Shown here piece by piece: positions 1-64,000 of a stretch of 64,000 bases of DNA. The DNA is taken from NCBI RefSeq assembly GCF_020520285.1, contig NZ_CP084742.1:3038001-3102000 (forward strand), in the 5' to 3' direction. Below the pieces are notes generated by a model that was given only the letters and a program-made list of their open reading frames with translations, was not told the DNA's origin and made no database searches. The position numbers and the translations under genes were made by a program. How positions within the stretch are numbered: the first letter of the stretch is position 1; each line of letters starts with the position of its first letter. This DNA comes from Pseudomonas sp. L5B5 (GTDB lineage Bacteria > Pseudomonadota > Gammaproteobacteria > Pseudomonadales > Pseudomonadaceae).

Positions 1-1
1 C

Positions 2-1309
2 CGGATGATGCAGGAAGACGCACTGAAGGACTTCATCGGCGGCGACAACAAGATGGCCGAATGGGTGGTACGCCAGCACGGCATTCCCCAGGCGATCTTC
101 ATCGACGACGGCTACGTCAACCTCAAGGAGCTGGCGAGCAAGCTGCCCAAGCAGTACCTCAGCGAAACCGCGCCCGGGGTCTACCTGGCGCGCCTGCCCA
201 TCGTCGTCGGCCGCCACGGCATCCTGGAAATCGACCGGCAGACCAAGGAGTTGCGCCTGTCCCAGGAAGCCGGCTCGTTCCTGGTGAACGACGGCCAGCT
301 GTTCGTGCGCGACACCAAAGTCACCGGCTGGCGCGAGAAGGACAACGGCCCGGCGACCTTCCGCTCGGCCAAGGAGTTTCGTCCGTTCCTGCTGGCATGG
401 GGCGGCACCCAGACCTACATCGCCAACAGCACGATGGCCAGCTTCGGCTACGCCAACTCCAAGTCCTACGGAGTGAGCATTTCCCAGTACACGCCGAACA
501 TGGCCAAGGTCCTCAAGCGCTCCGAACCCACCGGCTGGATCATCGGCTCGACCTTCTCGGACATGTGGTACGGCTTCTACTGCTACGAGACCGAAGGTTT
601 CGTACTCAAGGGCAACACCTACAAGGACAACATCGTCTACGGCATCGACCCCCACGACCGTTCCCACGGCCTGATCATTGCCGACAACACCGTCTACGGC
701 ACCAAGAAGAAGCACGGCATCATCATTTCCCGGGAAGTGAACGACAGCTTCATCTTCAACAACCGCAGCTACGACAACCACCTCTCGGGGCTGGTGATCG
801 ACCGCAACAGCATCAACAACCTGATCGCCTACAACGAGATCTACCGCAACCACACCGACGGCATCACCCTCTACGAGAGTGCCGACAACCTGATCTACGG
901 CAACAAGGTGGTGAGCAACCGCCGCCACGGCATCCGCATTCGCAACAGCGTGAACATCCGCTTGTACGAAAACATCGCCATGGCCAACGGGCTGACCGGG
1001 GTCTACGGCCACATCAAGGACCTGTCCGACACCGACCGCGACATCAAGCTCGACCCGTTCGACGCCCAGGTCTCGCTGATCGTGGTCGGCGGCGAGCTGG
1101 CGGCCAACGGCAGCGGACCGATGTCCATCGACTCGCCCCTGAGCGTGGAGCTGTACCGGGTCTCCATGCTGGCGCCGACCAAGAGCAGCGGCATCAGCTT
1201 TTCCGGGGTCCTGGGCGACCGCCAGGATGAAATTCTCGACTTGCTGGTACGCCAGCGCAAAGCCGTATTGATCGACCCCGTCGAACGCCAGACCGAAATG
1301 CGGGATTGA
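2..1309 (+). CDS. algG: Mannuronan C5-epimerase AlgG (5'-truncated by window edge)
   Basis: C-terminal ~435 residues of AlgG, the periplasmic enzyme that epimerises D-mannuronate to L-guluronate in the polymer as it crosses the periplasm in the alginate secretion complex. Family members are about 530 residues, so roughly the first 100 lie left of the window. Seen directly: repeated short blocks typical of a right-handed beta-helix (GNTYKDN, NNRSYDN, YNEIYRN, GNKVVSN) and the catalytic DPHDRS motif encoded at 647-664. The TGA is followed 11 bases later by algX, the conserved alginate operon order. The operon promoter upstream of algD is outside the window. No frameshift is visible. Confidence 0.97.
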   Translation, partial: RMMQEDALKDFIGGDNKMAEWVVRQHGIPQAIFIDDGYVNLKELASKLPKQYLSETAPGVYLARLPIVVGRHGILEIDRQTKELRLSQEAGSFLVNDGQLFVRDTKVTGWREKDNGPATFRSAKEFRPFLLAWGGTQTYIANSTMASFGYANSKSYGVSISQYTPNMAKVLKRSEPTGWIIGSTFSDMWYGFYCYETEGFVLKGNTYKDNIVYGIDPHDRSHGLIIADNTVYGTKKKHGIIISREVNDSFIFNNRSYDNHLSGLVIDRNSINNLIAYNEIYRNHTDGITLYESADNLIYGNKVVSNRRHGIRIRNSVNIRLYENIAMANGLTGVYGHIKDLSDTDRDIKLDPFDAQVSLIVVGGELAANGSGPMSIDSPLSVELYRVSMLAPTKSSGISFSGVLGDRQDEILDLLVRQRKAVLIDPVERQTEMRD

Positions 1310-1320
1310 GGATGACTTTC

Positions 1321-2781
1321 ATGCACCCACACTGGATCAAACTCCTGGGCCTGTCGGCCCTGACCGCGGGCATTCTCGCCGCCAGCGCCGGCGCCCGCGC
1401 CGATCAGGCCGCCGGCCAGAACGCCGCGCCAAGCTTCAAGGCCGAGCCGTGCTGCAACCTTTGCCCGGCCGCCCACGACGCGAAGAACTACGTGACCCGT
1501 TATCAGCAGAACTTCACCACCCTGGTGCAGGCCCAGGGCGACTGGCTGTTCCGTACCCAGGAAGATTTGCGCACCGAGTTCAACACCACACCCGAAGGCT
1601 ACCGCCGCCTCAAGCAATTGCACGAAGCCTTCAAGAGCAAGGGCGTGGAGTTGGTGGTGGTCTATCAGCCAACCCGCGGCCTGGTGAATCGCAACAAACT
1701 CAACCCGGCCGAAAAAGCCCGCTTCGACTACGACAAGGCCCTGACCAACTACAAGGCCATGCTCGGGCGCTTCGCACAGATGGGCTACGTGGTGCCGGAC
1801 CTCTCGCCGCTGACCAACGAACAGCTGCCCGACACCCTGCCGGCCCACGATTTCTATTTCCGTGGCGACCAGCACTGGACCCCCTACGGCGCCCAGCGCA
1901 CGGCGCAGATCGTCGCCGGCAAGGTCAAGCAACTGCCAGCCTTCGCCGACATTCCACGGCGTGAATTCGAGACCCGCAAATCCGGGCGCATGGGCAAGAC
2001 CGGCACCTTGCACAACATGGCCGGCCAGCTGTGCGGCACCAGCTACGCCATCCAGTACATGGACCAGTTCACCACCGAGCCCAAGGGCGAGGCCGGCGAC
2101 GGCGACCTGTTCGGCGATTCTGGCAACCCGCAGATCACCCTGGTGGGCACCAGCCACAGTGGCAAGAACTACAACTTCGCCGGCTTCCTCGAAGAAGCCA
2201 TCGGTGCCGACATCCTCAACGTCGCCTTCCCCGGCGGCGGCCTGGAAGGCTCGATGCTGCAGTATCTGGGCAGCGACGAGTTCCAGAAGAGCCCGCCGAA
2301 GATCCTGATCTGGGAGTTCTCGCCGCTGTACCGCCTGGACCAGGAAACCATCTACCGGCAGATGATGGCCCTGCTGGACAACGGCTGTGAGGGCAAGGAC
2401 GCGCAGATGAGCGCCAGCACCACCCTCAAGCCCGGCAAGAACGAGCTGCTGGTCAACAGCAAGAACATGGACCTGCGCAACAGCGGCCATCAGGTCGACA
2501 TCCGCTTCGCCGACACCTCGGTGAAAACCCTGCAAGCCACCCTCTGGTACATGAACGGGCGCCACGAGGACATCAAGATCGACAAGCCGGAAACCTCCGA
2601 CACCGACGGACGCTTCGCCTTCGAACTGCGCACCGATGAAGACTGGGCCACGCAGAACCTGCTGGCAGTGGAAATCCAGGGCCCGGAAACGGGCACGGCC
2701 GGGCAGAAGGTCGAAGCGAAAATTTGCAAACGCAACGTATTCCCGAGCGCCGGGCAACGCACCGCGCAGATCGGGCAATGA
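1321..2781 (+). CDS. algX: Alginate O-acetyltransferase AlgX
   Basis: Periplasmic SGNH-like acetyltransferase that puts O-acetyl groups onto mannuronate residues and belongs to the secretion complex. Read from ATG 1321 it is 486 residues with a signal peptide ending near ASAGARA. The catalytic triad is visible: Asp183 and His185 in GDQHWTPYG and Ser278 in GTSHSGKNY, a constant +9 offset from the P. aeruginosa residues D174/H176/S269. The C-terminal ~120 residues fit the carbohydrate-binding module. ATG 1321 is chosen because GAGG at 1308-1311 sits 9 bases upstream; in-frame ATG 1312 and TTG 1306 are alternatives. The TGA overlaps the algL ATG (ATGA). Confidence 0.96.
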
Positions 2782-3914
2782 GGTTACCTATGCAAACCAG
2801 ACGCTTGAAACAGTTGTTGTTCCCCAGCCTGCTGGGCCTGGCCATGGTCACCGGCAGCGCCCAGGCTGCCGCGCCGCTGCGCCCGCCCCAGGGTTATTAC
2901 GCCCCGGTGGACAAGTTCAAGAGCGGCGACAGCAGCGAGGGCTGCGACGCCATGCCGGCGCCCTACACCGGCGCCCTGCAGTTTCGCAGCAAGTACGAAG
3001 GCTCGGACAAGGCCCGGGCCACGCTCAACGTGCAGTCCGAACAGGCCTTTCGCGACACCACCGCCGACATCACCAAGATCGAGCGTGGCACCAGCAAGCG
3101 GGTCATGCAGTTCATGCGCGATGGCCGCCCGGAACAGCTGGACTGCACCCTCGCCTGGCTCAGCGCCTGGGCCCAGGCCGACGCGCTGATGTCCAAGGAC
3201 TTCAACCACACCGGCAAGTCCATGCGCAAATGGGCCCTGGGCAGCATGGCCTCGGCCTACCTGCGGCTGAAGTTCTCCGATTCCCACCCCCTGGCCACCC
3301 ACCAGGAACAGGCGCAGAAGATCGAGACCTGGTTCAGCAAGATGGCCGACCAGGTGGTCAGCGACTGGGACAACCTGCCCCTGGACAAGATCAACAACCA
3401 CTCCTACTGGGCCGCCTGGTCGGTAATGGCCACCGCGGTGGCCACCAACCGCCGCGACCTGTTCGACTGGGCCGTGAAGGAATACAAGGTCGGCGCCAAC
3501 CAGGTCGACGCCGACGGCTTCTTGCCCAACGAGCTCAAGCGCCAGCAACGGGCCCTGGCCTACCACAACTACGCCCTGCCGCCGCTGGCGATGATCGCCA
3601 GCTTCGCCCAGGTCAACGGTGTGGACCTGGGCCAGGAAAACCACGGCGCCCTCAAGCGCCTGGGCGACCGGGTGCTGGCCGGGGTCAAGGACCCGGACAC
3701 CTTCGAGCGCAAGAACGGCAAGCAGCAGGACATGACCGACCTCAAGGTCGACTCGAAATTCGCCTGGCTGGAACCCTACTGCAGCCTCTACACCTGCGCC
3801 CCGGATGTGCTGGAGCGCAAGCACAAGATGCAGCCGTTCAAGACCTTCCGCCTGGGTGGCGACCTGACCAAGGTCTACGACCCGGCCTTCGAGAAGGGTA
3901 AGAAGGGCTCATAA
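2778..3914 (+). CDS. algL: Poly(beta-D-mannuronate) lyase AlgL
   Basis: Periplasmic alginate lyase (378 residues) that degrades stray polymer in the periplasm during alginate export. It has a Sec signal peptide (cleavage near GSAQA/AAPL) and the catalytic NNHSYW motif, with N207 and H208 by this start. A second conserved block, [15 protein letters not shown], carries further active-site residues of the alpha/alpha-toroid fold. The MRLPMQ start overlaps the algX stop (ATGA). ATG 2790 with GAGG at 2780-2783 is an equally plausible start 12 bases later. It is followed by a 222-bp gap before algI, unusually long for this operon. Confidence 0.96.
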
Positions 3915-3917
3915 CCC

Positions 3918-4005
3918 GTAGGAGCGAGGCTTGCCCGCGATCAAGGCACCTCGGTCCAACCGCCGGTCCGCGTCATCGTTCATCGCGGGCAAGCCTCGCT
4001 CCTAC
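3918..4005. repeat. REP-type inverted repeat (GTAGGAGC family) inside the alginate operon
   Basis: Arms 3918-3941 and 3982-4005 are perfect 24-bp reverse complements beginning GTAGGAGCGAGGCTTGCC, separated by 40 bp. The same family recurs at 7599-7664 and 45892-45991. It lies between algL and algI, so it will be part of the operon mRNA as a long hairpin. Confidence 0.9.
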
Positions 4006-4079
4006 AGGGGACGTTGTGAGGGTCGATGCGCACGCCGGACGGCGCCGGTGAATGCAATACGCCTCCCATGGTTTTCCAC

Positions 4080-4096
4080 GGGGGGGTTTGGGGGGG
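4080..4096 (+). repeat. Two G7 tracts upstream of algI
   Basis: GGGGGGGTTTGGGGGGG, two runs of seven G separated by TTT, ending 40 bases before the algI ATG in the operon leader between algL and algI. A GC-rich stretch (CTGCGGCCCC) follows immediately. Such runs are prone to length change by slippage and can form G-quadruplex structure. No function is shown by the sequence. Confidence 0.85.
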
Positions 4097-4136
4097 CTGC
4101 GGCCCCTGACTATTGGTTAAACAAGGAGAGATCGGG

Positions 4137-5702
4137 ATGGTTTTCTCATCCAATGTGTTCCTGTTCCTGTTCCTGCCGATCTTTCTCGGCTTGTACTACC
4201 TGAGCGGGCAACGCTATCGCAACTTGCTGCTGCTGATCGCCAGCTACGTGTTCTATGCCTGGTGGCGCGTGGACTTCCTAGCGCTGTTCGCCGGGGTCAC
4301 CTTGTGGAACTACTGGATCGGCCTGAAGGTCGGCGCTGCCGGCGTCAGGACCAAGCCCGCCCAGCGCTGGCTGCTGCTGGGGGTAGCGGTGGACCTGTGC
4401 ATCCTCGGCTACTTCAAGTACGCCAACTTCGGCGTCGACAGCATCAACGCCATCATGACCTCCATGGGGCTTGAGCCGTTCATCCTGACCCACGTGCTGT
4501 TGCCGATCGGCATCTCGTTCTACATCTTCGAGTCCATCAGCTACATCATCGACGTCTACCGCGGCGACACCCCGGCCACCCGTAACCTGATCGACTTCGC
4601 GGCGTTCGTGGCGATCTTCCCGCACCTGATCGCCGGTCCCGTGCTGCGCTTTCGCGACCTGGCGGACCAGTTCAACAATCGCACCCACACCCTGGACAAG
4701 TTCTCCGAAGGCTGCACCCGCTTCATGCAGGGCTTCATCAAGAAAGTGTTCATCGCCGACACCCTGGCGGTGGTCGCCGACCATTGCTTCGCCTTGCAAA
4801 ACCCCACCACGGGCGACGCCTGGCTCGGCGCCCTGGCCTACACCGCGCAGCTGTACTTCGACTTCTCCGGCTACAGCGACATGGCCATCGGCCTGGGGTT
4901 GATGATGGGCTTTCGCTTCATGGAAAACTTCAAGCAGCCCTACATCAGCCAGTCGATCACCGAGTTCTGGCGGCGCTGGCACATCAGCCTCTCCACCTGG
5001 CTGCGCGACTACCTGTACATCACCCTGGGGGGCAACCGCAAAGGCACCCTGATCACCTACCGCAACTTGTTCTTGACCATGCTCCTGGGCGGCCTGTGGC
5101 ACGGCGCCAACTTCACCTACATCGTCTGGGGCGCGTGGCACGGCATGTGGCTGGCCATCGAAAAGGCCCTGGGCATCAACACCACCCCGCGCAGCCTGAA
5201 CCCTATCCGCTGGGCCCTGACCTTCCTGCTGGTGGTGATGGGCTGGGTGATCTTCCGCGCCGAGAACCTGCACGTGGCGGGCCGCATGTACGGCGCCATG
5301 TTCAGCTTCGGCGACTGGTCGCTGTCGGAACTCAATCGCGCCAGCCTCACTGGCCTGCAAGTGGCGACCCTGGTCGTGGCCTACATCACCCTGGCGTTCT
5401 TCGGCCTGCGTGACCTGTACCGCACCCCGGCGCCAGTCAAGGCCAAGCCTGGAGTCGACAGCGAAGCCGACGGCCCGGCCAGCGCCCAGCCCGGCCTGAT
5501 CAAGGCGGTGCCCGGGGACAACCCCGGCAGCATCCACCAACCAGGCTACATCGTCGGCACCGAAGCCCAGGTGCAGCCGGCCTACTGGACCGTCGACTGG
5601 TCGCGCTACGCCATGCGCGCCCTGGTGCTGCTGCTGTTCATTGCCTCGATTCTCAAACTCTCGGCGCAAAGCTTCTCGCCGTTCCTTTACTTCCAGTTCT
5701 GA
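4137..5702 (+). CDS. algI: Alginate O-acetylation membrane protein AlgI (MBOAT)
   Basis: Inner-membrane MBOAT-family protein (521 residues) that passes acetyl groups from a cytoplasmic donor to the periplasmic acetyltransferases AlgJ and AlgX. It is hydrophobic throughout and begins MVFSSNVFLFLFLP, nearly identical to the P. aeruginosa protein. The essential MBOAT histidine falls at His322 in GLWHGANF, the same number as in characterised AlgI; a second WHG occurs in GAWHGMW. ATG 4137 is chosen over an upstream in-frame start at 4113 because AAGGAG lies just before it. Residues ~435-475 form a variable polar loop. algJ starts 11 bases after the stop. Confidence 0.97.
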   Translation: MVFSSNVFLFLFLPIFLGLYYLSGQRYRNLLLLIASYVFYAWWRVDFLALFAGVTLWNYWIGLKVGAAGVRTKPAQRWLLLGVAVDLCILGYFKYANFGVDSINAIMTSMGLEPFILTHVLLPIGISFYIFESISYIIDVYRGDTPATRNLIDFAAFVAIFPHLIAGPVLRFRDLADQFNNRTHTLDKFSEGCTRFMQGFIKKVFIADTLAVVADHCFALQNPTTGDAWLGALAYTAQLYFDFSGYSDMAIGLGLMMGFRFMENFKQPYISQSITEFWRRWHISLSTWLRDYLYITLGGNRKGTLITYRNLFLTMLLGGLWHGANFTYIVWGAWHGMWLAIEKALGINTTPRSLNPIRWALTFLLVVMGWVIFRAENLHVAGRMYGAMFSFGDWSLSELNRASLTGLQVATLVVAYITLAFFGLRDLYRTPAPVKAKPGVDSEADGPASAQPGLIKAVPGDNPGSIHQPGYIVGTEAQVQPAYWTVDWSRYAMRALVLLLFIASILKLSAQSFSPFLYFQF

Positions 5703-5713
5703 GGGATCTGCCC

Positions 5714-6886
5714 ATGACCCGCTCATTACGTGTGTTCTACATCGCGCTGTTCCTGGTGACCCTGGCGGTCCTCGGGTTGTGGTCGGCGCGAAGCTTCTTC
5801 GGTTTCAGTACCAACAACGACGCCACCGTGCTCAACGGGCGCTGGACCAAGGCGGTGGAAACCCACTACGACGACCAGTTCCCGATCAAGCGCCTGGGCA
5901 CCAACCTGTGGGCTGCACTGGACTTCAAGCTGTTCAACGAAGGCCGCCCGGGGGTGGTGCTGGGCCGCGACCAGTGGCTGTACAGCGATGAAGAGTTCAA
6001 CCCGGTGGTCAACGAGGAACTCAACCTGCAGGGCAACTACGCCCTGGTGGAAGGCGTGCGCCAGACCTTGAAGGAGCACGGGGTGAAACTGGTGATGGCC
6101 ATCGTCCCGGCCAAGGTGCGCCTGTACCCGGAACACATGGACGCTGTGCGCCCGGCGCGCATCCACGCCAACCTCTACCAGGACTTCCACGCCCGGGTCG
6201 CCGCCGACAAGATCCTTGCCCCCGACCTGCTGGGGCCCCTGCAACAGGCCAAGCAACAGGGCCAGTCAGTGTTCCTGCGCACCGACACCCACTGGACCCC
6301 CGCCGGCGCCGAAGTCGTCGCCCGCCAACTGGCCCAGGCCATCGCCGCCAAGACCCCGCTCAGTGGCCAGCCGCAACGCTTCGTCACCGAAACCCAGGAG
6401 ACCGTCAAGCACCAGGGCGACCTGCGGCGCTTCCTGCCCCTGGACCCGCTGTTCGAGAACCTGATGCCGGCCGAAGAGCCGCTGCAAAAACGCGTCACCC
6501 ACGCCGCCGGGGAACAGACCGGTGCCGAAGACAACCTGTTCGCCGACCACGAAGTGCCGGTGACCCTGGTGGGCACCAGCTACAGCGCCAACCCGAACTG
6601 GAACTTTGTCGGAGCCCTGAAACAGGCCCTGCACAGCGACGTGCTGAGCTACGCCGAAGACGGCCACGGCCCGATCCTGCCGATGCTCAGCTACCTGAAG
6701 AGCGACGACTTCAAGAACAACCCGCCCCAGGTGCTGATCTGGGAATTCCCTGAACGCTATCTGCCCGTGAACAACGAAATCGGCGACGCCGACCCGCAGT
6801 GGGTCGCAGAACTCAAGCAAGCCGGTGCTCGCCAACAGACTGTTGCACTCAACAAATCCGAGACGCCCGATCGGGCGCAAAACTGA
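5714..6886 (+). CDS. algJ: Alginate O-acetyltransferase AlgJ
   Basis: Membrane-anchored periplasmic SGNH-like acetyltransferase (390 residues), paralogous to the AlgX N-terminal domain. Residues ~7-27 form an uncleaved signal anchor. The catalytic residues are visible: D191 and H193 in TDTHWTPAGA and Ser289 in VGTSYSANPNWNF. It is thought to relay acetyl groups between AlgI and the polymer or AlgX. It lies 11 bases after algI and 15 bases before algF, so co-transcription is expected. Confidence 0.96.
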   Translation: MTRSLRVFYIALFLVTLAVLGLWSARSFFGFSTNNDATVLNGRWTKAVETHYDDQFPIKRLGTNLWAALDFKLFNEGRPGVVLGRDQWLYSDEEFNPVVNEELNLQGNYALVEGVRQTLKEHGVKLVMAIVPAKVRLYPEHMDAVRPARIHANLYQDFHARVAADKILAPDLLGPLQQAKQQGQSVFLRTDTHWTPAGAEVVARQLAQAIAAKTPLSGQPQRFVTETQETVKHQGDLRRFLPLDPLFENLMPAEEPLQKRVTHAAGEQTGAEDNLFADHEVPVTLVGTSYSANPNWNFVGALKQALHSDVLSYAEDGHGPILPMLSYLKSDDFKNNPPQVLIWEFPERYLPVNNEIGDADPQWVAELKQAGARQQTVALNKSETPDRAQN

Positions 6887-6901
6887 AAAGAGGTAACACT
6901 C

Positions 6902-7570
6902 ATGACTTTCACTACTACTCCTCGCCGTCTCGCTGCCAAGTCCCTGAAGGCTGCCGTATTGGCCGCCGGCCTGGGCCTGCTCTCAGCCCCGGTATTCGCC
7001 GGTGGCGACGCCGCGCTGTACGGCCCCACCGCGCCCAAGGGCTCGACCTTCGTGCGCATCTACAACGCCAGCAACAGCGAAGTCAGCGCCACGGTGGGCA
7101 GCACCAACGTCAACGACGTCGCGCCCCTGGCCAGCAGCGACTTCAGCTTCATGCCCGGCGGCGACTACACCGCCAAGCTGGGCAGCCAGAGCGTGCCGGT
7201 GAAACTCGCCGCCGACCACTATTACACCCTGGTCAACAACGCCAGCGGCCAGCCGCAACTGATCGAAGAGCCGCCGTTCAAGAACAAGCAGAAATCCCTG
7301 GTGCGGGTGCAGAACCTCAGCGACCAGGCCCTGACGCTCAAGACCGCCGACGGCAAGACCGACGTGGTCAAGGCCGTGGCCGCCAAGGGCCGCGGCGAGC
7401 GCGAAATCAACCCGGTGAAGGTCAGCTTCGCCCTGTACGACGGCGAGAAAAAGGTCAGCGACCTCAAGCCCGTGGCCCTGGAGCGCGGCGAAGCGGCGGT
7501 GCTCTACGTCACCGGCAACGGCAGCAACCTGTCGCCGGTCTGGGTCAAGCGCCCAGTCTCCACTCGCTGA
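6902..7570 (+). CDS. algF: Alginate O-acetylation protein AlgF
   Basis: Periplasmic 222-residue protein required for alginate O-acetylation; it has no known catalytic motif and is regarded as a partner of AlgJ and AlgX. A Sec signal peptide runs to about residue 33 (LLSAPVFA/GGD). AAGAGG lies at the proper distance before ATG 6902. The mature protein has the beta-rich, Val/Lys-rich character expected of the family. A REP-type hairpin follows before algA. Confidence 0.94.
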   Translation: MTFTTTPRRLAAKSLKAAVLAAGLGLLSAPVFAGGDAALYGPTAPKGSTFVRIYNASNSEVSATVGSTNVNDVAPLASSDFSFMPGGDYTAKLGSQSVPVKLAADHYYTLVNNASGQPQLIEEPPFKNKQKSLVRVQNLSDQALTLKTADGKTDVVKAVAAKGRGEREINPVKVSFALYDGEKKVSDLKPVALERGEAAVLYVTGNGSNLSPVWVKRPVSTR

Positions 7571-7598
7571 CATGAATGCTCCGGCTTGACGCTCCCTT

Positions 7599-7664
7599 GT
7601 AGGAGCCAGGCTTGCCGGCGATATGGCCCTTGAGAACGCCATCGCCGGCAAGCCTGGCTCCTGC
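7599..7664. repeat. REP-type inverted repeat between algF and algA
   Basis: Arms 7599-7622 and 7641-7664 are reverse complements with one mismatch (GTAGGAGCCAGGCTTGCC...), separated by 18 bp. Same family as 3918-4005. It forms a compact hairpin in the operon mRNA just upstream of algA. Confidence 0.88.
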
Positions 7665-7763
7665 GAAGAATGGAGGGGCGATCCGGATGCGCGACAAAAA
7701 CAAGAGAGTGAAACGACAGAACGCAGTAGCTCTGACCCATACGATATTTGAAGGAGTAACAAC

Positions 7764-9215
7764 ATGATTCCGGTGATCTTGTCAGGTGGTAGCGGCTCAC
7801 GTCTTTGGCCGCTTTCGCGCAAGCAATTCCCCAAGCAGTTCCTCGCCCTGACCGGCGAACACACGCTGTTCCAGCAGACCCTGGAGCGCCTGGTGTTCGA
7901 AGGCATGGACACCCCCATCGTGGTCTGCAACAAGGACCATCGCTTCATCGTCAACGAGCAGCTGAGCAATCGCAGCCTCGAATCCCAGCGCATCCTCATG
8001 GAACCCTTCGGCCGCAACACCGCGCCCGCCGTGGCCCTGACCGCGATGATGCTGGTCAACGAAGGCCGCGACGAGCTGATGCTGGTGCTGCCGGCCGACC
8101 ACGTGCTGGACGACCAGAAAGCCCTGCAACGGGCCCTGGCCCTGGCCACCGTGGCCGCCGAGCGTGGCGAAATGGTGCTGTTCGGCGTCCCGGCGACCAA
8201 GCCGGAAACCGGCTACGGCTACATCAAGTCGACCAACGATGCCCTGCTCCCGGAGGGCGTCAGCCGGGTTTCGCACTTCGTCGAAAAGCCCGACGAAAAA
8301 CGCGCCACCGAGTTCGTCCAGGCCGGCGGCTACTTCTGGAACAGCGGCATGTTCCTGTTCCGTGCCAGCCGTTTCCTCGAGGAGCTGAAGAAACACGACC
8401 CGGACATCTACGACACCTGCCTCCTGACCCTGGAGCGCAGCCAGCAGGACCCGGACAACGTGATGATCGACGAAGCCACCTTCGCCTGCTGCCCGGACAA
8501 CTCCATCGACTACGCGGTGATGGAAAAGACCCAGCGCGCCTGCGTGGTCCCGCTGACCGCCGGCTGGAGCGACGTGGGATGCTGGTCGTCGCTGTGGGAC
8601 GTGCATGAAAAAGACGCCAACGGCAACGTCAGCAAGGGCGATGTGGTGATCCAGGACAGCAAGAACTGCATGATCCACGGCAACGGCAAGCTGGTGTCGG
8701 TGATCGGCCTGGAAAACATCGTCGTCGTCGAAACCAAGGACGCCATGATGATCGCCCACAAGGACAAGGTCCAAGGCGTGAAGCAGATGGTCAACACCCT
8801 CAACGAACAAGGCCGCAGCGAAACCCAGAACCACTGCGAGGTCTACCGTCCGTGGGGCTCCTACGACTCGGTGGACATGGGCGGGCGCTTCCAGGTCAAG
8901 CACATCTCGGTCAAGCCGGGGGCCTGCCTGTCGCTGCAGATGCACCACCACCGCGCCGAACACTGGATCGTGGTCAGCGGCACCGCCGAAGTCACCTGTG
9001 ACGAGAACGTGTTCCTGCTCACCGAGAACCAGTCCACCTACATCCCGATTGCCTCGGTGCACCGCCTGCGCAACCCCGGGAAGATTCCGCTGGAGATCAT
9101 CGAAGTGCAATCGGGCAGTTATTTGGGCGAAGACGACATCGAGCGCTTTGAGGATATCTACGGGCGCTCGACGCCGGTGGAGCGTGGCGTCTCGGTGAAG
9201 ACCATCGCTCAGTAA
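7764..9215 (+). CDS. algA: Bifunctional mannose-6-phosphate isomerase / mannose-1-phosphate guanylyltransferase AlgA
   Basis: Cytoplasmic type II PMI-GMP enzyme (483 residues) supplying GDP-mannose for alginate. The N-terminal nucleotidyltransferase has the signature GGSGSRLWPLSRKQFPKQFL at residues ~8-27 and FVEKP near residue 172. The C-terminal isomerase is a cupin with the zinc-site block QMHHHRAEHW near residue 392. AAGGAG lies before ATG 7764. It is the last gene of the operon and is followed by a rho-independent terminator. The 193-bp gap after algF raises the possibility of extra regulation of algA, but no clear promoter was identified. Confidence 0.97.
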   Translation: MIPVILSGGSGSRLWPLSRKQFPKQFLALTGEHTLFQQTLERLVFEGMDTPIVVCNKDHRFIVNEQLSNRSLESQRILMEPFGRNTAPAVALTAMMLVNEGRDELMLVLPADHVLDDQKALQRALALATVAAERGEMVLFGVPATKPETGYGYIKSTNDALLPEGVSRVSHFVEKPDEKRATEFVQAGGYFWNSGMFLFRASRFLEELKKHDPDIYDTCLLTLERSQQDPDNVMIDEATFACCPDNSIDYAVMEKTQRACVVPLTAGWSDVGCWSSLWDVHEKDANGNVSKGDVVIQDSKNCMIHGNGKLVSVIGLENIVVVETKDAMMIAHKDKVQGVKQMVNTLNEQGRSETQNHCEVYRPWGSYDSVDMGGRFQVKHISVKPGACLSLQMHHHRAEHWIVVSGTAEVTCDENVFLLTENQSTYIPIASVHRLRNPGKIPLEIIEVQSGSYLGEDDIERFEDIYGRSTPVERGVSVKTIAQ

Positions 9216-9227
9216 CAGCGGCGAGTT

Positions 9228-9281
9228 TCAAGCGGCAAGAGACGCAGCCGTAAGCTTCAAGCGGCAAGCTGCAAGTAGAAG
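9228..9281. repeat. Short direct repeats (TCAAGCGGCAAG) after algA
   Basis: TCAAGCGGCAAG occurs at 9228-9239 and again at 9257-9268, followed by the related GCTGCAAG. It is a small cluster of CAAGC-type repeats between the algA stop and its terminator, probably non-functional. Confidence 0.5.
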
Positions 9282-9310
9282 CAGGGAGTCGTTGTCAGCG
9301 AGTCCTTTCA

Positions 9311-9368
9311 CCCCCTTCCGGTCGCCTGCGTCCCCTATCCGCAGGCGGTTGGACAGGGGGATTTTTTT
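9311..9368 (+). terminator. Rho-independent terminator of the alginate operon
   Basis: Outer stem CCCCCT (9311-9316) with AGGGGG (9355-9360), inner stem GCCTGCG with CGCAGGC, followed by seven T (9362-9368). It lies about 100 bp after the algA stop and points the same way. Confidence 0.9.
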
Positions 9369-9374
9369 GCCTCT

Positions 9375-9485
9375 GTAGCCGCTGTCGAGCCTGGGCGAGG
9401 CTGCGCCAAGGGCCGCAGGACCTTCAACGCATCCAAGATCCAGGCGGCCGCTACGCGCCCGTGCGCAGCCTTCGGCAGCGGCTAC
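9375..9485. repeat. REP-type element (GTAGCCGCTG family)
   Basis: Starts GTAGCCGCTGTCGAGCC and ends with the imperfect reverse complement CTTCGGCAGCGGCTAC. Second REP family of the window, also at 22331-22455, 26970-27116 and 38735-38835. It fills the space between the alginate terminator and the convergent DUF3077 gene. Confidence 0.8.
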
Positions 9486-9489
9486 ACGA

Positions 9490-9756
9490 TCACGCCTGGA
9501 GCGCTTCTATCCCCAAACCGATATCGTCGATCACCGCCTTGCCCATCTCCGCCAGGAAATGCGCGGCCCAGGCGTAGCGCTCGCCCTGCTCCTCCATGGC
9601 CGCATCCAGCGCGAGTTTCTTGGCGTAGTACAACAGCGTGGAAGCGTGCTCCAGGGCCTGGTGCAGAGGCACATCGGCATTGACGCGAAACAGGGTCTGA
9701 TCGGCATCACCACAGCTACCGAAGGTGACGAAGCCGAGGGTCTTGATAGCGCACAT
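9490..9756 (-). CDS. DUF3077 family protein
   Basis: Small 88-residue protein of the mainly Pseudomonas DUF3077 family, whose function is unknown. The family-like core is LFRVNADVPLHQALEHAS followed by a helix-rich C-terminal half (EMGKAVIDDIGLGIEAL). There is no signal peptide and no membrane segment, so it is cytoplasmic. GGGAG lies 8 bases before ATG 9756. The 5' flank holds two hairpin-forming segments with a shared degenerate repeat (9795-9934), suggesting a structured leader. Confidence 0.75.
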   Translation of the reverse strand: MCAIKTLGFVTFGSCGDADQTLFRVNADVPLHQALEHASTLLYYAKKLALDAAMEEQGERYAWAAHFLAEMGKAVIDDIGLGIEALQA

Positions 9757-9794
9757 GATTGAACTCCCGTATCCAAGTGAGAGCTACCACGTTC

Positions 9795-9934
9795 GTTACC
9801 AAGCGAATGGGTGGCCGCTGCGCGCAGGTTGGTAAACCGGAGATACAGGAACCCGGCAGGGACGAGCCCTCTCACGCACAGCCGCCATTGCACAGTGAAA
9901 TGGGGCGCCGTTGCGCCTGGGTTACCAAGCCCGG
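9795..9934 (-). promoter_or_regulatory. Possible structured leader upstream of the DUF3077 gene
   Basis: Two related segments lie 40-180 bp upstream of the DUF3077 start. The first (9796-9834) has TTACCAA pairing with TTGGTAA around an inner CTGCGCGCAG palindrome. The second (9897-9934) has GGCGC-CGTT-GCGCC. They share the degenerate pattern AATGGG..GCCG.TGCGC..GGTT...AA.CC.GG, and GTTACCAAGC occurs at 9795 and 9921. The rest of 9757-10155 shows no gene. A mobile or repetitive origin is an alternative explanation. Confidence 0.4.
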
Positions 9935-10155
9935 TCGTTGAATGAGCAGCGACGCTCAAAGGCTAGTCCGGGTTCGACACGGAACAACGACAAAGACGTC
10001 GCAATTTATGTTCAGGCTGAGGGAGTTGGGAAGTATGCGTCTGGCCGTCCCATCCTGATGGCATTGTCAAGGCATGAACAACCTTCAGAGAGCTGTGGGG
10101 CACACCTCAATTGGCTCTGTAGAATATGGTGCATTGGGTGGAGGGAATTTTTAAC

Positions 10156-10821
10156 ATGCTTTTACTTTTAAGTCTTCGTGACGTTATCGAAGCCCTTGCG
10201 ACATGTGATAGCAATAACGATGTCTGGAGCCGCTATTCATGGGTCTATGTCAAGGACGGAGCACCGCTGATCGAAGCTCGCTTTTACCTTTCTTCGCCCG
10301 AGGAAGAATCGAATAGCGTACCCGGCGAGAACGGTGAGGAAATGCCGGCCTTTGCCGTAGCGCACGGCCTTTCGTATTGCCTTGAAACTGCCAACTTTGT
10401 AGATGTACTGAGCGTACAGAAGCGTCAGCAGCCGCTCTCACAACTTGAGGACTATGCCGCTGCGCTTGAACACTACGCCGAGCGAGACGCCTTTCTAGAT
10501 CGGGGCGAGTTCTACAGTGGTCGGTGCGTGGATCAACAGCCGTTGCCAGGCATTTCACGCGACTTTTTTCCCGAATACGATCTTCAGCTGGTTACGTGCC
10601 CGGCTGATCGCATCCGAGATGCTGCGCGCGTCATCGCTAAATTGCTGCACATAAGTGTGGCTGATGCTCTCGCGCGTTGCAGGAGGCTGCCGGTAATTCT
10701 AGGGGAACGCACCGACTCACAGGGGCGCGTGCGGATTGAGACACAATTCATCGCTCTTTCGTTGCCGCTGCAAATAACGACACACTGGCCGCTTGCCTGG
10801 CTTCCCGGAATTGATCCGTAA
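10156..10821 (+). CDS. DUF7716-like protein, possible orphan immunity protein
   Basis: 221-residue cytoplasmic protein. The N-terminal half (to ~125) resembles the DUF7716 / immunity-type fold: an acidic loop, then PAFAVAHGLSYCLETANFVDVL and a helix ending AERDAFLD. The C-terminal ~75 residues (YDLQLV...ADALARCRRLPVIL...) look like a degenerate ribosomal L7/L12 C-terminal-type domain, which is an inference from pattern only. ATG 10156 is preferred to 10126 because GGAGGG precedes it. The codon use is visibly more AT-rich than the neighbours and no toxin-like partner is adjacent, so this may be a horizontally acquired or orphaned gene. The function is not established. Confidence 0.65.
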   Translation: MLLLLSLRDVIEALATCDSNNDVWSRYSWVYVKDGAPLIEARFYLSSPEEESNSVPGENGEEMPAFAVAHGLSYCLETANFVDVLSVQKRQQPLSQLEDYAAALEHYAERDAFLDRGEFYSGRCVDQQPLPGISRDFFPEYDLQLVTCPADRIRDAARVIAKLLHISVADALARCRRLPVILGERTDSQGRVRIETQFIALSLPLQITTHWPLAWLPGIDP

Positions 10822-11093
10822 GAAGTCGATGAACGCGCACCGCAACTGAACATGTGCCCATCAGAAGTAATGGCTATGCGACACTGAGCATGCCAGCCAC
10901 CTGCTCGGGCGGGCACCAGAGTAGACCACATGATATCCACTATCGGCATAAATCCGCTTTAACAGACCTTCCGTTGTCCCTAACGCGCCAATCAAAACCA
11001 GGTCTGTGGATAACGTCACAACAACCATCCTCCATCGCCAACCCCACCTACGCTTAGGTAGGATGTCCCCTCCTTTTCCCCGAGGCTCGCGTC

Positions 11094-11558
11094 ATGTTCA
11101 TCGGCGTCCTGCTGGTCATCACCTGGCTGATCCTGCTCCTGCGCTACCCGGCCAAAGCCCTGCCCGTGTCCCTGGCCGCTGCTTTCGGCCTGGCCCTGGT
11201 GGCCTGCTGGGTGGTCTGGCTGGACAACCGCGAAGCCCAGCAACTGGCGCGCCTGGAGCTGCGCCTGACCTACGCCCCCGACCACTGCCCCGCCGACCGC
11301 CCGCTAGAGGTCAAGCTCAACAACGGCAACAAGGTGCCCCTGGTCGAACTGCGCTGGCGGGTCGCCGCCTACGCTCCGGGGGATACGGTCAACCTCGCCG
11401 ATAACCAATACAGCGCTCCACGCTATCGCGGCCCCGGCGAATTGCAGGCCGGCGCCAGCTGGCAGGACTGCCTGCCCCTGCCGCCGCTACGCCCGGGCTA
11501 TCGCCCGCAAACCCTGGAGTTTCGCGCCGAGCGTTTACAGGGTAGTTTCTCCCACTGA
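11094..11558 (+). CDS. Small membrane protein of unknown function
   Basis: 154 residues. Two N-terminal hydrophobic segments (about 2-16 and 24-44) are followed by a soluble domain of ~110 residues that should face the periplasm. The soluble part (LRLTYAPDHCPADRPLEVKLNN...) reads like a small beta-sandwich with two cysteines (DHC, DCLP) that could pair. No catalytic motif was recognised. It ends 35 bp before the SDR gene and may be co-transcribed with it. Confidence 0.7.
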   Translation: MFIGVLLVITWLILLLRYPAKALPVSLAAAFGLALVACWVVWLDNREAQQLARLELRLTYAPDHCPADRPLEVKLNNGNKVPLVELRWRVAAYAPGDTVNLADNQYSAPRYRGPGELQAGASWQDCLPLPPLRPGYRPQTLEFRAERLQGSFSH

Positions 11559-11593
11559 TTCCCTTTCCCATCGCCCAGCACAAGGACCGCGCC

Positions 11594-12418
11594 ATGCCCG
11601 TAGCGTTGATCACTGGTTGTTCCAGCGGCATCGGCCGCGCCCTGGCGGATGCCTTCAAACAGGCCGGCTACACCGTCCTGCCCAGCGCCCGCAAGGCCGA
11701 GGACGTCGCCACTCTGCAAGCCGCCGGTTTCAAGGCCGTACAGCTGGATGTGAATGACGGCGCGGCCCTGGCCGCCCTGGCCGAGGACATCAACCAACAG
11801 CATGGCGGCCTCGATGTGCTGATCAACAATGCCGGCTACGGCGCCATGGGCCCGCTGCTGGATGGCGGCGTGGAAGCCATGCAACGCCAGTTCGAAACCA
11901 ATGTGTTCTCGGTGGTCGGAGTGACCCGGGCGATGTTCCCGGTGCTGCGCCGCAGCCGTGGCCTGGTGGTGAATATCGGCAGTGTGTCCGGGGTGCTGGT
12001 GACGCCCTTTGCCGGTGCCTATTGCGCCTCGAAAGCCGCGGTGCACGCCTTGAGCGATGCCCTGCGCATGGAGCTGGCGCCGTTCGGTATCCGGATCATG
12101 GAAGTGCAGCCCGGGGCCATTGCTTCGAGCTTCGCCAAGAACGCCGGGCATGAGGCCGAGCAACTGCTCAACGAGCAATCGCCCTGGTGGCCGCTGCGCG
12201 ACGGCATCCGCTCCCGGGCCAAGGCCTCCCAGGACAAGCCCACACCGGCCAGCGAATTCGCCGCCGGCTTGCTCAAGGCCGTGCAACAGCCCAACCCACC
12301 GCGCCTGGTGCGCCTGGGCAATGGCAGCCGCGCCCTGCCGCTGATGGCCAATCTGCTGCCCAAGGGTCTGCTGGAAAAAGGGCTGATGAAGCGTTTTGGC
12401 CTGAGCGCCAAGCTCTGA
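11594..12418 (+). CDS. SDR family oxidoreductase
   Basis: Classical short-chain dehydrogenase/reductase, 274 residues, cytoplasmic, NAD(P)-dependent. The cofactor motif TGCSSGIG (residues ~7-14), NNAG, the catalytic Ser in NIGSVSG, and Tyr143/Lys147 in YCASK are all present. The substrate cannot be told from sequence; the C-terminal 80 residues are the specificity region and resemble short-chain dehydrogenases annotated for lipids or sugars. It follows the small membrane-protein gene by 35 bp. Confidence 0.9.
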   Translation: MPVALITGCSSGIGRALADAFKQAGYTVLPSARKAEDVATLQAAGFKAVQLDVNDGAALAALAEDINQQHGGLDVLINNAGYGAMGPLLDGGVEAMQRQFETNVFSVVGVTRAMFPVLRRSRGLVVNIGSVSGVLVTPFAGAYCASKAAVHALSDALRMELAPFGIRIMEVQPGAIASSFAKNAGHEAEQLLNEQSPWWPLRDGIRSRAKASQDKPTPASEFAAGLLKAVQQPNPPRLVRLGNGSRALPLMANLLPKGLLEKGLMKRFGLSAKL

Positions 12419-12582
12419 ACATTCAACGCCGGGCATCCCGCGCATGATGGCGTTGCTTGCCGCGCCGATGCCCGCACTGCAATCGCAAGAAAGCGGCACC
12501 TCAAGCACAGAACGGCTGCCCCAGCCCTGCTCATGCCCTCTTGGCGCCCTCCCTATTACGCTTGAACCTCAGGGACTCTCCA

Positions 12583-13611
12583 TTGAAATCTCGTAGCCTG
12601 CTGCCCTTGGCCATCTTCACACTGCTGCTGGGCTGCAATGCCTCGTCACCGGACGAAAAACTCAATGCCTCCCTGCCCGACCTGAGCCTCGAACAAATCC
12701 TGCCCAAGGTCGAGGCCAACCCCTACTGCACGCCGGACATGGACCGCGACTTGCTGCTCGGCCTCGGGATGCGACTGATCGATGAGGACGAGCTGCTGCA
12801 TAGCTCAAGCCGTACCCTGCTGGCGAGCAAGGCAATCCAAATGGCCCGCAGTTGCCTGATCATGGCCGCCCCCCGCTCCACCGGCAGCCTGTGCATCCTG
12901 GGCGGGATTGTCGGTGCCAGGCAAAAGGACTATGACAAAAGCGAAGCCTTCAACTACATCGCTTATGCCGCCAGGCACAATGAGTCCTGCGCGGAAGCTG
13001 GCCTGTACGACATCTACAACGTCGGCAAGCTGGACCAGCCGCCGAACAAGGAATTGGCCATGGCCTGGCTGGAACGCGCCGCCCGCCACGGCGACCAGGA
13101 CGCGCAACAGGAGATGCTGCGCAGCAGCGAGCAGGACAACCTCCCGCTGGCCTATGCCTGGGCCCGAACCCTCGATGACGCCCAGACGCTCGAAGCGCTG
13201 GAACGCAAGATGAGCCCTCAGCAGATGGCCGAAGGCGAGCAGCACTACACCCGGCTGCTCAGCCAGCTCACCCCCAAAAAGGATATCGAGCAGGCCCTGC
13301 GCCAGGACCTCATCGCCCTGGGCACGGGGGATCTGTACTACAGCTATCCGGAGGTGTTCGCGGGCATGTCGCCTGCGCAACGGCATGCGTTCGTGGCCCA
13401 GTTGGTGGACATGCAGGACCTCTACCCGAAGTTCCACACCCGCGGCCAAGTGGTCGCCTACGCCTTGATCTCGCGCCTGGTGCAAAGCACCGGACCGGCC
13501 GTGGACCTGTGGCAGGACCCGGCGCTGCATGCCTTGCTGGAGGACGATGACCTGAGCGTGGAAGACACCGTAGCCAAGGCCAAAACCATCCTGGCCAAGC
13601 GCAAGCCATAA
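12583..13611 (+). CDS. Putative Sel1-repeat lipoprotein, copy 1 (TTG start)
   Basis: 342-residue predicted lipoprotein with signal peptide MKSRSLLPLAIFTLLLGC and lipobox LLGC. It contains Sel1-like helical repeats (ELAMAWLERAARHG, EAFNYIAYAARHN), usually protein-interaction scaffolds. Start: no ATG fits the signal peptide, but TTG 12583 preceded by CAGGGA does. The downstream paralogue at 13842 has the same arrangement, which supports this choice. The two proteins align along their whole length (LPKVEANPYC / LPKVSANEYC; AEGEQHYTRL / AEGEQRFADL), so they arose by tandem duplication. Function unknown. Confidence 0.75.
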   Translation: MKSRSLLPLAIFTLLLGCNASSPDEKLNASLPDLSLEQILPKVEANPYCTPDMDRDLLLGLGMRLIDEDELLHSSSRTLLASKAIQMARSCLIMAAPRSTGSLCILGGIVGARQKDYDKSEAFNYIAYAARHNESCAEAGLYDIYNVGKLDQPPNKELAMAWLERAARHGDQDAQQEMLRSSEQDNLPLAYAWARTLDDAQTLEALERKMSPQQMAEGEQHYTRLLSQLTPKKDIEQALRQDLIALGTGDLYYSYPEVFAGMSPAQRHAFVAQLVDMQDLYPKFHTRGQVVAYALISRLVQSTGPAVDLWQDPALHALLEDDDLSVEDTVAKAKTILAKRKP

Positions 13612-13841
13612 CCGGAGTGGCTGGCGCTATCGGGTTTTCAGCCGCGGCCCGACAGGGGCTGCGGTTTCGGTTGTACGCCCTCTCAATCCCAGTAGAATGC
13701 CCGCCCTTGAGCCCCAGGGTTCATGCAGCATGGAATCGCTGGCGTCGACACCCAAGCACGGACTTGCTCAGGCTCCCCCCTCTCCTGTCCCTGGCTGATT
13801 TCATGCGCGACTTCTTTCATTCGCCGATCAGGGAATACCCA

Positions 13842-14867
13842 TTGAAATTGTTCAACGCGCTGCCACTGGCATTGGCTGTCCTGCTGGCGGCTTGCGCCAC
13901 CACCGCTCCGGAAAACACCGAACCCAAAGTCCCCGAACTGAATGACACCTTGCCCAAGCTGACGCTGGACAGTGTCCTGCCCAAGGTCAGCGCCAACGAG
14001 TACTGCAACCCGGCCATGGACGCCGATGTGCTGTACGGCGCCGGTTACAAGCTCAACGAGATCGAGGACTACAAGAACGCCAAGAGCTGCTTCGCCATGG
14101 CCGCGCCGCACTACACCCGGGCCTTCTGCTACCTGTCCACCACCACCGACCAGGAAACGGACAAGCCCAAGGCCGAGCGCGACCGCGAGTCCTTCAACTA
14201 CATCGCCTACTCGGCCTCGCAGAACGACTGGTGCGCCGAGTACGGCATGTACGCCACCTACTGGTTCGGCGACAAGGACATTCCCAAGGACCGCGAACTG
14301 GCCCTGCGCTGGCTGGAGCGCTCGGCGCTGCACGGCAACCCGGAACCGCAGCAGAGCCTGGCCGACGCCGCCGAAGAGGCTGGCGACCTGGTGAAGGCCT
14401 ATGCCTGGCTGAAGATAATCGACAACACCGAGGACACCAGCCAGCTGGATGCCTTGAAAGGCAAGATGAACCCTGGGCAACTGGCCGAAGGCGAACAGCG
14501 CTTTGCCGACCTCAAGAAGCGCGTGACCAGCAAGCAGGTGATGTACGACGAGGCGCGGGATGAGGAAGTGGCGATTTTCTCGGCCGAGATCCACTTCGAT
14601 CTCCCCGACCTGTTCAAGGGCATGACCACGGCCGAGCGCCAGGCCTTTGTCAAAGCCGCCATTGCCAAGGCCCGTGACAGCGGCCAGTTCAAGCTGCATT
14701 ACGCGGTGACCCAGTACATCATCGTCTCGCGCCTGGCCCAGCAGCGTTACCCCGGTGTCGATGTGCTGCAGAACCCGAAGCTGGTGGCCACCATCAACAA
14801 CGTCAACGACGGCCTGGAAGCGGCGGCGAAGAAGTCCCTGGCGATCATGCAGAAAAGCTACAAGTAA
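13842..14867 (+). CDS. Putative Sel1-repeat lipoprotein, copy 2 (TTG start)
   Basis: 341-residue paralogue of the preceding gene. Signal peptide MKLFNALPLALAVLLAAC with lipobox LAAC; Sel1-like repeats include ELALRWLERSALHG and ESFNYIAYSASQN. TTG 13842 is preceded by CAGGGAATACCCA, matching CAGGGACTCTCCA before copy 1. ATG 13803 is in frame but has no ribosome-binding site and would add 13 polar residues. A terminator follows at 14908-14946. The 230-bp gap between the copies suggests each may have its own promoter. The likely location is the inner face of the outer membrane; the role is unknown. Confidence 0.77.
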   Translation: MKLFNALPLALAVLLAACATTAPENTEPKVPELNDTLPKLTLDSVLPKVSANEYCNPAMDADVLYGAGYKLNEIEDYKNAKSCFAMAAPHYTRAFCYLSTTTDQETDKPKAERDRESFNYIAYSASQNDWCAEYGMYATYWFGDKDIPKDRELALRWLERSALHGNPEPQQSLADAAEEAGDLVKAYAWLKIIDNTEDTSQLDALKGKMNPGQLAEGEQRFADLKKRVTSKQVMYDEARDEEVAIFSAEIHFDLPDLFKGMTTAERQAFVKAAIAKARDSGQFKLHYAVTQYIIVSRLAQQRYPGVDVLQNPKLVATINNVNDGLEAAAKKSLAIMQKSYK

Positions 14868-14907
14868 CCGCCCCCTTGTAGGAGCTCATGCTGTTCACCT
14901 AACAAAA

Positions 14908-14946
14908 AACGGCGCCTGCTCAAGCTGAGTAGGAGCCGTTTTTTTT
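14908..14946 (+). terminator. Rho-independent terminator after the lipoprotein pair
   Basis: Stem AACGGCGCCTGCTCA with TGAGTAGGAGCCGTT (two mismatches) and a three-base loop, running into eight T at 14939-14946. Confidence 0.85.
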
Positions 14947-14968
14947 GGGCTGCGCAGCTCATTCCCCT

Positions 14969-15113
14969 GTGGCGAGGGAGCTTGCTCCCGCTGGGGTACG
15001 CAGCGCCCCCACTAGCGTCTAAGCGGTCAGCCTGATGAACCACGCCGCCAGGCTTTACGACCGCTTCGCGCCGGGGCGCCGGCCGGCCGAGCGGGAGCAA
15101 GCTGCCTCGCCAC
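14969..15113. repeat. REP-type inverted repeat (GAGGGAGCTTGCTCCCGCT family)
   Basis: Arms 14969-14992 and 15090-15113 are reverse complements with one mismatch over 24 bp. Each arm is itself palindromic (GGGAGCTTGCTCCC). The only other copy in the window is at 59644-59774. It occupies most of the 353-bp gene-free stretch between the lipoprotein pair and the efflux operon; no gene is seen there. Confidence 0.88.
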
Positions 15114-15220
15114 GACAGGCCTTGTCAGTACAACAAGCCCCCCCGCCGGAAAAACGCTTCGTTCAGCCGCTCAAGTGAACAGCATTACCTTGTGGAGCCA
15201 GCTCCTGCATAGGTCTAAGC

Positions 15221-16081
15221 CTATTGCGGCTCCTGGTTGACCACTACGGTGCAGGTGATGCCCGCCGCCAACAGCACGCCGTCCGGCACTTCGTCGATAT
15301 GGATGCGCACCGGCACACGCTGGGCCAGGCGCACCCAGTTGAAGGTCGGGTTGACGTCGGCGATCAGCTCGCGGCTTTCCGGGTTGTCGCGGTCGTAGAT
15401 GCCCCGGGAAATGCTCTCCACATGGCCCTTGAGCACCTGCCCGCTCATCAGCTGCATGTCGGCCTTGTCCCCCACGCGCACGTGGGGCAGCTTGGTTTCC
15501 TCGAAGAAGCCGTAGACCCAGAACGAGTTCATGTCGACCACCGCCATCTTCGCCTCGCCAATGCGCGCGTAGTCGCCACGGTGCACGTTGAGGTTGGTCA
15601 CGTAGCCGTCCACCGCCGCCCGCACCTGGGTGCGTTTGAGGTTGAGTTCCGCCGCTTCCAGCTGGGCCTGGGCGTGCTGGTAGTCGGCCAGGGCCGAGTC
15701 GGCGATGTTGCCGGCGTCGTCGCGGTTCTCCTTGGAGATCACCAGGTTGTCCATGTCGGCGCGGCGCCGGGCGTTGACCTTGCGCATCTCCCAGGTGGCC
15801 TTCTTCGACGCCACCTGGGACTGCGCCTGCTTGACCGCGATCTGGTAGTGCTCGGGGTCGATCTGCATCAGCAGATCGCCCTTGCGCACCAGCTGGTTGT
15901 CCTTGACCGGCACGTCCACCACTTCGCCGGTGACGTCGGCAGCGACGTTGATGATGTCCGCGCGCACCCGGCCGTCACGGGTCCAGGGGGTGTACATGTA
16001 GTGCTCCCACAAGGTGCGGCCGATCCACAGGGCCAGGGCCAGCACGAGCAGGGTGGCGAGCAGGCTGAAAAACTTTTTCAT
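15221..16081 (-). CDS. HlyD-family periplasmic adaptor of an AaeAB-like efflux pump
   Basis: 286-residue membrane-fusion protein. One N-terminal membrane anchor (~5-25), a split lipoyl-like domain (DVTGEVVDVPVKDNQLVRKG and AAVDGYVTNLNVHRGDYA), a coiled-coil hairpin (~78-155) rich in Ala/Gln/Lys, and a beta-barrel domain. It links the inner-membrane FUSC permease to the outer-membrane channel encoded upstream. It resembles AaeA, the adaptor of the hydroxybenzoate efflux pump. It is the last gene of the operon, 10 bp after the DUF1656 gene. Confidence 0.9.
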   Translation of the reverse strand: MKKFFSLLATLLVLALALWIGRTLWEHYMYTPWTRDGRVRADIINVAADVTGEVVDVPVKDNQLVRKGDLLMQIDPEHYQIAVKQAQSQVASKKATWEMRKVNARRRADMDNLVISKENRDDAGNIADSALADYQHAQAQLEAAELNLKRTQVRAAVDGYVTNLNVHRGDYARIGEAKMAVVDMNSFWVYGFFEETKLPHVRVGDKADMQLMSGQVLKGHVESISRGIYDRDNPESRELIADVNPTFNWVRLAQRVPVRIHIDEVPDGVLLAAGITCTVVVNQEPQ

Positions 16082-16091
16082 TGGGCGAATC

Positions 16092-16292
16092 TCAACGGTA
16101 GACAGTGAGCGCCATGGCGCCGAACAGACAGCAGAACAGGCTCAGGCGCAGCAGCGCCGGGTGCCAGAAGAAGCGATACAGGTCATGGCCGGAAATGAAC
16201 CGGTCCAGGGCCCAGGCCAGGGCCGCGGCGATGAAGAACATCAGGGTCATGGTGGGCATGTAAACGCCGTGGAAGGCGATTTCACGAGGCAT
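16092..16292 (-). CDS. DUF1656 small membrane protein (AaeX-like)
   Basis: 66 residues with two hydrophobic segments (about 14-30 and 46-64). The family core PREIAFHGVYMPT is present at the N terminus. AaeX-type proteins accompany FUSC/HlyD efflux pumps; their precise role is unknown. The ATG at 16292 lies inside the end of the FUSC gene (11-bp overlap), which implies translational coupling. Confidence 0.88.
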   Translation of the reverse strand: MPREIAFHGVYMPTMTLMFFIAAALAWALDRFISGHDLYRFFWHPALLRLSLFCCLFGAMALTVYR

Positions 16293-18489
16293 GTTCAAGT
16301 CCTTGGGGTGCCGGCACCACCGGCTTGGCCACGGCATAGGCCGCCAGCGGCGATTGCGGATCGAGCAGTGACGTACGAATGAAGTGCAGGTAACTCTTGA
16401 CCCGGCGCAGGGCCGAGGTGTCGAAGTGCGGGGCAAAGGGTTCGTCGGTGGCCTGGACCCGGCTGATGGCGTGGTCCACGGCGATCAGCCCGCGCTCCAG
16501 GTTGCTCTGGCTCGGTTGCAGGAATAGCCGCACCAGGGAACGCCCCATGACCCGGATCGCCTGGCGCCAGGGCTGGGATTCGGCATACGCCGGGTGCACC
16601 GGGAGGATCGCCTGTTCCTTGCGCAACTCGATGATGGCGTGGCCGACTTCCAGCACCACGAACATCCAGCGCAGCAGCTCGCTCTGCACCTTGGGCTGGC
16701 CCACCGCCAGGCCATAGGCCTGGTGCAGCAGGTCGCGGGTGCGACTCTCGAAGCTCGAGGCCAGGCCCTTGAGCTTGCCGCTGATGGCGTACACCACCTG
16801 GCCGCGCAGGTCCTGCTCCAGGCGGCGCCACAGCCAGCGGCTGTTGGGCGGCAGGATGATCGCCCCGGCCGCGGCGCAGACCAGCATGCCCATGACCATG
16901 GCGATGTAGTCGTTGATGAAGGTGTAGGGGTTGTAGACGGTCAGGTTGTCCGGCACCGAGCCGGTGCTGAAGAAGATCAGCAAGCCCAGGCCGACCCCGG
17001 CGTACTTGGGGCGCGAGGCCAGGAACGAGCCCAGCACGATCACCGGTGCCAAGGTCAGGCACAGCAACGGGAAGCCATCGAGCCAGGGGAACACGAAGAA
17101 CATCTCGACGAAGCCCACCAGGGCGCCGATGAAGGTCCCGCAAGCCATCTGGAAGGCCATGCGCTTGGGGTTCGGCGTGGCCGCCGAGAGGCCGATGGTG
17201 GCAGCGGCGATCAGGGTCATGGTGGCGCCGCTGGGCCAGGCCGTGGCCACCCAGTAGCTGCCCAGCACCACCAGGACGAAGGCGGCGCGAATACCCGACG
17301 CGGCGCAGGCCAGCCAGTTGGTCTGCGGCGTGAAGGGCTCGTCCCAGCGCTCGCGCTCATGGCTGTGATCGGCCAGGGACGCATGGGTCTGGGCGTAGCT
17401 GTGCATCTCGTCGACGAAGCGGTACAGCAGCTCGTAGGCGGTGTGGAAATCCAGCTGCTCGGCATCGCTCGGGCCGGTCTCCTGGAACGCCGCGCGCAGA
17501 TTGCGCACCTGGGCAGGCAGTTCACCCTTGTAGGCCGCCAACGCCGTGACCAGGCGAGCCGCATCGGGGCTGGTCAGGGCCCGGCCAGAGAAACCGTCCA
17601 GCAATTCCGCCAGGTCATAGAGCCCCGGCTTGATCGCCGCCACCACGTGATCGGTGCCGCTGCTGCGCAGGCGTTCAAGCAACTGGTGCAAGGCGTTGAA
17701 GCGCGTGGTAATGCCCATGAACTCGCTGTTCAAGCGACTCAGGCGACCGTTGCGCCTACGCATGTGCGGGTCTTCGAACACCGTGACGCTGCGCAGCCCT
17801 TCCAGGCCCACGGCCTCGGCGATGAAACGCACGTTGCTGCTTTCGAAAATGTCGCGCTGGCTGCGGCCGCGCAAGCCATCGGTGACGAACATCGCGAACA
17901 CCCCGAAACGCTGGTACAGGGCGTTGCGCATGGCGGCGCTGGCGGTCTGCGGCAGGATCGCGGCGCTGACCAGGGTCGAGCAGAGAATCCCCAGGGAAAT
18001 CTCCAGCACCCGCCATACCGCCGCCATGAAGGCGCCTTCCGGGTGGGCCAGGGCCGGCAGGCCGACCATGGCCGCGGTGTAGCCGGCCAGGACGAAACCG
18101 TAGGCGCGAAAGTTGCGGTAGCGCGCGGCACCGGCCGAGCAGATGCCGACCCAGATCGCCAGCGAGCCGAGGAACAGCTCGGTGTTCTGGGCGAACAGGG
18201 CGATCAGCGCCACCATCACTGCCGAGCCGGCCAGGGTGCCGAGAAAACGGTAGAAGCTCTTGGCGAACACCTGGCCGCTCTGGGGCTGCATGACGATGAA
18301 CACGGTGATCATCGCCGTGCGCGGTTGCGGCAACTCCAGGCGCATGGCCAGCCACAGGGTGAGGAACGCGGCGGCCAGGACCTTGAAGATATAGACCCAG
18401 GTCACGCCGTCGCTGCGTGCCCAGTCGAAGAAACCCCGGCGCCATTCAAGGGAGTACAGCCAGCGCAAAGGGGCGGGCAAGGAAGTCAT
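16282..18489 (-). CDS. FUSC-family inner-membrane efflux permease (AaeB-like)
   Basis: 735 residues, the usual length for AaeB/FUSC permeases. It shows the duplicated architecture: a membrane block at ~30-190, a cytoplasmic helical region to ~385, a second membrane block at ~388-545 and a C-terminal cytoplasmic domain. Predicted to export aromatic carboxylic acids or similar small molecules with the HlyD adaptor and the NodT-type channel of the same operon. It starts 11 bp after the upstream gene ends. Confidence 0.92.
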   Translation of the reverse strand: MTSLPAPLRWLYSLEWRRGFFDWARSDGVTWVYIFKVLAAAFLTLWLAMRLELPQPRTAMITVFIVMQPQSGQVFAKSFYRFLGTLAGSAVMVALIALFAQNTELFLGSLAIWVGICSAGAARYRNFRAYGFVLAGYTAAMVGLPALAHPEGAFMAAVWRVLEISLGILCSTLVSAAILPQTASAAMRNALYQRFGVFAMFVTDGLRGRSQRDIFESSNVRFIAEAVGLEGLRSVTVFEDPHMRRRNGRLSRLNSEFMGITTRFNALHQLLERLRSSGTDHVVAAIKPGLYDLAELLDGFSGRALTSPDAARLVTALAAYKGELPAQVRNLRAAFQETGPSDAEQLDFHTAYELLYRFVDEMHSYAQTHASLADHSHERERWDEPFTPQTNWLACAASGIRAAFVLVVLGSYWVATAWPSGATMTLIAAATIGLSAATPNPKRMAFQMACGTFIGALVGFVEMFFVFPWLDGFPLLCLTLAPVIVLGSFLASRPKYAGVGLGLLIFFSTGSVPDNLTVYNPYTFINDYIAMVMGMLVCAAAGAIILPPNSRWLWRRLEQDLRGQVVYAISGKLKGLASSFESRTRDLLHQAYGLAVGQPKVQSELLRWMFVVLEVGHAIIELRKEQAILPVHPAYAESQPWRQAIRVMGRSLVRLFLQPSQSNLERGLIAVDHAISRVQATDEPFAPHFDTSALRRVKSYLHFIRTSLLDPQSPLAAYAVAKPVVPAPQGLEHAS

Positions 18490-18500
18490 GGGAGCCTGCT

Positions 18501-20012
18501 TCAGTGGTCGAACACGGCCAGGGCCGCGGGAGTCTTGGGTGCCTCAAGGCGGTCTTGCGTGGGGACGTCGCGGCCGGCCTCAAGCCCGCCGCCCAGGGCC
18601 GTCACCAGGTCCGCCTGGACCGTCAGGCGCGCGGCCTGCACCTGCTGCTGCACCTGTTGCTGGTGGAACAGCAGGCTCTGGGCGTTGAGCACATTCAGGT
18701 AGTCGGTCAGGCCACGCTGGAAGGCCACGGTGGCGATGTCGTAGGTCTTCTGCGCAGCGGCCACCGACTCGGCGGCGAAGGCTTGCTGCTTGTCCATGGA
18801 CTCGCGGCGGATCAGCTGGTCGGAGATGCTTTTCAGCGCGTCCACCAGGATCTGGTTGTACCTGGCCACGGCCATGTCATAGCCGGCCGAGGCTTCACCC
18901 AGTTGCGAGCGCAGGCGCCCGCCATCGAAGATCGGCAGGCTGATGGCCGGGCCGACGTTGTAGTTGAGCTTCTTGCCGGTGAGGAACTCCAGCGCCCCGC
19001 CACCGGTGGCCATGAAGCCGATGCTGCCCACCAGGTCGACGTTGGGGTAGAAACCGGCGTGGGCCACATCGATGCCGCGAGCCTGGGCCGCCACTTGCCA
19101 GCGGCTGGCGACCACGTCCGGGCGCTGCCCCAGCAGTTCGGCGGGCAGGGCCGAGGGCAGTTTCAGCGCCGCGCCCAGGGCCAGGCTCGGGCGCTGCAAC
19201 TGCGCGCCCTCTCCCGGGCCCTTGCCGGCCAGGGCTGCCAATTGGTTGCGGGTCAGGGCAATTTCTTCGTCCAGGGCGTCCAGCTGGCGATGGGTTTCCG
19301 GCAGCGGCGCTTCGGCCTGGCTGACTTCGAAATGAGTGCCGATGCCGCCGTCCAGGCGCCGTTGCGCCAGTTCGAGGATCTGTTGCTGCTGCTTGAGGGT
19401 GGCGGCCACGATGTCGCGCCGAGCGAAGTGCAGGGACAGCTGGATATAGCTGCGCACCACGTTGTTCACCAGTTCCAGTTGCGCTTGACGGGCTTCGGCC
19501 ACGCTCATGTGGGCCAGGTCCACGGCGCGCTCGGTGGCGTTGCTTTCCCGGCCCCAGAGGTCCAGGGCGTAACTGAAGCCCAGGGCGGCGTTGTTGTCCC
19601 AGGTGGTGCTGTTGGACAGCGCGCCGGGGCCATAGAACTGATCGGTAGGCCAGTTGTGGCGCTTGAGGGTGGCGTCGCCCTTGACCTGCAGCGACTCGGC
19701 CGATTCGGCAATGCCGGCCAGGGCCTTGGCCTGGCGCACCCGGGCGGCAGCCATGGCCAGGCTCGGGCTGCCCTGCACGGCCAGGTCGATCCAGCGGTTC
19801 AGCTGCGGGTCGCCATAGGCCTGCCACCACTGGGCACTGGGCCAGCGGGCATCTCGCGCGGCGCTCTGGATCGCCTCGTCGGTGGCCAGTGTATTAGCGG
19901 GAAGTGTCTTGCCCTGTGGGGCAATGCCTCCGGTTCCGATGCAGCCGCTGATTGCTAACGATAAAGCCCAAACACTGAGGGTCTTGAACCCTCTGCTGAT
20001 GCGACGCGGCAC
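18501..20012 (-). CDS. NodT-family outer-membrane efflux lipoprotein
   Basis: 503-residue outer-membrane factor of the OprM/NodT type, the exit duct of the four-gene efflux operon. Lipoprotein signal MPRRISRGFKTLSVW... ends at the lipobox ISGC. Two OEP repeats are visible, each with Ala/Gln-rich coiled-coil helices (~190-265 and ~390-460), and the family block LLGQRPDVVASRWQVAAQ. GTG 20012 is preferred because AGGA lies 10 bases upstream and gives a compact signal peptide; ATG 20048 and GTG 20084 are in-frame alternatives. It is divergent from a LysR gene. Confidence 0.9.
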   Translation of the reverse strand: MPRRISRGFKTLSVWALSLAISGCIGTGGIAPQGKTLPANTLATDEAIQSAARDARWPSAQWWQAYGDPQLNRWIDLAVQGSPSLAMAAARVRQAKALAGIAESAESLQVKGDATLKRHNWPTDQFYGPGALSNSTTWDNNAALGFSYALDLWGRESNATERAVDLAHMSVAEARQAQLELVNNVVRSYIQLSLHFARRDIVAATLKQQQQILELAQRRLDGGIGTHFEVSQAEAPLPETHRQLDALDEEIALTRNQLAALAGKGPGEGAQLQRPSLALGAALKLPSALPAELLGQRPDVVASRWQVAAQARGIDVAHAGFYPNVDLVGSIGFMATGGGALEFLTGKKLNYNVGPAISLPIFDGGRLRSQLGEASAGYDMAVARYNQILVDALKSISDQLIRRESMDKQQAFAAESVAAAQKTYDIATVAFQRGLTDYLNVLNAQSLLFHQQQVQQQVQAARLTVQADLVTALGGGLEAGRDVPTQDRLEAPKTPAALAVFDH

Positions 20013-20172
20013 TGCTGCGAATTCCTGAGATCGGGGGGAGAAGTACATCTCTCTTAGGCACCCGCTGGCCGGCGTTCCAGGCACCGCGATGGGCCTGGAG
20101 GCGCTTCACCGGCAAGCCGGGTCCTATAGATCGGCGCAATTCTAGGGTGGGCTCCGGTCGGCGATAAGCTGG

Positions 20173-20186
20173 GATTCCTGTGAATC
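20173..20186. promoter_or_regulatory. Small inverted repeat in the efflux/LysR divergent region
   Basis: GATTC-CTGT-GAATC lies in the 265-bp gap between the efflux operon and the divergent LysR gene, about 92 bp before the LysR start. It is a possible operator; no other evidence supports it. Confidence 0.3.
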
Positions 20187-20277
20187 TTTGTTACCGTAAA
20201 CGCGATAATCCCTTGGTCGCCTATCCAAGCCCCCGTAACTTCGTGTCACAATTTGCAATCTCCCTTGAGAGCACCCC

Positions 20278-21246
20278 ATGGACACCTTGCAAAACATGCG
20301 CGCCTTCAGTTGTGTCGCCGAAGCCGGCAGTTTCACCGCCGCGGCAGTGCAACTGGACACCACCACGGCCAACGTCTCGCGCGCCGTCTCCAATCTCGAG
20401 GCGCACCTGCAAACCCGCTTGCTCAACCGCACCACCCGGCGTATCGCCCTGACCGAGGCCGGCAAGCGCTACCTGCTGCGCTGCGAACAGATCCTGGCCT
20501 ATGTGGAAGAAGCCGAGGCCGAGGCCAGCGACGCTCACGCCCGCCCCGCCGGCCAGCTGAAAGTGCACACCATGACCGGCATCGGCCAGCACTTCGTGAT
20601 CGACGCCATCGCCCGCTATCGCAAGTCGCACCCGGACGTGACCTTCGACCTGACCATGGCCAACCGCGTGCCGGACCTGCTGGACGAGGGCTACGACGTG
20701 TCCATCGTCCTGGCCAGCGAACTGCCCGACTCGGGCTTCGTGTCCCAGCGCCTGGGCATCACCTACAGCATCGTCTGCGCCTCGCCAGCCTACGTGAAGG
20801 CCCACGGCTGCCCGCAGAAGCCCAGCGACCTGCTGCATCACGCCTGCCTGCGCCTGGTGAGCCCGGTAATTCCCCTGGAGAAGTGGACCTTCGACGGTCC
20901 CGAAGGCCAGGAAATGGTCACCATCAACAGCTCGCCGTTCCTGGTGAACTCGGCCGACGCCATGAAGGCCGCGATCATCAGCGGCATGGGCATTGGCGTG
21001 CTGCCGGTGTACGCCGCCATCGAGGCCCTGCGCAACGGCACCCTGGTGCGGGTCATGCCCAAGTACCGCTCCCAGGAGCTGAACCTGTACGCCATCTACC
21101 CGTCGCGCCAGTACCTGGACGCCAAGATCAAGACCTGGGTCGAGTACCTGCGCGGCTCCCTGCCGGAGATCCTCGCCGCGAACCAGGCGGAACTGGCCTC
21201 CTATGAGCTCAGCGGCACTCTGGCTGGCGCCCGTTCCGGCCACTGA
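20278..21246 (+). CDS. LysR-family regulator, likely of the divergent efflux operon
   Basis: 322-residue LysR-type transcriptional regulator: N-terminal winged helix-turn-helix (residues ~1-60, SFTAAAVQLDTTTANVSRAV) and a substrate-binding-like effector domain from ~90. It belongs to the large group that includes AaeR. Divergent placement next to an AaeXAB-like pump makes it the probable aromatic-acid-responsive activator, by inference from E. coli aaeR-aaeXAB. It lies 105 bp before the 2-hydroxyacid dehydrogenase gene in the same orientation. Confidence 0.9.
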   Translation: MDTLQNMRAFSCVAEAGSFTAAAVQLDTTTANVSRAVSNLEAHLQTRLLNRTTRRIALTEAGKRYLLRCEQILAYVEEAEAEASDAHARPAGQLKVHTMTGIGQHFVIDAIARYRKSHPDVTFDLTMANRVPDLLDEGYDVSIVLASELPDSGFVSQRLGITYSIVCASPAYVKAHGCPQKPSDLLHHACLRLVSPVIPLEKWTFDGPEGQEMVTINSSPFLVNSADAMKAAIISGMGIGVLPVYAAIEALRNGTLVRVMPKYRSQELNLYAIYPSRQYLDAKIKTWVEYLRGSLPEILAANQAELASYELSGTLAGARSGH

Positions 21247-21351
21247 ACAGCGGCGCCCGGCCCCGGGATCGACGCCAGAAAAAGCCCATGGATCGGGCGG
21301 TTTAATGTTAGCTTGCTTGGCATTTTCTCCTGCCTGACGAGCCATTCCGCG

Positions 21352-22326
21352 ATGAAAAAGACCGTACTAGCCTTCAGCCGCATCACTCCCGAAATGACCG
21401 AGCGCCTGCAACAGGACTTCGAGGTCATAGTGCCCAATCCCAAGCAGGGGGATATCAAGGCCCAATTCAACGAAGCCCTTCCCCGGGCCCACGGCCTGAT
21501 CGGGGTCGGCCGCAAGCTGGGACGCGCGCAACTGGAGCACGCCACGCAGCTGGAAGTGGTGTCGAGCATCTCGGTGGGCTACGACAATTACGACCTGGAC
21601 TACTTCAACGAACGCGGGCTGATGCTCACCAACACGCCCGATGTGCTCACCGAAAGCACTGCCGACCTGGCCTTCGCCCTGCTCATGGGCAGTGCTCGCC
21701 GGGTCGCCGAGCTGGACGCCTGGACCAAGGCCGGGCAATGGCAGGCCAGCGTCGGCCCGGCGCTGTTCGGTTGTGATGTGCATGGCAAGACCCTGGGAAT
21801 CGTCGGCATGGGCAATATCGGCGCGGCCATCGCCCGTCGCGGGCGCCTGGGGTTCGGCATGCCGATCCTCTACAGCGGCAACAGCCGCAAGACCGCCCTG
21901 GAACAGGAGCTGGGGGCGCAGTTTCGCAGCCTCGAGCAGTTGCTGGCCGAAGCCGATTTCGTCTGCCTGGTAGTGCCGTTGAGCGAGCAGACCCGGCACC
22001 TGATCAGCCAGCGCGAACTGGCGCTGATGAAACCCGGCGCCATCCTGGTGAACATTTCCCGAGGCCCGGTGGTGGACGAGCCGGCGCTGATCGAAGCCTT
22101 GCAGAATGGCCGGATCCGCGGCGCCGGCCTGGATGTGTACGAGAAGGAGCCCCTGGCCCAATCGCCCCTGTTCCAGTTGAAGAATGCCCTGACCCTGCCG
22201 CACGTCGGCTCGGCCACCACCGAGACCCGCGACGCCATGGCCGACCGCGCCATGAGCAACCTGCGCAGCGCCCTGCTGGGCCAGCGCCCCCAGGACCTGG
22301 TCAACCCCCAGGTGTGGAAAGCCTGA
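21352..22326 (+). CDS. D-2-hydroxyacid dehydrogenase (glyoxylate/hydroxypyruvate/2-ketoaldonate reductase type)
   Basis: 324-residue cytoplasmic NAD(P)H-dependent reductase. It has the Rossmann motif GIVGMGNIGAAIARR and the family catalytic residues: Arg in NISRGPVVDE, Glu in DVYEKEP and His in LPHVGSAT. Closest in pattern to GhrB/TkrA enzymes that reduce glyoxylate, hydroxypyruvate or 2-ketogluconate; the choice among these is not decidable here. ATG 21352 (MKKTVLAFSR) is used rather than the upstream in-frame 21313, which would add non-conserved residues. Confidence 0.9.
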   Translation: MKKTVLAFSRITPEMTERLQQDFEVIVPNPKQGDIKAQFNEALPRAHGLIGVGRKLGRAQLEHATQLEVVSSISVGYDNYDLDYFNERGLMLTNTPDVLTESTADLAFALLMGSARRVAELDAWTKAGQWQASVGPALFGCDVHGKTLGIVGMGNIGAAIARRGRLGFGMPILYSGNSRKTALEQELGAQFRSLEQLLAEADFVCLVVPLSEQTRHLISQRELALMKPGAILVNISRGPVVDEPALIEALQNGRIRGAGLDVYEKEPLAQSPLFQLKNALTLPHVGSATTETRDAMADRAMSNLRSALLGQRPQDLVNPQVWKA

Positions 22327-22330
22327 GCCT

Positions 22331-22455
22331 GTAGCCGCTGTCGAGCCTGCGAGGCTGCGTACGAGGGCCCAGCCCTCGCAGGGCGGTGTGCCCGCCAGCA
22401 GGCTTGGCCTCGGCTACGCCGCCGTGCGCAGCTTCGCCAGCTCAGCAGCGGCTAC
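22331..22455. repeat. REP-type element (GTAGCCGCTG family)
   Basis: Begins GTAGCCGCTGTCGAGCC just after a convergent gene end and closes with CAGCAGCGGCTAC. The middle is a GC-rich palindromic stretch (GAGGGCCCAGCCCTC). It fills the gap between two convergent genes and may also stop transcription from both sides. Confidence 0.8.
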
Positions 22456-22468
22456 AGGGCCTGCGAGG

Positions 22469-23359
22469 TCAGGCCGTTGCGCCCAGTTTCGCGGGTTTGG
22501 CGGCAGCGCCGGGTTTGCGAAAGACCAGGACGTTGCCCAGCATCACCAGGACCAGGCCGGCCAGCGCCGGGGCGGTCCACTGGTAGCCCTCCACCACCGC
22601 CGAAACATTCAGTGCCACCACTGGGAACAGCACGGTGCAATAGGCTGCCCGTTCCGGCCCCATGCGCCCGACCAGGGTCAGGTAGGCGGTAAAGCCGATC
22701 ACCGAACCCGGAATCACCAGGTACAGCAACGAGCCGATATAGCGCGTGGTCCACTCCACGTCGAAGGCAATGCCCTGGAACAGGCAATACACCGCCAGCA
22801 TCGTTGCGCCGTAGGCCATGCCCCAGGCATTGGTGGTCATGGGCTTGAGCCCGGCCTTCTGCTGCAGGCTGGACAGCATGTTGCCCGCCGAGAAGCACAG
22901 GGTTCCGAGCAATGCCAGGCCCAGGCCCAGCAGGGTCTGCGGGCTGGCGCTGTGGCCCACCAGCTCCGGCCAGAACAGCAGCCCCAGCCCGCCCCCCAGC
23001 AGCACGTTGCGGGCAATTTTCTGGCCGAAGAACACCCGCGCATTGAGGGCGTTCCACAAGGTGGCGGTGGAGAACACCACAGCCACCAGCCCCGAGGGCA
23101 CCCACTGGCTGGCATGCAGGAAGCACATGAAGTTGATGCAGAACAGGCACAACCCCTGGGCCAGGCAGATCAGGTGGCCACGGCGGTTCATCGCCTGCAG
23201 CTTGCGACTGAGCAGGAGCATGACGAACAGCACCAGGGCCGCCAGGGCGAAGCGATAGACGATGGATACCGGAATCGCCACCACCCCCAGTTGCAGTTTC
23301 AGGGCGATCCAGGTGGTGCCCCAGATCAGCACGGTCAACAGGTACAGCGACAGGTTCAT
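22469..23359 (-). CDS. EamA/DMT-superfamily transporter
   Basis: 296 residues with about ten hydrophobic segments arranged as two EamA repeats of five (LLTVLIWGTTWIALK... and LMGMAYGATM-type second half). Members export amino acids or other small metabolites; the substrate is unknown. ATG 23359 has AAGGAG at the right distance; upstream in-frame codons are not membrane-like. It is divergent from an AraC-type gene, which is its probable regulator. Two CTTGC copies ten bases apart (23413, 23423) in the shared promoter region could be an AraC-type site. Confidence 0.88.
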   Translation of the reverse strand: MNLSLYLLTVLIWGTTWIALKLQLGVVAIPVSIVYRFALAALVLFVMLLLSRKLQAMNRRGHLICLAQGLCLFCINFMCFLHASQWVPSGLVAVVFSTATLWNALNARVFFGQKIARNVLLGGGLGLLFWPELVGHSASPQTLLGLGLALLGTLCFSAGNMLSSLQQKAGLKPMTTNAWGMAYGATMLAVYCLFQGIAFDVEWTTRYIGSLLYLVIPGSVIGFTAYLTLVGRMGPERAAYCTVLFPVVALNVSAVVEGYQWTAPALAGLVLVMLGNVLVFRKPGAAAKPAKLGATA

Positions 23360-23513
23360 GGCACGGCTCCTTCTACAAGGAACACAGTCTCGCGCCTGTC
23401 CCGGACCCGGCGCTTGCACAAACTTGCGCTTTTTATCGGCACCGGGCTGGCAGCCCGCACGCGACGGGGTAGGATGCGAAACACCGGCAAATGAACCTCG
23501 CGATTCGACCATC

Positions 23514-24389
23514 ATGTCCGCACTGGATAGCCTGCAAGTCTTCCAAGCCTTGAACCGCTCGCCCAACGCGCGCCTGGAGCACAGCGCCGAACTGGGTGAC
23601 GGCCTGTGGGCGGCCTTGTGGAGCAATCACCACGACGCCCAGGAATACGCAGCGCCCAGCCATCACACCCTGTCCTGCTACATCGCCGGCGGCACCGGCA
23701 CCTTTCGACGCGACCAGCCGGGGAGCAAGGGCGGGCCGGGCAAGTTGTGCATCCTGCCTGCCGAACACCAGTCAGCCTGGGTGATCAACGGCGACATCCG
23801 CCTGGCCCATGTGTATTTCAGCCCGCAGCAGTTCGCCCTGGGCTGCGTCACCCTGCTGGATCGCGAGCCCCGGGAACTGCAACTGCGCGAAAGCGTGTTC
23901 CTCGACGATCCACAGCAGACCTGGCGCTTCCGGCAGCTGATCAGGCTGAACTGGGACGAGCCCGGCGAGCGCCTGCTGACCAGCAGCCTGGCCCACGAGA
24001 TGCTCGGCCATGCCCTGCTCAACCAGGCGGGCCTGCGCCAGGGTCTGCGCCTCAAGGGCGGCCTGGCTGCCCACCAGCGGCGCCTCTTGATGGACTACAT
24101 CGACAGCCAGCTCGATACCCCCCTGAGCCTGGGGCAACTGGCCGGCCTGTGCGCCCTCTCCGAATACCACTTCGCCCGCATGTTTCGCCAAAGCTTCGGC
24201 CTGCCGCCGCACCAGTACGTGCTGGCCCGGCGCCTGGACCGGGCACGCCTGCTGCTGCGCAGCAGCACCCAGCCCCTGGGGGAGATTGCCCTGGCTTGCG
24301 GCTTCGCCAGCGCCAGCCACTTCACCAACCGCTTCCGCCAGGCCCTGGGCGGCACCCCGGGGGCGTATCGCCAGGCCTTCGCCGGCTGA
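23514..24389 (+). CDS. AraC-family transcriptional regulator
   Basis: 291 residues: an N-terminal cupin-like sensing domain and a C-terminal pair of helix-turn-helix motifs from ~185 (LGQLAGLCALSEYHFARMFR and LGEIALACGFASASHFTNRF), the classic AraC/XylS signature. ATG 23514 fits the family start (MSALDSLQVFQAL); codons further upstream run into the promoter of the divergent gene. Likely controls the neighbouring EamA exporter, inferred from divergent placement only. Confidence 0.9.
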   Translation: MSALDSLQVFQALNRSPNARLEHSAELGDGLWAALWSNHHDAQEYAAPSHHTLSCYIAGGTGTFRRDQPGSKGGPGKLCILPAEHQSAWVINGDIRLAHVYFSPQQFALGCVTLLDREPRELQLRESVFLDDPQQTWRFRQLIRLNWDEPGERLLTSSLAHEMLGHALLNQAGLRQGLRLKGGLAAHQRRLLMDYIDSQLDTPLSLGQLAGLCALSEYHFARMFRQSFGLPPHQYVLARRLDRARLLLRSSTQPLGEIALACGFASASHFTNRFRQALGGTPGAYRQAFAG

Positions 24390-24411
24390 TCAGCGCCCCT
24401 CCTGCCCCACC

Positions 24412-26850
24412 TCAGAACTCCAGCGTGCTGGACAACGACACCTGCCGCGCATCGCCCATGGACACGAAGAACTTGCTCGCCGACGAGGTGTAGTAGGTCT
24501 TATCGAACAGGTTCTTCACGTTGAGCTGGAACTTGACCTTCTGCCCTTCGACCTTGGTGTCGTAGGTGGCGAAGGCATCGGCCACGGTGTAGCCCGGCAG
24601 GTCGAAGCTGTTGGGCGCATCCCCGGCACGCTCGCCGACATAACGGGCACCGGCACCGACCCGCAGGCGATCGCCACCGGTCAGGCTGCCGAAGTCGTAG
24701 ACCGCCGACAGCGAGCCGGTGTTCTTGGCCACGTTCTGCAACCGCTTGCCTTTGTACTGGGTGTCCCTGGTCACCTCGGCGTCGGTGTAGGCGTAGCTGC
24801 CGATCAGGCTCCACTGGTCGGTGAGCTGCCCGGTCAGGTCCAGTTCCAGGCCCTTGGAGCGCACCTCGCCAGCGACGCTGGTAATGGTTTCGGTCGCCGT
24901 GGCTGTGGACACCAGCACGTTGCGCTTGGTGATGTCGAACAATGCCGCGCTGGCGGTGATGCGCCCCGGGATGTCGAGCTTGGCCCCCAGCTCCCAGGAC
25001 TTGGCTTCTTCAGGCTCGATGGAGCCGTCCAGTACCGCGGTGCCACCGGCCAGGTCGGCGATGCTGGAGTTGGGCTTGAACGATTCGGTGTAGCTGCCAT
25101 AGAGCGACAGCTGGTCGGTGTAGCGATACACCAGCCCTGCACGGGGCACGAACTTCTGCCCGTTGCTGTTGGTATTGACCCGGAACGGCCGGCCCTTGCC
25201 GGCGTACTGGTCGTACTCCTGGAAACGTCCGCCGCCCACCAGGATCCACTGGTCGGTAAGGTGGATGGCGTCCTGGAAGAACAGCGAGTCGCTGCGCAGC
25301 AGGTCAGTCTGGGCACTGTCCTTGTCACTGACCGTGGTGCCGGCCACTTCCCGGCCATAGACCGGGTTCTGGTAGTTGAAGGTGCCCAGGCTTTTCTGCC
25401 GGATCAGGTCGGCCCGATAAACCTTGCGGTATTCGTCGTCCAGGCCGAACACCAGGTCGTGCTGCATGCCTGCCAGTTGCACCTTGCCTTCGAGGCTGGC
25501 GGTGGCATATCGATCAGTGGTCAGGGCCCCCTGGGTGCCGTCCATGGAGCGGGTCAGGGTGCCATTGGCGTTCACCGCGCTCAGGCGCACCTGGCTGGCA
25601 TCGTAGGTCTCGCGGTTCCAGCTGTAGCCAAAGTGGGCCTTCCAGTCGTCGTTGAGATCGTGATCGACCTCCAGGCGATACAGGTCCGAGCGCCCTTCCA
25701 TGTTGTTGAACGGCTCGTCCAGGCGTCGGGTGGCGGGGATATCCAGCGGGTGATTGGTCTTGGGGTCGATGGCCGTGCCACGGTCGAACGGGGTCAGGAA
25801 CTCACGATGCTCGTAGGCCAGCAGGACCTTGGTGCGCTCGCCGTACCAGGCCAGGGACGGCGCCACCAGGGATTCGCGACGAGTGCCGAAGTTGCGCCAG
25901 TAATCCTCGTCCTGGTGATCGACGATCAGGCGATAGGCCAACCCGGAATCACCGATCGGCCCGGTGGTGTCGAGGCTGCCACCGCTGCCGTTCTTGCCCG
26001 AGCCGTAGGTCGAGCCGCGCACCGTCAGGGCAGTGGATGGCTGCAGCTCGGGTTTCTTGCTGACGATGTTGATCACCCCGCCCGGGTCCTGGATGCCGTA
26101 CAACAGCGATGAAGGCCCCTTGAGCACTTCCACCCGCTCGGCGGTGGCATTCAGGGCCCGGCCCTGCACCACCGGCATGCTGTCGCGCATGATCGAGCCG
26201 TTGCGATTGTCGCCAAAGCCGCGCAGCAGCACAGCGTCCTGGGTGCCGGCCAAGGTGTTGGTCTGGGTGATGCCGCTGACGTTCCTCAGGGCGTCGTCCA
26301 GGTTGCGCGGAGCCTGGTCCTTCAGGACCTGGGCCGGAACCACATTGATGATCTGCGGGATTTCCTGGTTCAGTGCCTGGCTGCGCGCCACCGAGGTGGT
26401 GGCCGGCGGCTGGTAGCTGGTGCTGTCATTCAGGCCCTGGGCCGTGACGCTGGTGGCGCCCAGGTTCAGGGCCGCCCCCTGGGGCAAGGGCTCCAGGACC
26501 AGGGTCCGGGCATCGCTGCGCCGGTAGCTCAAGCCAGAGTTGCCAAGCAAGCGCTCAATGGCCTGCTCGGCGCTGAACTGGCCATTGAGCGCCGGGGCGT
26601 TGAGGCCATAGGGCACATCGGAGGTGTAGACCACGCTGATGCCGGTGACCCGGGTGAAATCACTCAGGGCCTGGGGCAGTGGCTTGGCCGCGATGTCAAA
26701 GCGCAAGAGCGCGCTGTGCTGTTCGTTGCCGGTTTGCGCCGCCAGGGCGACCCCCAGGGGCAGCAGCGCCAACCCCGACACCGCCAGCGCGGATGCACCG
26801 AACCATCGTTTTACCGAACCGTTTGCCGCCGAATTTGCCCTGGACTTCAT
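24412..26850 (-). CDS. TonB-dependent siderophore receptor with N-terminal signalling (STN) domain
   Basis: 812-residue outer-membrane receptor. Signal peptide to ~35, STN domain ~48-115 (RFDIAAKPLPQALSDFTRVTG), TonB-box region near LGATSVTAQG, plug ~150-280 (LRGFGDNRNG...VEVLKGPSSLLYG) and a C-terminal beta-barrel ending in an aromatic residue (SSTLEF). The pattern is that of hydroxamate or ferrichrome/ferrioxamine receptors, but the ligand is not fixed by sequence. An STN domain normally signals to a FecI/FecR pair; none is adjacent, though an unpaired FecI/FecR lies at 33.3-34.8 kb. A 16-bp AT-rich palindrome lies 94 bp upstream. Confidence 0.92.
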   Translation of the reverse strand: MKSRANSAANGSVKRWFGASALAVSGLALLPLGVALAAQTGNEQHSALLRFDIAAKPLPQALSDFTRVTGISVVYTSDVPYGLNAPALNGQFSAEQAIERLLGNSGLSYRRSDARTLVLEPLPQGAALNLGATSVTAQGLNDSTSYQPPATTSVARSQALNQEIPQIINVVPAQVLKDQAPRNLDDALRNVSGITQTNTLAGTQDAVLLRGFGDNRNGSIMRDSMPVVQGRALNATAERVEVLKGPSSLLYGIQDPGGVINIVSKKPELQPSTALTVRGSTYGSGKNGSGGSLDTTGPIGDSGLAYRLIVDHQDEDYWRNFGTRRESLVAPSLAWYGERTKVLLAYEHREFLTPFDRGTAIDPKTNHPLDIPATRRLDEPFNNMEGRSDLYRLEVDHDLNDDWKAHFGYSWNRETYDASQVRLSAVNANGTLTRSMDGTQGALTTDRYATASLEGKVQLAGMQHDLVFGLDDEYRKVYRADLIRQKSLGTFNYQNPVYGREVAGTTVSDKDSAQTDLLRSDSLFFQDAIHLTDQWILVGGGRFQEYDQYAGKGRPFRVNTNSNGQKFVPRAGLVYRYTDQLSLYGSYTESFKPNSSIADLAGGTAVLDGSIEPEEAKSWELGAKLDIPGRITASAALFDITKRNVLVSTATATETITSVAGEVRSKGLELDLTGQLTDQWSLIGSYAYTDAEVTRDTQYKGKRLQNVAKNTGSLSAVYDFGSLTGGDRLRVGAGARYVGERAGDAPNSFDLPGYTVADAFATYDTKVEGQKVKFQLNVKNLFDKTYYTSSASKFFVSMGDARQVSLSSTLEF

Positions 26851-26943
26851 GCTTGAGACTCGTGTGTTGGAGCGCCGTGAATGCGAATTGATCGCACTTT
26901 CAAGCAGTACACGGATGCCGAGGACAAAGACCTCATCGGTTTT

Positions 26944-26959
26944 CTGAAAATATTTTCAG
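26944..26959 (-). promoter_or_regulatory. Perfect 16-bp palindrome upstream of the siderophore receptor (Fur-like)
   Basis: CTGAAAATATTTTCAG, self-complementary over all 16 bp, 94 bp before the receptor start. It resembles a Fur 7-1-7 site (TGATAAT-N-ATTATCA) with the central base missing, so Fur binding is plausible but another regulator is possible. Confidence 0.5.
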
Positions 26960-26969
26960 GCAGGTCAGC

Positions 26970-27116
26970 CGGAACCTGCGGCAGCGGCTACACGAAACAG
27001 GCTACAACCGCGCACCTGTAGCCGCTGCTGAGCCTGCGAAGCTGCGACAAGGTCCGCAGGACCTTCAACGTCCGACCGGCCAACCCAGAACCTGCGACAG
27101 CGGGTGCACGAAGCAG
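26970..27116. repeat. REP-type element cluster (GTAGCCGCTG family, three half units)
   Basis: Half units at about 26970-26993 (CCTGCGGCAGCGGCTAC), 27018-27046 (GTAGCCGCTGCTGAGCC) and 27087-27116 (imperfect). It lies between the receptor promoter and the nucleotidase stop codon. A further single half unit is at 28938-28957. Confidence 0.75.
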
Positions 27117-27133
27117 GTGCGGGGCCAGGCGCG

Positions 27134-28837
27134 TCAGTTGCTGCGCTGGATCCGTCCGGCACTGGCGCTGGAGCCCACCGGTGTGCCTTGCTGGTCCATG
27201 TCCTTGAGGTAAAGCAGCATCGCGTCCAGGTCGCTGACCCCGAGGTCGCTACGGTTCAGGCCGCTCTTGAACAGGCTGAAACGATCACCGCCATCGGCCA
27301 GGAAGCCATTCATCACCAGCCGGTAGCTGGCCTCGGCCTGCAGCGGCTTGCCGTTGAGGCGCACGCTGCCGGGTACGACACGGCTGTCCAGCGGGCGCTT
27401 GGCGTCCCAGCGATAGGTGAAGCCCTGGGAAACTTGCAGGATGTTGGCATCGTCCGCGCCCTTCCATTGCTGGTTGAGCACCTGCTCGATCTGCCGACCG
27501 GTGAGGTCGAAGGCGATCAGGTTGTTGTTGAAGGGTTGCAGGGTCGCCAGCTGCCCGTAGTTGACCCGGGTCTGCCCCGGCTCCAGGGCCAGGTCGCTGC
27601 GAATGCCACCGGTGTTCATGAAGGCGACCTGCGCACCATTGGCCCGGCCGCCGGCCAAGTGGGCATCGGCGATCAGGTCGCCGATGGGCATTTCCCCGGC
27701 CGCGTCGGCGCGCCGGGCAATCGGCGAGGCGGCAATCGCCCCCACCGGTTTGAGCAGTACCTGATTGCTCCGCGCCTCGACCTCCTGTTGCAGCTGCGCC
27801 AGGGTCGGGTCCTGTGGATAACGTGCCGGGTCAGCTACCAGGTTGAGGGCCTGGATGCTCGCCACCCGGTGCTGGCCCGGGGTCACTTGCAGGGTCAGGT
27901 GGGTCAGCAGGTGGCCGTAGGAATTGCCCTGGGTCACCAGCAGCGGCCCGACCTTGCACAGGTAGCCCTGGTGCGAGTGGGCGCTGATCAGCACGTCCAC
28001 CGCGGGGTCCAGGCGCTTGGCCACGTCGACGATATCGCCACCGAGCTGCGAGCAGTCCTGCTTGTCGAAAGGTTCCGGGGTCGCGCCGCCCTGGTGCACC
28101 ACGGCGACGATGGCGTTGGCCCCCTGGGCATGCAGCTCGGGGATCAGCCTGTTGATGGATTCGGCTTCATCGGCCACCTGCAACCCGCGCATGCCCTTGG
28201 CGCTGACCACCGAGGCCACGTCCCGCAGCACCGCGCCGACAAAGGCCACCTTGACCCCGCGCACCTCCTCGATGCGGTAGGCCGGCAGCAACGGCTTGCC
28301 GGTGTCGCTGTCCATCAGGTTGGCCGCCAGGTAGGGGAAACCGCTGCCCGGGTAGTTCGGGCGAAACTGGCAGGCCTTGTCCGGACGGGGCGACTGGCAG
28401 CCGCCATTGAGCTGGCGCAGGAACTCGGCCTTGCCGTTGTCCAGTTCGTGGTTGCCGATGGCACTGAGCTTCATGCCCATCTGGCGCAGGGCGTCCAGGG
28501 TCGGCTCGTCGGCCCACATCGCCGACAGCGGCGGGCTACCGCCCACCAGGTCGCCGGCGCCGATGAACAGCAGCTGCGGGTCCTGCTGGCGCAGTTGGGT
28601 AAGCATGCCGCCCAGGGTGGCGATGCCGCCGGCCTGCAGTTTGCGCACGCCGCCCGGGGCCTGGGGATCCTTGTAGCTGAAGGGGTTGGCTTGCAGGTAA
28701 CCGTGCAGATCGTTGATGGCGACGATGTTCACCGCCACCGGTTGCGGTGGCTGAGACAGCGAGCTGCAACCGGCCAGGGTGACCAGGGCCAGGGTCAGTG
28801 CCCCCAGCAACCGGGGCGTGGGACGAAGACGGGACAT
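27134..28837 (-). CDS. Bifunctional 2',3'-cyclic phosphodiesterase / 5'-nucleotidase family lipoprotein
   Basis: 567-residue exported metallophosphoesterase of the UshA type. Lipoprotein signal with lipobox LAGC. Metal-site motifs are all visible: NDLHG, GAGDLVGGSP, GNHELDNG and AHSHQG; the C-terminal nucleotide-binding domain follows (~350-560). It should release phosphate and nucleosides from extracytoplasmic nucleotides. ATG 28837 is chosen for its lipoprotein signal and AAGGA site. It is the last gene of the exbD-tonB-receptor-exbB operon, 133 bp after exbB, so it probably supplies or processes the substrate of that uptake system. Confidence 0.9.
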   Translation of the reverse strand: MSRLRPTPRLLGALTLALVTLAGCSSLSQPPQPVAVNIVAINDLHGYLQANPFSYKDPQAPGGVRKLQAGGIATLGGMLTQLRQQDPQLLFIGAGDLVGGSPPLSAMWADEPTLDALRQMGMKLSAIGNHELDNGKAEFLRQLNGGCQSPRPDKACQFRPNYPGSGFPYLAANLMDSDTGKPLLPAYRIEEVRGVKVAFVGAVLRDVASVVSAKGMRGLQVADEAESINRLIPELHAQGANAIVAVVHQGGATPEPFDKQDCSQLGGDIVDVAKRLDPAVDVLISAHSHQGYLCKVGPLLVTQGNSYGHLLTHLTLQVTPGQHRVASIQALNLVADPARYPQDPTLAQLQQEVEARSNQVLLKPVGAIAASPIARRADAAGEMPIGDLIADAHLAGGRANGAQVAFMNTGGIRSDLALEPGQTRVNYGQLATLQPFNNNLIAFDLTGRQIEQVLNQQWKGADDANILQVSQGFTYRWDAKRPLDSRVVPGSVRLNGKPLQAEASYRLVMNGFLADGGDRFSLFKSGLNRSDLGVSDLDAMLLYLKDMDQQGTPVGSSASAGRIQRSN

Positions 28838-28970
28838 GGAAAAAATCCTTGGAAAGTCGACGAAAAAAAAGCCGCCGGCGAAAGCCGTGAACGCTCGACC
28901 AAGGAGGCTGGGGAACACCACCCGCCTGGTCGTCGCTCACAGCCTGCGCCAGCGGCTACAGGCTAGGCCA

Positions 28971-29615
28971 TCAGGCAGGTTGCAGGCTGCCGTGGATCGC
29001 TTGCGGGGCTGGCGGGGCCTTCAGGGCGGTGCCCATGCCGGCACGCAGCAGGAGGATCTTCAGGTGGTCGGTGATGCGCTCGACCCGATCCTGGAAGTGG
29101 TTGTGGAAGATCATGCTGCCCAGGGCAATGGCGATCCCCAGGGCCGTGGCGTACAGCGCGGTGCCAATGCCCTTGGAGACTTCGCCCGGATCGGAGACAC
29201 CGGTCTCGGCCAGGGCCTTGAAGGTGTCGATGATCCCCAGGATGGTGCCCAGCAGGCCCAGCAGCGGCGCTGCGGTGACCACGGTTTCCAGCAGCCACAG
29301 GCCATGCATCAGCTTGCTGCGGGTGGCGATGTAGATCGATTCGCTGAGGTCTTCCAGGTCCTTGTGGCTGGCCAGCCCCTGCTTGTGGGCGAACAGCTCG
29401 GCGACCATTTCCAGGGGCAGGCTGTTGCGCTCGCGCAGCTCGGCGGGCAAGTCGTCGACGCTGTGCATCTTGGGGTTGAGCACGGTCTCCAGTTTCTTCG
29501 CCTGGCGCAGGCTGAAGCTGAAGTAGATGCCCCGCTCCACCGCGATGAAGGCGGCAATCGCGGCCGCACCATACATGGTGTAGAAGGTGATGTCGTGCAG
29601 CAGATTCATGTCCAT
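28971..29615 (-). CDS. exbB: ExbB-type proton-channel protein of a dedicated TonB system
   Basis: 214-residue MotA/TolQ/ExbB family inner-membrane protein with three membrane segments (about 8-28, 112-135, 150-172). The family block LLGLLGTILGIIDTFKALAE is present. With ExbD it powers TonB. ATG 29615 (MDMNLLHDI) has GAGGA seven bases upstream; ATG 29621 is too close to that site. It lies 28 bp after the receptor gene in the same operon, separated from its exbD partner by tonB and the receptor, an unusual order. Confidence 0.92.
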   Translation of the reverse strand: MDMNLLHDITFYTMYGAAAIAAFIAVERGIYFSFSLRQAKKLETVLNPKMHSVDDLPAELRERNSLPLEMVAELFAHKQGLASHKDLEDLSESIYIATRSKLMHGLWLLETVVTAAPLLGLLGTILGIIDTFKALAETGVSDPGEVSKGIGTALYATALGIAIALGSMIFHNHFQDRVERITDHLKILLLRAGMGTALKAPPAPQAIHGSLQPA

Positions 29616-29643
29616 CGTCATGTCCTCTTGTGCCTGAAACAAA

Positions 29644-31884
29644 TCAGAACGCAGCTTCCAGGGAGACCATCGCGGTCCGCTCCTCGCCGACGTTGTAGTA
29701 GGCGGTGCTCGGTGCCAGGCCATTGGTCTTCACCGAGTTGAACGACACGGTGCGGGTCGAGGCCAGGTATTCCTTGTCGAACACGTTGAGCATCGAGAAA
29801 CGCAGGGTCGCGGACTTCAGCACCTTCTTGTCCACTGGCAGGTGGATACCGGCGTTGAGGTCGAACACGGTGCGCCCGGAGATCTTCTCGTCGTTGGTCA
29901 GGTCGCCGTAGAAGGCACCGACGTACTTGCCGACGACGTTGCCGTAGTAGCGCGAGTCGTCGTAGCCCAGGCTCAGGTTGAACATGTTTTCCGGCACGTT
30001 GACCAGTTGCTTGCCGGAGGTCGGCAGCAGCACGTTCTTGTTGGTCAGGTCATCCATCTGCTCGGACTTGGTGTAGGTGTACGAGGCGTAGTAGTTGAAG
30101 TTGTGCGGTAACAGGCCGCTCCACTCCAGCTCCAGGCCGCGGTTCTTCACTTCGCCGACGTTGGCCACGACGTAATCGCCATTGAGATCGGTGGTGGAGA
30201 TCTGCCGGTCCTTGAAGGTGATGTAGAACAAGGTCGCGCTCAGCGCCATCTTCTCTTCGCTGTAGCGCCAGCCCAATTCCTGGTTCCAGCTCAGCTCGGG
30301 TTTCAGGCTGATCGAATCACCCTTGTTGTAGAGCACGTAGTTGGGCGGCGTGCGCATGTTGCGGGTGACGTTGTAGAACGCCTGGTTGTTCGGGTCGATC
30401 TGGTACTTGGCGTTGAAGCTGGGCAGGAACTGGTGATAACGCACGTTCCGTTTTTCCGCCTTGTCGGTCAGGCTGCCGAGGTTGTTGCCGTCACGTTCCA
30501 CGTACTGGTAGGCCAGGGCCCCGGTGAGGGTCAGGTCCGGGGTCGCCTGCCAGGTGTCCTGTACCCAGAGTTTCTGCGCCGGGGTCACGGTGTACTGGTG
30601 CCGGCCCTGGACCGTGGTGCCATTGCGGTCCACCAACTGGTCGGAGCCGTTGTAGTCGCCCCAGACGTTCTCCGGCGCCCCGTTGGCCTTGATCCCGATG
30701 AAGGGCTGGGTCTGGCGCTGGCGGGCGCGCTCGTACCAGTAGCCGACGTCCAGGCTGTGTTCTTCGTTGAGGTCCCACTTGAGCTTGGTGGTCATGCCGG
30801 GGCGCCAGGTCTCGGTCCAGGATGGCCGGTAGTAGGTGCCGCTGGGCAATCCGCTCAGGTCGTAGTTGCCAGCCCTGCTGGAGGTGCTGGACAGGGTGGT
30901 GGCGGTCTGGCCACTGAAGCTGCCGCCGTTGGACCACACGTAGTACGGGTTGAAGGTCAGGCTCAAATCGTCACGCAGCTGGAAGCGCTGGGTCACCGAG
31001 GCGGTCACGCTCTCGAAGGGGTTGCGGTTGAGCTTGTAGGACTGGGACACGCTGCCGTTCTTGAACACGGTGCTTTCCGAGTAGTCCACGCGCCGGCCCT
31101 GGCTCTGGAACTGGCCCTTGCTGACGCTGTTGTAGTTGTAGTTTTCCTGCTTGTTGTACTTGAGGATGGCATTGGTGGAGTTGCCGTTGCCGTCTTCGAA
31201 CAGGGTGTTCCATTCGATCTTGTCGGCACGCAGGGTGCCCTTGCCCTTCCACTTGTCGCCTTCGGTGTGGGAGGCCGAGACCCAGGTCTTGAAGCCACCC
31301 AGGTCGCCGGTGTTCAGGCGGGCGAAGGATTTGCGCAGGTTGTTGGAACCCACCGACTGCTTGACGAACACCCCGAAGTCCTTGGTCGGGCGCGCGGTCA
31401 CCAGGCCGATGTTGCCGCCACTGGAGCCGATGTGCGGGCCGTCGGCTTCGGACGAACCCTGGGTGACGAAGACTTCGCTGAAGTTCTCCGAGTCGCCCAT
31501 CAGGTTCGGGTAGATGCTGTAGTCCCCCGAGTCGTTGATCGGGAAGCCATCGGAAGAGAGCCCGACCTGGTCGGAGTTCATCCCGCGCATGGTGAAGCTG
31601 GTGCCGCTCAGGCCGGTGGCATCAGTGCTGGAAACGTTGATCCCCGGGGTGTACTTGAGCTTGTCCACGGCGTTGGCGGTGGGCGCCATCTGGTCCATGG
31701 CTTCCTTGGTCACGGTGGAGCGGCCCTTGGCGCTTTCCTCCTTGATCATGTGGCCATTGCCCAGGGTCTGTTTACCGGTCACGTTCACCGCGCCGACATC
31801 CACGGTATCGTCGGCCAGAACCAATGGCGCAAAACTGCCCAGGCCCGATGCCAGAAGCAGGGCATAAAGTTTATTGATCTTCAC
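29644..31884 (-). CDS. TonB-dependent receptor of the PHO-box operon
   Basis: 746-residue outer-membrane receptor without an STN signalling domain. Signal peptide to ~24 (GSFAPLVLA/DD), TonB-box-like VDVGAVNVTG at ~28-37, plug ~50-170 (FTMRGMNSDQVG), and a beta-barrel ending MVSLEAAF. It sits 42 bp after tonB and 28 bp before exbB, so it most likely has a private energy supply. The upstream PHO box and the downstream nucleotidase point to a phosphorylated ligand rather than a ferric siderophore; this is inference, and the barrel sequence alone does not identify the substrate. Confidence 0.92.
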   Translation of the reverse strand: MKINKLYALLLASGLGSFAPLVLADDTVDVGAVNVTGKQTLGNGHMIKEESAKGRSTVTKEAMDQMAPTANAVDKLKYTPGINVSSTDATGLSGTSFTMRGMNSDQVGLSSDGFPINDSGDYSIYPNLMGDSENFSEVFVTQGSSEADGPHIGSSGGNIGLVTARPTKDFGVFVKQSVGSNNLRKSFARLNTGDLGGFKTWVSASHTEGDKWKGKGTLRADKIEWNTLFEDGNGNSTNAILKYNKQENYNYNSVSKGQFQSQGRRVDYSESTVFKNGSVSQSYKLNRNPFESVTASVTQRFQLRDDLSLTFNPYYVWSNGGSFSGQTATTLSSTSSRAGNYDLSGLPSGTYYRPSWTETWRPGMTTKLKWDLNEEHSLDVGYWYERARQRQTQPFIGIKANGAPENVWGDYNGSDQLVDRNGTTVQGRHQYTVTPAQKLWVQDTWQATPDLTLTGALAYQYVERDGNNLGSLTDKAEKRNVRYHQFLPSFNAKYQIDPNNQAFYNVTRNMRTPPNYVLYNKGDSISLKPELSWNQELGWRYSEEKMALSATLFYITFKDRQISTTDLNGDYVVANVGEVKNRGLELEWSGLLPHNFNYYASYTYTKSEQMDDLTNKNVLLPTSGKQLVNVPENMFNLSLGYDDSRYYGNVVGKYVGAFYGDLTNDEKISGRTVFDLNAGIHLPVDKKVLKSATLRFSMLNVFDKEYLASTRTVSFNSVKTNGLAPSTAYYNVGEERTAMVSLEAAF

Positions 31885-31926
31885 GGGTCAATCCCTTGCT
31901 TACAACTTTCGTTAATAGGTGATGGG

Positions 31927-32697
31927 TTATTCCACGTTGTAGCTAAAGGTCGCGGTGAACCGTTGCTTGTTCTTGCCCGAGAAGGCGTCCGCCGGGAATG
32001 GCGAGACCTTTTCCACGCGGCGCAAACTGGTTTGTGCGGCACGGTTGAGCAACATGTTCGGCGCCTTGTTTTCGATGCCACTGTCGAGCACGTTGCCGGC
32101 CCGATCGACTTCCAGCCAGATCACCACATCGCCCTGGGGACGTTGCAGCGAGGCCTCGCGGCCACTGGGGTATTGCTTGTGCTTTTCCAGTTCCTTGCGC
32201 AAAGCGGCGGTGTACAGACTTTCCTTGATGGCACTGGCTGGCGCCGCGGGTGCGGAAGCCGGGGCCGGTGCAGGGGCCGGTGTCGCCACCGGTTTGGGCG
32301 CTGCGGCCACCGCGGGCTGCGGTGCTGCAGGGACGCTCTGGGCCACCGGGGCCGAGGCCGGCTTGGGTGGCAAAGGCTTGGCGACCATGGGCTTGGGCAC
32401 CACGGGCTTGGGCTTGACCACAGGCTTGGGCTTGGGCGGCTCGATCACCAGCGGTTCGGTTTCCGGCTCCACCACGGGCGGTTCGGGTTCGACGGGCAAC
32501 GGTTCGGGCGCAGGCGGTGGTGGTTCAGCCACCGCCAACAGCTCGCTGGCATCGACCAGGGCCACCTCCACCGTGCTTTCGTCGTACACCGGCATGATCT
32601 GCAATCGCTGCAGCTGGCTGCTGTAGATCACCAGCAGCAACAGGCCGGCCGGCAACAGGCACGCCAGCAGCTTGCGGGTTCTATAGAGACTGAACAT
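31927..32697 (-). CDS. tonB: TonB energy-transducing protein (dedicated copy)
   Basis: 256 residues: a cytoplasmic N terminus, one membrane anchor (~12-32), a long Pro/Lys/Glu-rich periplasmic spacer (~55-165, many PKPVV and PAPA units) and a C-terminal TonB domain (QYPSGREASLQRPQGDVVIW...). The YP motif typical of TonB C termini is present (KQYPSGR). ATG 32697 starts 4 bp after the exbD stop. It lies between exbD and the receptor, which suggests a receptor-specific TonB rather than the housekeeping one. Confidence 0.93.
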   Translation of the reverse strand: MFSLYRTRKLLACLLPAGLLLLVIYSSQLQRLQIMPVYDESTVEVALVDASELLAVAEPPPPAPEPLPVEPEPPVVEPETEPLVIEPPKPKPVVKPKPVVPKPMVAKPLPPKPASAPVAQSVPAAPQPAVAAAPKPVATPAPAPAPASAPAAPASAIKESLYTAALRKELEKHKQYPSGREASLQRPQGDVVIWLEVDRAGNVLDSGIENKAPNMLLNRAAQTSLRRVEKVSPFPADAFSGKNKQRFTATFSYNVE

Positions 32698-32701
32698 GGC
32701 G

Positions 32702-33109
32702 TCAGGACTTGCGCGTGGCGATGGAGACGGAAGAGAAGCCATTGCCCTTGAGCAAGTCCATCACCGAAACCAGGCGTTTGACCTCGACGCCCTGATCGCT
32801 GTTGATAATGATCACCAACTTTTCACTGCCGGTATTGAGCACCTTGAGCTGTGCCAGCAGGGCACTTTCGTCCAGGTCCTGGCCATCGAGTTGCAGGCGC
32901 TCCTGCAGGCCCAAAGTGATGACGGCCTTGTTTTGCGGTTTCAACTGCTGCGCGGTACTGGCGACCGGCAATTGGGTCTTGATCCCCACGGCGGGGATCA
33001 CGTTGAGACTGATGAGTACGAAGAACACCAGGAGAAACATCATCACATCGATCATCGGGATGATTTCGATATGGGCCTTTTTCTTTTTAGCGACATCCCA
33101 GCTGCGCAT
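32702..33109 (-). CDS. exbD: ExbD/TolR-family protein of a dedicated TonB system
   Basis: 135 residues: a short cytoplasmic N terminus (DVAKKKKAHIEIIP), a single membrane segment with the essential Asp (IPMIDVMMFLLVFFVLI) and a periplasmic domain. First gene of the operon exbD-tonB-receptor-exbB-nucleotidase. A PHO-box match lies about 105 bp upstream at 33214-33231, after the stop of fecR on the same strand. Confidence 0.93.
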   Translation of the reverse strand: MRSWDVAKKKKAHIEIIPMIDVMMFLLVFFVLISLNVIPAVGIKTQLPVASTAQQLKPQNKAVITLGLQERLQLDGQDLDESALLAQLKVLNTGSEKLVIIINSDQGVEVKRLVSVMDLLKGNGFSSVSIATRKS

Positions 33110-33213
33110 CGATTTGCTCCTGCTTCAGCCATCCCTCCCCTACGAGAGCTGAATCACAACCCTCTCCGATCCTGACCATGTGCTCAGGAATGCGCAGATC
33201 ATCCGCGCCTCGT

Positions 33214-33231
33214 GTAACGGTTTAGTGACAG
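33214..33231 (-). promoter_or_regulatory. Candidate PHO box upstream of exbD-tonB-receptor-exbB-nucleotidase
   Basis: Reads CTGTCACTAAACCGTTAC on the minus strand, matching the PhoB consensus CTGTCAT-AWAW-CTGTCAY at 14 of 18 positions with correct 7-4-7 spacing. A weak -10-like GATGAT follows ten bases downstream. It sits between the end of fecR and the exbD start and faces exbD. Confidence 0.65.
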
Positions 33232-33277
33232 AACGGAGTGATATCGATGAATGTTCGGGAGCTCTGGAACAAGGCTC

Positions 33278-34267
33278 TCAGCGCAGGACGACGAGCCTGC
33301 CGAAAATCTGGTGCTGTTTGAAACCCAGCACCGCCTGCAGGGAGTCGAGGACCGCTTGCGGGTCCTTGCTGGAGAAACTGCCACTGATGCGCCGCGCCGC
33401 CAGCTCATCGTTGAGCAGCAGGATGCGCCCCGGGAAGTAGCGCTGCAGGTCCTGGACCACCTCGGCCAGCGGTGCGTGGTAGTAGTTCAACCAGCCCTCG
33501 CGCCAGGCCAGTTGGGCTTCGCTGTCGGTTGTGTGCAACGGGGCGGCCTGCCCCTGGCCGTAGGCCACTTGCTGGCCGGCGCCAAGCACTTGCTGCGCCG
33601 CCCCCCGGGACGGCGTGACCCCGACCCGCCCGGACAACACCGTGACCTGCGCGCCCCGGGGTTGCAGGCAAACTTCGAACTGGGTGCCCAGGACATGGGC
33701 CTCGCCCTGCTCCGCCGTGACCACGAACGGCTGGCCGGTGTGGCTGACGCTGAAGAAACCGGCGCCACGGCGCAGTTGCACCTGCCGCTGGCCATGGCTG
33801 AAGTCCACGGCAATGGCGCTGTCGGCGTCCAGGGTCACTTCGCTGCGGTCGGCCAGGGTCACGGTGCGTACCTGGCCCGGTGCCGAGACGTAGTCGGCGC
33901 CCAGGTCATCGACCCAGCGTCCCGGCTGCCAGCCGGCGCCCAGGGCCACCGCCAGCAGCACACTGGCGGCCATCGCCAACCCCACCGCTGTGCGGCGCCG
34001 GCCCCGGCCCCGAGCCGCCTCCATGCGATGCAGCAGGCCGTGCAGGGCCTGGGCGTCTTCCGCGGCCAGGGTCCGCGCCGGCTGTTCGCTCAACTCCCAC
34101 ACCACCTGGGCCTGGGCATAGGCCTCGACATGGGCCGGATCGGCTTGCAGCCACTGGCTGAAGGTGGCCTGGTCGCCGCTGCTGGGCCGGTCGTGGAGCA
34201 GGCTCAGCCAGGCCAGGGCAGCCTGTTCCTGGGCGGGCGTCGGGATGACGATGGAGCGCTGGTTCAC
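33278..34267 (-). CDS. FecR-family anti-sigma / sigma regulator
   Basis: 329-residue inner-membrane regulator: an N-terminal cytoplasmic anti-sigma domain with the DUF4880-like block (ALAWLSLLHD...FSQWLQADPAHVEAYAQ), a membrane segment at ~93-110 and a periplasmic FecR domain (APGQVRTVTLADRSEVTLDADS). It should receive a signal from an STN-containing receptor and control the ECF sigma factor next door. It starts at GTG 34267, overlapping the sigma stop (GTGA), so the pair is translationally coupled. No STN receptor is adjacent; the one at 24.4-26.9 kb is a candidate partner. Confidence 0.92.
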   Translation of the reverse strand: MNQRSIVIPTPAQEQAALAWLSLLHDRPSSGDQATFSQWLQADPAHVEAYAQAQVVWELSEQPARTLAAEDAQALHGLLHRMEAARGRGRRRTAVGLAMAASVLLAVALGAGWQPGRWVDDLGADYVSAPGQVRTVTLADRSEVTLDADSAIAVDFSHGQRQVQLRRGAGFFSVSHTGQPFVVTAEQGEAHVLGTQFEVCLQPRGAQVTVLSGRVGVTPSRGAAQQVLGAGQQVAYGQGQAAPLHTTDSEAQLAWREGWLNYYHAPLAEVVQDLQRYFPGRILLLNDELAARRISGSFSSKDPQAVLDSLQAVLGFKQHQIFGRLVVLR

Positions 34268-34839
34268 GGGGCATTCCTTGGCGTGCGCGGGGTCGAGGGG
34301 TCCCGCAGGCTGGCCTTGCAGGCTTCGAGGGCGCGCATCATATGTTTTTCCACGGCGCTTTGGGACAGGCCCATCGCCTTGGCGATCTCGGCGTACTTGC
34401 GCCCATGGATGCGGTTGAGCAGGAAGATCTGCCGGGTGCGCTGGGGCAGGCTGCGCAGGGCCGCCTCGACATGGCGCAGGTCATTGCCGGCTTCCAGCAC
34501 GGCCTGTGGCTCGAGGCCCTGCTGATCCTGTTGCTCGGGCATCCAGCCTTCGCTGACCCGGACTCGCGCGCCCTCGCTGCGCAAGTGGTCGATGGCGATG
34601 TTGCCAGCGCAGCGCAACAGGTAAGTGCTCAGTTCCTCGACCTGGATCAGGGGGCGACGCCAGAAACGCAGGAACAGGTCCTGCACCAGATCAGCGGCGG
34701 TGGCCCGACAGCCGACACGGCGACTGACAAGGGCCTCCATCTGCGTACGTTGGGACAGAAACACCTGGAGAAAATGCGCGCGGCTGCCTCGTGGATCGGG
34801 CCCATCCGGTTCTCGGGATTGCGGGGGCAAGACATCCAT
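34264..34839 (-). CDS. FecI-family ECF sigma factor (orphan pair)
   Basis: 191-residue ECF sigma factor. Sigma2 region with ATAADLVQDLFLRFWRRP and sigma4 with RTRQIFLLNRIHGRKYAEIAKAMG are clear. It is the fourth gene of an operon DUF3649-PepSY-DUF3325-FecI-FecR, whose first gene lies next to the Fur-box region at 37126. ATG 34839 gives a normal-length protein, although its ribosome-binding site is weak. Predicted to transcribe an iron-siderophore receptor gene located elsewhere. Confidence 0.9.
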   Translation of the reverse strand: MDVLPPQSREPDGPDPRGSRAHFLQVFLSQRTQMEALVSRRVGCRATAADLVQDLFLRFWRRPLIQVEELSTYLLRCAGNIAIDHLRSEGARVRVSEGWMPEQQDQQGLEPQAVLEAGNDLRHVEAALRSLPQRTRQIFLLNRIHGRKYAEIAKAMGLSQSAVEKHMMRALEACKASLRDPSTPRTPRNAP

Positions 34840-34850
34840 CGGCGCGCTCG

Positions 34851-35177
34851 TCAGAACTGGGCCAGGGCCGCGAGCGGGCTGGCCAGCAAGCTGGCCCCCG
34901 CCATCGACAGCACCAGCCGCGGACGGTAGGGCAGCAGCAGTACCAGCAGCAAGGCGCTGCACATCAGCACCGCGCACCACTGCACCAATCCCAGGCTCCA
35001 GCCAGTGGCCTGCACGGCGGCCACCAGGGACAAGCCCAGCAGCAACCAGCCGCCCAGGCGCAAGCCGTGACGGCGCAGCAGGGATGGCTTGCCGCCCAGC
35101 AACTCGCCGTGGTGCCGGTCCAGGGACAGGCACAATCCGGTGAAACCGGCATAACAGAGCAACAGGGCCAGGAGCAT
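34851..35177 (-). CDS. DUF3325 small membrane protein
   Basis: 108 residues with about three membrane segments (2-17, 42-62, 65-83). The family accompanies PepSY and DUF3649 genes in siderophore-uptake operons; its biochemical role is unknown. Its ATG directly follows the PepSY stop (TGAATG), and fecI starts 11 bp after its own stop. Confidence 0.85.
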   Translation of the reverse strand: MLLALLLCYAGFTGLCLSLDRHHGELLGGKPSLLRRHGLRLGGWLLLGLSLVAAVQATGWSLGLVQWCAVLMCSALLLVLLLPYRPRLVLSMAGASLLASPLAALAQF

Positions 35178-36755
35178 TCAGTCCACCTCGGTATCAGCAA
35201 CCCGTGCACGGCCACGGGGCTTGGTTGTGGCAGGTGCCTGGGCGGCGCGCTGCATCTTGCGTGCCGCCCAGGCCAGGAACAGGCCACTGGCCAGGCACGC
35301 CAGGTCGAAGCCGGCCCGGGTCCAGTCGCCTCGGCTGAGGAACCCATCGGCCAGGTTCGCCCCGGTCAAGGCATCGAGCAGCGGGATGCTGGCCAGCAGC
35401 AGCGCGGCCAGGCCCAGTTGCTCGACCCACGCCTGGCGGCCACGGCGTGCCAGCGCATGGAGGAGGCTCAGGCCCCAGGCGATGAAGAAGCTGTTGACCT
35501 CCCAGTCGGCGCGCTCGGCAAAGTCGGCCGACAGCAGGCGATTGGCCCAGAAGAAGGCCGCCACTGCCAGGACCAGCCCGGACATGCTGGCAATGTTCAG
35601 CACCTCGACCAGGCGCAGCTCGAAGGGCATGACCGGGCTCTTGGCATGCTTGAGTTGGCGCTTGCCGAGCCAGATCACCAGGCCGGTACCGATCATCGCG
35701 GTGCTGGCCAGGCCACAGATGAAGTACAGCCAGCGCAGCACCGGTCCGGCGAACAGGCCCATGTGCAGGCCATAGAAACTGCCGCCAATGACCTTGGGCA
35801 GGGACTGCTCGGGGCTTTCCTGCAACGGCTGGCCCGTGACGCCGTTGAACGACACCGCGCGGCCGAAGTTGCGTACCACCTGGTCGGCGCCATGGCGCAT
35901 GACCTGCACTGTGGCATTGAGGTCCCCCGGGTTATTGACCATCACACGCTGCACCCGTCCTTGCGGCCAGTGCTCCAACGCCTGCCTGAGCATGGGTTCC
36001 AGGGGCGCCAGCGCCGCCGGCTCACCGGCGGCCGGGAGGGTGCGGGCCGCCGGTTGCAGGTCCTGGAAGAAGGCGGTGTTGTCCCCCTTGTAGGCGACCA
36101 GGACGCTCGCCGGCATGACCATGGACATGAAGATCACCAGGCTGCTGTAGGTGATCATCAGGTGGAACGGCAGCACCAGCACGCCCAGGGCGTTGTGCCC
36201 GTCGAGCCAGGTACGCTGGCCCTTGCGCGGGCGAAAGGTGAAGAAGTCCTTGAAGATCTTCTTGTGGATGATGATGCCGCTGACCAGCGCCACGAACATC
36301 ACCATGGCCGCCAGGGTGGACAGCCAGCGGCCCCAGGGATAAGGCATCTGCAACTGGAAATGGAACCGGTAGAAGAACTCGCCGCCGCGAGTGTCGCGCG
36401 CATGCAGCTCGCTGCCGGTGGCCGGGTCCAGCAGCTTTTCAGTGAAGGCGCCCCGCTCCCCTGGTTTGCCCGGCGCCTGCCAGGCCACCGACAAGGCCGG
36501 TTCGCGGCTGTCGGGCAAACTGATGAACCAGCGTTGCGCGCCCTGCCCATGCTGTTCCAGGTAGCGCTGGGCCAGGCCCAGGCTGGCCTCGGCATTCAAG
36601 GCCCGGGCCGGGACCTCGGGCTGCATCCAGTGGCTGATCTCGTACTTGAAATACGACAGGGTCCCGGTGAAGAAAATGGCGAACAGCAGCCAGCCGAACA
36701 GCAGCCCGGTCCAGGTGTGCAGCCAGGCCATGGACTGGCGGAAACCTTCTTTCAT
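35178..36755 (-). CDS. PepSY-associated TM protein (PiuB-like, putative siderophore-iron reductase)
   Basis: 525-residue inner-membrane protein with the PepSY-TM pattern: an N-terminal HTWTGLLFGWLLF segment, a long periplasmic domain, the GHNALGVLVLPFHLMITYSSL segment, a conserved GLHMG...G block near residue 330, and C-terminal membrane helices. Such proteins are thought to help release iron from siderophores in the periplasm; this is a family-level inference. The ATG at 36755 overlaps the DUF3649 stop (ATGA). Confidence 0.9.
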   Translation of the reverse strand: MKEGFRQSMAWLHTWTGLLFGWLLFAIFFTGTLSYFKYEISHWMQPEVPARALNAEASLGLAQRYLEQHGQGAQRWFISLPDSREPALSVAWQAPGKPGERGAFTEKLLDPATGSELHARDTRGGEFFYRFHFQLQMPYPWGRWLSTLAAMVMFVALVSGIIIHKKIFKDFFTFRPRKGQRTWLDGHNALGVLVLPFHLMITYSSLVIFMSMVMPASVLVAYKGDNTAFFQDLQPAARTLPAAGEPAALAPLEPMLRQALEHWPQGRVQRVMVNNPGDLNATVQVMRHGADQVVRNFGRAVSFNGVTGQPLQESPEQSLPKVIGGSFYGLHMGLFAGPVLRWLYFICGLASTAMIGTGLVIWLGKRQLKHAKSPVMPFELRLVEVLNIASMSGLVLAVAAFFWANRLLSADFAERADWEVNSFFIAWGLSLLHALARRGRQAWVEQLGLAALLLASIPLLDALTGANLADGFLSRGDWTRAGFDLACLASGLFLAWAARKMQRAAQAPATTKPRGRARVADTEVD

Positions 36756-37057
36756 GGCAAGGACGCCCAATAGGCGCTGCCGGCGATGAGCGCCAGCACC
36801 AGGCAGGCCACGGCCACGCCGAACCAGGCCTGCCAGGCACTGCGACAGGCGAAGCACCCGATCACCGCCAGCAGGTAGAACAGGAACGACGCCATCATCC
36901 CGCTGAGCACGGCGTCAGCCTTGGACATCGGCAGCAGCAAGGTCAGGCAGACACTGGACAGTGCCGCCAGCAGGTAACCACCCAGGACGGCGGCACACAC
37001 CCGCGAAGCGACCGCCAGACGATAGGAAGCGGGAATCCCGCCGGCCTTGCTTTTCAT
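36752..37057 (-). CDS. DUF3649 small membrane protein
   Basis: 101 residues with about three membrane segments. First gene of the DUF3649-PepSY-DUF3325-FecI-FecR operon. ATG 37057 with AAGG upstream is chosen; 37147 in the same frame would start inside the shared promoter region. The Fur-box match at 37126-37140 lies 69 bp upstream and should also serve the divergent fecI. Confidence 0.85.
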   Translation of the reverse strand: MKSKAGGIPASYRLAVASRVCAAVLGGYLLAALSSVCLTLLLPMSKADAVLSGMMASFLFYLLAVIGCFACRSAWQAWFGVAVACLVLALIAGSAYWASLP

Positions 37058-37125
37058 GTTCGGACCTTGAAGCAAAAGAAAGCCCGGGACGCGAATGCCC
37101 GGGCGCAACAGGCGGACAATACTAA

Positions 37126-37140
37126 TGATAAATATTCTCA
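37126..37140. promoter_or_regulatory. Fur box in the divergent DUF3649 / fecI promoter region
   Basis: TGATAAATATTCTCA matches the 7-1-7 Fur consensus TGATAAT-N-ATTATCA at 12 of 14 defined positions. It lies 69 bp before DUF3649 (minus) and 130 bp before fecI (plus), placed to repress both iron-uptake operons when iron is plentiful. Confidence 0.75.
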
Positions 37141-37269
37141 TACGCAAAAAGTGTGAAGCGTCGGCCCGTGCCCGCTGATCCGAGCCGATTGCCGAAGCGA
37201 AGATCCTCCCACTACAATGCGAACAATTCTCGTTACCTTATGCACCCTGTCAGTGCAGGAGCGTCCGGC

Positions 37270-37758
37270 TTGTCTCATTCCGCTACCGTCGAAGGCCTCT
37301 ACCTGGCCCATCACCGCTGGTTGAACACCTGGTTGCGGCGCCGGCTCGGCTGCCCGGACAGCGCCGCCGACCTGGCCCAGGACACCTTCATCCGGGTCCT
37401 GGGCGCACGGGAAACCCCGGTGCTGCTAGAGCCAAGGGCGTTTCTCACCACCATCGCCAAACGGGTGCTGAGCAATCACTACCGACGCCAGGACCTGGAG
37501 CGCGCCTACCTGGAAACCCTGGCGCAGATGCCCGAACACGCCGCACCTTCGGAAGAGGAACGGGCGATCATCCTGCAAACCCTGATGGAACTGGACAGCC
37601 TGCTCGACGGCCTGCCGCGCCAGGTCAAGCAGGCGTTCCTGCTGTGCCAGCTGGACGGCCTGACCTACGCCGAAATCGGCCGGGAACTGGGCATCTCCAT
37701 CGCCACCGTCAAGCGCCACCTGAACAAGGCAGCCATGCGCTGCTACTTCGCCCTGTGA
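37270..37758 (+). CDS. fecI: ECF sigma factor FecI (TTG start)
   Basis: 162-residue ECF sigma factor that should direct RNA polymerase to the fecA promoter when ferric citrate binds FecA. Sigma2 (GCPDSAADLAQDTFIRVLGA) and sigma4 (GLTYAEIGRELGISIATVKRHL) regions are clear. TTG 37270 is chosen because AGGAG lies eight bases upstream and the product begins MSHSATVEGLYLAHH, the usual family start; ATG 37240 would add ten residues. fecR follows after 8 bp and fecA after that, the standard fecIRA order. Confidence 0.92.
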   Translation: MSHSATVEGLYLAHHRWLNTWLRRRLGCPDSAADLAQDTFIRVLGARETPVLLEPRAFLTTIAKRVLSNHYRRQDLERAYLETLAQMPEHAAPSEEERAIILQTLMELDSLLDGLPRQVKQAFLLCQLDGLTYAEIGRELGISIATVKRHLNKAAMRCYFAL

Positions 37759-37766
37759 GCCAACCG

Positions 37767-38729
37767 ATGAATCCGCACCTCAATGCCCAGCCCGATTTCA
37801 GCAATCAGGTCGCCGAGCAGGCCGTGCACTGGCTGATCGAGATGCAGGACGGCCCGTTGAGTCCACGCCAGCAGCAGGCCTGGCAGCAATGGCACGACGC
37901 CCACGGCGAACACCAGCGGGCGTGGGCGCATATCCAGCGGGTCAACCAGCGCTTGCGCAGCCTGTCGTCGCCATTGGCCCACGCCGCGCTGAACGCTCCG
38001 ACAGCCAGCGGTCGACGCCAGGTTCTCAAGTTGCTGCTGGTGCTTGGCGCTGGCTCGGCCGCCTGGGGCCTGCGCGAGCACAACCCGCTGCCGCCCTTGC
38101 TGGCGGACTACAGCAGCGCGCTGGGCCAGCGACGCAAGCTGCAACTGAGCGATGGCAGCCTGTTGCAACTCAATACCAGCAGCGCCGTGGATGTGCGCTT
38201 CGATAGCCAGCAGCGGCTGATCCGCCTGCTGGAGGGCGAGATCATGCTCAGCGCCGGCAAGGACCCGCGGCCACTGCTGGTGCACAGCGCCCAGGGGCAG
38301 GTGCGCACCGCCAGCGGACACCTGAACCTGCGGCAGTTCAAGGGCCATAGCCAACTGGCGGTGTACTCGGGCAGCGCCAGCGTGGAATCCGCCACCCACA
38401 CCGTGGCTCCACCCAGGGTAGAGGCCGGGCAACAGCTGGATTTTCGCAGCAATGGCTGGGATGCCCCACGCCCCCTGGATGCCGGCAGCGGGGCCTGGAG
38501 CGAGGGCATGCTGGTGGTGGCGCACATGCGCCTGGCGGATTTTCTCGACGAACTGGGACGCTACCGCCGTGGCCGCTTGAACTGCGACACGCAAGTGGCG
38601 GACCTGCTGATCTCCGGCAGCTATCCCCTGGACGACAGCGAACGGATTCTCGACCTGCTACAGGTCAGCCTGCCGGTCAGGGTGCGACGGTTCACCCGCT
38701 ATTGGGTCAACGTCGAGGCCCGCGCCTGA
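37767..38729 (+). CDS. fecR: FecR-type regulator of FecI
   Basis: 320-residue inner-membrane regulator with an N-terminal DUF4880 block (EQAVHWLIEMQDGPLSPRQQQAWQQW), a membrane segment near 85-100 and a periplasmic FecR domain (GQRRKLQLSDGSLLQLNTSSAVDV). It carries the FecA signal to FecI. It starts 8 bp after the fecI stop. fecA begins 237 bp downstream, beyond a REP-type element, so fecA is probably transcribed mainly from its own FecI-dependent promoter. Confidence 0.93.
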   Translation: MNPHLNAQPDFSNQVAEQAVHWLIEMQDGPLSPRQQQAWQQWHDAHGEHQRAWAHIQRVNQRLRSLSSPLAHAALNAPTASGRRQVLKLLLVLGAGSAAWGLREHNPLPPLLADYSSALGQRRKLQLSDGSLLQLNTSSAVDVRFDSQQRLIRLLEGEIMLSAGKDPRPLLVHSAQGQVRTASGHLNLRQFKGHSQLAVYSGSASVESATHTVAPPRVEAGQQLDFRSNGWDAPRPLDAGSGAWSEGMLVVAHMRLADFLDELGRYRRGRLNCDTQVADLLISGSYPLDDSERILDLLQVSLPVRVRRFTRYWVNVEARA

Positions 38730-38734
38730 CCCCT

Positions 38735-38835
38735 GTAGCCGCTGTCGAGCCCCGGCGAGGCTGCGCACGGGCGCGCAGCGGCCGCCAGATCCAGCGTCTC
38801 GTGCCGAACCGAGCGCAGCCTGCGGCAGCGGCTAC
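38735..38835. repeat. REP-type element between fecR and fecA
   Basis: Begins GTAGCCGCTGTCGAGCC six bases after the fecR stop and ends CTGCGGCAGCGGCTAC. GTAGCCGCTG family. It could attenuate read-through from fecIR into fecA. Confidence 0.82.
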
Positions 38836-38966
38836 ACGAAGTGATAGGCAGACGCCATCCGTACACCACTGGAACATTTTTTTTGATGAGGCATGAGCCG
38901 TTTTGCCAGGTTCGAGTGACAGGGAAGGAAAGCCACCTTGATTCTTCCTTTTCAGGATCTCCCTCG

Positions 38967-41327
38967 ATGACCCAGCACTCCACTCGCCTCACGCCCCTGG
39001 CCCGCTCACTGCGTCACCTGCTGCTGGGGGCCAGCCTGGGCCTGGCCAGCCTGACCCCACTCCAGGCCGCCGAGGTCACGAGCAAGTCGTATCACATCGC
39101 GGCGATGCCGCTGGAAAACGCGCTGAACCAGTTCGGCCGTGAAGCCGGCGTGCTGATCTCCTTCGGTTCGCAACTGACCCGCGGCGTCCAGAGCCATGGC
39201 CTGGACGGGCAATACAGCACCGAGCAAGCGCTGCAAATTCTCCTGCAGGGCAGCGGCCTACAAGCGCGAGCCGAAGGCGACAATGCCTTCAGCCTGCAAC
39301 CGGCAAGCCCCGAGAACACACCGGCCACCTTGCAACTGGGCGCTTCCAGCGTGGTCGGCGACTGGCTGGGCGATGCCCGGCAGGGCGACGTCTTCGAACA
39401 CGCCGGGGCGCGGGATGTGATCCGCCGTGAAGAGTTCGAGCGTCAAGGCGCGACCCAGGCACGGGACGTGCTCAACCGGATTCCCGGGGTCAACGCTCCG
39501 GACAACAACGGCACCGGCAGCCATGACATGGCGCTGAACTTCGGCATTCGCGGCCTCAACCCACGCCTGGCCTCACGCTCCACGGTGCTGATGGACGGCA
39601 TTCCGGTGCCGTTCGCGCCCTACGGCCAGCCCCAGCTGTCGTTCGCCCCCATCAGCATGGGCAACATGGACGCCGTGGACGTGGTGCGCGGTGGCGGCGC
39701 GGTGCGCTATGGACCGCAGAACGTCGGCGGCATCGTCAACTTCGTGACCCGGGCGATTCCCGACGCGCCAACAGTCAAGGGCGGCTTCCAGACCGAGACC
39801 AGCCCCTCCTCCAGCCATGACGGCTTCAAGACCAGCGCCAACCTGCTGGCCGGCGGCACTGCCGACAATGGCCTGGGTGGCGCCCTGCTGTACTCCGGCA
39901 CCCGTGGCGGCGACTGGCGCGAACACAGCGACACGCGGATCGACGACCTGATCCTCAAGGGCAAGTACCAGCTCGACGAAGCCAACAGCTTCAACGCCAT
40001 GGCCCAGTATTACGAAGGCGAGGCGGACATGCCCGGCGGCCTCAACGTGGCGGACTACAAGGCCGATCCGTATCAGTCGACCCGACCCTACGACAAGTTC
40101 TGGGGGCGGCGGACGATGTTCAACCTCGGCTATCGCTACCAGGAGGATTGTCGCGAGTTCACCGTCAACAGTTTCTTCACCAAGACCCTGCGCAGCGGTT
40201 ACCTGGACCAGCTCAACTTCCTGTCCCTGTCGCCCCGCGAGTACTGGGTACGCGGCCTGGAAACCCGCCTGGCCCAAGGCTTCGACCTGGGGGACAGCAG
40301 CCACGAAGTGGGCGTCGGTTATCGCTACATCAACGAGGCCGGGCACGAACTGCGCTACCGCACGCCCATCAGCGCCAACCAGCAGTTGACCACCCGCAAC
40401 AGCCGCAACGATCGCGACACCCGTGGCGGCACCCAAGCCCATGCCCTGTTCCTCGATGACCGCATCGATATCGGCAAGTGGACCCTGACCCCGGGCATCC
40501 GCTATGAAATGATCGAGTCGCAGCAGAGCAACAACCTCAGCAACGTCAAGTACAAGGGCAACTACAACACTGCGTTGCCGGCGCTGAACGTGATGTACCA
40601 CCTCGACGACAGCTGGAATCTCTACGCCAACACTGAAGGCTCGTTCGGCAGCGTGCAGTACAGCCAGATGCCCAACCGAGTGGCCAGCGGCGAGGTGAAA
40701 CCGGAGAAGGCCCGCACCTGGGAGGTCGGCACTCGTTATGACAACGGCACCTTGCGCGCAGAGCTGGGCGCGTTCCTGATCAACTTCGACAACCAGTACG
40801 ACAGCAACCAGACCAACGACACCGTGATCGCCCGCGGGCAAACGCGGCATCAGGGAATCGAGAGCAGCATCAATTACGCCCTCGATGGCCTGGACCCGGC
40901 GCTGGCGGGGTTCGATATCTACGCCACCTACGCCTATGTCGATGCCACCATTCGCGAAGATGGACCGAACAAGGGCAATCGCGTGCCGTTCTCTTCCAAG
41001 CACAAGGGCACGCTTGGGGTCAGCTACACCGAAGGCCCCTGGAAGCTCAATGTCGACAGCAGCTATCAGAGCAGCCAGTTCGCCGACAACGCCAACACCT
41101 CCCGCGAAAGCCTCGACGGCAGCACCGGGCGCATCCCCGGCTACATGCTGTTCAGCACCCGTGCCGGCTACGACTTCGGCCCGCAACTGTCGGACCTGAA
41201 CGTGGCGGTGGGGGTGAAGAACATCTTCAACCGCCAGTACTTCACCCGCTCCTTCGACGACAACAACAAGGGCAAGTACGTGGGCGAGCCCCGCACCTTG
41301 TATGTGCAGACCTCGGTTGCCTTCTGA
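38967..41327 (+). CDS. fecA: Ferric citrate receptor FecA
   Basis: 786-residue TonB-dependent outer-membrane receptor for ferric dicitrate. It matches E. coli FecA over its full length, including near-identical plug blocks (VVGDWLGDARQGDVFEHAGA, RIPGVNAPDNNGTGSHD, STVLMDGIPVPFAPYGQPQ) and barrel blocks (NLYANTEGSFGSVQYSQ). Signal peptide to ~35, STN signalling domain ~40-110, plug to ~260, barrel ending QTSVAF. ATG 38967 gives the normal signal peptide. The complete fecIRA set predicts citrate-responsive, Fur-controlled iron uptake. Confidence 0.97.
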   Translation: MTQHSTRLTPLARSLRHLLLGASLGLASLTPLQAAEVTSKSYHIAAMPLENALNQFGREAGVLISFGSQLTRGVQSHGLDGQYSTEQALQILLQGSGLQARAEGDNAFSLQPASPENTPATLQLGASSVVGDWLGDARQGDVFEHAGARDVIRREEFERQGATQARDVLNRIPGVNAPDNNGTGSHDMALNFGIRGLNPRLASRSTVLMDGIPVPFAPYGQPQLSFAPISMGNMDAVDVVRGGGAVRYGPQNVGGIVNFVTRAIPDAPTVKGGFQTETSPSSSHDGFKTSANLLAGGTADNGLGGALLYSGTRGGDWREHSDTRIDDLILKGKYQLDEANSFNAMAQYYEGEADMPGGLNVADYKADPYQSTRPYDKFWGRRTMFNLGYRYQEDCREFTVNSFFTKTLRSGYLDQLNFLSLSPREYWVRGLETRLAQGFDLGDSSHEVGVGYRYINEAGHELRYRTPISANQQLTTRNSRNDRDTRGGTQAHALFLDDRIDIGKWTLTPGIRYEMIESQQSNNLSNVKYKGNYNTALPALNVMYHLDDSWNLYANTEGSFGSVQYSQMPNRVASGEVKPEKARTWEVGTRYDNGTLRAELGAFLINFDNQYDSNQTNDTVIARGQTRHQGIESSINYALDGLDPALAGFDIYATYAYVDATIREDGPNKGNRVPFSSKHKGTLGVSYTEGPWKLNVDSSYQSSQFADNANTSRESLDGSTGRIPGYMLFSTRAGYDFGPQLSDLNVAVGVKNIFNRQYFTRSFDDNNKGKYVGEPRTLYVQTSVAF

Positions 41328-41335
41328 GGCGCCAT

Positions 41336-41366
41336 AAAAGAAAACGGGCCTGCAATGCAGGCCCGT
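41336..41366 (-). terminator. Terminator of the HPF-like gene (between convergent genes)
   Basis: Stem ACGGGCCTGC / GCAGGCCCGT with loop AAT at 41344-41366. On the minus strand it runs into TTTTCTTTT, so it serves the leftward gene; it may also slow fecA transcripts. Confidence 0.8.
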
Positions 41367-41389
41367 CGGGTTGAGGGAACATCCAGCTA

Positions 41390-41797
41390 TCAGCTATTGA
41401 GGGCAGCCTGCTGGTTCTCCAGGAATTCTTCTTCGAGCAGGGCATCCGCCTCGCTGCCGTCATCGCCGGTCACTGCCGCCGGACGCTTGGCTCGCAGTTT
41501 GCCGAACATGTGTTCCAGGGCACTTTCCAGCTTGACCGTGGCGCCATCGATGGCCTGTTCCAGGGTGTCGGCCTTGTGGGTCACGGAGATCGGCTGGTGC
41601 CCTTTGGGCCGAGCCTCGAGCTGGCAGCGCAGGTCATCGGGACCCGACTTGCCACCGTTCTCGTCCCGCAGGTGGACCACCACTCGGGTCAGGTCCTCCT
41701 CGTAGCGTTCGAGCGTGCTTTCAACGGTGCTGCGCACCCACTCCTCCATCCGAAGGCTGCTTTGAATATGGTTATCGCTATGGACTTGGATTTGCAT
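41390..41797 (-). CDS. HPF/RaiA-family ribosome-associated protein
   Basis: 135 residues, begins MQIQVHSDNHIQSS. The HPF/RaiA-type beta-alpha-beta fold is suggested by RVVVHLRDENG, CQLEARPKGHQPISVTHKAD and LEQAIDGATVKLESALEH. Proteins of this family bind 30S subunits and silence ribosomes in stress or stationary phase. The C-terminal ~30 residues are acidic and low-complexity. It stands alone with its own terminator; the upstream region is AT-rich. Confidence 0.85.
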   Translation of the reverse strand: MQIQVHSDNHIQSSLRMEEWVRSTVESTLERYEEDLTRVVVHLRDENGGKSGPDDLRCQLEARPKGHQPISVTHKADTLEQAIDGATVKLESALEHMFGKLRAKRPAAVTGDDGSEADALLEEEFLENQQAALNS

Positions 41798-41920
41798 AGT
41801 TCTTCCCTTATTTCAGCTTGCTCGCAAGAGGCCGGGAACCTGGTTTCAACCAGCATTTCGTGACCTCTTGGTTACACAATTAGGCACGACGAAGAACATT
41901 TCAACCCCTGGAAAAATATA

Positions 41921-41940
41921 AATATTCATACGCAAATAAA
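41921..41940. repeat. AT-rich 20-mer nearly identical to the fec Fur-box region
   Basis: ATAAATATTCATACGCAAAT equals the sequence at 37128-37148 except for a two-base TC insertion there and one terminal base. It lies 124 bp upstream of the HPF-like gene and 81 bp after the end of the LysR gene. It may be a second, weaker Fur-like site or a duplicated remnant. Confidence 0.5.
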
Positions 41941-42008
41941 GCCGGACAAACCCTCGGGGCACTGTTAATGTCGGGAGTCCGCCCTGCTCTCGACAGGGCT
42001 CGAACACC

Positions 42009-42956
42009 TCACAATTGCCCCTCTCCCAGAGGGTGCAAACCGCGAAAGATCTCCGCCTCCTCCACCAGCCAGTCATGCACCGCGCGTACGCCCGGATGGC
42101 TCAGTGCGCCCGGGGCATAGAGCAGCACGTAGCGCTTGTGATTGGGCACCGCCAGGCCGAACGGCACGATCAGGGTGCCACGCTCCAGCTCGTCGTTGAG
42201 CAGGGTGCGCCGGGCAATTGCCACGCCCATGCCGGCGATCGCCGCCTCGATGGTCAGGTGGTTGCGGTTGAAGGTGTGGCCCCGGCGCACATCGGCGCCT
42301 TCGAATCCTATGGCATTGAGGTAGAACTCCCACTCGGCGTATTCGTAGCTGCCACGCCAGGCGGTGATGTCATGCAACAGCGGGAAATGCGCCAGGTCCG
42401 CCGGACCATGCAAGGGTGGACGACCGCGCAACAGGCTCGGTGCACAGACCGGGAAGATCTGCTCGTCCAGCAGGGCGGTGGATTGCAGGCCCGGGTAGCT
42501 GCCATCGTTCAGGTCGATGGCCAAGTCGAAGTCGCCCTCATGCAGGGCCACGCTGCTGTCCTCCGCCACTAGTCGCAACTGGATCTCCGGATAACGCTGC
42601 TGCAGGCGTGGCAGGCGCGGGGTCAGCCACTTGCCGAGAAACGACGGGATCGAGCGCAAGCGCAAGGTCCCCCCGATCATTCCCGCATCCAGGCGCCGCA
42701 ATTCCGCGTCGATGCTGCCGTAGGCCTCGCTCACCGTCTGGGCCAGGCGCTGGCCTTCGGCGCTCAGTTCCACACCTCGGGGCCGGCGGTGGAACAGACG
42801 AAAGCCCAGGCGCTCTTCCAACTGGCGGATCTGCTGGCTGACCGCGCCGGGGGTGATGTGCAGTTCTTCAGCGCAACGGGTGAAGGACAGGTGCCGTGCC
42901 GCACAGGAAAACACATGCAGCCAGACATAGGTCTGGGCATGAAATTGTCGACTCAT
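42009..42956 (-). CDS. LysR-family regulator (DsdC-like) of serine catabolism
   Basis: 315-residue LysR regulator with an N-terminal helix-turn-helix (LSFTRCAEELHITPGAVSQQIRQLEERLG) and an effector domain that resembles DsdC (DEQIFPVCAPSLL, FPLLHD, FNRNHLTIEAAIAGMGVAIARR). It is divergent from sdaA and sdaC, so it probably activates serine deamination and uptake in response to serine. A TTTAG-N5-CTAAA palindrome lies immediately in front of its start. Confidence 0.9.
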   Translation of the reverse strand: MSRQFHAQTYVWLHVFSCAARHLSFTRCAEELHITPGAVSQQIRQLEERLGFRLFHRRPRGVELSAEGQRLAQTVSEAYGSIDAELRRLDAGMIGGTLRLRSIPSFLGKWLTPRLPRLQQRYPEIQLRLVAEDSSVALHEGDFDLAIDLNDGSYPGLQSTALLDEQIFPVCAPSLLRGRPPLHGPADLAHFPLLHDITAWRGSYEYAEWEFYLNAIGFEGADVRRGHTFNRNHLTIEAAIAGMGVAIARRTLLNDELERGTLIVPFGLAVPNHKRYVLLYAPGALSHPGVRAVHDWLVEEAEIFRGLHPLGEGQL

Positions 42957-42958
42957 CG

Positions 42959-42973
42959 TTTAGTCCTGCTAAA
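42959..42973. promoter_or_regulatory. LysR-type operator between the LysR gene and sdaA
   Basis: TTTAGTCCTGCTAAA, a perfect palindrome with a five-base spacer containing the T-N11-A pattern, placed three bases upstream of the LysR start codon. Likely an autoregulatory or activation site. Confidence 0.6.
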
Positions 42974-43091
42974 GGATCTCTTAGAAAGTTTCGTTGGTCA
43001 GTGCTGACCGAGACGGGCAGTATCGCCGACATTGCGCTTGTCCTACAAAAAATGGCAGCGATCTACCTTCCATTGCTTGTAAGGCTTTAGC

Positions 43092-44468
43092 ATGGCTATC
43101 AGTGTTTTTGATCTTTTCAAAGTCGGTATCGGCCCCTCCAGCTCCCACACCGTGGGCCCGATGCGCGCCGCCGCGACCTTCGCCCAGGCGCTGTTCGAAC
43201 AAGGCCTGCATCACCAGGTGCAGCGGGTGCAGATCCGCCTCTACGGCTCGCTGTCCGCCACCGGCGTCGGCCACGCCACCGACCGTGCCAGCGTCATGGG
43301 GCTGATGGGCGAATGGCCAGACAGCATCGACCCTACCAGCATCAACCCCCGCATCCAGTTGCTGCGCGAAAGCGGCCAGTTGTTGCTCGGCGGGCGCAGC
43401 CACATTGCCTTCGACTGGCAACAGGACCTGCTCCTGCTGGACGAAAGCCTGCCCTACCACCCCAACGCCATGTCCCTGACCGCCTTCGGTGAACGGGGCA
43501 CATTGCTGGAGCAGACCTACTATTCGGTGGGTGGCGGCTTCATCATCGAGGCGGCCCAGGTCGAGGCCGGCGCCGAAACCACGACCGGCGTCCAACTGCC
43601 TTACGACTTCAACAGTGCCGCCGAACTGCTGGCCCTGTGCAAGACCCACAAGCTGCGGGTCGGAGAACTGATGCTGGCCAATGAACGGGCCTGGCGCAGC
43701 GACGCCGAGATTCGTAGCGGCCTGCTGCACATCTGGTCGGTCATGCGCGAATGCGTGGACCAGGGCCTGCGTCACGAAGGCATCCTGCCCGGCGGCCTCG
43801 ACGTCCCCCGGCGCGCTGCCAAGCTGCACCGCAGCCTGCTGGAAATCGGCAAGCCGAATGTCATCACCTCGACCCTGTCGGCCATGGAATGGGTCAACCT
43901 CTATGCCCTGGCCGTGAACGAGGAAAATGCCGCTGGCGGACGCATGGTCACCGCGCCCACCAATGGCGCGGCAGGGATCATCCCGGCGGTGTTGCACTAC
44001 TACATGAAGTTCAACCCTCAGGCCTGTGACGACGACATCCTGAACTTTTTCCTCGGGGCTGCGGCCGTGGGCATCCTGTGCAAGAAGAACGCCTCGATCT
44101 CCGGCGCCGAAGTCGGTTGCCAGGGCGAGGTCGGCTCGGCCTGCGCCATGGCCGCAGCCGGCCTGGCGGAGATTCTCGGCGCCACCCCCGAGCAGCTGTG
44201 CAACGCTGCCGAGATCGGCCTGGAGCACAACCTCGGCCTGACCTGCGACCCGGTGGGCGGGCTGGTGCAGGTGCCCTGCATCGAGCGCAATGCGATCGCC
44301 GCAGTCAAGGCAATCAACGCGACCCAGATGGCCTTGCGCGGCGACGGCCAGCATTTCATTTCCCTGGACCGGGTGATCCGCACCATGCGCGATACCGGCG
44401 CCGACATGCACGACAAATACAAAGAGACTTCACGGGGCGGCCTGGCAGTGAGCTGGGTGGAGTGCTGA
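43092..44468 (+). CDS. sdaA: L-serine ammonia-lyase (iron-sulphur type)
   Basis: 458-residue cytoplasmic enzyme converting L-serine to pyruvate and ammonia. It has the N-terminal beta-domain start [20 protein letters not shown] and the C-terminal catalytic domain with the 4Fe-4S ligand cysteines C343 (EVGCQGE), C385 (LTCDPVGG) and C396 (VPCIER). Single-chain type, as in E. coli SdaA. It is followed after 63 bp by the serine transporter gene and is divergent from the LysR regulator. Confidence 0.96.
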
Positions 44469-44531
44469 GGAGCACTCCCTGACCGTCCATGACACGTGAG
44501 CCCGAGCAAGAATAATAACGAGGCGATACCG

Positions 44532-45833
44532 ATGACCGATGTACCGACACCTGCTGCCCAGAACCCTGCCATTACCGCAGCAAGCGATACCGCGCCAGCC
44601 TCTCGGGGCTGGAGCAAGCACGACACTACCTGGATGCTCGGCCTGTATGGCACCGCCATCGGCGCCGGCACCCTGTTCCTGCCGATCAACGCCGGGGTAG
44701 GCGGCTTCTGGCCGATGATCGTACTGGCACTGCTGGCCTTCCCGATGACCTTCTTCGCCCACCGTGGCCTGACCCGCTTCGTTCTCTCCGGACGCTCCGG
44801 GGACATCACCGAAGTGGTGGAGGAACACTTCGGTGTCGGCGCCGGCAAGCTGATCACCCTGCTCTACTTCTTCGCAATCTTCCCGATCCTGCTGGTGTAC
44901 AGCGTGGCCCTGACCAACACCCTGGGCAGCTTCATGGAGCACCAGTTGCACATGACCCCGCCACCGCGGGCGCTGCTGTCGTTGCTGCTGATCCTGGGCC
45001 TGATGGCCATCGTGCGCTGCGGCCAGGGCGTGATCGTGCGAGCCATGAGCCTGCTGGTCTACCCCTTCGTCGCCGCCCTGCTGTTGCTGGCCCTGAGCCT
45101 GATTCCCAACTGGAACGGTGCGTTCTTCGCCTCGGCGGGTGAAGGCATGCCCCTGCCGCTGTTCTTCAAGACCCTGTGGCTGGCAATTCCGGTGATGGTG
45201 TTCTCGTTCAACCACTCGCCGATCATCTCGGCCTTTGCCCTGGACCAGAAACGTCACTACGGCGCCCAGGCCGAACGCAAGAGCAGCGGCATCCTGGCCA
45301 TGGCCCACGGCATGATGGTGCTGACGGTGATGTTCTTCTGCTTCAGTTGCGTGCTGGCCCTGTCGCCAGCGGACCTGGCCGCGGCCAAGGCGCAGAACAT
45401 CTCGGTCCTGTCGTACCTGGCCAACCACTTCCAGACCCCGGTCATTGCCTACGCCGCGCCACTGATCGCGCTGGTGGCGATCACCAAGTCGTTCCTGGGC
45501 CACTACATCGGCGCCAGCGAAGGCTTCCAGGGGCTGATCGTGAAGAGCTTGCGCGGTCGCGGTCGTTCCCTGTCGTCCGGGCGCCTGGAAAAGGTCACTG
45601 CGCTGTTCATGGTCCTCAGTTGCTGGGCCGTGGCCACTTTCAACCCGAGCATCCTGGGCATGATCGAGACCCTGGGCGGGCCGGTGATCGCCTGCCTGCT
45701 GTTCCTGATGCCGATGTACGCGATCCAGCGTGTGCCGTCGCTGCGCCAGTACTCGGGCCAGCTGTCGAACCTGTTCGTGGTGCTGATCGGCCTGATTGCC
45801 CTCTCGGCGATCATCTTCTCGTTCCTGCCCTGA
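44532..45833 (+). CDS. sdaC: Serine transporter, HAAAP family (SdaC-like)
   Basis: 433-residue inner-membrane proton/serine symporter with about eleven hydrophobic segments. The family block GWSKHDTTWMLGLYGTAIGAG is near residues 25-45, and NHSPIISAF is conserved in SdaC. ATG 44532 has GAGG nine bases upstream; GTG 44496 in frame is less likely. Together with sdaA it forms a serine uptake and degradation unit. Confidence 0.94.
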   Translation: MTDVPTPAAQNPAITAASDTAPASRGWSKHDTTWMLGLYGTAIGAGTLFLPINAGVGGFWPMIVLALLAFPMTFFAHRGLTRFVLSGRSGDITEVVEEHFGVGAGKLITLLYFFAIFPILLVYSVALTNTLGSFMEHQLHMTPPPRALLSLLLILGLMAIVRCGQGVIVRAMSLLVYPFVAALLLLALSLIPNWNGAFFASAGEGMPLPLFFKTLWLAIPVMVFSFNHSPIISAFALDQKRHYGAQAERKSSGILAMAHGMMVLTVMFFCFSCVLALSPADLAAAKAQNISVLSYLANHFQTPVIAYAAPLIALVAITKSFLGHYIGASEGFQGLIVKSLRGRGRSLSSGRLEKVTALFMVLSCWAVATFNPSILGMIETLGGPVIACLLFLMPMYAIQRVPSLRQYSGQLSNLFVVLIGLIALSAIIFSFLP

Positions 45834-45891
45834 AACGGAGCGGCAACGCAAAAGCGGACCTTGCGGTCAATGCCAGTCGGTTAAGAAGATT

Positions 45892-45991
45892 GTAGGAGCG
45901 AGGCTTGCCCGCGATGGAGTTGAGAGCGCTGCGTCTATCCAGCCAATACGCGCGGCCACTCACGACCATCGCGAGCAAGCTTCGCTCCTAC
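45892..45991. repeat. REP-type inverted repeat (GTAGGAGC family) after sdaC
   Basis: Arms 45892-45915 and 45968-45991 are reverse complements with two mismatches (GTAGGAGCGAGGCTTGCC...). Third copy of the family in the window. The remainder of 45834-46093 shows no gene. Confidence 0.88.
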
Positions 45992-46093
45992 AGGATTCCA
46001 GGGTTCATTGGCCGGCCAGTGGTCTGCAATTGCGAACTAATCTCGTACCTGGCCAGTCAATGACTGCACGATCCCAGCAGGCGGTGACGCATC

Positions 46094-46405
46094 ATGGACA
46101 ACCCATTGCAACTGATTAGCGACACTTTCGCTCCCCAGTACCAGGTCAACCTGAGCATCCAGGGCCTGGACGGCAGCATGATGCTGACCCTCTCCCAGGC
46201 CGGCCAGGTAGTGGCCAAGCGCATCATCAGTGCAGCCCAGCGCAATGACCCGCAACGCATCGAGCGCCTGGTACAGAGCATCCAGTTCGGCATCGCCATC
46301 GAGCAGGGCCACAGCGCCGTGGCGATCCTCCAGGCCATGACCAACGGCGACCGCCTACCCCTGCCGACGCCCCGGGAAACCGAGACGCAGGCCTTGCACC
46401 ACTAG
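46094..46405 (+). CDS. DUF3509 family protein
   Basis: 103-residue small protein of the Pseudomonas DUF3509 family, function unknown. Core pattern YQVNLSIQGLDGSMMLTLSQAGQVVAKR, then an amphipathic helix. Cytoplasmic, no signal peptide. Its stop codon TAG overlaps the stop of the convergent psiE gene inside CTAG (46402-46405), so the two genes end on the same four bases. Confidence 0.8.
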   Translation: MDNPLQLISDTFAPQYQVNLSIQGLDGSMMLTLSQAGQVVAKRIISAAQRNDPQRIERLVQSIQFGIAIEQGHSAVAILQAMTNGDRLPLPTPRETETQALHH

Positions 46406-46902
46406 ATCTCGCCCTTCTCCACTTCCGGATGCTCGCTGGAACCCGCGCCGACCTTGCGTTGCGGGTGCTCGATCTTCACCGAGGGAAACTGCGACGACGC
46501 ATAGCGCACCACCAGGATGGCAAAGGCCAGCAGCAGGATGCCGCCGCACAGGTAGATGATCCCCAGGTCCGGCGGATTGTGATGGGAAACGTTGGAGATC
46601 AGCAGCCGGGTCAGCGCGGTGATCGCCACGTAGATCAGGAAGCGCACCGGCATGTGGTTGGTCTTGAAGTAGATGCCTACCATCGCCCCCAACTCCAGGT
46701 AGATGAACAGCAGCAGGATGTCGTCGATCTTGATGTGGCCCGCCTCGATCATCTGCAGGAACTCCATCACCGCGGCCCAGGCAGTCACCGCGCCAATGGC
46801 GAACAGCGCCAGGTAGTGGAACGATTCGACGAACAAGTTGCCCAGGGACTCGACCAGTTGGTGAACGTTCTGCCGCAGGTTTTCGGCCCAATTGATTTTC
46901 AC
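46402..46902 (-). CDS. psiE: Phosphate-starvation-inducible PsiE family protein
   Basis: 166-residue inner-membrane protein with four membrane segments (about 25-45, 60-80, 87-105, 118-138) and the PsiE-family blocks IDDILLLFIYLELGAMVGIYF and MPVRFLIYVAITALTRLLI. The name comes from E. coli, where expression rises on phosphate starvation; the biochemical role is unknown. No PHO box was seen in the 270 bp upstream, so phosphate control is not supported here. Confidence 0.88.
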   Translation of the reverse strand: MKINWAENLRQNVHQLVESLGNLFVESFHYLALFAIGAVTAWAAVMEFLQMIEAGHIKIDDILLLFIYLELGAMVGIYFKTNHMPVRFLIYVAITALTRLLISNVSHHNPPDLGIIYLCGGILLLAFAILVVRYASSQFPSVKIEHPQRKVGAGSSEHPEVEKGEI

Positions 46903-47116
46903 GATGATTCTTCCTTAGGTCCTTTCGACCGGATGATGCGGATGGGACGTGACGGTTGTTCTGCATGCAGAAAAAAGGCCAGGGGCCCGTCTGTGAGATG
47001 GCGAGCCGGTGCCAGGAGGCACGTCGCTCCAGCGCCATTGCCGCCACGCAGAAAAAATTAACGTCTACATTAAAAAGCCACTATCCAAGGGAACGGGTTT
47101 CGCCTATTCTCTCGAC

Positions 47117-47132
47117 CTGTATATAGATACAG
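47117..47132 (+). promoter_or_regulatory. LexA (SOS) box upstream of yebG
   Basis: CTGTATATAGATACAG matches the consensus CTGT-N8-ACAG with a near-ideal AT-rich centre. It lies 43 bp before the yebG start and overlaps the probable -10 region. Confidence 0.9.
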
Positions 47133-47175
47133 TACTTGTACAGACCCATTATCGTGAAGGCATGTGAGGTGGTGA

Positions 47176-47517
47176 ATGGCCGTCGAAGTGGTATACCGCA
47201 GCAGCCGAGATCTGGAGCGCTTGTTCATGGATAAAGCCGAAGCTGACCGTCATGACAAAATGCTCGAACTGGCTGAGTTGCTGGCCGAAGTGTTGCAAAA
47301 AGCCGTGCCGTCGCTGAGCGAGCAGCAGGTGGAAGAAGCCGGGATCTACATGGCGAAAAACCGTGATGTGTTCGCCAAGGCGTTCAAGAGCCAACCGGAT
47401 GCATTGTCCGAGTTGCTCAGTGCTCCCGCTCCCGCGGTGGAGGCTGTTGAAGCGGAGCAACCTGCTGAAGCCGAAGCGCCGAGCAAGCCGGCGAAAGCGG
47501 CCAAGGCCGCGAAGTAG
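47176..47517 (+). CDS. yebG: YebG family DNA-damage-inducible protein
   Basis: 113-residue small cytoplasmic protein. The N-terminal ~75 residues (MAVEVVYRSSRDLERLFMDKAEADRHDKM...) match the YebG family; the C-terminal 40 residues are a low-complexity Ala/Pro/Glu/Lys tail. YebG is an SOS-regulon protein of unknown action; the LexA box upstream agrees. GGTGGTGA precedes ATG 47176. A rho-independent terminator follows 20 bp after the stop. Confidence 0.9.
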   Translation: MAVEVVYRSSRDLERLFMDKAEADRHDKMLELAELLAEVLQKAVPSLSEQQVEEAGIYMAKNRDVFAKAFKSQPDALSELLSAPAPAVEAVEAEQPAEAEAPSKPAKAAKAAK

Positions 47518-47537
47518 GCTTAACCCGAATTGAATGA

Positions 47538-47566
47538 GCCCTGTGCCCACGGCACAGGGCTTTTTT
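47538..47566 (+). terminator. Rho-independent terminator after yebG
   Basis: GCCCTGTGCC-CAC-GGCACAGGGC, a perfect 10-bp stem, followed by six T (47561-47566). Confidence 0.93.
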
Positions 47567-47635
47567 CATGCTTGGGGATGAAGCTTGCGCTCGACCGCCT
47601 TTACGTACTCACCACGCTCATGGAATAGCGTCCCA

Positions 47636-47677
47636 CACCCTGCACCCTGCACCCTGCACCCTGCACCCTGCACCCTG
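47636..47677. repeat. Tandem heptanucleotide repeat, six copies of CACCCTG
   Basis: Six perfect head-to-tail copies of CACCCTG between the yebG terminator and the convergent dehydrogenase gene. The unit is not a multiple of three and no gene covers it. A simple-sequence locus likely to vary in copy number among strains. Confidence 0.95.
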
Positions 47678-47761
47678 CCGGACAATACCCACAGGCGATG
47701 TCCATGGCCTCCAGGATGCGGTCCTCTACAGCGCCAACCGCCTCGAGCCGGATGCCGACGC

Positions 47762-48781
47762 CTAGCGATACAGCACTCGCTCTGCCAGCTCATCGGCCAC
47801 CCGTGCCGGAGAGCGTTTTTCTGCCTGGGCGTGGGCGAAGATCTCCGTCAGGCGCAGGCTGATCTGCGACAGGTGGGCGGTAATCATCGGCAGTTCTTCA
47901 TTGTGGTGCTTGAGCGACACATAGATCAGCCCCCCGGCGTTGATCACGTAGTCGGGGGCATAAAGAATGCCGCGCCGCTCCAACTGGTCGGCGACCTGCA
48001 GGTTGGTCAGCTGGTTGTTGGCAGAACCGGCCACCGCCGAACAGCGCAACTGCGCCACGCTCCGGCTGTTGAGCACAGCCCCCAGGCCACAGGGCGCAAG
48101 GATGTCGCAAGGCGTGCTGAGCAAGGCATCGTTGGCCACCGGGTGCGCGCCGAACTGTTCCATGGCCAGCTGGACCTTGCCGGAATCGATGTCGCTGACC
48201 AGCAACTCGGCGCCAGCGGCGTGCAGTTGTTCGGCCAAGGCATAACCGACATTGCCCAGGCCCTGGATCGCCACCCGCAGGCCCTCCAGATTGTCACTGC
48301 CCAGGCGGGCCATGGCGGTGCTGCGAATGCCGGCGAACACCCCCATGGCCGCATGAGGGGCCGGATCGCCAGAGGTGCTGGTACTGGTGACATAACGAGT
48401 CTGCTGGGCGATGCAGTCCATGTCGGCCACCGAGGTGCCGCTGTCGATGGCGGTGATGTAGCGTCCGTCCAGTTGCTCGATGCAGCGACCGAAGGCCTCG
48501 AACAGCGCGGCGCGATTTTCCACATGGGCCGCACGAATGATCACTGCGGTACCGCCCCCCTGGGGCAGGCCGGCCAGGGCGGCCTTGTAGCTCATGCCCT
48601 GGGCCAGCCGCGCGGCATCGGCCACGGCACTCGCGTCGTCGGGATAGGGCAGATAACGGCAACCGCCCAGGGCGGGCCCCAGGCGGTTGTTGTGGATGGC
48701 GATCACTGCCTTCAACCCGGTCGCAGGGTCGACGCTGAGGTGCAGCGATTCAAGGCGGGTGCTGTGCATGAGAGCGAACAT
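47762..48781 (-). CDS. Leucine dehydrogenase-family protein with catalytic Lys replaced by Thr
   Basis: 339-residue Glu/Leu/Phe/Val dehydrogenase family protein. It keeps the substrate-binding lysine K66 (GMSYKAALAG), Asp113 (AIDSGTS) and the NAD-binding GLGNVG motif (~residue 174), and aligns well with Bacillus leucine dehydrogenase. The family catalytic lysine (K80 in Bacillus, in GGAKTVI) aligns with Thr78 here (GGGTAVI, codon ACC at 48548-48550). If correct, normal oxidative deamination should be strongly impaired. The reading frame is otherwise intact, so the protein may have a changed role, or this may be a strain-specific substitution. Confidence 0.88.
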   Translation of the reverse strand: MFALMHSTRLESLHLSVDPATGLKAVIAIHNNRLGPALGGCRYLPYPDDASAVADAARLAQGMSYKAALAGLPQGGGTAVIIRAAHVENRAALFEAFGRCIEQLDGRYITAIDSGTSVADMDCIAQQTRYVTSTSTSGDPAPHAAMGVFAGIRSTAMARLGSDNLEGLRVAIQGLGNVGYALAEQLHAAGAELLVSDIDSGKVQLAMEQFGAHPVANDALLSTPCDILAPCGLGAVLNSRSVAQLRCSAVAGSANNQLTNLQVADQLERRGILYAPDYVINAGGLIYVSLKHHNEELPMITAHLSQISLRLTEIFAHAQAEKRSPARVADELAERVLYR

Positions 48782-48962
48782 CGACGGGCTCCCGAATCAC
48801 TTCTTGTAGTCGCCAGTATAGGCTTGCGCCCGAAAATTGCTGCGCCGCGCAGGAATAAGCACCGGCGCTTTGCAACCCAGGAGAAATAACTGCCAGCGAC
48901 TGTGTCAGCACTGGACGAAGCGCCATGACGGGGCTAAAACGAGGCATTCGTCGGAGGTTGCC

Positions 48963-49766
48963 ATGAACCCGCGCCAAGCCTTTTTCGCCTGCCTGCACCG
49001 CTCGCCGCCTGCCTTGCTGGAGGCTGCGCTGTGGATCGCGGCCGAACACCATCCGCAACTGGTTCCAGGCCTGCTGCTGGACGAGTTCAAGCATGTCCAG
49101 CAGCAGGTAGCCGGCAGCCTGCCCTCGCTACCTGCCAGCGAACTGGGCCAACCCCTGTTGCGGCGGATGAACGACCTGGGATTCCAGCAGGACGAGTACC
49201 TGCCCCTGCGGCCCCAGGCAGCGTTGATGGACAGTGTCCTCGAACGGCGACGCGGACAGCCCCTGGCCCTGGCCTTGATAGCCCTGGAACTGGCGCAGCG
49301 GCTGCACATTCCCCTGGTGGGGGTGAATTTTCCCGGCCATTTCCTGCTGCGGGTGCCCGGCGCCGACCACCTGCTCGACCCCTGCGGCGGGCGTCGCCTG
49401 TACCCCAATGATTGCCGTGAGTTGCTGCAACGCCAGTACGGCGCCCACCTCAAGCTCAACGCCGAGCACCTGGCCGCCGCCGAGCCGAGGCAGATGTTCC
49501 AGCGCCTGTCACGCAACTTGCGCCAGTTGCACCTGTCCCACGACGACTTCCTCGGCGCCCTGGTCGATGCCGAGCGGGTACTGGAACTGGGCGACGGCAG
49601 CGCCGCCGACTACCTGGCCCGCGCCAGCCTCTACCAGCGCCTGGAATGCCCCAACGCCGAACGCTTCGACCTCGAGCATGCCCTGCTGCTCAGCGACGAC
49701 CCGATCCAGCGCTTGCGCCTGACCGAGCGCCTGGGGCACCTGCCGCCCAACCACGTGGTGCACTGA
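48963..49766 (+). CDS. SirB1-family protein (transglutaminase-like / TPR)
   Basis: 267-residue cytoplasmic protein. The SirB1 core RRRGQPLALALIALELAQRL, GVNFPGHFLLRV and LDPCGGRRLYP is present, followed by a C-terminal helical repeat region. The family has a transglutaminase-like fold but no proven enzyme activity. ATG 48963 has GGAGG eight bases upstream. It lies 70 bp before the methyltransferase gene in the same direction. Confidence 0.88.
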   Translation: MNPRQAFFACLHRSPPALLEAALWIAAEHHPQLVPGLLLDEFKHVQQQVAGSLPSLPASELGQPLLRRMNDLGFQQDEYLPLRPQAALMDSVLERRRGQPLALALIALELAQRLHIPLVGVNFPGHFLLRVPGADHLLDPCGGRRLYPNDCRELLQRQYGAHLKLNAEHLAAAEPRQMFQRLSRNLRQLHLSHDDFLGALVDAERVLELGDGSAADYLARASLYQRLECPNAERFDLEHALLLSDDPIQRLRLTERLGHLPPNHVVH

Positions 49767-49836
49767 ATCCCCGGCTGCCGCATCGCCAGTGCAACAATGC
49801 CCGCCGCCCACCTGTCTGCTGCAAGGATGAAAAAGC

Positions 49837-50649
49837 ATGAACAGCGCCGAACGCTTTCTCCAGGACTTCCACCAGCGCCGCCCCGGTACCACGCCACCGG
49901 CCTTCGCCGGACTGCGCCTGGGCCAACGCGGTTGTTCCTACGACATGCTGGCAGCCACGCTCAATCCGTCGCGAGCCGAGCCCCGGGTACTGGACCTGGG
50001 TTGCGGCGACGGCTTCCTGCTCGATCTGCTGGCCAGGCACCACCCCTCGGCGCAGTTGATCGGTGTCGACATGAGCGCCACCGAACTGCAGGCGGCCCAC
50101 GTGCGCCTGGCGGGCCGTGGGCGACTGCTTGAAGAACGGGCACAGTCCCTTTCCCTCGCCAGTGCCAGCATCGACGCGGTGCTCTCCCACCTGGCGCTGA
50201 TGCTCATGGGCGATCTCGATCAGGTGCTGCAAGAGGTTCACCGAGTGCTCGTCCCGGGCGGCCAACTGTCTGCGGTGGTGGGCCGGGAGTTTCTCCTCGG
50301 GGAGCTGGGCCAGCACTACCTGCAAGTGTTCCGCGCCGCTGCTCGGCGCGATCACCTGGCGTTCCTGCCCCTGGTGGATCCCCGGGCGCAGTCGGAGGAT
50401 GGCTGGCGACACCTGTTGAGCCGACACTTCACCGCGCTGGACTTCGAAGCATTGGACCTGCCCTGGACGCCGACCTTCGAAGAGCTGTGGAACTCCCTCG
50501 GGGACACCTACGACCTGGATCGCCTGACGCCCGCCAACCGCGCCCGGATGAAGCAGGAGCTGCACGACGCCACCCGCCACCTGCACCGCGCCGACGGCAC
50601 CCTGCCGACCGGCTGGGGGCTGCTGCTGATCCAGGCCAGGGCCGGGTGA
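49837..50649 (+). CDS. Class I SAM-dependent methyltransferase
   Basis: 270-residue cytoplasmic methyltransferase. SAM-binding motif I is VLDLGCGDGFLLDLL (~residues 51-65), the acidic motif II is LIGVDMSATEL, and a post-motif HRVLVPGGQLSAVVG is present. Methyltransf_11/25-like; the substrate is not predictable. It precedes the GNAT acetyltransferase by 56 bp, and the three genes 48963-51173 may form one transcription unit. Confidence 0.85.
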   Translation: MNSAERFLQDFHQRRPGTTPPAFAGLRLGQRGCSYDMLAATLNPSRAEPRVLDLGCGDGFLLDLLARHHPSAQLIGVDMSATELQAAHVRLAGRGRLLEERAQSLSLASASIDAVLSHLALMLMGDLDQVLQEVHRVLVPGGQLSAVVGREFLLGELGQHYLQVFRAAARRDHLAFLPLVDPRAQSEDGWRHLLSRHFTALDFEALDLPWTPTFEELWNSLGDTYDLDRLTPANRARMKQELHDATRHLHRADGTLPTGWGLLLIQARAG

Positions 50650-50705
50650 CAGCGGCGCTCGGGCTCTGGCAGGATGGGCGGCTCACACCAGGGAACGGAC
50701 ACAGC

Positions 50706-51173
50706 ATGCTTATCAGAAAAGCCCATGGCGACGACGCACAACGGGTCTTCGACATTCGCAACCAGGCCATCAACCACCAATGCACTGGTCACTATCCGGC
50801 CGCCGACCTGCAGGTCTGGACCGCAGGCAGCCTGGGGGAATACTTCATCGAAGTACTGGAGAAGACCGGGCACGTCGCAGTGATCGACGAACAAGTCACC
50901 GCCAGCGGCATGCTCGACCTCGAGTCGGGCCAGGTCGATGCGGTGTTCGTCGACCCAGCCTACATGGGCCGCGGGATCGGCCGGCAGATGATGGACTACC
51001 TCGAACAGCAGGCCCTGCAGGCCGGCCTGTCGCACCTGATCCTGGACTCGACCCTGAATGCCGCCGACTTCTATCGCCAGTGTGGTTTCGTCGGCGAGCG
51101 CATTGCCCAGTACCAGTCGCCCCGGGGCCTGACCCTGGCCTGCGTGCCAATGATCAAGCACCTGGCACGCTGA
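50706..51173 (+). CDS. GNAT-family N-acetyltransferase
   Basis: 155-residue acetyltransferase. The acetyl-CoA binding motif is DPAYMGRGIGRQMMDYLEQQ (Q/R-x-x-G-x-G) and the C-terminal AADFYRQCGFVGE is the usual motif B. The substrate is unknown. ATG 50706 starts the family pattern MLIRKAHGDDAQRVFDIRN. It is convergent with the MFS gene, with a 12-bp gap. Confidence 0.88.
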   Translation: MLIRKAHGDDAQRVFDIRNQAINHQCTGHYPAADLQVWTAGSLGEYFIEVLEKTGHVAVIDEQVTASGMLDLESGQVDAVFVDPAYMGRGIGRQMMDYLEQQALQAGLSHLILDSTLNAADFYRQCGFVGERIAQYQSPRGLTLACVPMIKHLAR

Positions 51174-51185
51174 CCCGGGTCCGCC

Positions 51186-52556
51186 TCAGGACTCCAGCGG
51201 CGCCTGCACCGGCTCAGCCACGTCCTTGCCGCCGCCCGCCGCCTCGGATGGCGCGCGGACCTGGATGATCAGCAGCGCCGCAAGCAGGGCCGGCACGGCA
51301 CAGAAGAAGAAAATCTGCTGCACCGGAATATGCATGGCCAGCAGCATGCTGCCGAACAGCGGCCCCAGGATCGAACCGAAACGCCCCACTCCCAGTGCCC
51401 AGCCCGTACCGGTGGCGCGCACCTGGGCCGGGTAGAAGTTGCTGGCGAAGGCGTTCAGGGTCAGCTGGCCGCCAATGATGCAGAAACCCGCAGCAAACAC
51501 GAACACCACCAGGTAGCGCGGGTTGTCGTGGTTCAACCCCAGCAGCACGGTGCACAGCGCCGCCAGGGCGAGCACCGTGGACAGCAACCGGACCTTGCGC
51601 TTGAGGCGGTCGGCGACCCAGGCCATGCAGATCGCCCCCAGGGTGCCGGCAAACAGGAACATCGAGGTCACCAGGTTGGCCTGCTTCAGGGGCAGGCCGC
51701 TTTCCAGCAGCAGGGTCGGCAACCAACTGATCATGAAATACAACAGGATCAGGCTGACGAAAAAGGTCGACCAGATCAGCAGCGTCGGCCGTGCATACCC
51801 CTGGCGGAACAACTCCAGCACCGTGAGCTTGCTGCCGGCCTGCTGTTCGCCAGCATTCAGCGCAGCCGCCGGCGGCTGCCAGTCCGGGAGCATCTGTGCG
51901 GTGACTTTGCGCAGCCGCGCATAGGGCGGCGCATCGCGCAGCAGCCGCGGCAGCGATTCGGGCAGGCGCCAGAGCAGGAAAGGAAACAGCAGCAGCGGTG
52001 TGATACCACCGGCCAGGAACACCGCTTCCCAGCCAAAGCGGTCGATGAACCCGGCGGCGACAAAACCACCGGCCGCGCCGCCAAAGGAGAAACCGCAGGC
52101 CGCCAGGGTCACCATCAGGGTGCGCAGGCGGGGCGGCGAGTATTCGGACATCAGCGCCATGGCGCTGGGCATGGCTCCCCCCATGCCGATGCCACAGATG
52201 AAGCGCGCCACCATCAGGCTCTCAAGGGAGTTGGCGAACACCATCAGCACCGTCAGGCTGGCGTAGATCAGCACACAGCAGAGCAGGATGCGGCGTACGC
52301 CAAAACGATCCGCCAGGGGCGTCACCACCAGGGAGCCCAGGGTCAGGCCCAGCAGGTTGGCACTGAACACCGGGCCGAAGGCGGCCTTCTCCAGCCCCCA
52401 GTCCTGGGCCAGGGCCGGTACCACGTAACCCAGGACCTGGGCGTCGTAGCCATCGGTGACCAACAGCAAGGCGAGAAGCAACAGGAGCAACCACTGATAG
52501 CGGGACACCGGGCGGGCGTCGAGCGCAGCACGAAAGCTGGCAATCTGATTTTGCAT
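51186..52556 (-). CDS. MFS transporter, aromatic acid:H+ symporter type
   Basis: 456 residues with twelve membrane segments. MFS signature between TM2 and TM3 (PLADRFGVRR) and the AAHS start DGYDAQVLGYVVPAL typical of PcaK/BenK carriers. Located 139 bp after maiA on the same strand, so it most likely imports an aromatic acid that feeds homogentisate degradation, such as homogentisate or 4-hydroxyphenylacetate-type compounds; the exact substrate is an inference. Confidence 0.9.
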   Translation of the reverse strand: MQNQIASFRAALDARPVSRYQWLLLLLLALLLVTDGYDAQVLGYVVPALAQDWGLEKAAFGPVFSANLLGLTLGSLVVTPLADRFGVRRILLCCVLIYASLTVLMVFANSLESLMVARFICGIGMGGAMPSAMALMSEYSPPRLRTLMVTLAACGFSFGGAAGGFVAAGFIDRFGWEAVFLAGGITPLLLFPFLLWRLPESLPRLLRDAPPYARLRKVTAQMLPDWQPPAAALNAGEQQAGSKLTVLELFRQGYARPTLLIWSTFFVSLILLYFMISWLPTLLLESGLPLKQANLVTSMFLFAGTLGAICMAWVADRLKRKVRLLSTVLALAALCTVLLGLNHDNPRYLVVFVFAAGFCIIGGQLTLNAFASNFYPAQVRATGTGWALGVGRFGSILGPLFGSMLLAMHIPVQQIFFFCAVPALLAALLIIQVRAPSEAAGGGKDVAEPVQAPLES

Positions 52557-52695
52557 CGCAAGGTACCTGTTCGGTTTTTTATGGTTATGGGCAGCGGTAT
52601 TGCGCAGGTCACAGGCGGTGACCGCTCAAGCCCCGTTGCGGGGCCCGGGTGACGCGGATGCAACGCTGCCCCGGATACCGAGGCAGCGTGCAGGC

Positions 52696-53334
52696 TCAGG
52701 CCGGGGTGTCGGGCTGGTTGGCCGGGTGCGCCGCCTGGAAGGCCGGATGCGCGGCAGCCAGCGCCGCGACGCGCAGAATCCGCGGGTAGGCCTCCAGCGA
52801 TACCTTGAAGCGCTCGGCCGCGTACAGCTGCGGGATCAGGAACACATCGGCCAGCCCCGGCTCATCACCGAAACAGAAGCCGCGGTCGCCGATCAGTTGC
52901 TCCAGGGCCGCCAGGCCCTGGCTGATCCAGTGATCGATCCACACCAGCAGTTGCGCTTCCTCATGCCCCCATTCACGCAGCAGGTTCTGGGTGCTGGAGT
53001 TGTGCAGCGGATGCACATCGCAACCGATGATGGCCGCCACTGCCCTGGCCTGGGCACGACCGACCAGGTCCTCTGGCAACAAGGGTACCTGTGGATAACG
53101 TTCCTCCAGGTACTCGATGATGGCCAGCGACTGGATCAGCAGGTCGCCTTCATCGGTGCGCAGCGCCGGAACCCTGCCCTGGGGATTGATCTCCAGGTAT
53201 TCCGGCAGGCGGTTGGCCCCGCCCTTGGGCACCAGCAAGTTGACCGGGATGGCCTGGTAGTCCAGGCCCTTGAGGCCCAGGGCAATGCGCACCCGGTACG
53301 ACGCGGTGGAACGGTAGTAGGTATAGAGCTCCAT
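52696..53334 (-). CDS. maiA: Maleylacetoacetate isomerase
   Basis: 212-residue zeta-class glutathione transferase converting 4-maleylacetoacetate to fumarylacetoacetate. N-terminal thioredoxin fold with the zeta active-site region (YYRSTASYRVRIALGLKGL), then an all-helical domain. Third step of homogentisate degradation, 12 bp after fahA in the hmgA-fahA-maiA operon. Confidence 0.95.
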   Translation of the reverse strand: MELYTYYRSTASYRVRIALGLKGLDYQAIPVNLLVPKGGANRLPEYLEINPQGRVPALRTDEGDLLIQSLAIIEYLEERYPQVPLLPEDLVGRAQARAVAAIIGCDVHPLHNSSTQNLLREWGHEEAQLLVWIDHWISQGLAALEQLIGDRGFCFGDEPGLADVFLIPQLYAAERFKVSLEAYPRILRVAALAAAHPAFQAAHPANQPDTPA

Positions 53335-53346
53335 GGTGCACTCCCC

Positions 53347-54651
53347 TTAGCGGGCTGGCTGGACGATACCCCGGCATTCGCCGAAGCCGATGGAGGCGAA
53401 ACCTTCGCGGCTGCAGCGCCCGCGCAGGATGATCTCGTCGCCGTCCTCGAGGAACTTGCGCACCTCGCCGGACGCCAACTCGATGAGTTTCTTGCCGCCT
53501 TCGGTGATCTCCAGCAGGCTGCCGAACTGGCCGCCCTGCGGACCGGACAGGGTGCCCGAACCGAACAGGTCGCCGGCCTGCAGCTGGCAGCCGTTGACGC
53601 TGTGGTGCGCCACCATCTGCGCCACGGTCCAGTACATGTACTGGCTGTTGCTCAGGGTCAGGCGATGTGCCGGCAGGCCCTGCTCGCGCATGGCCTGGGT
53701 CAGCAGCAGCACTTCCAGCTCGATGTCGAAGCCACCGTTGGCCTGGTCGCGCGCGTCCAACAGGTACGGCAGTGGTTGCGGGTCGCCTTCGGGGCGCGCC
53801 GGCTGGGCCTGGCGGAACGGCTCCAGGGCCTCGGCAGTCACCACCCAGGGCGAGATGCTGGTGATGAAGCTCTTGGACAGGAACGGGCCCAACGGCTGGT
53901 ATTCCCAGGCCTGGATATCCCGCGCCGACCAGTCGTTGAGCAGGCAGAAACCGGCAATGTGCTCGGCGGCGTCGCCAATGGCGATCGGCTCGCCCAGCTC
54001 GTTGCCCTGGCCGATCCAGATGCCCAGCTCCAGCTCGTAGTCCAGCCGCGCGCAGGGGCCGAAGGTCGGCTCGCTCTGACCGGCCGGCAGGGTCTGGCCC
54101 TTGGGCCGGCGCACATCGGCCCCGGAGGCGCGGATGGTGGACGCACGGCCGTGGTAGCCGATCGGCACATATTTGTAGTTGGGCATCAGGGGGTTGTCGG
54201 GACGGAACAGCTTGCCGACGTTCTGCGCATGCTCGATGCCCACGTAGAAGTCGGTGTAGTCGCTGATCCTGGCCGGCAGGTGCATCTGGCAATCGGCGGC
54301 CAGGGGCAGCAGCTTCGCTCCCAGGGCCTGGATCTTGCCTTGCAGGCTGCTGCCCTCGGCCAGCAACTCCAGCAGGCGCTCACGCAGGGCCACGCGGGCC
54401 GGGCGACCGAGCTGGAAGAAGGCATTGAGCTGGCCACCACGGGCAGCCTCCACCGCGGCCTTGGCCGGGCCTTCGAACAGGCCGGCATCCAGTGCGGCCT
54501 CCAGGTCCAGGATCTGCTCGCCGATGGCCACGCCGCTGCGAGGTGCCGAGCCCTGGGTGCTGAAAACGCCCAGGGGCAGATTCTGCAACGGGAAGTCGGG
54601 GTGACCGTTGGCAGACTCGACCCAGCTGCGGGTGATGGTGGACAAGGTCAT
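53347..54651 (-). CDS. fahA: Fumarylacetoacetase
   Basis: 434-residue cytoplasmic hydrolase splitting fumarylacetoacetate to fumarate and acetoacetate. Metal/active-site blocks are visible: DFYVGIEHAQNVGKLFRPDN, YELELGIWIG and NDWSARDIQAWEYQPLGPF. It starts 3 bp after the hmgA stop and ends 12 bp before maiA, so the operon is tightly coupled. Confidence 0.96.
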   Translation of the reverse strand: MTLSTITRSWVESANGHPDFPLQNLPLGVFSTQGSAPRSGVAIGEQILDLEAALDAGLFEGPAKAAVEAARGGQLNAFFQLGRPARVALRERLLELLAEGSSLQGKIQALGAKLLPLAADCQMHLPARISDYTDFYVGIEHAQNVGKLFRPDNPLMPNYKYVPIGYHGRASTIRASGADVRRPKGQTLPAGQSEPTFGPCARLDYELELGIWIGQGNELGEPIAIGDAAEHIAGFCLLNDWSARDIQAWEYQPLGPFLSKSFITSISPWVVTAEALEPFRQAQPARPEGDPQPLPYLLDARDQANGGFDIELEVLLLTQAMREQGLPAHRLTLSNSQYMYWTVAQMVAHHSVNGCQLQAGDLFGSGTLSGPQGGQFGSLLEITEGGKKLIELASGEVRKFLEDGDEIILRGRCSREGFASIGFGECRGIVQPAR

Positions 54652-54654
54652 GGG

Positions 54655-55959
54655 TTATCTCCGATTCGGGTTGAAGGTGACGGGCAGCGAAGCCCAGCAA
54701 GCATCGTAGTCTTTCTGCAGTTCGGCGCATTCCAGGGCGAACCGGCTCGGGCGCAGCACCTGGCTGGTCTCGAACATGAAGGCCATGGTGTTGTCGATCT
54801 TGGCCGGCTGCAATTGGACGTTGATCGCCTTGGTGCAGGTCTCGCCATCCGGGCCGTGGGCACTCATGCAACTGTGCAGCGAAGCACCACCAGGCAGGAA
54901 GCCCTCGGCCTTGGCGTCATAGGCGCCCTGGATCAGGCCCATGAACTCGTTCATCAGGTTGCGGTGGAACCACGGTGGACGGAAGGTGTTCTCGGCCACC
55001 ATCCAGCGCGGCGGGAAGATCACGAAGTCCAGGTTGGCCATGCCCGGCACACTGGTGGGCGAGGTCAGGACGGTGAAGATCGACGGGTCCGGATGGTCGA
55101 AGCTGACGGTGCCGATGGTGTTGAAACGGCGCAGGTCGTACTTGTACGGCACGTTGTTGCCGTGCCAGGCCACCACGTCCAGCGGCGAGTGGTCGAGCTC
55201 ACAGCCCCAGAGCTCGCCCAGGTACTTCTGCACCAGGGCGGTGGGCTGGCGCAGGTCTTCGTAATGGGCCACCGGAGCCAGGAAGTCCCGGGGATTGGCC
55301 AGGCCGTTGCTGCCGATCGGCCCCAGGTCGGGCAGGCGCAGCGGCGCGCCATGGTTTTCGGCGATGTAGCCACGGGCCTGCGGGTCCAGCAGTTCGACGC
55401 GGAACTTCAGGCCACGCGGCAACACGGCGATCTCCAGCGGTTCGAGCTCCAGCACGCCCAATTCGGTGACGATGCGCAGGCGGCCCAGTTCCGGCACCAG
55501 CAGCAGCTCGCCGTCGGCGTTGAAGAACACCCGCTCCATCGAGCGGTTGGCGCGGTAGTGATAGACGCTGATGCCGGCCGGTTTCTGTGCTGGCGAGTTG
55601 GCCACCATGGCCACCAGGCCATCGATGAAGTCCGTCGGCTCCGCGGGGATCGACAGCGGGCTCCAGCGCAGGCGGTTGGGCGTCACTTCACCCAGGTCGC
55701 CGCCCGCCAGCTGGCGCTCGAGACGGGTGAAGGACGGATGCTTGGCCGAAGGCTGGATGCGGTACATCCAGGTACGCCGGGATTCGCTGCGGGTCATGGT
55801 GAAGGCGGTGCCGGAGAACAGTTCGGCATACAGGCCGTAAGGGGCCTTTTGCGGGGAGTTCTGGCCGACGGGCAGTGCGCCTGGCAGGGCTTCGCTGGAA
55901 AATTCGTTACCGAAGCCTGATTGGTAGCTGAGGGCGGACGCCGAAGAATCGAGGTTCAT
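54655..55959 (-). CDS. hmgA: Homogentisate 1,2-dioxygenase
   Basis: 434-residue non-haem iron dioxygenase opening the ring of homogentisate, the central intermediate of phenylalanine and tyrosine breakdown. Starts [20 protein letters not shown], the family N terminus, with an AGGAGG site before ATG 55959. Iron-ligand region [19 protein letters not shown] and [15 protein letters not shown] are present. Loss of this gene in pseudomonads typically causes brown pigment. First gene of the operon, controlled from the hmgR intergenic region. Confidence 0.97.
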
Positions 55960-56038
55960 GGAGCCTCCTGGAAGTTGGAATAGGCAGGGGCCCACTACTC
56001 CTTCACAAGAGTTATCGGCACGCCTGGGTTATTTTTAT

Positions 56039-56065
56039 CGTAATCCAATTACGCATAACGTAATT
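56039..56065. promoter_or_regulatory. Likely HmgR operator with overlapping CGTAAT/ATTACG half-sites
   Basis: Half-sites CGTAAT (56039), ATTACG (56048) and CGTAATT (56059) form two overlapping palindromes, with 3-bp and 5-bp spacers, in the gap between hmgA and the divergent IclR gene. The region is AT-rich and suits repression of both promoters. Confidence 0.65.
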
Positions 56066-56126
56066 TGATTGCCCAGGAGCGTCAAGCTATAAAGACCGCC
56101 ACTTGTCACGGGACCCCTACACCTCC

Positions 56127-56924
56127 ATGGAAAAGCCGCGCAGCACCAGCGACAGCAACGGTAAGCAGAAAGTCCGCTCGGCCGAAGTCGGCACCGACAT
56201 CCTCAAGGCCCTGGCCGAACTCTCGCCGTCCACGTCCCTCTCGCGCCTGGCAGAGCATGTGCAGATGCCCGCGAGCAAGGTCCACCGCTACCTGCAGGCC
56301 CTGATCGCCAGCGGTTTCGCCGAACAGAACAGTGCCACCAATCACTACGGCCTGGGCCGCGAAGCCTTGCGGGTGGGCCTGGCTGCGCTGGGCAGCCTGG
56401 ATGTGCTGAAAGTCGCCGCCCTGCCCCTGGCAGACCTGCGCGACGAATTGAACGAAACCTGCTTCCTCGCGGTGTGGGGCAACCAGGGCGCCACCGTGGT
56501 GCACATCGAGCCTGCGGTGCGCGCGGTGACCGTGGTCACCCAACTGGGTTCGGTGCTGCCGCTGCTCACCTCGTCCACCGGACTGGTGTTCAACGCCTAC
56601 CTGCCACAACGGGAAACCCTCGAGCTGCGCCAGCAGGAGCTGGCCGAGGCCAGCCTCCAGGACCTGGCCGATCCACAGGCCCACGAAGCCCTGGCCGAGC
56701 AAATCCGCCAGCGCGGCCTGCACCACATCCATGGGTTGCTGATGCCCGGGGTCGATGCCCTGTCGGCGCCGGTGTTCGACGCCACCGGCAAGGTCGCCGC
56801 GGTGCTGACCGTGGTCGGCCCGACGTCGCTGTTCCATGCCGACGAGAACGGCCCGGCGGCACACAGCCTGCTGGCGGCCTGTCGAGCGGTGAGCTGGCGC
56901 ATGGGGCATCAGCCCCTGGAGTAA
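56127..56924 (+). CDS. hmgR: IclR-family repressor HmgR
   Basis: 265-residue IclR regulator: N-terminal winged helix (GTDILKALAELSPSTSLSRLAEHVQMPASKVHRYLQALI) and a C-terminal effector domain (GVDALSAPVFDATGKVAAVLTVVGP). Divergent from hmgA, the same arrangement as P. putida hmgR, where homogentisate relieves repression. ATG 56127 is used; in-frame ATG 56103 lies closer to the operator. It is convergent with the LuxR gene. Confidence 0.92.
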   Translation: MEKPRSTSDSNGKQKVRSAEVGTDILKALAELSPSTSLSRLAEHVQMPASKVHRYLQALIASGFAEQNSATNHYGLGREALRVGLAALGSLDVLKVAALPLADLRDELNETCFLAVWGNQGATVVHIEPAVRAVTVVTQLGSVLPLLTSSTGLVFNAYLPQRETLELRQQELAEASLQDLADPQAHEALAEQIRQRGLHHIHGLLMPGVDALSAPVFDATGKVAAVLTVVGPTSLFHADENGPAAHSLLAACRAVSWRMGHQPLE

Positions 56925-56931
56925 CCGCCGC

Positions 56932-59481
56932 TCAGCTCATCAGTCCCAGGGTCTGGGCCCTGGCCACCGCCTGGGTGCGCCGCTCCACGCCCAGCTTGCT
57001 GTGGATGCGTCGACCATGGGTCTTGACCGTATGCAGGGAAATGAACAGGCGCTCGGCAATCTGCTGGTTCGAGCAGCCCTGGGCAATCAGTTGCAGGACC
57101 TGTAATTCACGCAGGCTCAACAGGCTGTCGTGATCGTCTTGCGCCTGCAACGGACCACTGGGCACCTGTTGATACGGCACCAGCGCCGGCTGGCGCAAAC
57201 CCAGTTCGCGCACGGCCTGGGGCAGGTTGCAACGCGCCGCCAGGGCCTGCCCGGCCTGCAATGCCTCCCCTGCCAGTAGTGCATCGCCCTGCACATGGGC
57301 CACCTCGGCCAAGGCCAGCCACAGATCGGTTTCAAGCCCCTGCATGCCCTGTCGCCGGGCGCAATCGAGCAGCCGTTGCAACCTGGGCACCGGTTCCCGG
57401 GCGCACCCCAGGCGGACCTCGGCCAGCACCAGCAGGCACTCGATGCCCGGGATCATCTCCAGGGACGCCGGCGGTGCTTGCAAGGCCCCGGGCCCGCGAA
57501 TGTGCCGGGCGACCCGGCTCAGCGCCTCACGGGCCAGCTCCGGGCGTCCTTGCTGCAACCAGAACTGACTGCTGACCTGCAGCAGCACACCCCGGTAGAC
57601 GGTGTCGGGAATCTGCCGTTGCTGCATCAGCCGTTCGGCGTCGCGCAGGTGCACGAAGGCCTGGGCATAGTCGCGGTGGTTGGCCGCCAGCTGCGCCAGG
57701 CCGATGAATCCGTACAAGGCCCGCTTGTCATGGCTGCCCAGGCAGTCCTCGAGCCCACTGCGCAAGTAGGAGGCGGCCTCCCGCTCCTGGCCCTGGCGCA
57801 GGGCCAGGCGACCACGACGCAAGGCAATGCGGCCCAGCAACGGAGTGGCCCTCAGGGCTTGAGCAGACAGGCGCTCGGCCACCTGCGCCAACAAGCCCTC
57901 GGCTCGATGGGGCGCCCCACGCTGTTCCAGCAGTTGCGCGTGGTCCAGCTCCAGCAGGGCCTCGAACAGCAGCGCATCATGGGCCCGGGCCAGGCACAGG
58001 GCCTCGCGATTCAGCGCCTGGGCCACGTCCAGCTCACCGCACAGCAATGCCTGCTGGGTCAGGCCCGAGAGACACAGCAAGCGCGTCGTCCAGGCACTGT
58101 CCGCCAGTGCGGCCAAGGCTTCGAGGAAGTGCCCGCGCGCCGCCTCCATCCGCCCGCCCAGGTGCAGCAACCAACCTTGCTGGGCCTGCCAGCGGGCCAG
58201 CAACTGGGTCTGCTCGGCAGCCGCAGGCTGGGGGGCGAACCGGGCCATCTGCGTCATGCACTGCGCAGCGTGCTCGAAACGCCCGGCGAACAGCATCGCG
58301 CCCGCCAGCAGGCCCACTGACTGCGGGCTGCCCAGCAGCAGCTCGTCTCCCTGGCGCTCATGCAGCTGCAATAGCAGCAGTGCGTTGTGCTGCAGGAACA
58401 GGAATTCGAAACTCAGATGCTCCAGCAGGCTGACTGCGACCTCGAACTCCTCGGCCAGCAACGCGTGTTCGAAGGCTGATTGCCAGTCCTCCTCGGCGAT
58501 GAACCACTGGCAGGCCCGGCGATGCCAGGAACGTCCGCCGGGCCAGGCTTCGTCACGCATCAACCGGGCCAGGGGCGCGAATACCTGCAGCCAGCCGGTA
58601 CGGCCTTCACAGGGTTCGATGAAACAGCCCAGGTCCTGCAAGGTGCGCAAGTACGCGGCGCCCTCCCCGGCGCCAAACAGGTGTTCGCACAAGGAGGGAT
58701 TGAACCGTGGCAAGTGCGCCAATACCTGCCAGGTTTGCGCCAGCTCCGCGGGCAGCACGCTGAACAGTTCGTGCTCCAGGTACTCGAGCAGGGTGTTGGG
58801 ACGCCCCGGCTTGCAGGGCTGGCTGGCCAGTTCGCTGCCCTCGAGCAGAGCGATGCGCACTCCGGCACACCAGCCGCCGCTGCGTTGCAGGATGCGCCCG
58901 GCGGCCTGGCTGCACAGCGGCTGCGGCAACTGCCGCAACAGTTGTTCGATGTCACCCTGAGCGAAGGCCAGGGCCGGGCCATCCAGCTCGAACAGCTGGT
59001 CGTCCAGCAACAGCCGGGGCCAGTTGCACTGGGGCCGCCGGCGACAGCCCAGCCACCAGCTCAACTGTGGGTTGTCCAGGCCCAACAGGCGGTCGAGCAG
59101 CGAGTCCAGGCCGACAGCGGCAACCCGGCAGTAGTCGTCGATGAACACCCACAGGGGCGTCTCCACGAGCAGCAGGCAGTGCAGCACCGCCTCTTCATCA
59201 TCGTCCGCCAGGCCCAGGGCCCTGGCCAGGACTTGGCACAATTGCCGGGGGCCCTGGGCTGTACCGCCCAGCGGCAGCCAGATCACCCGGCACGTGGCAG
59301 GTGCCTGCAACAGGCACTCGACCAACAGCGCGCTCTTGCCACTGCCGGCCGGAGCACACAGCAGCCGGATCCTGGCCTCGCAGGTCAGCAACGGGGCGCT
59401 CAGGCGGTGGCGGGAAACATGATGGGCGGACAGACGGGGCATGAGCCCGGAACGCTCTGGACAAGGAGTCATGGCGGTCAT
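56932..59481 (-). CDS. MalT-like LuxR-family transcriptional regulator
   Basis: 849-residue large ATP-binding LuxR regulator. Walker A CAPAGSGKSALLV near residues 42-54, Walker B-like LWVFIDDY near 110, a long TPR-like helical region (~340-770) and a C-terminal LuxR helix-turn-helix (LSLRELQVLQLIAQGCSNQQIAERLFISLHTVKTHGRRIHSKL). Such STAND-type activators sense a small inducer and switch on one operon. The nearest plausible target is the DUF1302-DUF1329 operon beginning at 63.0 kb. AAGG lies nine bases before ATG 59481. Confidence 0.92.
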   Translation of the reverse strand: MTAMTPCPERSGLMPRLSAHHVSRHRLSAPLLTCEARIRLLCAPAGSGKSALLVECLLQAPATCRVIWLPLGGTAQGPRQLCQVLARALGLADDDEEAVLHCLLLVETPLWVFIDDYCRVAAVGLDSLLDRLLGLDNPQLSWWLGCRRRPQCNWPRLLLDDQLFELDGPALAFAQGDIEQLLRQLPQPLCSQAAGRILQRSGGWCAGVRIALLEGSELASQPCKPGRPNTLLEYLEHELFSVLPAELAQTWQVLAHLPRFNPSLCEHLFGAGEGAAYLRTLQDLGCFIEPCEGRTGWLQVFAPLARLMRDEAWPGGRSWHRRACQWFIAEEDWQSAFEHALLAEEFEVAVSLLEHLSFEFLFLQHNALLLLQLHERQGDELLLGSPQSVGLLAGAMLFAGRFEHAAQCMTQMARFAPQPAAAEQTQLLARWQAQQGWLLHLGGRMEAARGHFLEALAALADSAWTTRLLCLSGLTQQALLCGELDVAQALNREALCLARAHDALLFEALLELDHAQLLEQRGAPHRAEGLLAQVAERLSAQALRATPLLGRIALRRGRLALRQGQEREAASYLRSGLEDCLGSHDKRALYGFIGLAQLAANHRDYAQAFVHLRDAERLMQQRQIPDTVYRGVLLQVSSQFWLQQGRPELAREALSRVARHIRGPGALQAPPASLEMIPGIECLLVLAEVRLGCAREPVPRLQRLLDCARRQGMQGLETDLWLALAEVAHVQGDALLAGEALQAGQALAARCNLPQAVRELGLRQPALVPYQQVPSGPLQAQDDHDSLLSLRELQVLQLIAQGCSNQQIAERLFISLHTVKTHGRRIHSKLGVERRTQAVARAQTLGLMS

Positions 59482-59643
59482 TGCGGCGTGCCTTTTTTAT
59501 AGTTGTAGCCAGCTTGCCCTCACCCTAGCCCCGACCTTGCGAGCAGTTGAAGAAGTATTCAGCAGGCTGATCAGCTCCCATAAAAAAACCGACCGGGCAG
59601 TCGGATAACTGCCAGTCAAGAAGCACCCAGTATTGCCGCGACT

Positions 59644-59774
59644 GGAGCGAGGGAGTTTGCTCCCGCTCGGCTACGCAGTAGCCGCCATGCCTGCCGCCGC
59701 GGCCTTGCGGGTGAACCGCGTGCTCTCGGCCTGGGGCGGCTGCGCCTCCCAGCGGGAGCCAGCTCCCTCGCCAC
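59644..59774. repeat. REP-type inverted repeat (GAGGGAGCTTGCTCCCGCT family)
   Basis: Arms about 59644-59667 and 59751-59774 are imperfect reverse complements (GCGAGGGAGTTTGCTCCCGC / GCGGGAGCCAGCTCCCTCGC). With the terminator at 59787-59821 it fills most of the 372-bp gene-free stretch between the LuxR gene and DUF1329. Confidence 0.82.
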
Positions 59775-59786
59775 AACTGACCTTCA

Positions 59787-59821
59787 TAAAGAAGCCGCAC
59801 GCCCCTGAAGAGCGTGCGGCT
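59787..59821 (-). terminator. Rho-independent terminator of the DUF1302-DUF1329 operon
   Basis: GCCGCACGC / GCGTGCGGC stem at 59794-59820; on the minus strand it is followed by TTCTTT, just beyond the DUF1329 stop. Confidence 0.8.
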
Positions 59822-59853
59822 TGAACATTGCTCCACTGCAACCCGAGGGGCGC

Positions 59854-61221
59854 CTAGCGCACCCCGCTGGCGCGCAAGGCGGCCGGGGTGTAGTCGGCCG
59901 CCTTGGCGGCGAAACCGAACTGCAGGCTGTACTTCTCCTCGTTCTTCATCCCCAGGGCCAGGTAGCGGCCGGCGTTCAGGTCATACAGGGCCTCCAGGGT
60001 GTAGGCCGGCACCTGATGGTCGTAGTAGTACTGCGCATGGCCTTCGGCAACCCGCCACAGCTGGCCGCGACCGTCATAGTGGTCCACCAGGGCCACTTGC
60101 CAGCTGTCTTCGTCGATGTACATGTGCCGGGTGGCGTAGATATGCCGCTGGTTCGGCTTGACCGTGCCCACCACCTCCCAGACCCGGTGCAGCTCATAGC
60201 GGGTCAGGTCCTGGTTGATGTGCCCGGCCTTGACGATGTCGTCGTACTTGAGGCTCGGGGAGTCCAGCTTGTAGCTGTTGTAAGGGATGTACATCTCCTT
60301 CTTGCCCACCAGCTTCCAGTCGTAGCGGTCGGGAGCACCGGAGAACATGTCGAAGTTGTCCGAGGTGCGCAGGCCGTCGGCAGCGGTACCCGGGCCGTCG
60401 TAGGCCACCTGCGGGGCACGGCGCACACGGCGCTGGCCGGCGTTGTAGATCCACGCCGAACGCGGCTCCTTGACCTGGTCCAGGGTCTCGTGGACCAGCA
60501 GCACGTTGCCCGCCAGGCGCGCCGGCGCCGTCACCGACTGCTTGAAGAAATTTTGCACGTTGGCGGCCTTGGCCGGGTCCAGGTCAGGGATCAGTTGCGG
60601 CGCCGCCACTTCTTCCTCGAAACGGATCGAGGTATAGCTGCCGTTGGTCTGCGGGGTGACCTGGGTGACGATGCGCTTCTGGTTGCCGCCGTGATAGCGG
60701 GTCAGGTGGTTCCACAGCACTTCGATACCGTTCTTCGGAATCGGGAAGGCGTAGTAGCGGTTGCCGGTGAAATTGGCCAGGCCGTTGCCGTCGTTGGTGG
60801 TGGTCACGCTCAGCGCGCTGCGCTTGGCCGACTCGTAGATCTCGGGCGGCAGGCCGACGCTGCGGTGGGTGGGATAGACCGGGATCCGGTAGCTGTCCGG
60901 GTAGCGCTTGAACATCGCCACCTGGCCGTCCGAGAGCTTGTCCTTGTATTTGTCCACCGTCGCTGCGGTGATGATGAACAGCGGTTTTTCATTGGCGAAC
61001 GGGTCGGCGAGAAAGCCCTTGCTGTCCACCGCCCCGGCATTCTTGGCAATGCCTCCGGTCCAGGCCGGGATCGAGCCGTCGGCATTACCGGCTTTTTCCG
61101 CGCCCACCGGGGTCAGGCTGGTGCCCAGCTTGGCGGCTTCTTCCGGGCTTACCGCGGCCATCAGGCTGGCCGCCCACAGCCCCAGCGCCAGGGCGCTGCA
61201 TTGCAGGATCATCTTGCGCAT
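59854..61221 (-). CDS. DUF1329 family outer-membrane-associated protein
   Basis: 455-residue exported protein with a signal peptide to ~22 (ASLMA/AVSPEEAAKLG). Family blocks include PVGAEKAGNADGSIPAWTGGI and RYELHRVWEVVGTVKPNQRH. DUF1329 proteins have a LolA-like fold and nearly always occur with a DUF1302 partner; together they are thought to serve transport of hydrophobic or aromatic substrates across the outer membrane, without firm proof. It lies 24 bp after the DUF1302 gene. Confidence 0.9.
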   Translation of the reverse strand: MRKMILQCSALALGLWAASLMAAVSPEEAAKLGTSLTPVGAEKAGNADGSIPAWTGGIAKNAGAVDSKGFLADPFANEKPLFIITAATVDKYKDKLSDGQVAMFKRYPDSYRIPVYPTHRSVGLPPEIYESAKRSALSVTTTNDGNGLANFTGNRYYAFPIPKNGIEVLWNHLTRYHGGNQKRIVTQVTPQTNGSYTSIRFEEEVAAPQLIPDLDPAKAANVQNFFKQSVTAPARLAGNVLLVHETLDQVKEPRSAWIYNAGQRRVRRAPQVAYDGPGTAADGLRTSDNFDMFSGAPDRYDWKLVGKKEMYIPYNSYKLDSPSLKYDDIVKAGHINQDLTRYELHRVWEVVGTVKPNQRHIYATRHMYIDEDSWQVALVDHYDGRGQLWRVAEGHAQYYYDHQVPAYTLEALYDLNAGRYLALGMKNEEKYSLQFGFAAKAADYTPAALRASGVR

Positions 61222-61245
61222 TCAGGTACTCCTTCTTGTGCCGGT

Positions 61246-63036
61246 TCAGAAGTTCACGCCAAAGCTCAACGCGAGGAAGTCCCGGTCGGTCAGGGTGTTG
61301 TAGCGCCCGCCAAAGAAGTCGGTGTAGCTGAGGCTGGCGGTGTAGGTGTTGCGGTAGTCGGCATCGACCCCGACGCTCAGGGCCTTGGCGCCCTGGTTGA
61401 ACAGGCCGTTGGGGCCGTAGCCATTGACATCGTGGGACCAGGACAGGTTGGGCTTGAAGTTGATCCCGGCGATCACGTTGCTGTAGTCGAGGATGGCCCG
61501 GGCGCGATAACCCCAGGAGGTGGCCGTGACGAAGCCGCCGGTGTCGCCACCGTAGCCGTACTGGCCGTACACCGAGTCCCGGCCATAGCGCAGCTTGCTC
61601 TTGTCTTCCAGGCCACCGACGTGGACGATCGCCGCCTCGCCCACCAGGGTCAGGCGGTCGGCCCCCAGCACCTGGTCGAAGAACTGGGTCATGGTGCTCT
61701 GGATCTGGGTGATTTCCTTGCGCCGGTAACCGGTGTTGTCGGCCCCCGGGGCGGTCCTGATCGGCGACGCCGTGCCCCCGGCGATGGGGTTGAGCAGGGC
61801 CAGGGTCAGGTCGTTGGTGTTGACCTGCACCGGCGCGTTGGGCCGGTAGCTGATCTCGCCGGTCCAGGCAGTGCCGGTGGGCAGGGTGGTGGAGAAGCTG
61901 GCGCCGTACAGGCGGATGTCCTCGGGGTATTCGAGGTAGTACTGACCACGACCGAGCATCACGCTTTGCACCAGGCCGCTGCCGGAGCCGGGGGCGATGC
62001 CGTTGGCGGCACCGGCAATGGCGCCCAGGGTCGCCGCGCTGACATTGGCCGTGGTGGTACTCACCACCGGGCTGCGGGAGTGGTAGTTCATGAAGTACAG
62101 GCCGTACTCGGTGTCATCGCCCAGCCAGCGCAGGGCTGCGCCCCACTGTCCGGAGTCCCGGGCGTCGCGATCACCGCCGCGTGGCAGGATCACCCCCTCG
62201 CGGGTCACCTGGAAACCCTGGCCAAAGGCCGCCGCCACCGGTTGCAACGGCGCGATCGCCGGGCTGCCGACGGTGTAGCCGGTGGTGCAGCCGTCCGCTA
62301 CCACGTCGTTGCCGAAAAAGGTGCCGCAGTTGTCCACCACGGTCTGGTCCCACTCCAGCTGGTAGAAGCCCTCGACCGTCAGCTGGTTGGTCAAGCCCTG
62401 GGAGGCGAACAGCATGTTCACCGGCACCAGGCCTTCCTTGATCTCGGCGCCGGGCCGGCGAAAGGCCGAGACGTCCACCGGGTTGATGCTGTTGATGGAG
62501 TTGCCGATGAAGGTGCTCTCGCCCCAGCTGACCACCTGCTTGCCGGCGCGCACAGTGCCCGGCAGGTTGGCGATGGAGTAGTTGTGATAGACGAAGGCAT
62601 CGAGGATCTGCGCGCCCGAGGACTTGGCGCCTTCCTTGCGGTTGTGGTCGCTGATGGGCTTGAACTCGCGGTCTTCGTCCTTGAGCTCGAAGTCGTACCA
62701 GTATTTGCCACGCACGAAGACCCCGCTGTCGCGGTACTTGAGCTCCAGGTCATGCAGGCCCTTGAAGATCTTCGAGAAGGTCTGGCCCTTCTTGAAATTC
62801 AGCCGGCCATCGTCACCGGTGGACGATTGCGCAGTACCGCCGTTGACCGTGCCGACGAACTCCCGATCGGCATCGCGCATGCCCCAACTGGCGCCCACGG
62901 ACAGCGACGAGTCGAACTGGCCTTCGATTTCCCCGATGTTGAATGACACCGCCTGCGCCTGGGCGCTGCAACCCAGTGCTACCGCGACGGCCAGGGCCTG
63001 CGGTGTGAAGATGGCGCGCATTGTTGTTCTTGTCAT
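61246..63036 (-). CDS. DUF1302 family outer-membrane protein
   Basis: 596-residue predicted beta-barrel protein. Signal peptide to ~29 (SAQAQA/VSFNIGEIEGQFDS), many alternating aromatic strands, and a C-terminal Phe (LSFGVNF), as expected of an outer-membrane barrel. It forms an operon with DUF1329. A 17-bp perfect palindrome lies 133 bp upstream. ATG 63036 is used; ATG 63021 (MRAIFTPQ) is a possible internal start. The substrate is unknown. Confidence 0.9.
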   Translation of the reverse strand: MTRTTMRAIFTPQALAVAVALGCSAQAQAVSFNIGEIEGQFDSSLSVGASWGMRDADREFVGTVNGGTAQSSTGDDGRLNFKKGQTFSKIFKGLHDLELKYRDSGVFVRGKYWYDFELKDEDREFKPISDHNRKEGAKSSGAQILDAFVYHNYSIANLPGTVRAGKQVVSWGESTFIGNSINSINPVDVSAFRRPGAEIKEGLVPVNMLFASQGLTNQLTVEGFYQLEWDQTVVDNCGTFFGNDVVADGCTTGYTVGSPAIAPLQPVAAAFGQGFQVTREGVILPRGGDRDARDSGQWGAALRWLGDDTEYGLYFMNYHSRSPVVSTTTANVSAATLGAIAGAANGIAPGSGSGLVQSVMLGRGQYYLEYPEDIRLYGASFSTTLPTGTAWTGEISYRPNAPVQVNTNDLTLALLNPIAGGTASPIRTAPGADNTGYRRKEITQIQSTMTQFFDQVLGADRLTLVGEAAIVHVGGLEDKSKLRYGRDSVYGQYGYGGDTGGFVTATSWGYRARAILDYSNVIAGINFKPNLSWSHDVNGYGPNGLFNQGAKALSVGVDADYRNTYTASLSYTDFFGGRYNTLTDRDFLALSFGVNF

Positions 63037-63396
63037 GCGTCTTCCCCGGTGAGTGACAGGAAGCCCACCCTACTGCCGCGATGGCGGGATCGATAAGCGC
63101 ACCAAGGAGGTATTCGGGCTGTCACTCAAAGGGATTACTGCCCTTGCCCTGGGGGCGGTTCAGGGCACTATCCAGCGGCTGGATACAGGCTCATCAGAGA
63201 CGTCGATGCAGGGTGATGGCGGGAGCGGGCCAGCGCAGCGACTGTTGCTCAAGCTGTAACAGTCCTTGTCCTGAATCGCTATTTTTCCGGGCCAGGCCAG
63301 GGCTTATTCTTCACTCGCAGTCACGGCAGACACCCCGTCGCCACTGACACCGAACGTACCGGGCATGCACCTTTGCCGGGAATGATTTCCAGCGAT
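63037..63396. other. Intergenic region with a perfect palindrome, no gene seen
   Basis: Left part of the 496-bp gap between DUF1302 and the channel-like gene. It should hold the promoter of the DUF1302-DUF1329 operon. Apart from the palindrome at 63169-63185 and a GCCCTG/CAGGGC pair nearby (63146-63166), nothing gene-like is supported. Confidence 0.6.
63169..63185. promoter_or_regulatory. Perfect 17-bp palindrome upstream of DUF1302-DUF1329
   Basis: TATCCAGC-G-GCTGGATA, 8-1-8, 133 bp before the DUF1302 start. A candidate operator for the MalT-like LuxR regulator or another activator. Confidence 0.5.
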
Positions 63397-63503
63397 TTGA
63401 AGTTGTGCGATTCAAGCCGCTACTCCAGGTTCACTGACGTTGATTTTGTAGCTCCTTGATCTAACGTCTTACTTCGGCCGCTGCTCTTGCAGCGGCCTTT
63501 TTT
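63397..63503 (+). ncRNA. Candidate small RNA with promoter and strong terminator
   Basis: A rho-independent terminator (GGCCGCTGC-TCTT-GCAGCGGCC plus six T, 63476-63503) points right with no protein gene upstream on that strand. A promoter-like TTGAAG (63397-63402), 17-bp spacer and CTACTC (63420-63425) would give a transcript of about 72 bases starting near 63432. It could be a known Pseudomonas sRNA such as RgsA (P16); this is not verified from sequence alone. The alternative is a terminator that only blocks antisense transcripts. Confidence 0.4.
63476..63503 (+). terminator. Rho-independent terminator without an upstream coding gene
   Basis: Perfect 9-bp stem GGCCGCTGC / GCAGCGGCC, loop TCTT, six T. 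The strength and orientation suggest it ends a non-coding transcript. Confidence 0.88.
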
Positions 63504-63532
63504 ATCCCTGGTATTCAAGTGGGGCGTTGCCA

Positions 63533-63892
63533 CTACGCCGCGTCGTCATCGCTCTCGTCGTAATGAAACTTGTGCAGCAGACGGTGCGCCACCGGGGACA
63601 GGATCAAGCCCAGGGTGGCGGCAAAAACCAGGTTGGTATACAGCCCATAGGTGGCAAAAAACAGTTTGCCGCCGGAGGTTTGCGGCATGTTGATGGGGCC
63701 GATGCCACCGAGGATCATCGCCGCGTCATACAGGGCATCGTGGAAGGAAATGTCCTGCTCGAAATACAGCAGGCCACTGATGCCCAGCAGCACCGAAAAG
63801 ATGATCAGCGCCAGCACCACCAGCCCATGCACACATAAACGACGGATAAACAGCAGCCGCGACAATACCGGCTGGTCCTTGGACTCATACAT
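63533..63892 (-). CDS. Two-TM ion-channel-like membrane protein
   Basis: 119 residues with the outline of a bacterial two-TM potassium-channel unit: TM1 (VVLALIIFSVLLGISGLLYF), a pore-helix region (FHDALYDAAMILGGIGPINMPQ), and TM2 (TYGLYTNLVFAATLGLILSP). The filter position reads GIG rather than GYG, and the usual Asp after it is Pro. ATG 63892 has AGGGAG upstream; longer in-frame starts add a non-conserved basic extension. Channel function is therefore uncertain; it may be a regulatory or non-conducting relative. Confidence 0.7.
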   Translation of the reverse strand: MYESKDQPVLSRLLFIRRLCVHGLVVLALIIFSVLLGISGLLYFEQDISFHDALYDAAMILGGIGPINMPQTSGGKLFFATYGLYTNLVFAATLGLILSPVAHRLLHKFHYDESDDDAA

Positions 63893-63950
63893 CGAGGGCA
63901 CTCCCTGTTCGTTCGCGGACCGTCGAGCATAGTGACGAACACGGCGGGAG

Positions 63951-63979
63951 TAAAACCGCCAGGCCCGAAGGCCTGGCGG
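63951..63979 (-). terminator. Terminator of a leftward gene outside the window
   Basis: CCGCCAGGCC-CGAA-GGCCTGGCGG (63956-63979). On the minus strand the loop is TTCG and the stem runs into TTTTA, so it ends a leftward gene lying beyond the right edge. Confidence 0.8.
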
Positions 63980-64000
63980 GGGATGAATCAAGCGTGGACA

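Follow-up and report, generated by a model that had tools for sequence, protein, structure and literature searches.

Which compound is carried into the cell by an operon that encodes a TonB-dependent receptor, its own energy-transducing proteins and a nucleotidase, and which signal controls it? The question is raised by a locus of the soil bacterium Pseudomonas sp. L5B5, which we analysed within a stretch of 64,000 nucleotides (hereafter the window). The initial annotation had described five same-strand genes in the order exbD-tonB-receptor-exbB-5'-nucleotidase, and Pfam domains and coordinates bear this out, placing all of them on the minus strand from 33109 to 27134 in the following setting.

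34264 to 34833, minus strand: fecI-like ECF sigma factor gene, neighbour (Sigma70_r4_2 3.2e-17; start uncertain)
33278 to 34267, minus strand: fecR-like anti-sigma gene, neighbour and locus marker (FecR 1.2e-20)
32702 to 33109, minus strand: exbD (Pfam ExbD 9.2e-30)
31927 to 32742, minus strand: tonB (TonB_C 3.2e-5, 24.7 bits, cut-off 24.6; NCBIfam tonB_Cterm 2.7e-7)
29644 to 31884, minus strand: TonB-dependent receptor without STN (barrel 3.9e-46, plug 5.6e-12)
about 28971 to 29621, minus strand: exbB (MotA_ExbB 2e-26; start codon inferred)
about 27134 to 28837, minus strand: predicted 5'-nucleotidase lipoprotein gene (5_nucleotid_C 6.1e-40, Metallophos 2e-8; start codon inferred)
27000 to 27023, minus strand: terminator-like hairpin 3' of the nucleotidase gene (hairpin pattern scan)
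24412 to 26850, minus strand: siderophore-type receptor with STN, neighbour (STN 2e-10; TIGR01783 388.5 bits, cut-off 223.5)

The tonB start overlaps exbD by 41 bases, and the later gaps measure about 42, 22 and 133 bases with the starts chosen for exbB and the nucleotidase gene. Terminator-like patterns number 9 in the region against 5.7 expected, which makes the hairpin alone a weak sign. The separation of exbB from exbD recurs in relatives: exbB-bearing loci share the order exbD-tonB-receptor-exbB, the exceptions being two loci truncated where their contigs end (L052 lacks exbD, L118 both exbD and tonB), and the arrangement is thus not an oddity of the window. The partner of fecI-fecR is likely the STN receptor at 24412 to 26850.

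The operon receptor carries the PF07715 plug and the PF00593 barrel, both above cut-off, and is a TonB-dependent transporter by its domains; Pfam found no STN match in it, as had been read from the letters at first, while the neighbouring receptor has one. Its nearest solved structures are distant (YncD/PqqU 2e-12, FhuA about 1e-10). The enzyme begins with MSRLRPTPRLLGALTLALVTLAGC, in which a lipobox LAGC is recognised by eye, as are the motifs NDLHG, GDLVG, GNHELD and AHSH further on. Both Pfam domains of the UshA/CD73 type (metallophosphatase and 5_nucleotid_C) exceed their cut-offs, and the protein aligns over most of its length to the bacterial nucleotidases 3ivd and 2z1a, though in the NCBIfam search it stays below every curated or equivalog cut-off. 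By domains and motifs it is a predicted 5'-nucleotidase lipoprotein of the UshA/CD73 type.

Among 298 genomes of the genus, the receptor occurs in 50 and the nucleotidase in 17, of which 14 have it with the operon and three (G023, G287 and G089) carry it without the receptor, one of these beside an exbB remnant; the gene for a phospholipase D (PLD)-family enzyme, the other partner discussed below, is present in 37, all but one (G044) being receptor genomes. At 1e-100 the receptor was matched in 22 of 198 family genomes, where six receptors (L158-L163), with 36-38% identity and no exbB or phosphoesterase matches nearby, were set apart as a different system; among 369 genomes sampled at class level, the window's own was the sole match. 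A PLD search of 321 class-level genomes at 1e-80 gave no match, an empty answer that is uninformative. When 32 receptor genomes were searched for the operon's exbB (E <= 1e-25), 31 had it, as did none of 20 genomes without the receptor; one of these 20, G023, holds an exbB fragment. The notion of a private, complete system is supported by this tracking and qualified by clade B (fluorescens-type, 14 of the 298 genomes), in which a lone receptor stands at the same locus behind fecI-fecR and the nucleotidase is found in 0/14: a sister operon that includes exbB is present in 13 of these genomes, a link that may not exceed shared ancestry, and G186 has neither the sister operon nor exbB.

A conserved neighbourhood that lacks the nucleotidase, which the initial annotation had named as evidence against its reading, is therefore present in these 14 genomes. 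The receptor tree (built with FastTree from 87 sequences, the window and two outgroups among them, leaving out receptors shorter than 600 residues, those with internal stops, identical copies, and L095 with other weak relatives) reads it as secondary loss. The clade uniting A and B has a support of 0.999 and B itself of 1.0, with operon-bearing loci of groups C and D branching outside the former, and since the tree places them there, the idea that B represents the older state, with partners gained by the window's clade, was rejected; the topology says that the lone receptor of clade B has lost its partners.

Control of the operon was approached through 31 aligned intergenic sequences upstream of exbD, with these elements in the window.

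33247 to 33253, minus strand: CATTCAT, a third repeat resembling a half-site, exactly 22 bases upstream of the PHO-box-like block; C(C/A)TTCAT, with at most one base changed, in 31/31
33214 to 33231, minus strand: PHO-box-like element CTGTCACTAAACCGTTAC (CTGTCAC-TAAA-CCGTTAC), the most conserved 18-column block
33198 to 33203, minus strand: -10-like GATGAT, 10 bases past the block; GATGAT or GATCAT in 31/31
33170 to 33189, minus strand: palindrome TCCTGA-N8-TCAGGA, its sole exact copy in the genome; CCTGA-N8-T(C/T)AGG in 31/31

PHO boxes were scored as CTGTCAY-N4-CTGTCAY, direct 11-base repeats before a -10. The element has two mismatches (12/14) and is the sole window site with at most two. 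Such a single match is weak, as sites with at most three mismatches number 9 in the window against 15.5 expected, and those with at most two number 83 genome-wide against 65 for a reversed control; the pattern count as sole evidence was discarded as uninformative. Conservation across the 31 sequences raises the element above one weak match, and the pstS-like and pstC-like genes of L5B5 show the same block-to-(-10) spacing. The first half matches at 7/7 positions in 26 of the 31, whereas the second half is never canonical (no T at position 2, no C at position 5). The best PHO score falls at another site in six B loci (L036, L037, L039, L040, L077 and L078), nine C and nine D-branch loci examined have no operon-strand site of 12/14, and L150 and L151 score 11/14 in the matching place.

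The block can alternatively be read as a dyad, TGTnAC-N6-GTnACA, and because of this the phosphate control by a PHO box claimed at the outset is only likely, with the predicted PHO-like element as its basis. It is thus conceivable, if somewhat doubtful, that the import proposed below is governed by another regulator, whose operator would comprise the dyad and the palindrome CCTGA-N8-TCAGG and whose inducer would be nucleosides or another signal. All ten dyad positions are kept in 25 of the 31 sequences and nine in the other 6, five sequences have CTGTAAC, a change that disrupts the PHO core and makes the dyad complete, and sigma-54-like promoters precede exbD in 6 of 9 group C loci examined; the intact first half, the upstream half-like repeat and the GATSAT exactly 10 bases downstream, as at the pstS-like and pstC-like genes, argue for PhoB instead. 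The palindrome is a candidate operator or 5' leader hairpin. Another regulator would be compatible with the transport part of the reading that we prefer.

What the operon transports is indicated by its partner genes. All 68 exbB-bearing loci (fetched as stretches of about 18 kb, with some genomes counted twice) carry a nucleotidase or a PLD-family gene (A 12/12, C 16/16, D 40/40), so that two unrelated enzyme families pair with the importer. In the sister lineage, group C, cytidine deaminase and NupC genes come next in 9 of 16 loci, joined by DeoC in 8, and in 6 of those 9 the deaminase gene overlaps that of the nucleotidase; an S1/P1-type nuclease gene is present in 3/16, adjacent in L149. 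Group C representatives of cytidine deaminase, NupC and DeoC pass curated cut-offs, and the remaining 88 loci (A 12, B 30, D 40, outgroup 6) contain none of the four families. Since relatives pair the importer with other nucleic-acid-processing genes, it probably serves nucleotide-like compounds. The restriction of the nucleoside genes to part of group C counts against this reading.

In group D, a divergent PhoD gene is present in 37/40 loci. Diesters of the phospholipid type are likewise cleavable by enzymes of the PLD family and by PhoD, and nucleic acids are for this reason not the sole substrate that the loci could share. The PLD-family enzyme of group D matches 7e0m from Serratia plymuthica at 2.5e-172, its next solved relatives being the 5'-3' exonucleases PLD3 and PLD4; 7e0m was published as a phospholipase D with parts of its pocket nuclease-like according to its authors, and the available part of the description gives no natural role (PMC8004604). 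For one similar Flavobacterium locus, lipid headgroups were proposed alongside nucleic acids in the portion of the report at hand (PMC8115612). That the operon imports phosphodiesters of another kind (head groups of phospholipids, glycerophosphodiesters or teichoic-acid-like polymers), with the nucleotidase as a broad phosphatase, is nevertheless unlikely, given the nucleoside-specific genes of group C and the best alignments of the window's enzyme with 5'-nucleotidases.

That the receptor takes up a siderophore or metal chelate in an iron locus, with the phosphoesterase incidental or acting on a phosphorylated chelator, is very improbable: the operon does lie between fecI-fecR and the STN receptor, and the best NCBIfam match of its receptor is a siderophore-receptor subfamily (136.9 bits, under the cut-off of 223.5), but the STN domain is absent, no Fur-like box precedes exbD (best 10/19, equalled in 113 of 200 shuffles), which speaks against simple iron control and led us to reject Fur, and the phosphoesterase accompanies every exbB-bearing locus, 56 of the 68 not beside fecR. 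In Pf-5, two of five exb-tonB clusters, which may or may not include a counterpart of the L5B5 operon, are iron-responsive according to the accessible part of the study (PMC3377617).

We consider it probable that the operon serves as a TonB-powered import system dedicated to nucleic-acid-derived phosphorylated compounds, which would be cleaved in the periplasm. The sequences show directly which genes are present, how they are ordered and co-occur, that a promoter block is conserved and which partner genes relatives have; the substrate, the energy coupling, the membrane side of the enzyme and control by PhoB are inferences. Nucleotides, short oligonucleotides or close relatives would cross the outer membrane through the receptor, powered by its own ExbB-ExbD-TonB, and the lipoprotein 5'-nucleotidase would free phosphate and nucleoside in the periplasm. 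The NupC family has no match in the window's genome (a control search was positive in E. coli and others), and the likely gain would be phosphate, taken up by Pst; S1/P1 nuclease gave no match there either, with a weak control positive in Caulobacter only, below cut-off. PhoB would probably raise transcription when phosphate runs short. The sister lineage may, in addition, import the nucleoside and catabolise it through NupC, cytidine deaminase and DeoC. Import of a phosphorylated compound under phosphate starvation, the earlier proposal, thus holds for an energised receptor tied to phosphate-ester cleavage, with nucleoside genes in relatives, and is less firm for phosphate control, which depends on an ambiguous element.

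Enteric bacteria and vibrios scavenge nucleotides by UshA/NupC systems, with a periplasmic 5'-nucleotidase, a nucleoside transporter, a deaminase and DeoC, the same gene set as in group C. Their nucleotides or nucleosides pass the outer membrane via passive channels, whereas here a TonB-dependent receptor belongs to the operon. Similar in design are the Pus (phosphate utilisation system) loci of Flavobacterium, where PusCD or TonB-dependent transporters stand beside periplasmic phosphomonoesterases and phosphodiesterases and organic phosphate import was proposed, as far as the available part of the report goes (PMC8115612); our operon is a variant of these known TonB/phosphoesterase loci. PusCD systems are SusC/SusD-type pairs of Bacteroidetes (PMC8115612, same part), and Pfam found no SusD-type match among the five operon proteins. 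The Pseudomonas locus also differs in bringing its own ExbB, ExbD and TonB, in its enzyme (5'-nucleotidase or PLD-family) and in the nucleoside genes of some relatives. Low-phosphate induction was shown in Flavobacterium (PMC8115612) and is likely for the Pseudomonas operon. The VreI regulon of P. aeruginosa includes exbB2-exbD2-tonB4, an extra TonB energy set under phosphate control; it differs in its exbB-exbD-tonB order and its requirement for sigma factor VreI and PhoB, and the genes named in the part of the source available include no barrel receptor or nucleotidase, VreA being without a barrel and PA0696 a putative porin (PMC7035377).

The loci may represent, with about even chances, one class of TonB-dependent transporters for nucleotides or oligonucleotides with their own energy complex and three wirings: to phosphate starvation in the window's clade, to nucleoside catabolism in group C, where cdd-nupC-deoC close an operon of eight genes, and in group D to phosphodiesterases of the PLD family and of the PhoD type. 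One receptor family with a nucleotidase, with a PLD-family enzyme, with nucleoside genes, or alone offers a natural comparison. If the proposal is true, active outer-membrane import in Pseudomonas would extend to nucleic-acid-derived phosphate esters, for which we found no TonB-dependent receptor assignment in the open-licence literature surveyed, and root-dwelling biocontrol strains would gain a high-affinity route to organic phosphorus.

The operon occupies the minus strand of the window and comprises five genes:

33109-32702, minus strand, exbD
32742-31927, minus strand, tonB
31884-29644, minus strand, TonB-dependent receptor with plug and barrel domains
about 29621-28971, minus strand, exbB
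about 28837-27134, minus strand, lipoprotein 5'-nucleotidase with both defining domains present

The span initially annotated, bounded by the nucleotidase stop and the PHO-like element, is correct, and a domain search returned no STN match in the operon's receptor. The nucleotidase aligns with solved bacterial nucleotidases across most of its length; an NCBIfam scan placed no model above its cut-off. On the same strand, fecR, fecI and a PepSY gene lie 5' of the operon and an STN-bearing siderophore-type receptor lies 3' of it, and the locus looks like a fecI-fecR-receptor arrangement into which a second operon was inserted.

The receptor was found in 50/298 genomes of the genus sample (threshold 1e-150) and in 22/198 of the family sample (1e-100), where six matches are receptors of 36-38% identity and were treated separately; at class level only the window's own genome matched (1/369). 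Among the named matches, the closest relatives (94-97% identity) come from Pseudomonas piscis, P. protegens and other Pseudomonas. Four arrangements were distinguished.

Arrangements of the receptor locus in the 50 receptor-bearing genomes of the genus
A, the window's clade, 5/50: fecI-fecR-exbD-tonB-receptor-exbB-nucleotidase-STN receptor
B, fluorescens-type clade, 14/50: fecI-fecR-receptor, no operon partners
C, 6/50 and other genera of the family: exbD-tonB-receptor-exbB-nucleotidase at other sites
D, the remaining 25/50: exbD-tonB-receptor-exbB, then a PLD-family gene

Within the D genomes, a nucleotidase replaces the PLD gene in two (G161 and G257) and accompanies it in one (G051). Tests for exbB detected it in 31/32 genomes with the receptor versus 0/20 receptor-less ones (1e-25), G023 among the latter holding a fragment only. 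This fragment stands immediately 5' of an open nucleotidase gene (locus L186, 7674-9692), and the G023 locus is a decayed operon. In the P. piscis MC042 assembly the whole locus occurs twice, on two scaffolds with identical match scores (L031 and L032 of G293; L071 and L089), reflecting either a recent duplication or an assembly artefact. Besides, single in-frame stops occur in three D-branch genes (the second receptor of G119, L115; exbB of G161; the PLD gene of G212), which are either pseudogenes or sequencing errors. Three receptors of about 36% identity from other genera (L159, L161, L162) are all followed, by eye, by a GMC-type oxidoreductase gene, with a periplasmic-binding-protein gene ahead of the receptor in L159 and L162.

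A nucleotidase or a PLD-family gene accompanies exbB in each of the 68 loci that bear it (A 12/12, C 16/16, D 40/40), as counted within the fetched stretches, with some genomes represented twice, e.g. by L050 and L094. The nucleotidase gene of L156 and of L157 lies upstream in divergent orientation. The group D enzyme contains PLD domains, and its best solved relative is 7e0m of Serratia (2.5e-172), several pocket loops of which resemble nucleases of the same family (PMC8004604), followed by the 5'-3' exonucleases PLD4 and PLD3 (1e-34 to 1e-28), together with a virion nicking-joining enzyme. Of 37/298 genomes with the PLD gene, 36 have the receptor (exception G044), and 14 of 17/298 with the nucleotidase have the operon (exceptions G023, G287 and G089). 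A divergent PhoD gene is present in 37/40 group D loci, and also in L116 and L117, which bear a nucleotidase and fall in the D branch of the tree. Operon-borne nucleotidases that were inspected have a lipobox, unlike the non-operon relatives L189 (G089) and L187 (a second copy in G134), which by eye apparently lack one.

A FastTree tree of 87 receptors united A and B in one clade (0.999) and B in one clade of its own (1.0), with the operon-bearing C and D loci outside A+B. By parsimony, the full operon is the ancestral state, and B dropped exbD, tonB, exbB and the nucleotidase and retained the receptor with its promoter block through that loss. A search at 1e-60 found the nucleotidase in 0/14 B genomes, and 13 of these 14 have, as a second locus, a D operon that includes exbB and the PLD gene, G186 having neither gene. 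A neighbourhood without a nucleotidase, named in the initial annotation as evidence against its uptake model, thus does occur in the 14 B genomes and is read as secondary loss; B nevertheless shows that retention of the receptor is possible with no nucleotidase adjoining it.

We aligned 31 non-redundant A and B sequences from fecR to the first gene, excluding L051 and L091, whose upstream regions are unalignable. The block CTGT(C/A)AC-YAAA-NSGTTAY is common to all and forms the most conserved 18 columns (mean identity 0.953). Exactly 22 bases 5' of it, 31/31 sequences carry a repeat resembling a half-site, in most of them CCTTCAT or CATTCAT (two with a one-base variant within TTCAT), and exactly 10 bases 3' of it GATGAT or GATCAT (31/31). 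In the window's genome, the same 10-base spacing separates the PHO boxes of pstS and pstC (both recognised by eye) from TAGAGT and TAGGGT, and this layout favours PhoB. Counting against PhoB, the second half is canonical in 0/31 and the first reads CTGTAAC in 5/31, a different site scores best as a PHO box in six B loci, and the dyad TGTnAC-N6-GTnACA matches at 10/10 positions in 25/31 sequences. A palindrome, CCTGA-N8-T(C/T)AGG, is conserved 25 bases further 3' (24 in two sequences); the window's copy (TCCTGA-N8-TCAGGA, 33170-33189), in the operon leader and unique as an exact copy in the genome, is either the operator of some regulator or a 5' hairpin. L150 and L151, from another genus, have a related block (11/14) and palindrome. 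No Fur-like box was found before exbD in a scan of the window, whose top Fur-box-like match (37121-37139, 14/19) precedes the PepSY gene upstream of fecI.

A sigma-54-like promoter, TGGCAYG-N4-TTGCW (10-11/12 positions), lies 5' of exbD in L050, L054, L149, L150, L151 and L153. Since such promoters occur in 6/9 group C loci examined, the promoter type of the same operon seems to have switched between lineages. In group D, no PHO site of at least 12/14 was found on the operon strand; L097 has an 11/14 site scoring above all of its 60 shuffles, and L062 a 12/14 site on the opposite strand, facing PhoD. The phosphate control initially proposed is likely for the window's operon, with the conserved block and spacing for it and the non-canonical half and dyad against it, and is not general across the family. 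In L119, a perfect PHO-pattern match (G000:C1:2288457-2288474) lies 44 bases 5' of a 154-residue open frame whose start resembles an exported protein, a candidate new phosphate-starvation gene.

In group C, the operon extends past the nucleotidase into genes for a cytidine deaminase, a nucleoside transporter of the NupC family and a deoxyribose-phosphate aldolase, scanned representatives of which exceed a curated NCBIfam cut-off. The deaminase and NupC occur in 9/16 C-labelled loci, the aldolase in 8/16 and an S1/P1-type nuclease in 3/16 (immediately next in L149); nucleotidase and deaminase genes overlap in 6/9 loci. None of the four was found in the 88 other loci (A 12, B 30, D 40, outgroup 6). 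As a set, the operon's partner genes across the groups point to nucleic-acid breakdown products.

We infer the substrate, direction and energy coupling of import as follows. The receptor would import a phosphorylated nucleic-acid fragment, driven by its own ExbB-ExbD-TonB, the operon's enzyme would liberate phosphate and nucleoside, and the phosphate would be taken up via Pst; in group C, the nucleoside would enter via NupC and be degraded. The enzyme is probably periplasmic, since group D N-termini look by eye like plain signal peptides and NupC acts from the periplasm; alternatively, the lipoprotein could face outward.

Related systems have been described. Flavobacterium responds to low phosphate by inducing TonB-type and SusCD-like transporters whose genes adjoin those of periplasmic phosphoesterases (PMC8115612), and the exbB2-exbD2-tonB4 set of P. 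aeruginosa is part of a regulon requiring PhoB and the sigma factor VreI (PMC7035377). Two of five exb-tonB clusters of Pf-5 are iron-responsive, one up and one down (PMC3377617). In low-phosphate exoproteomes, P. stutzeri DSM4166 expressed UshA, DSM4166 and P. fluorescens SBW25 expressed PhoD, and P. putida BIRD-1 did not secrete its UshA-like protein; the word TonB does not occur in the main text of that study (PMC5082522). The available portion of PMC5438359 contains nothing on this operon, and our search of the open-licence literature found no paper on an exbD-tonB-receptor-exbB-nucleotidase operon or a TonB-dependent nucleotide receptor. The kind of system is already known; its gene set and nucleoside-linked variants are what is new. 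Because searches of the window's genome matched no NupC (the one nucleoside-transporter family searched), no S1/P1 nuclease (with a weak control) and no PLD relative (1e-80), the benefit there is more likely phosphate than nucleoside.
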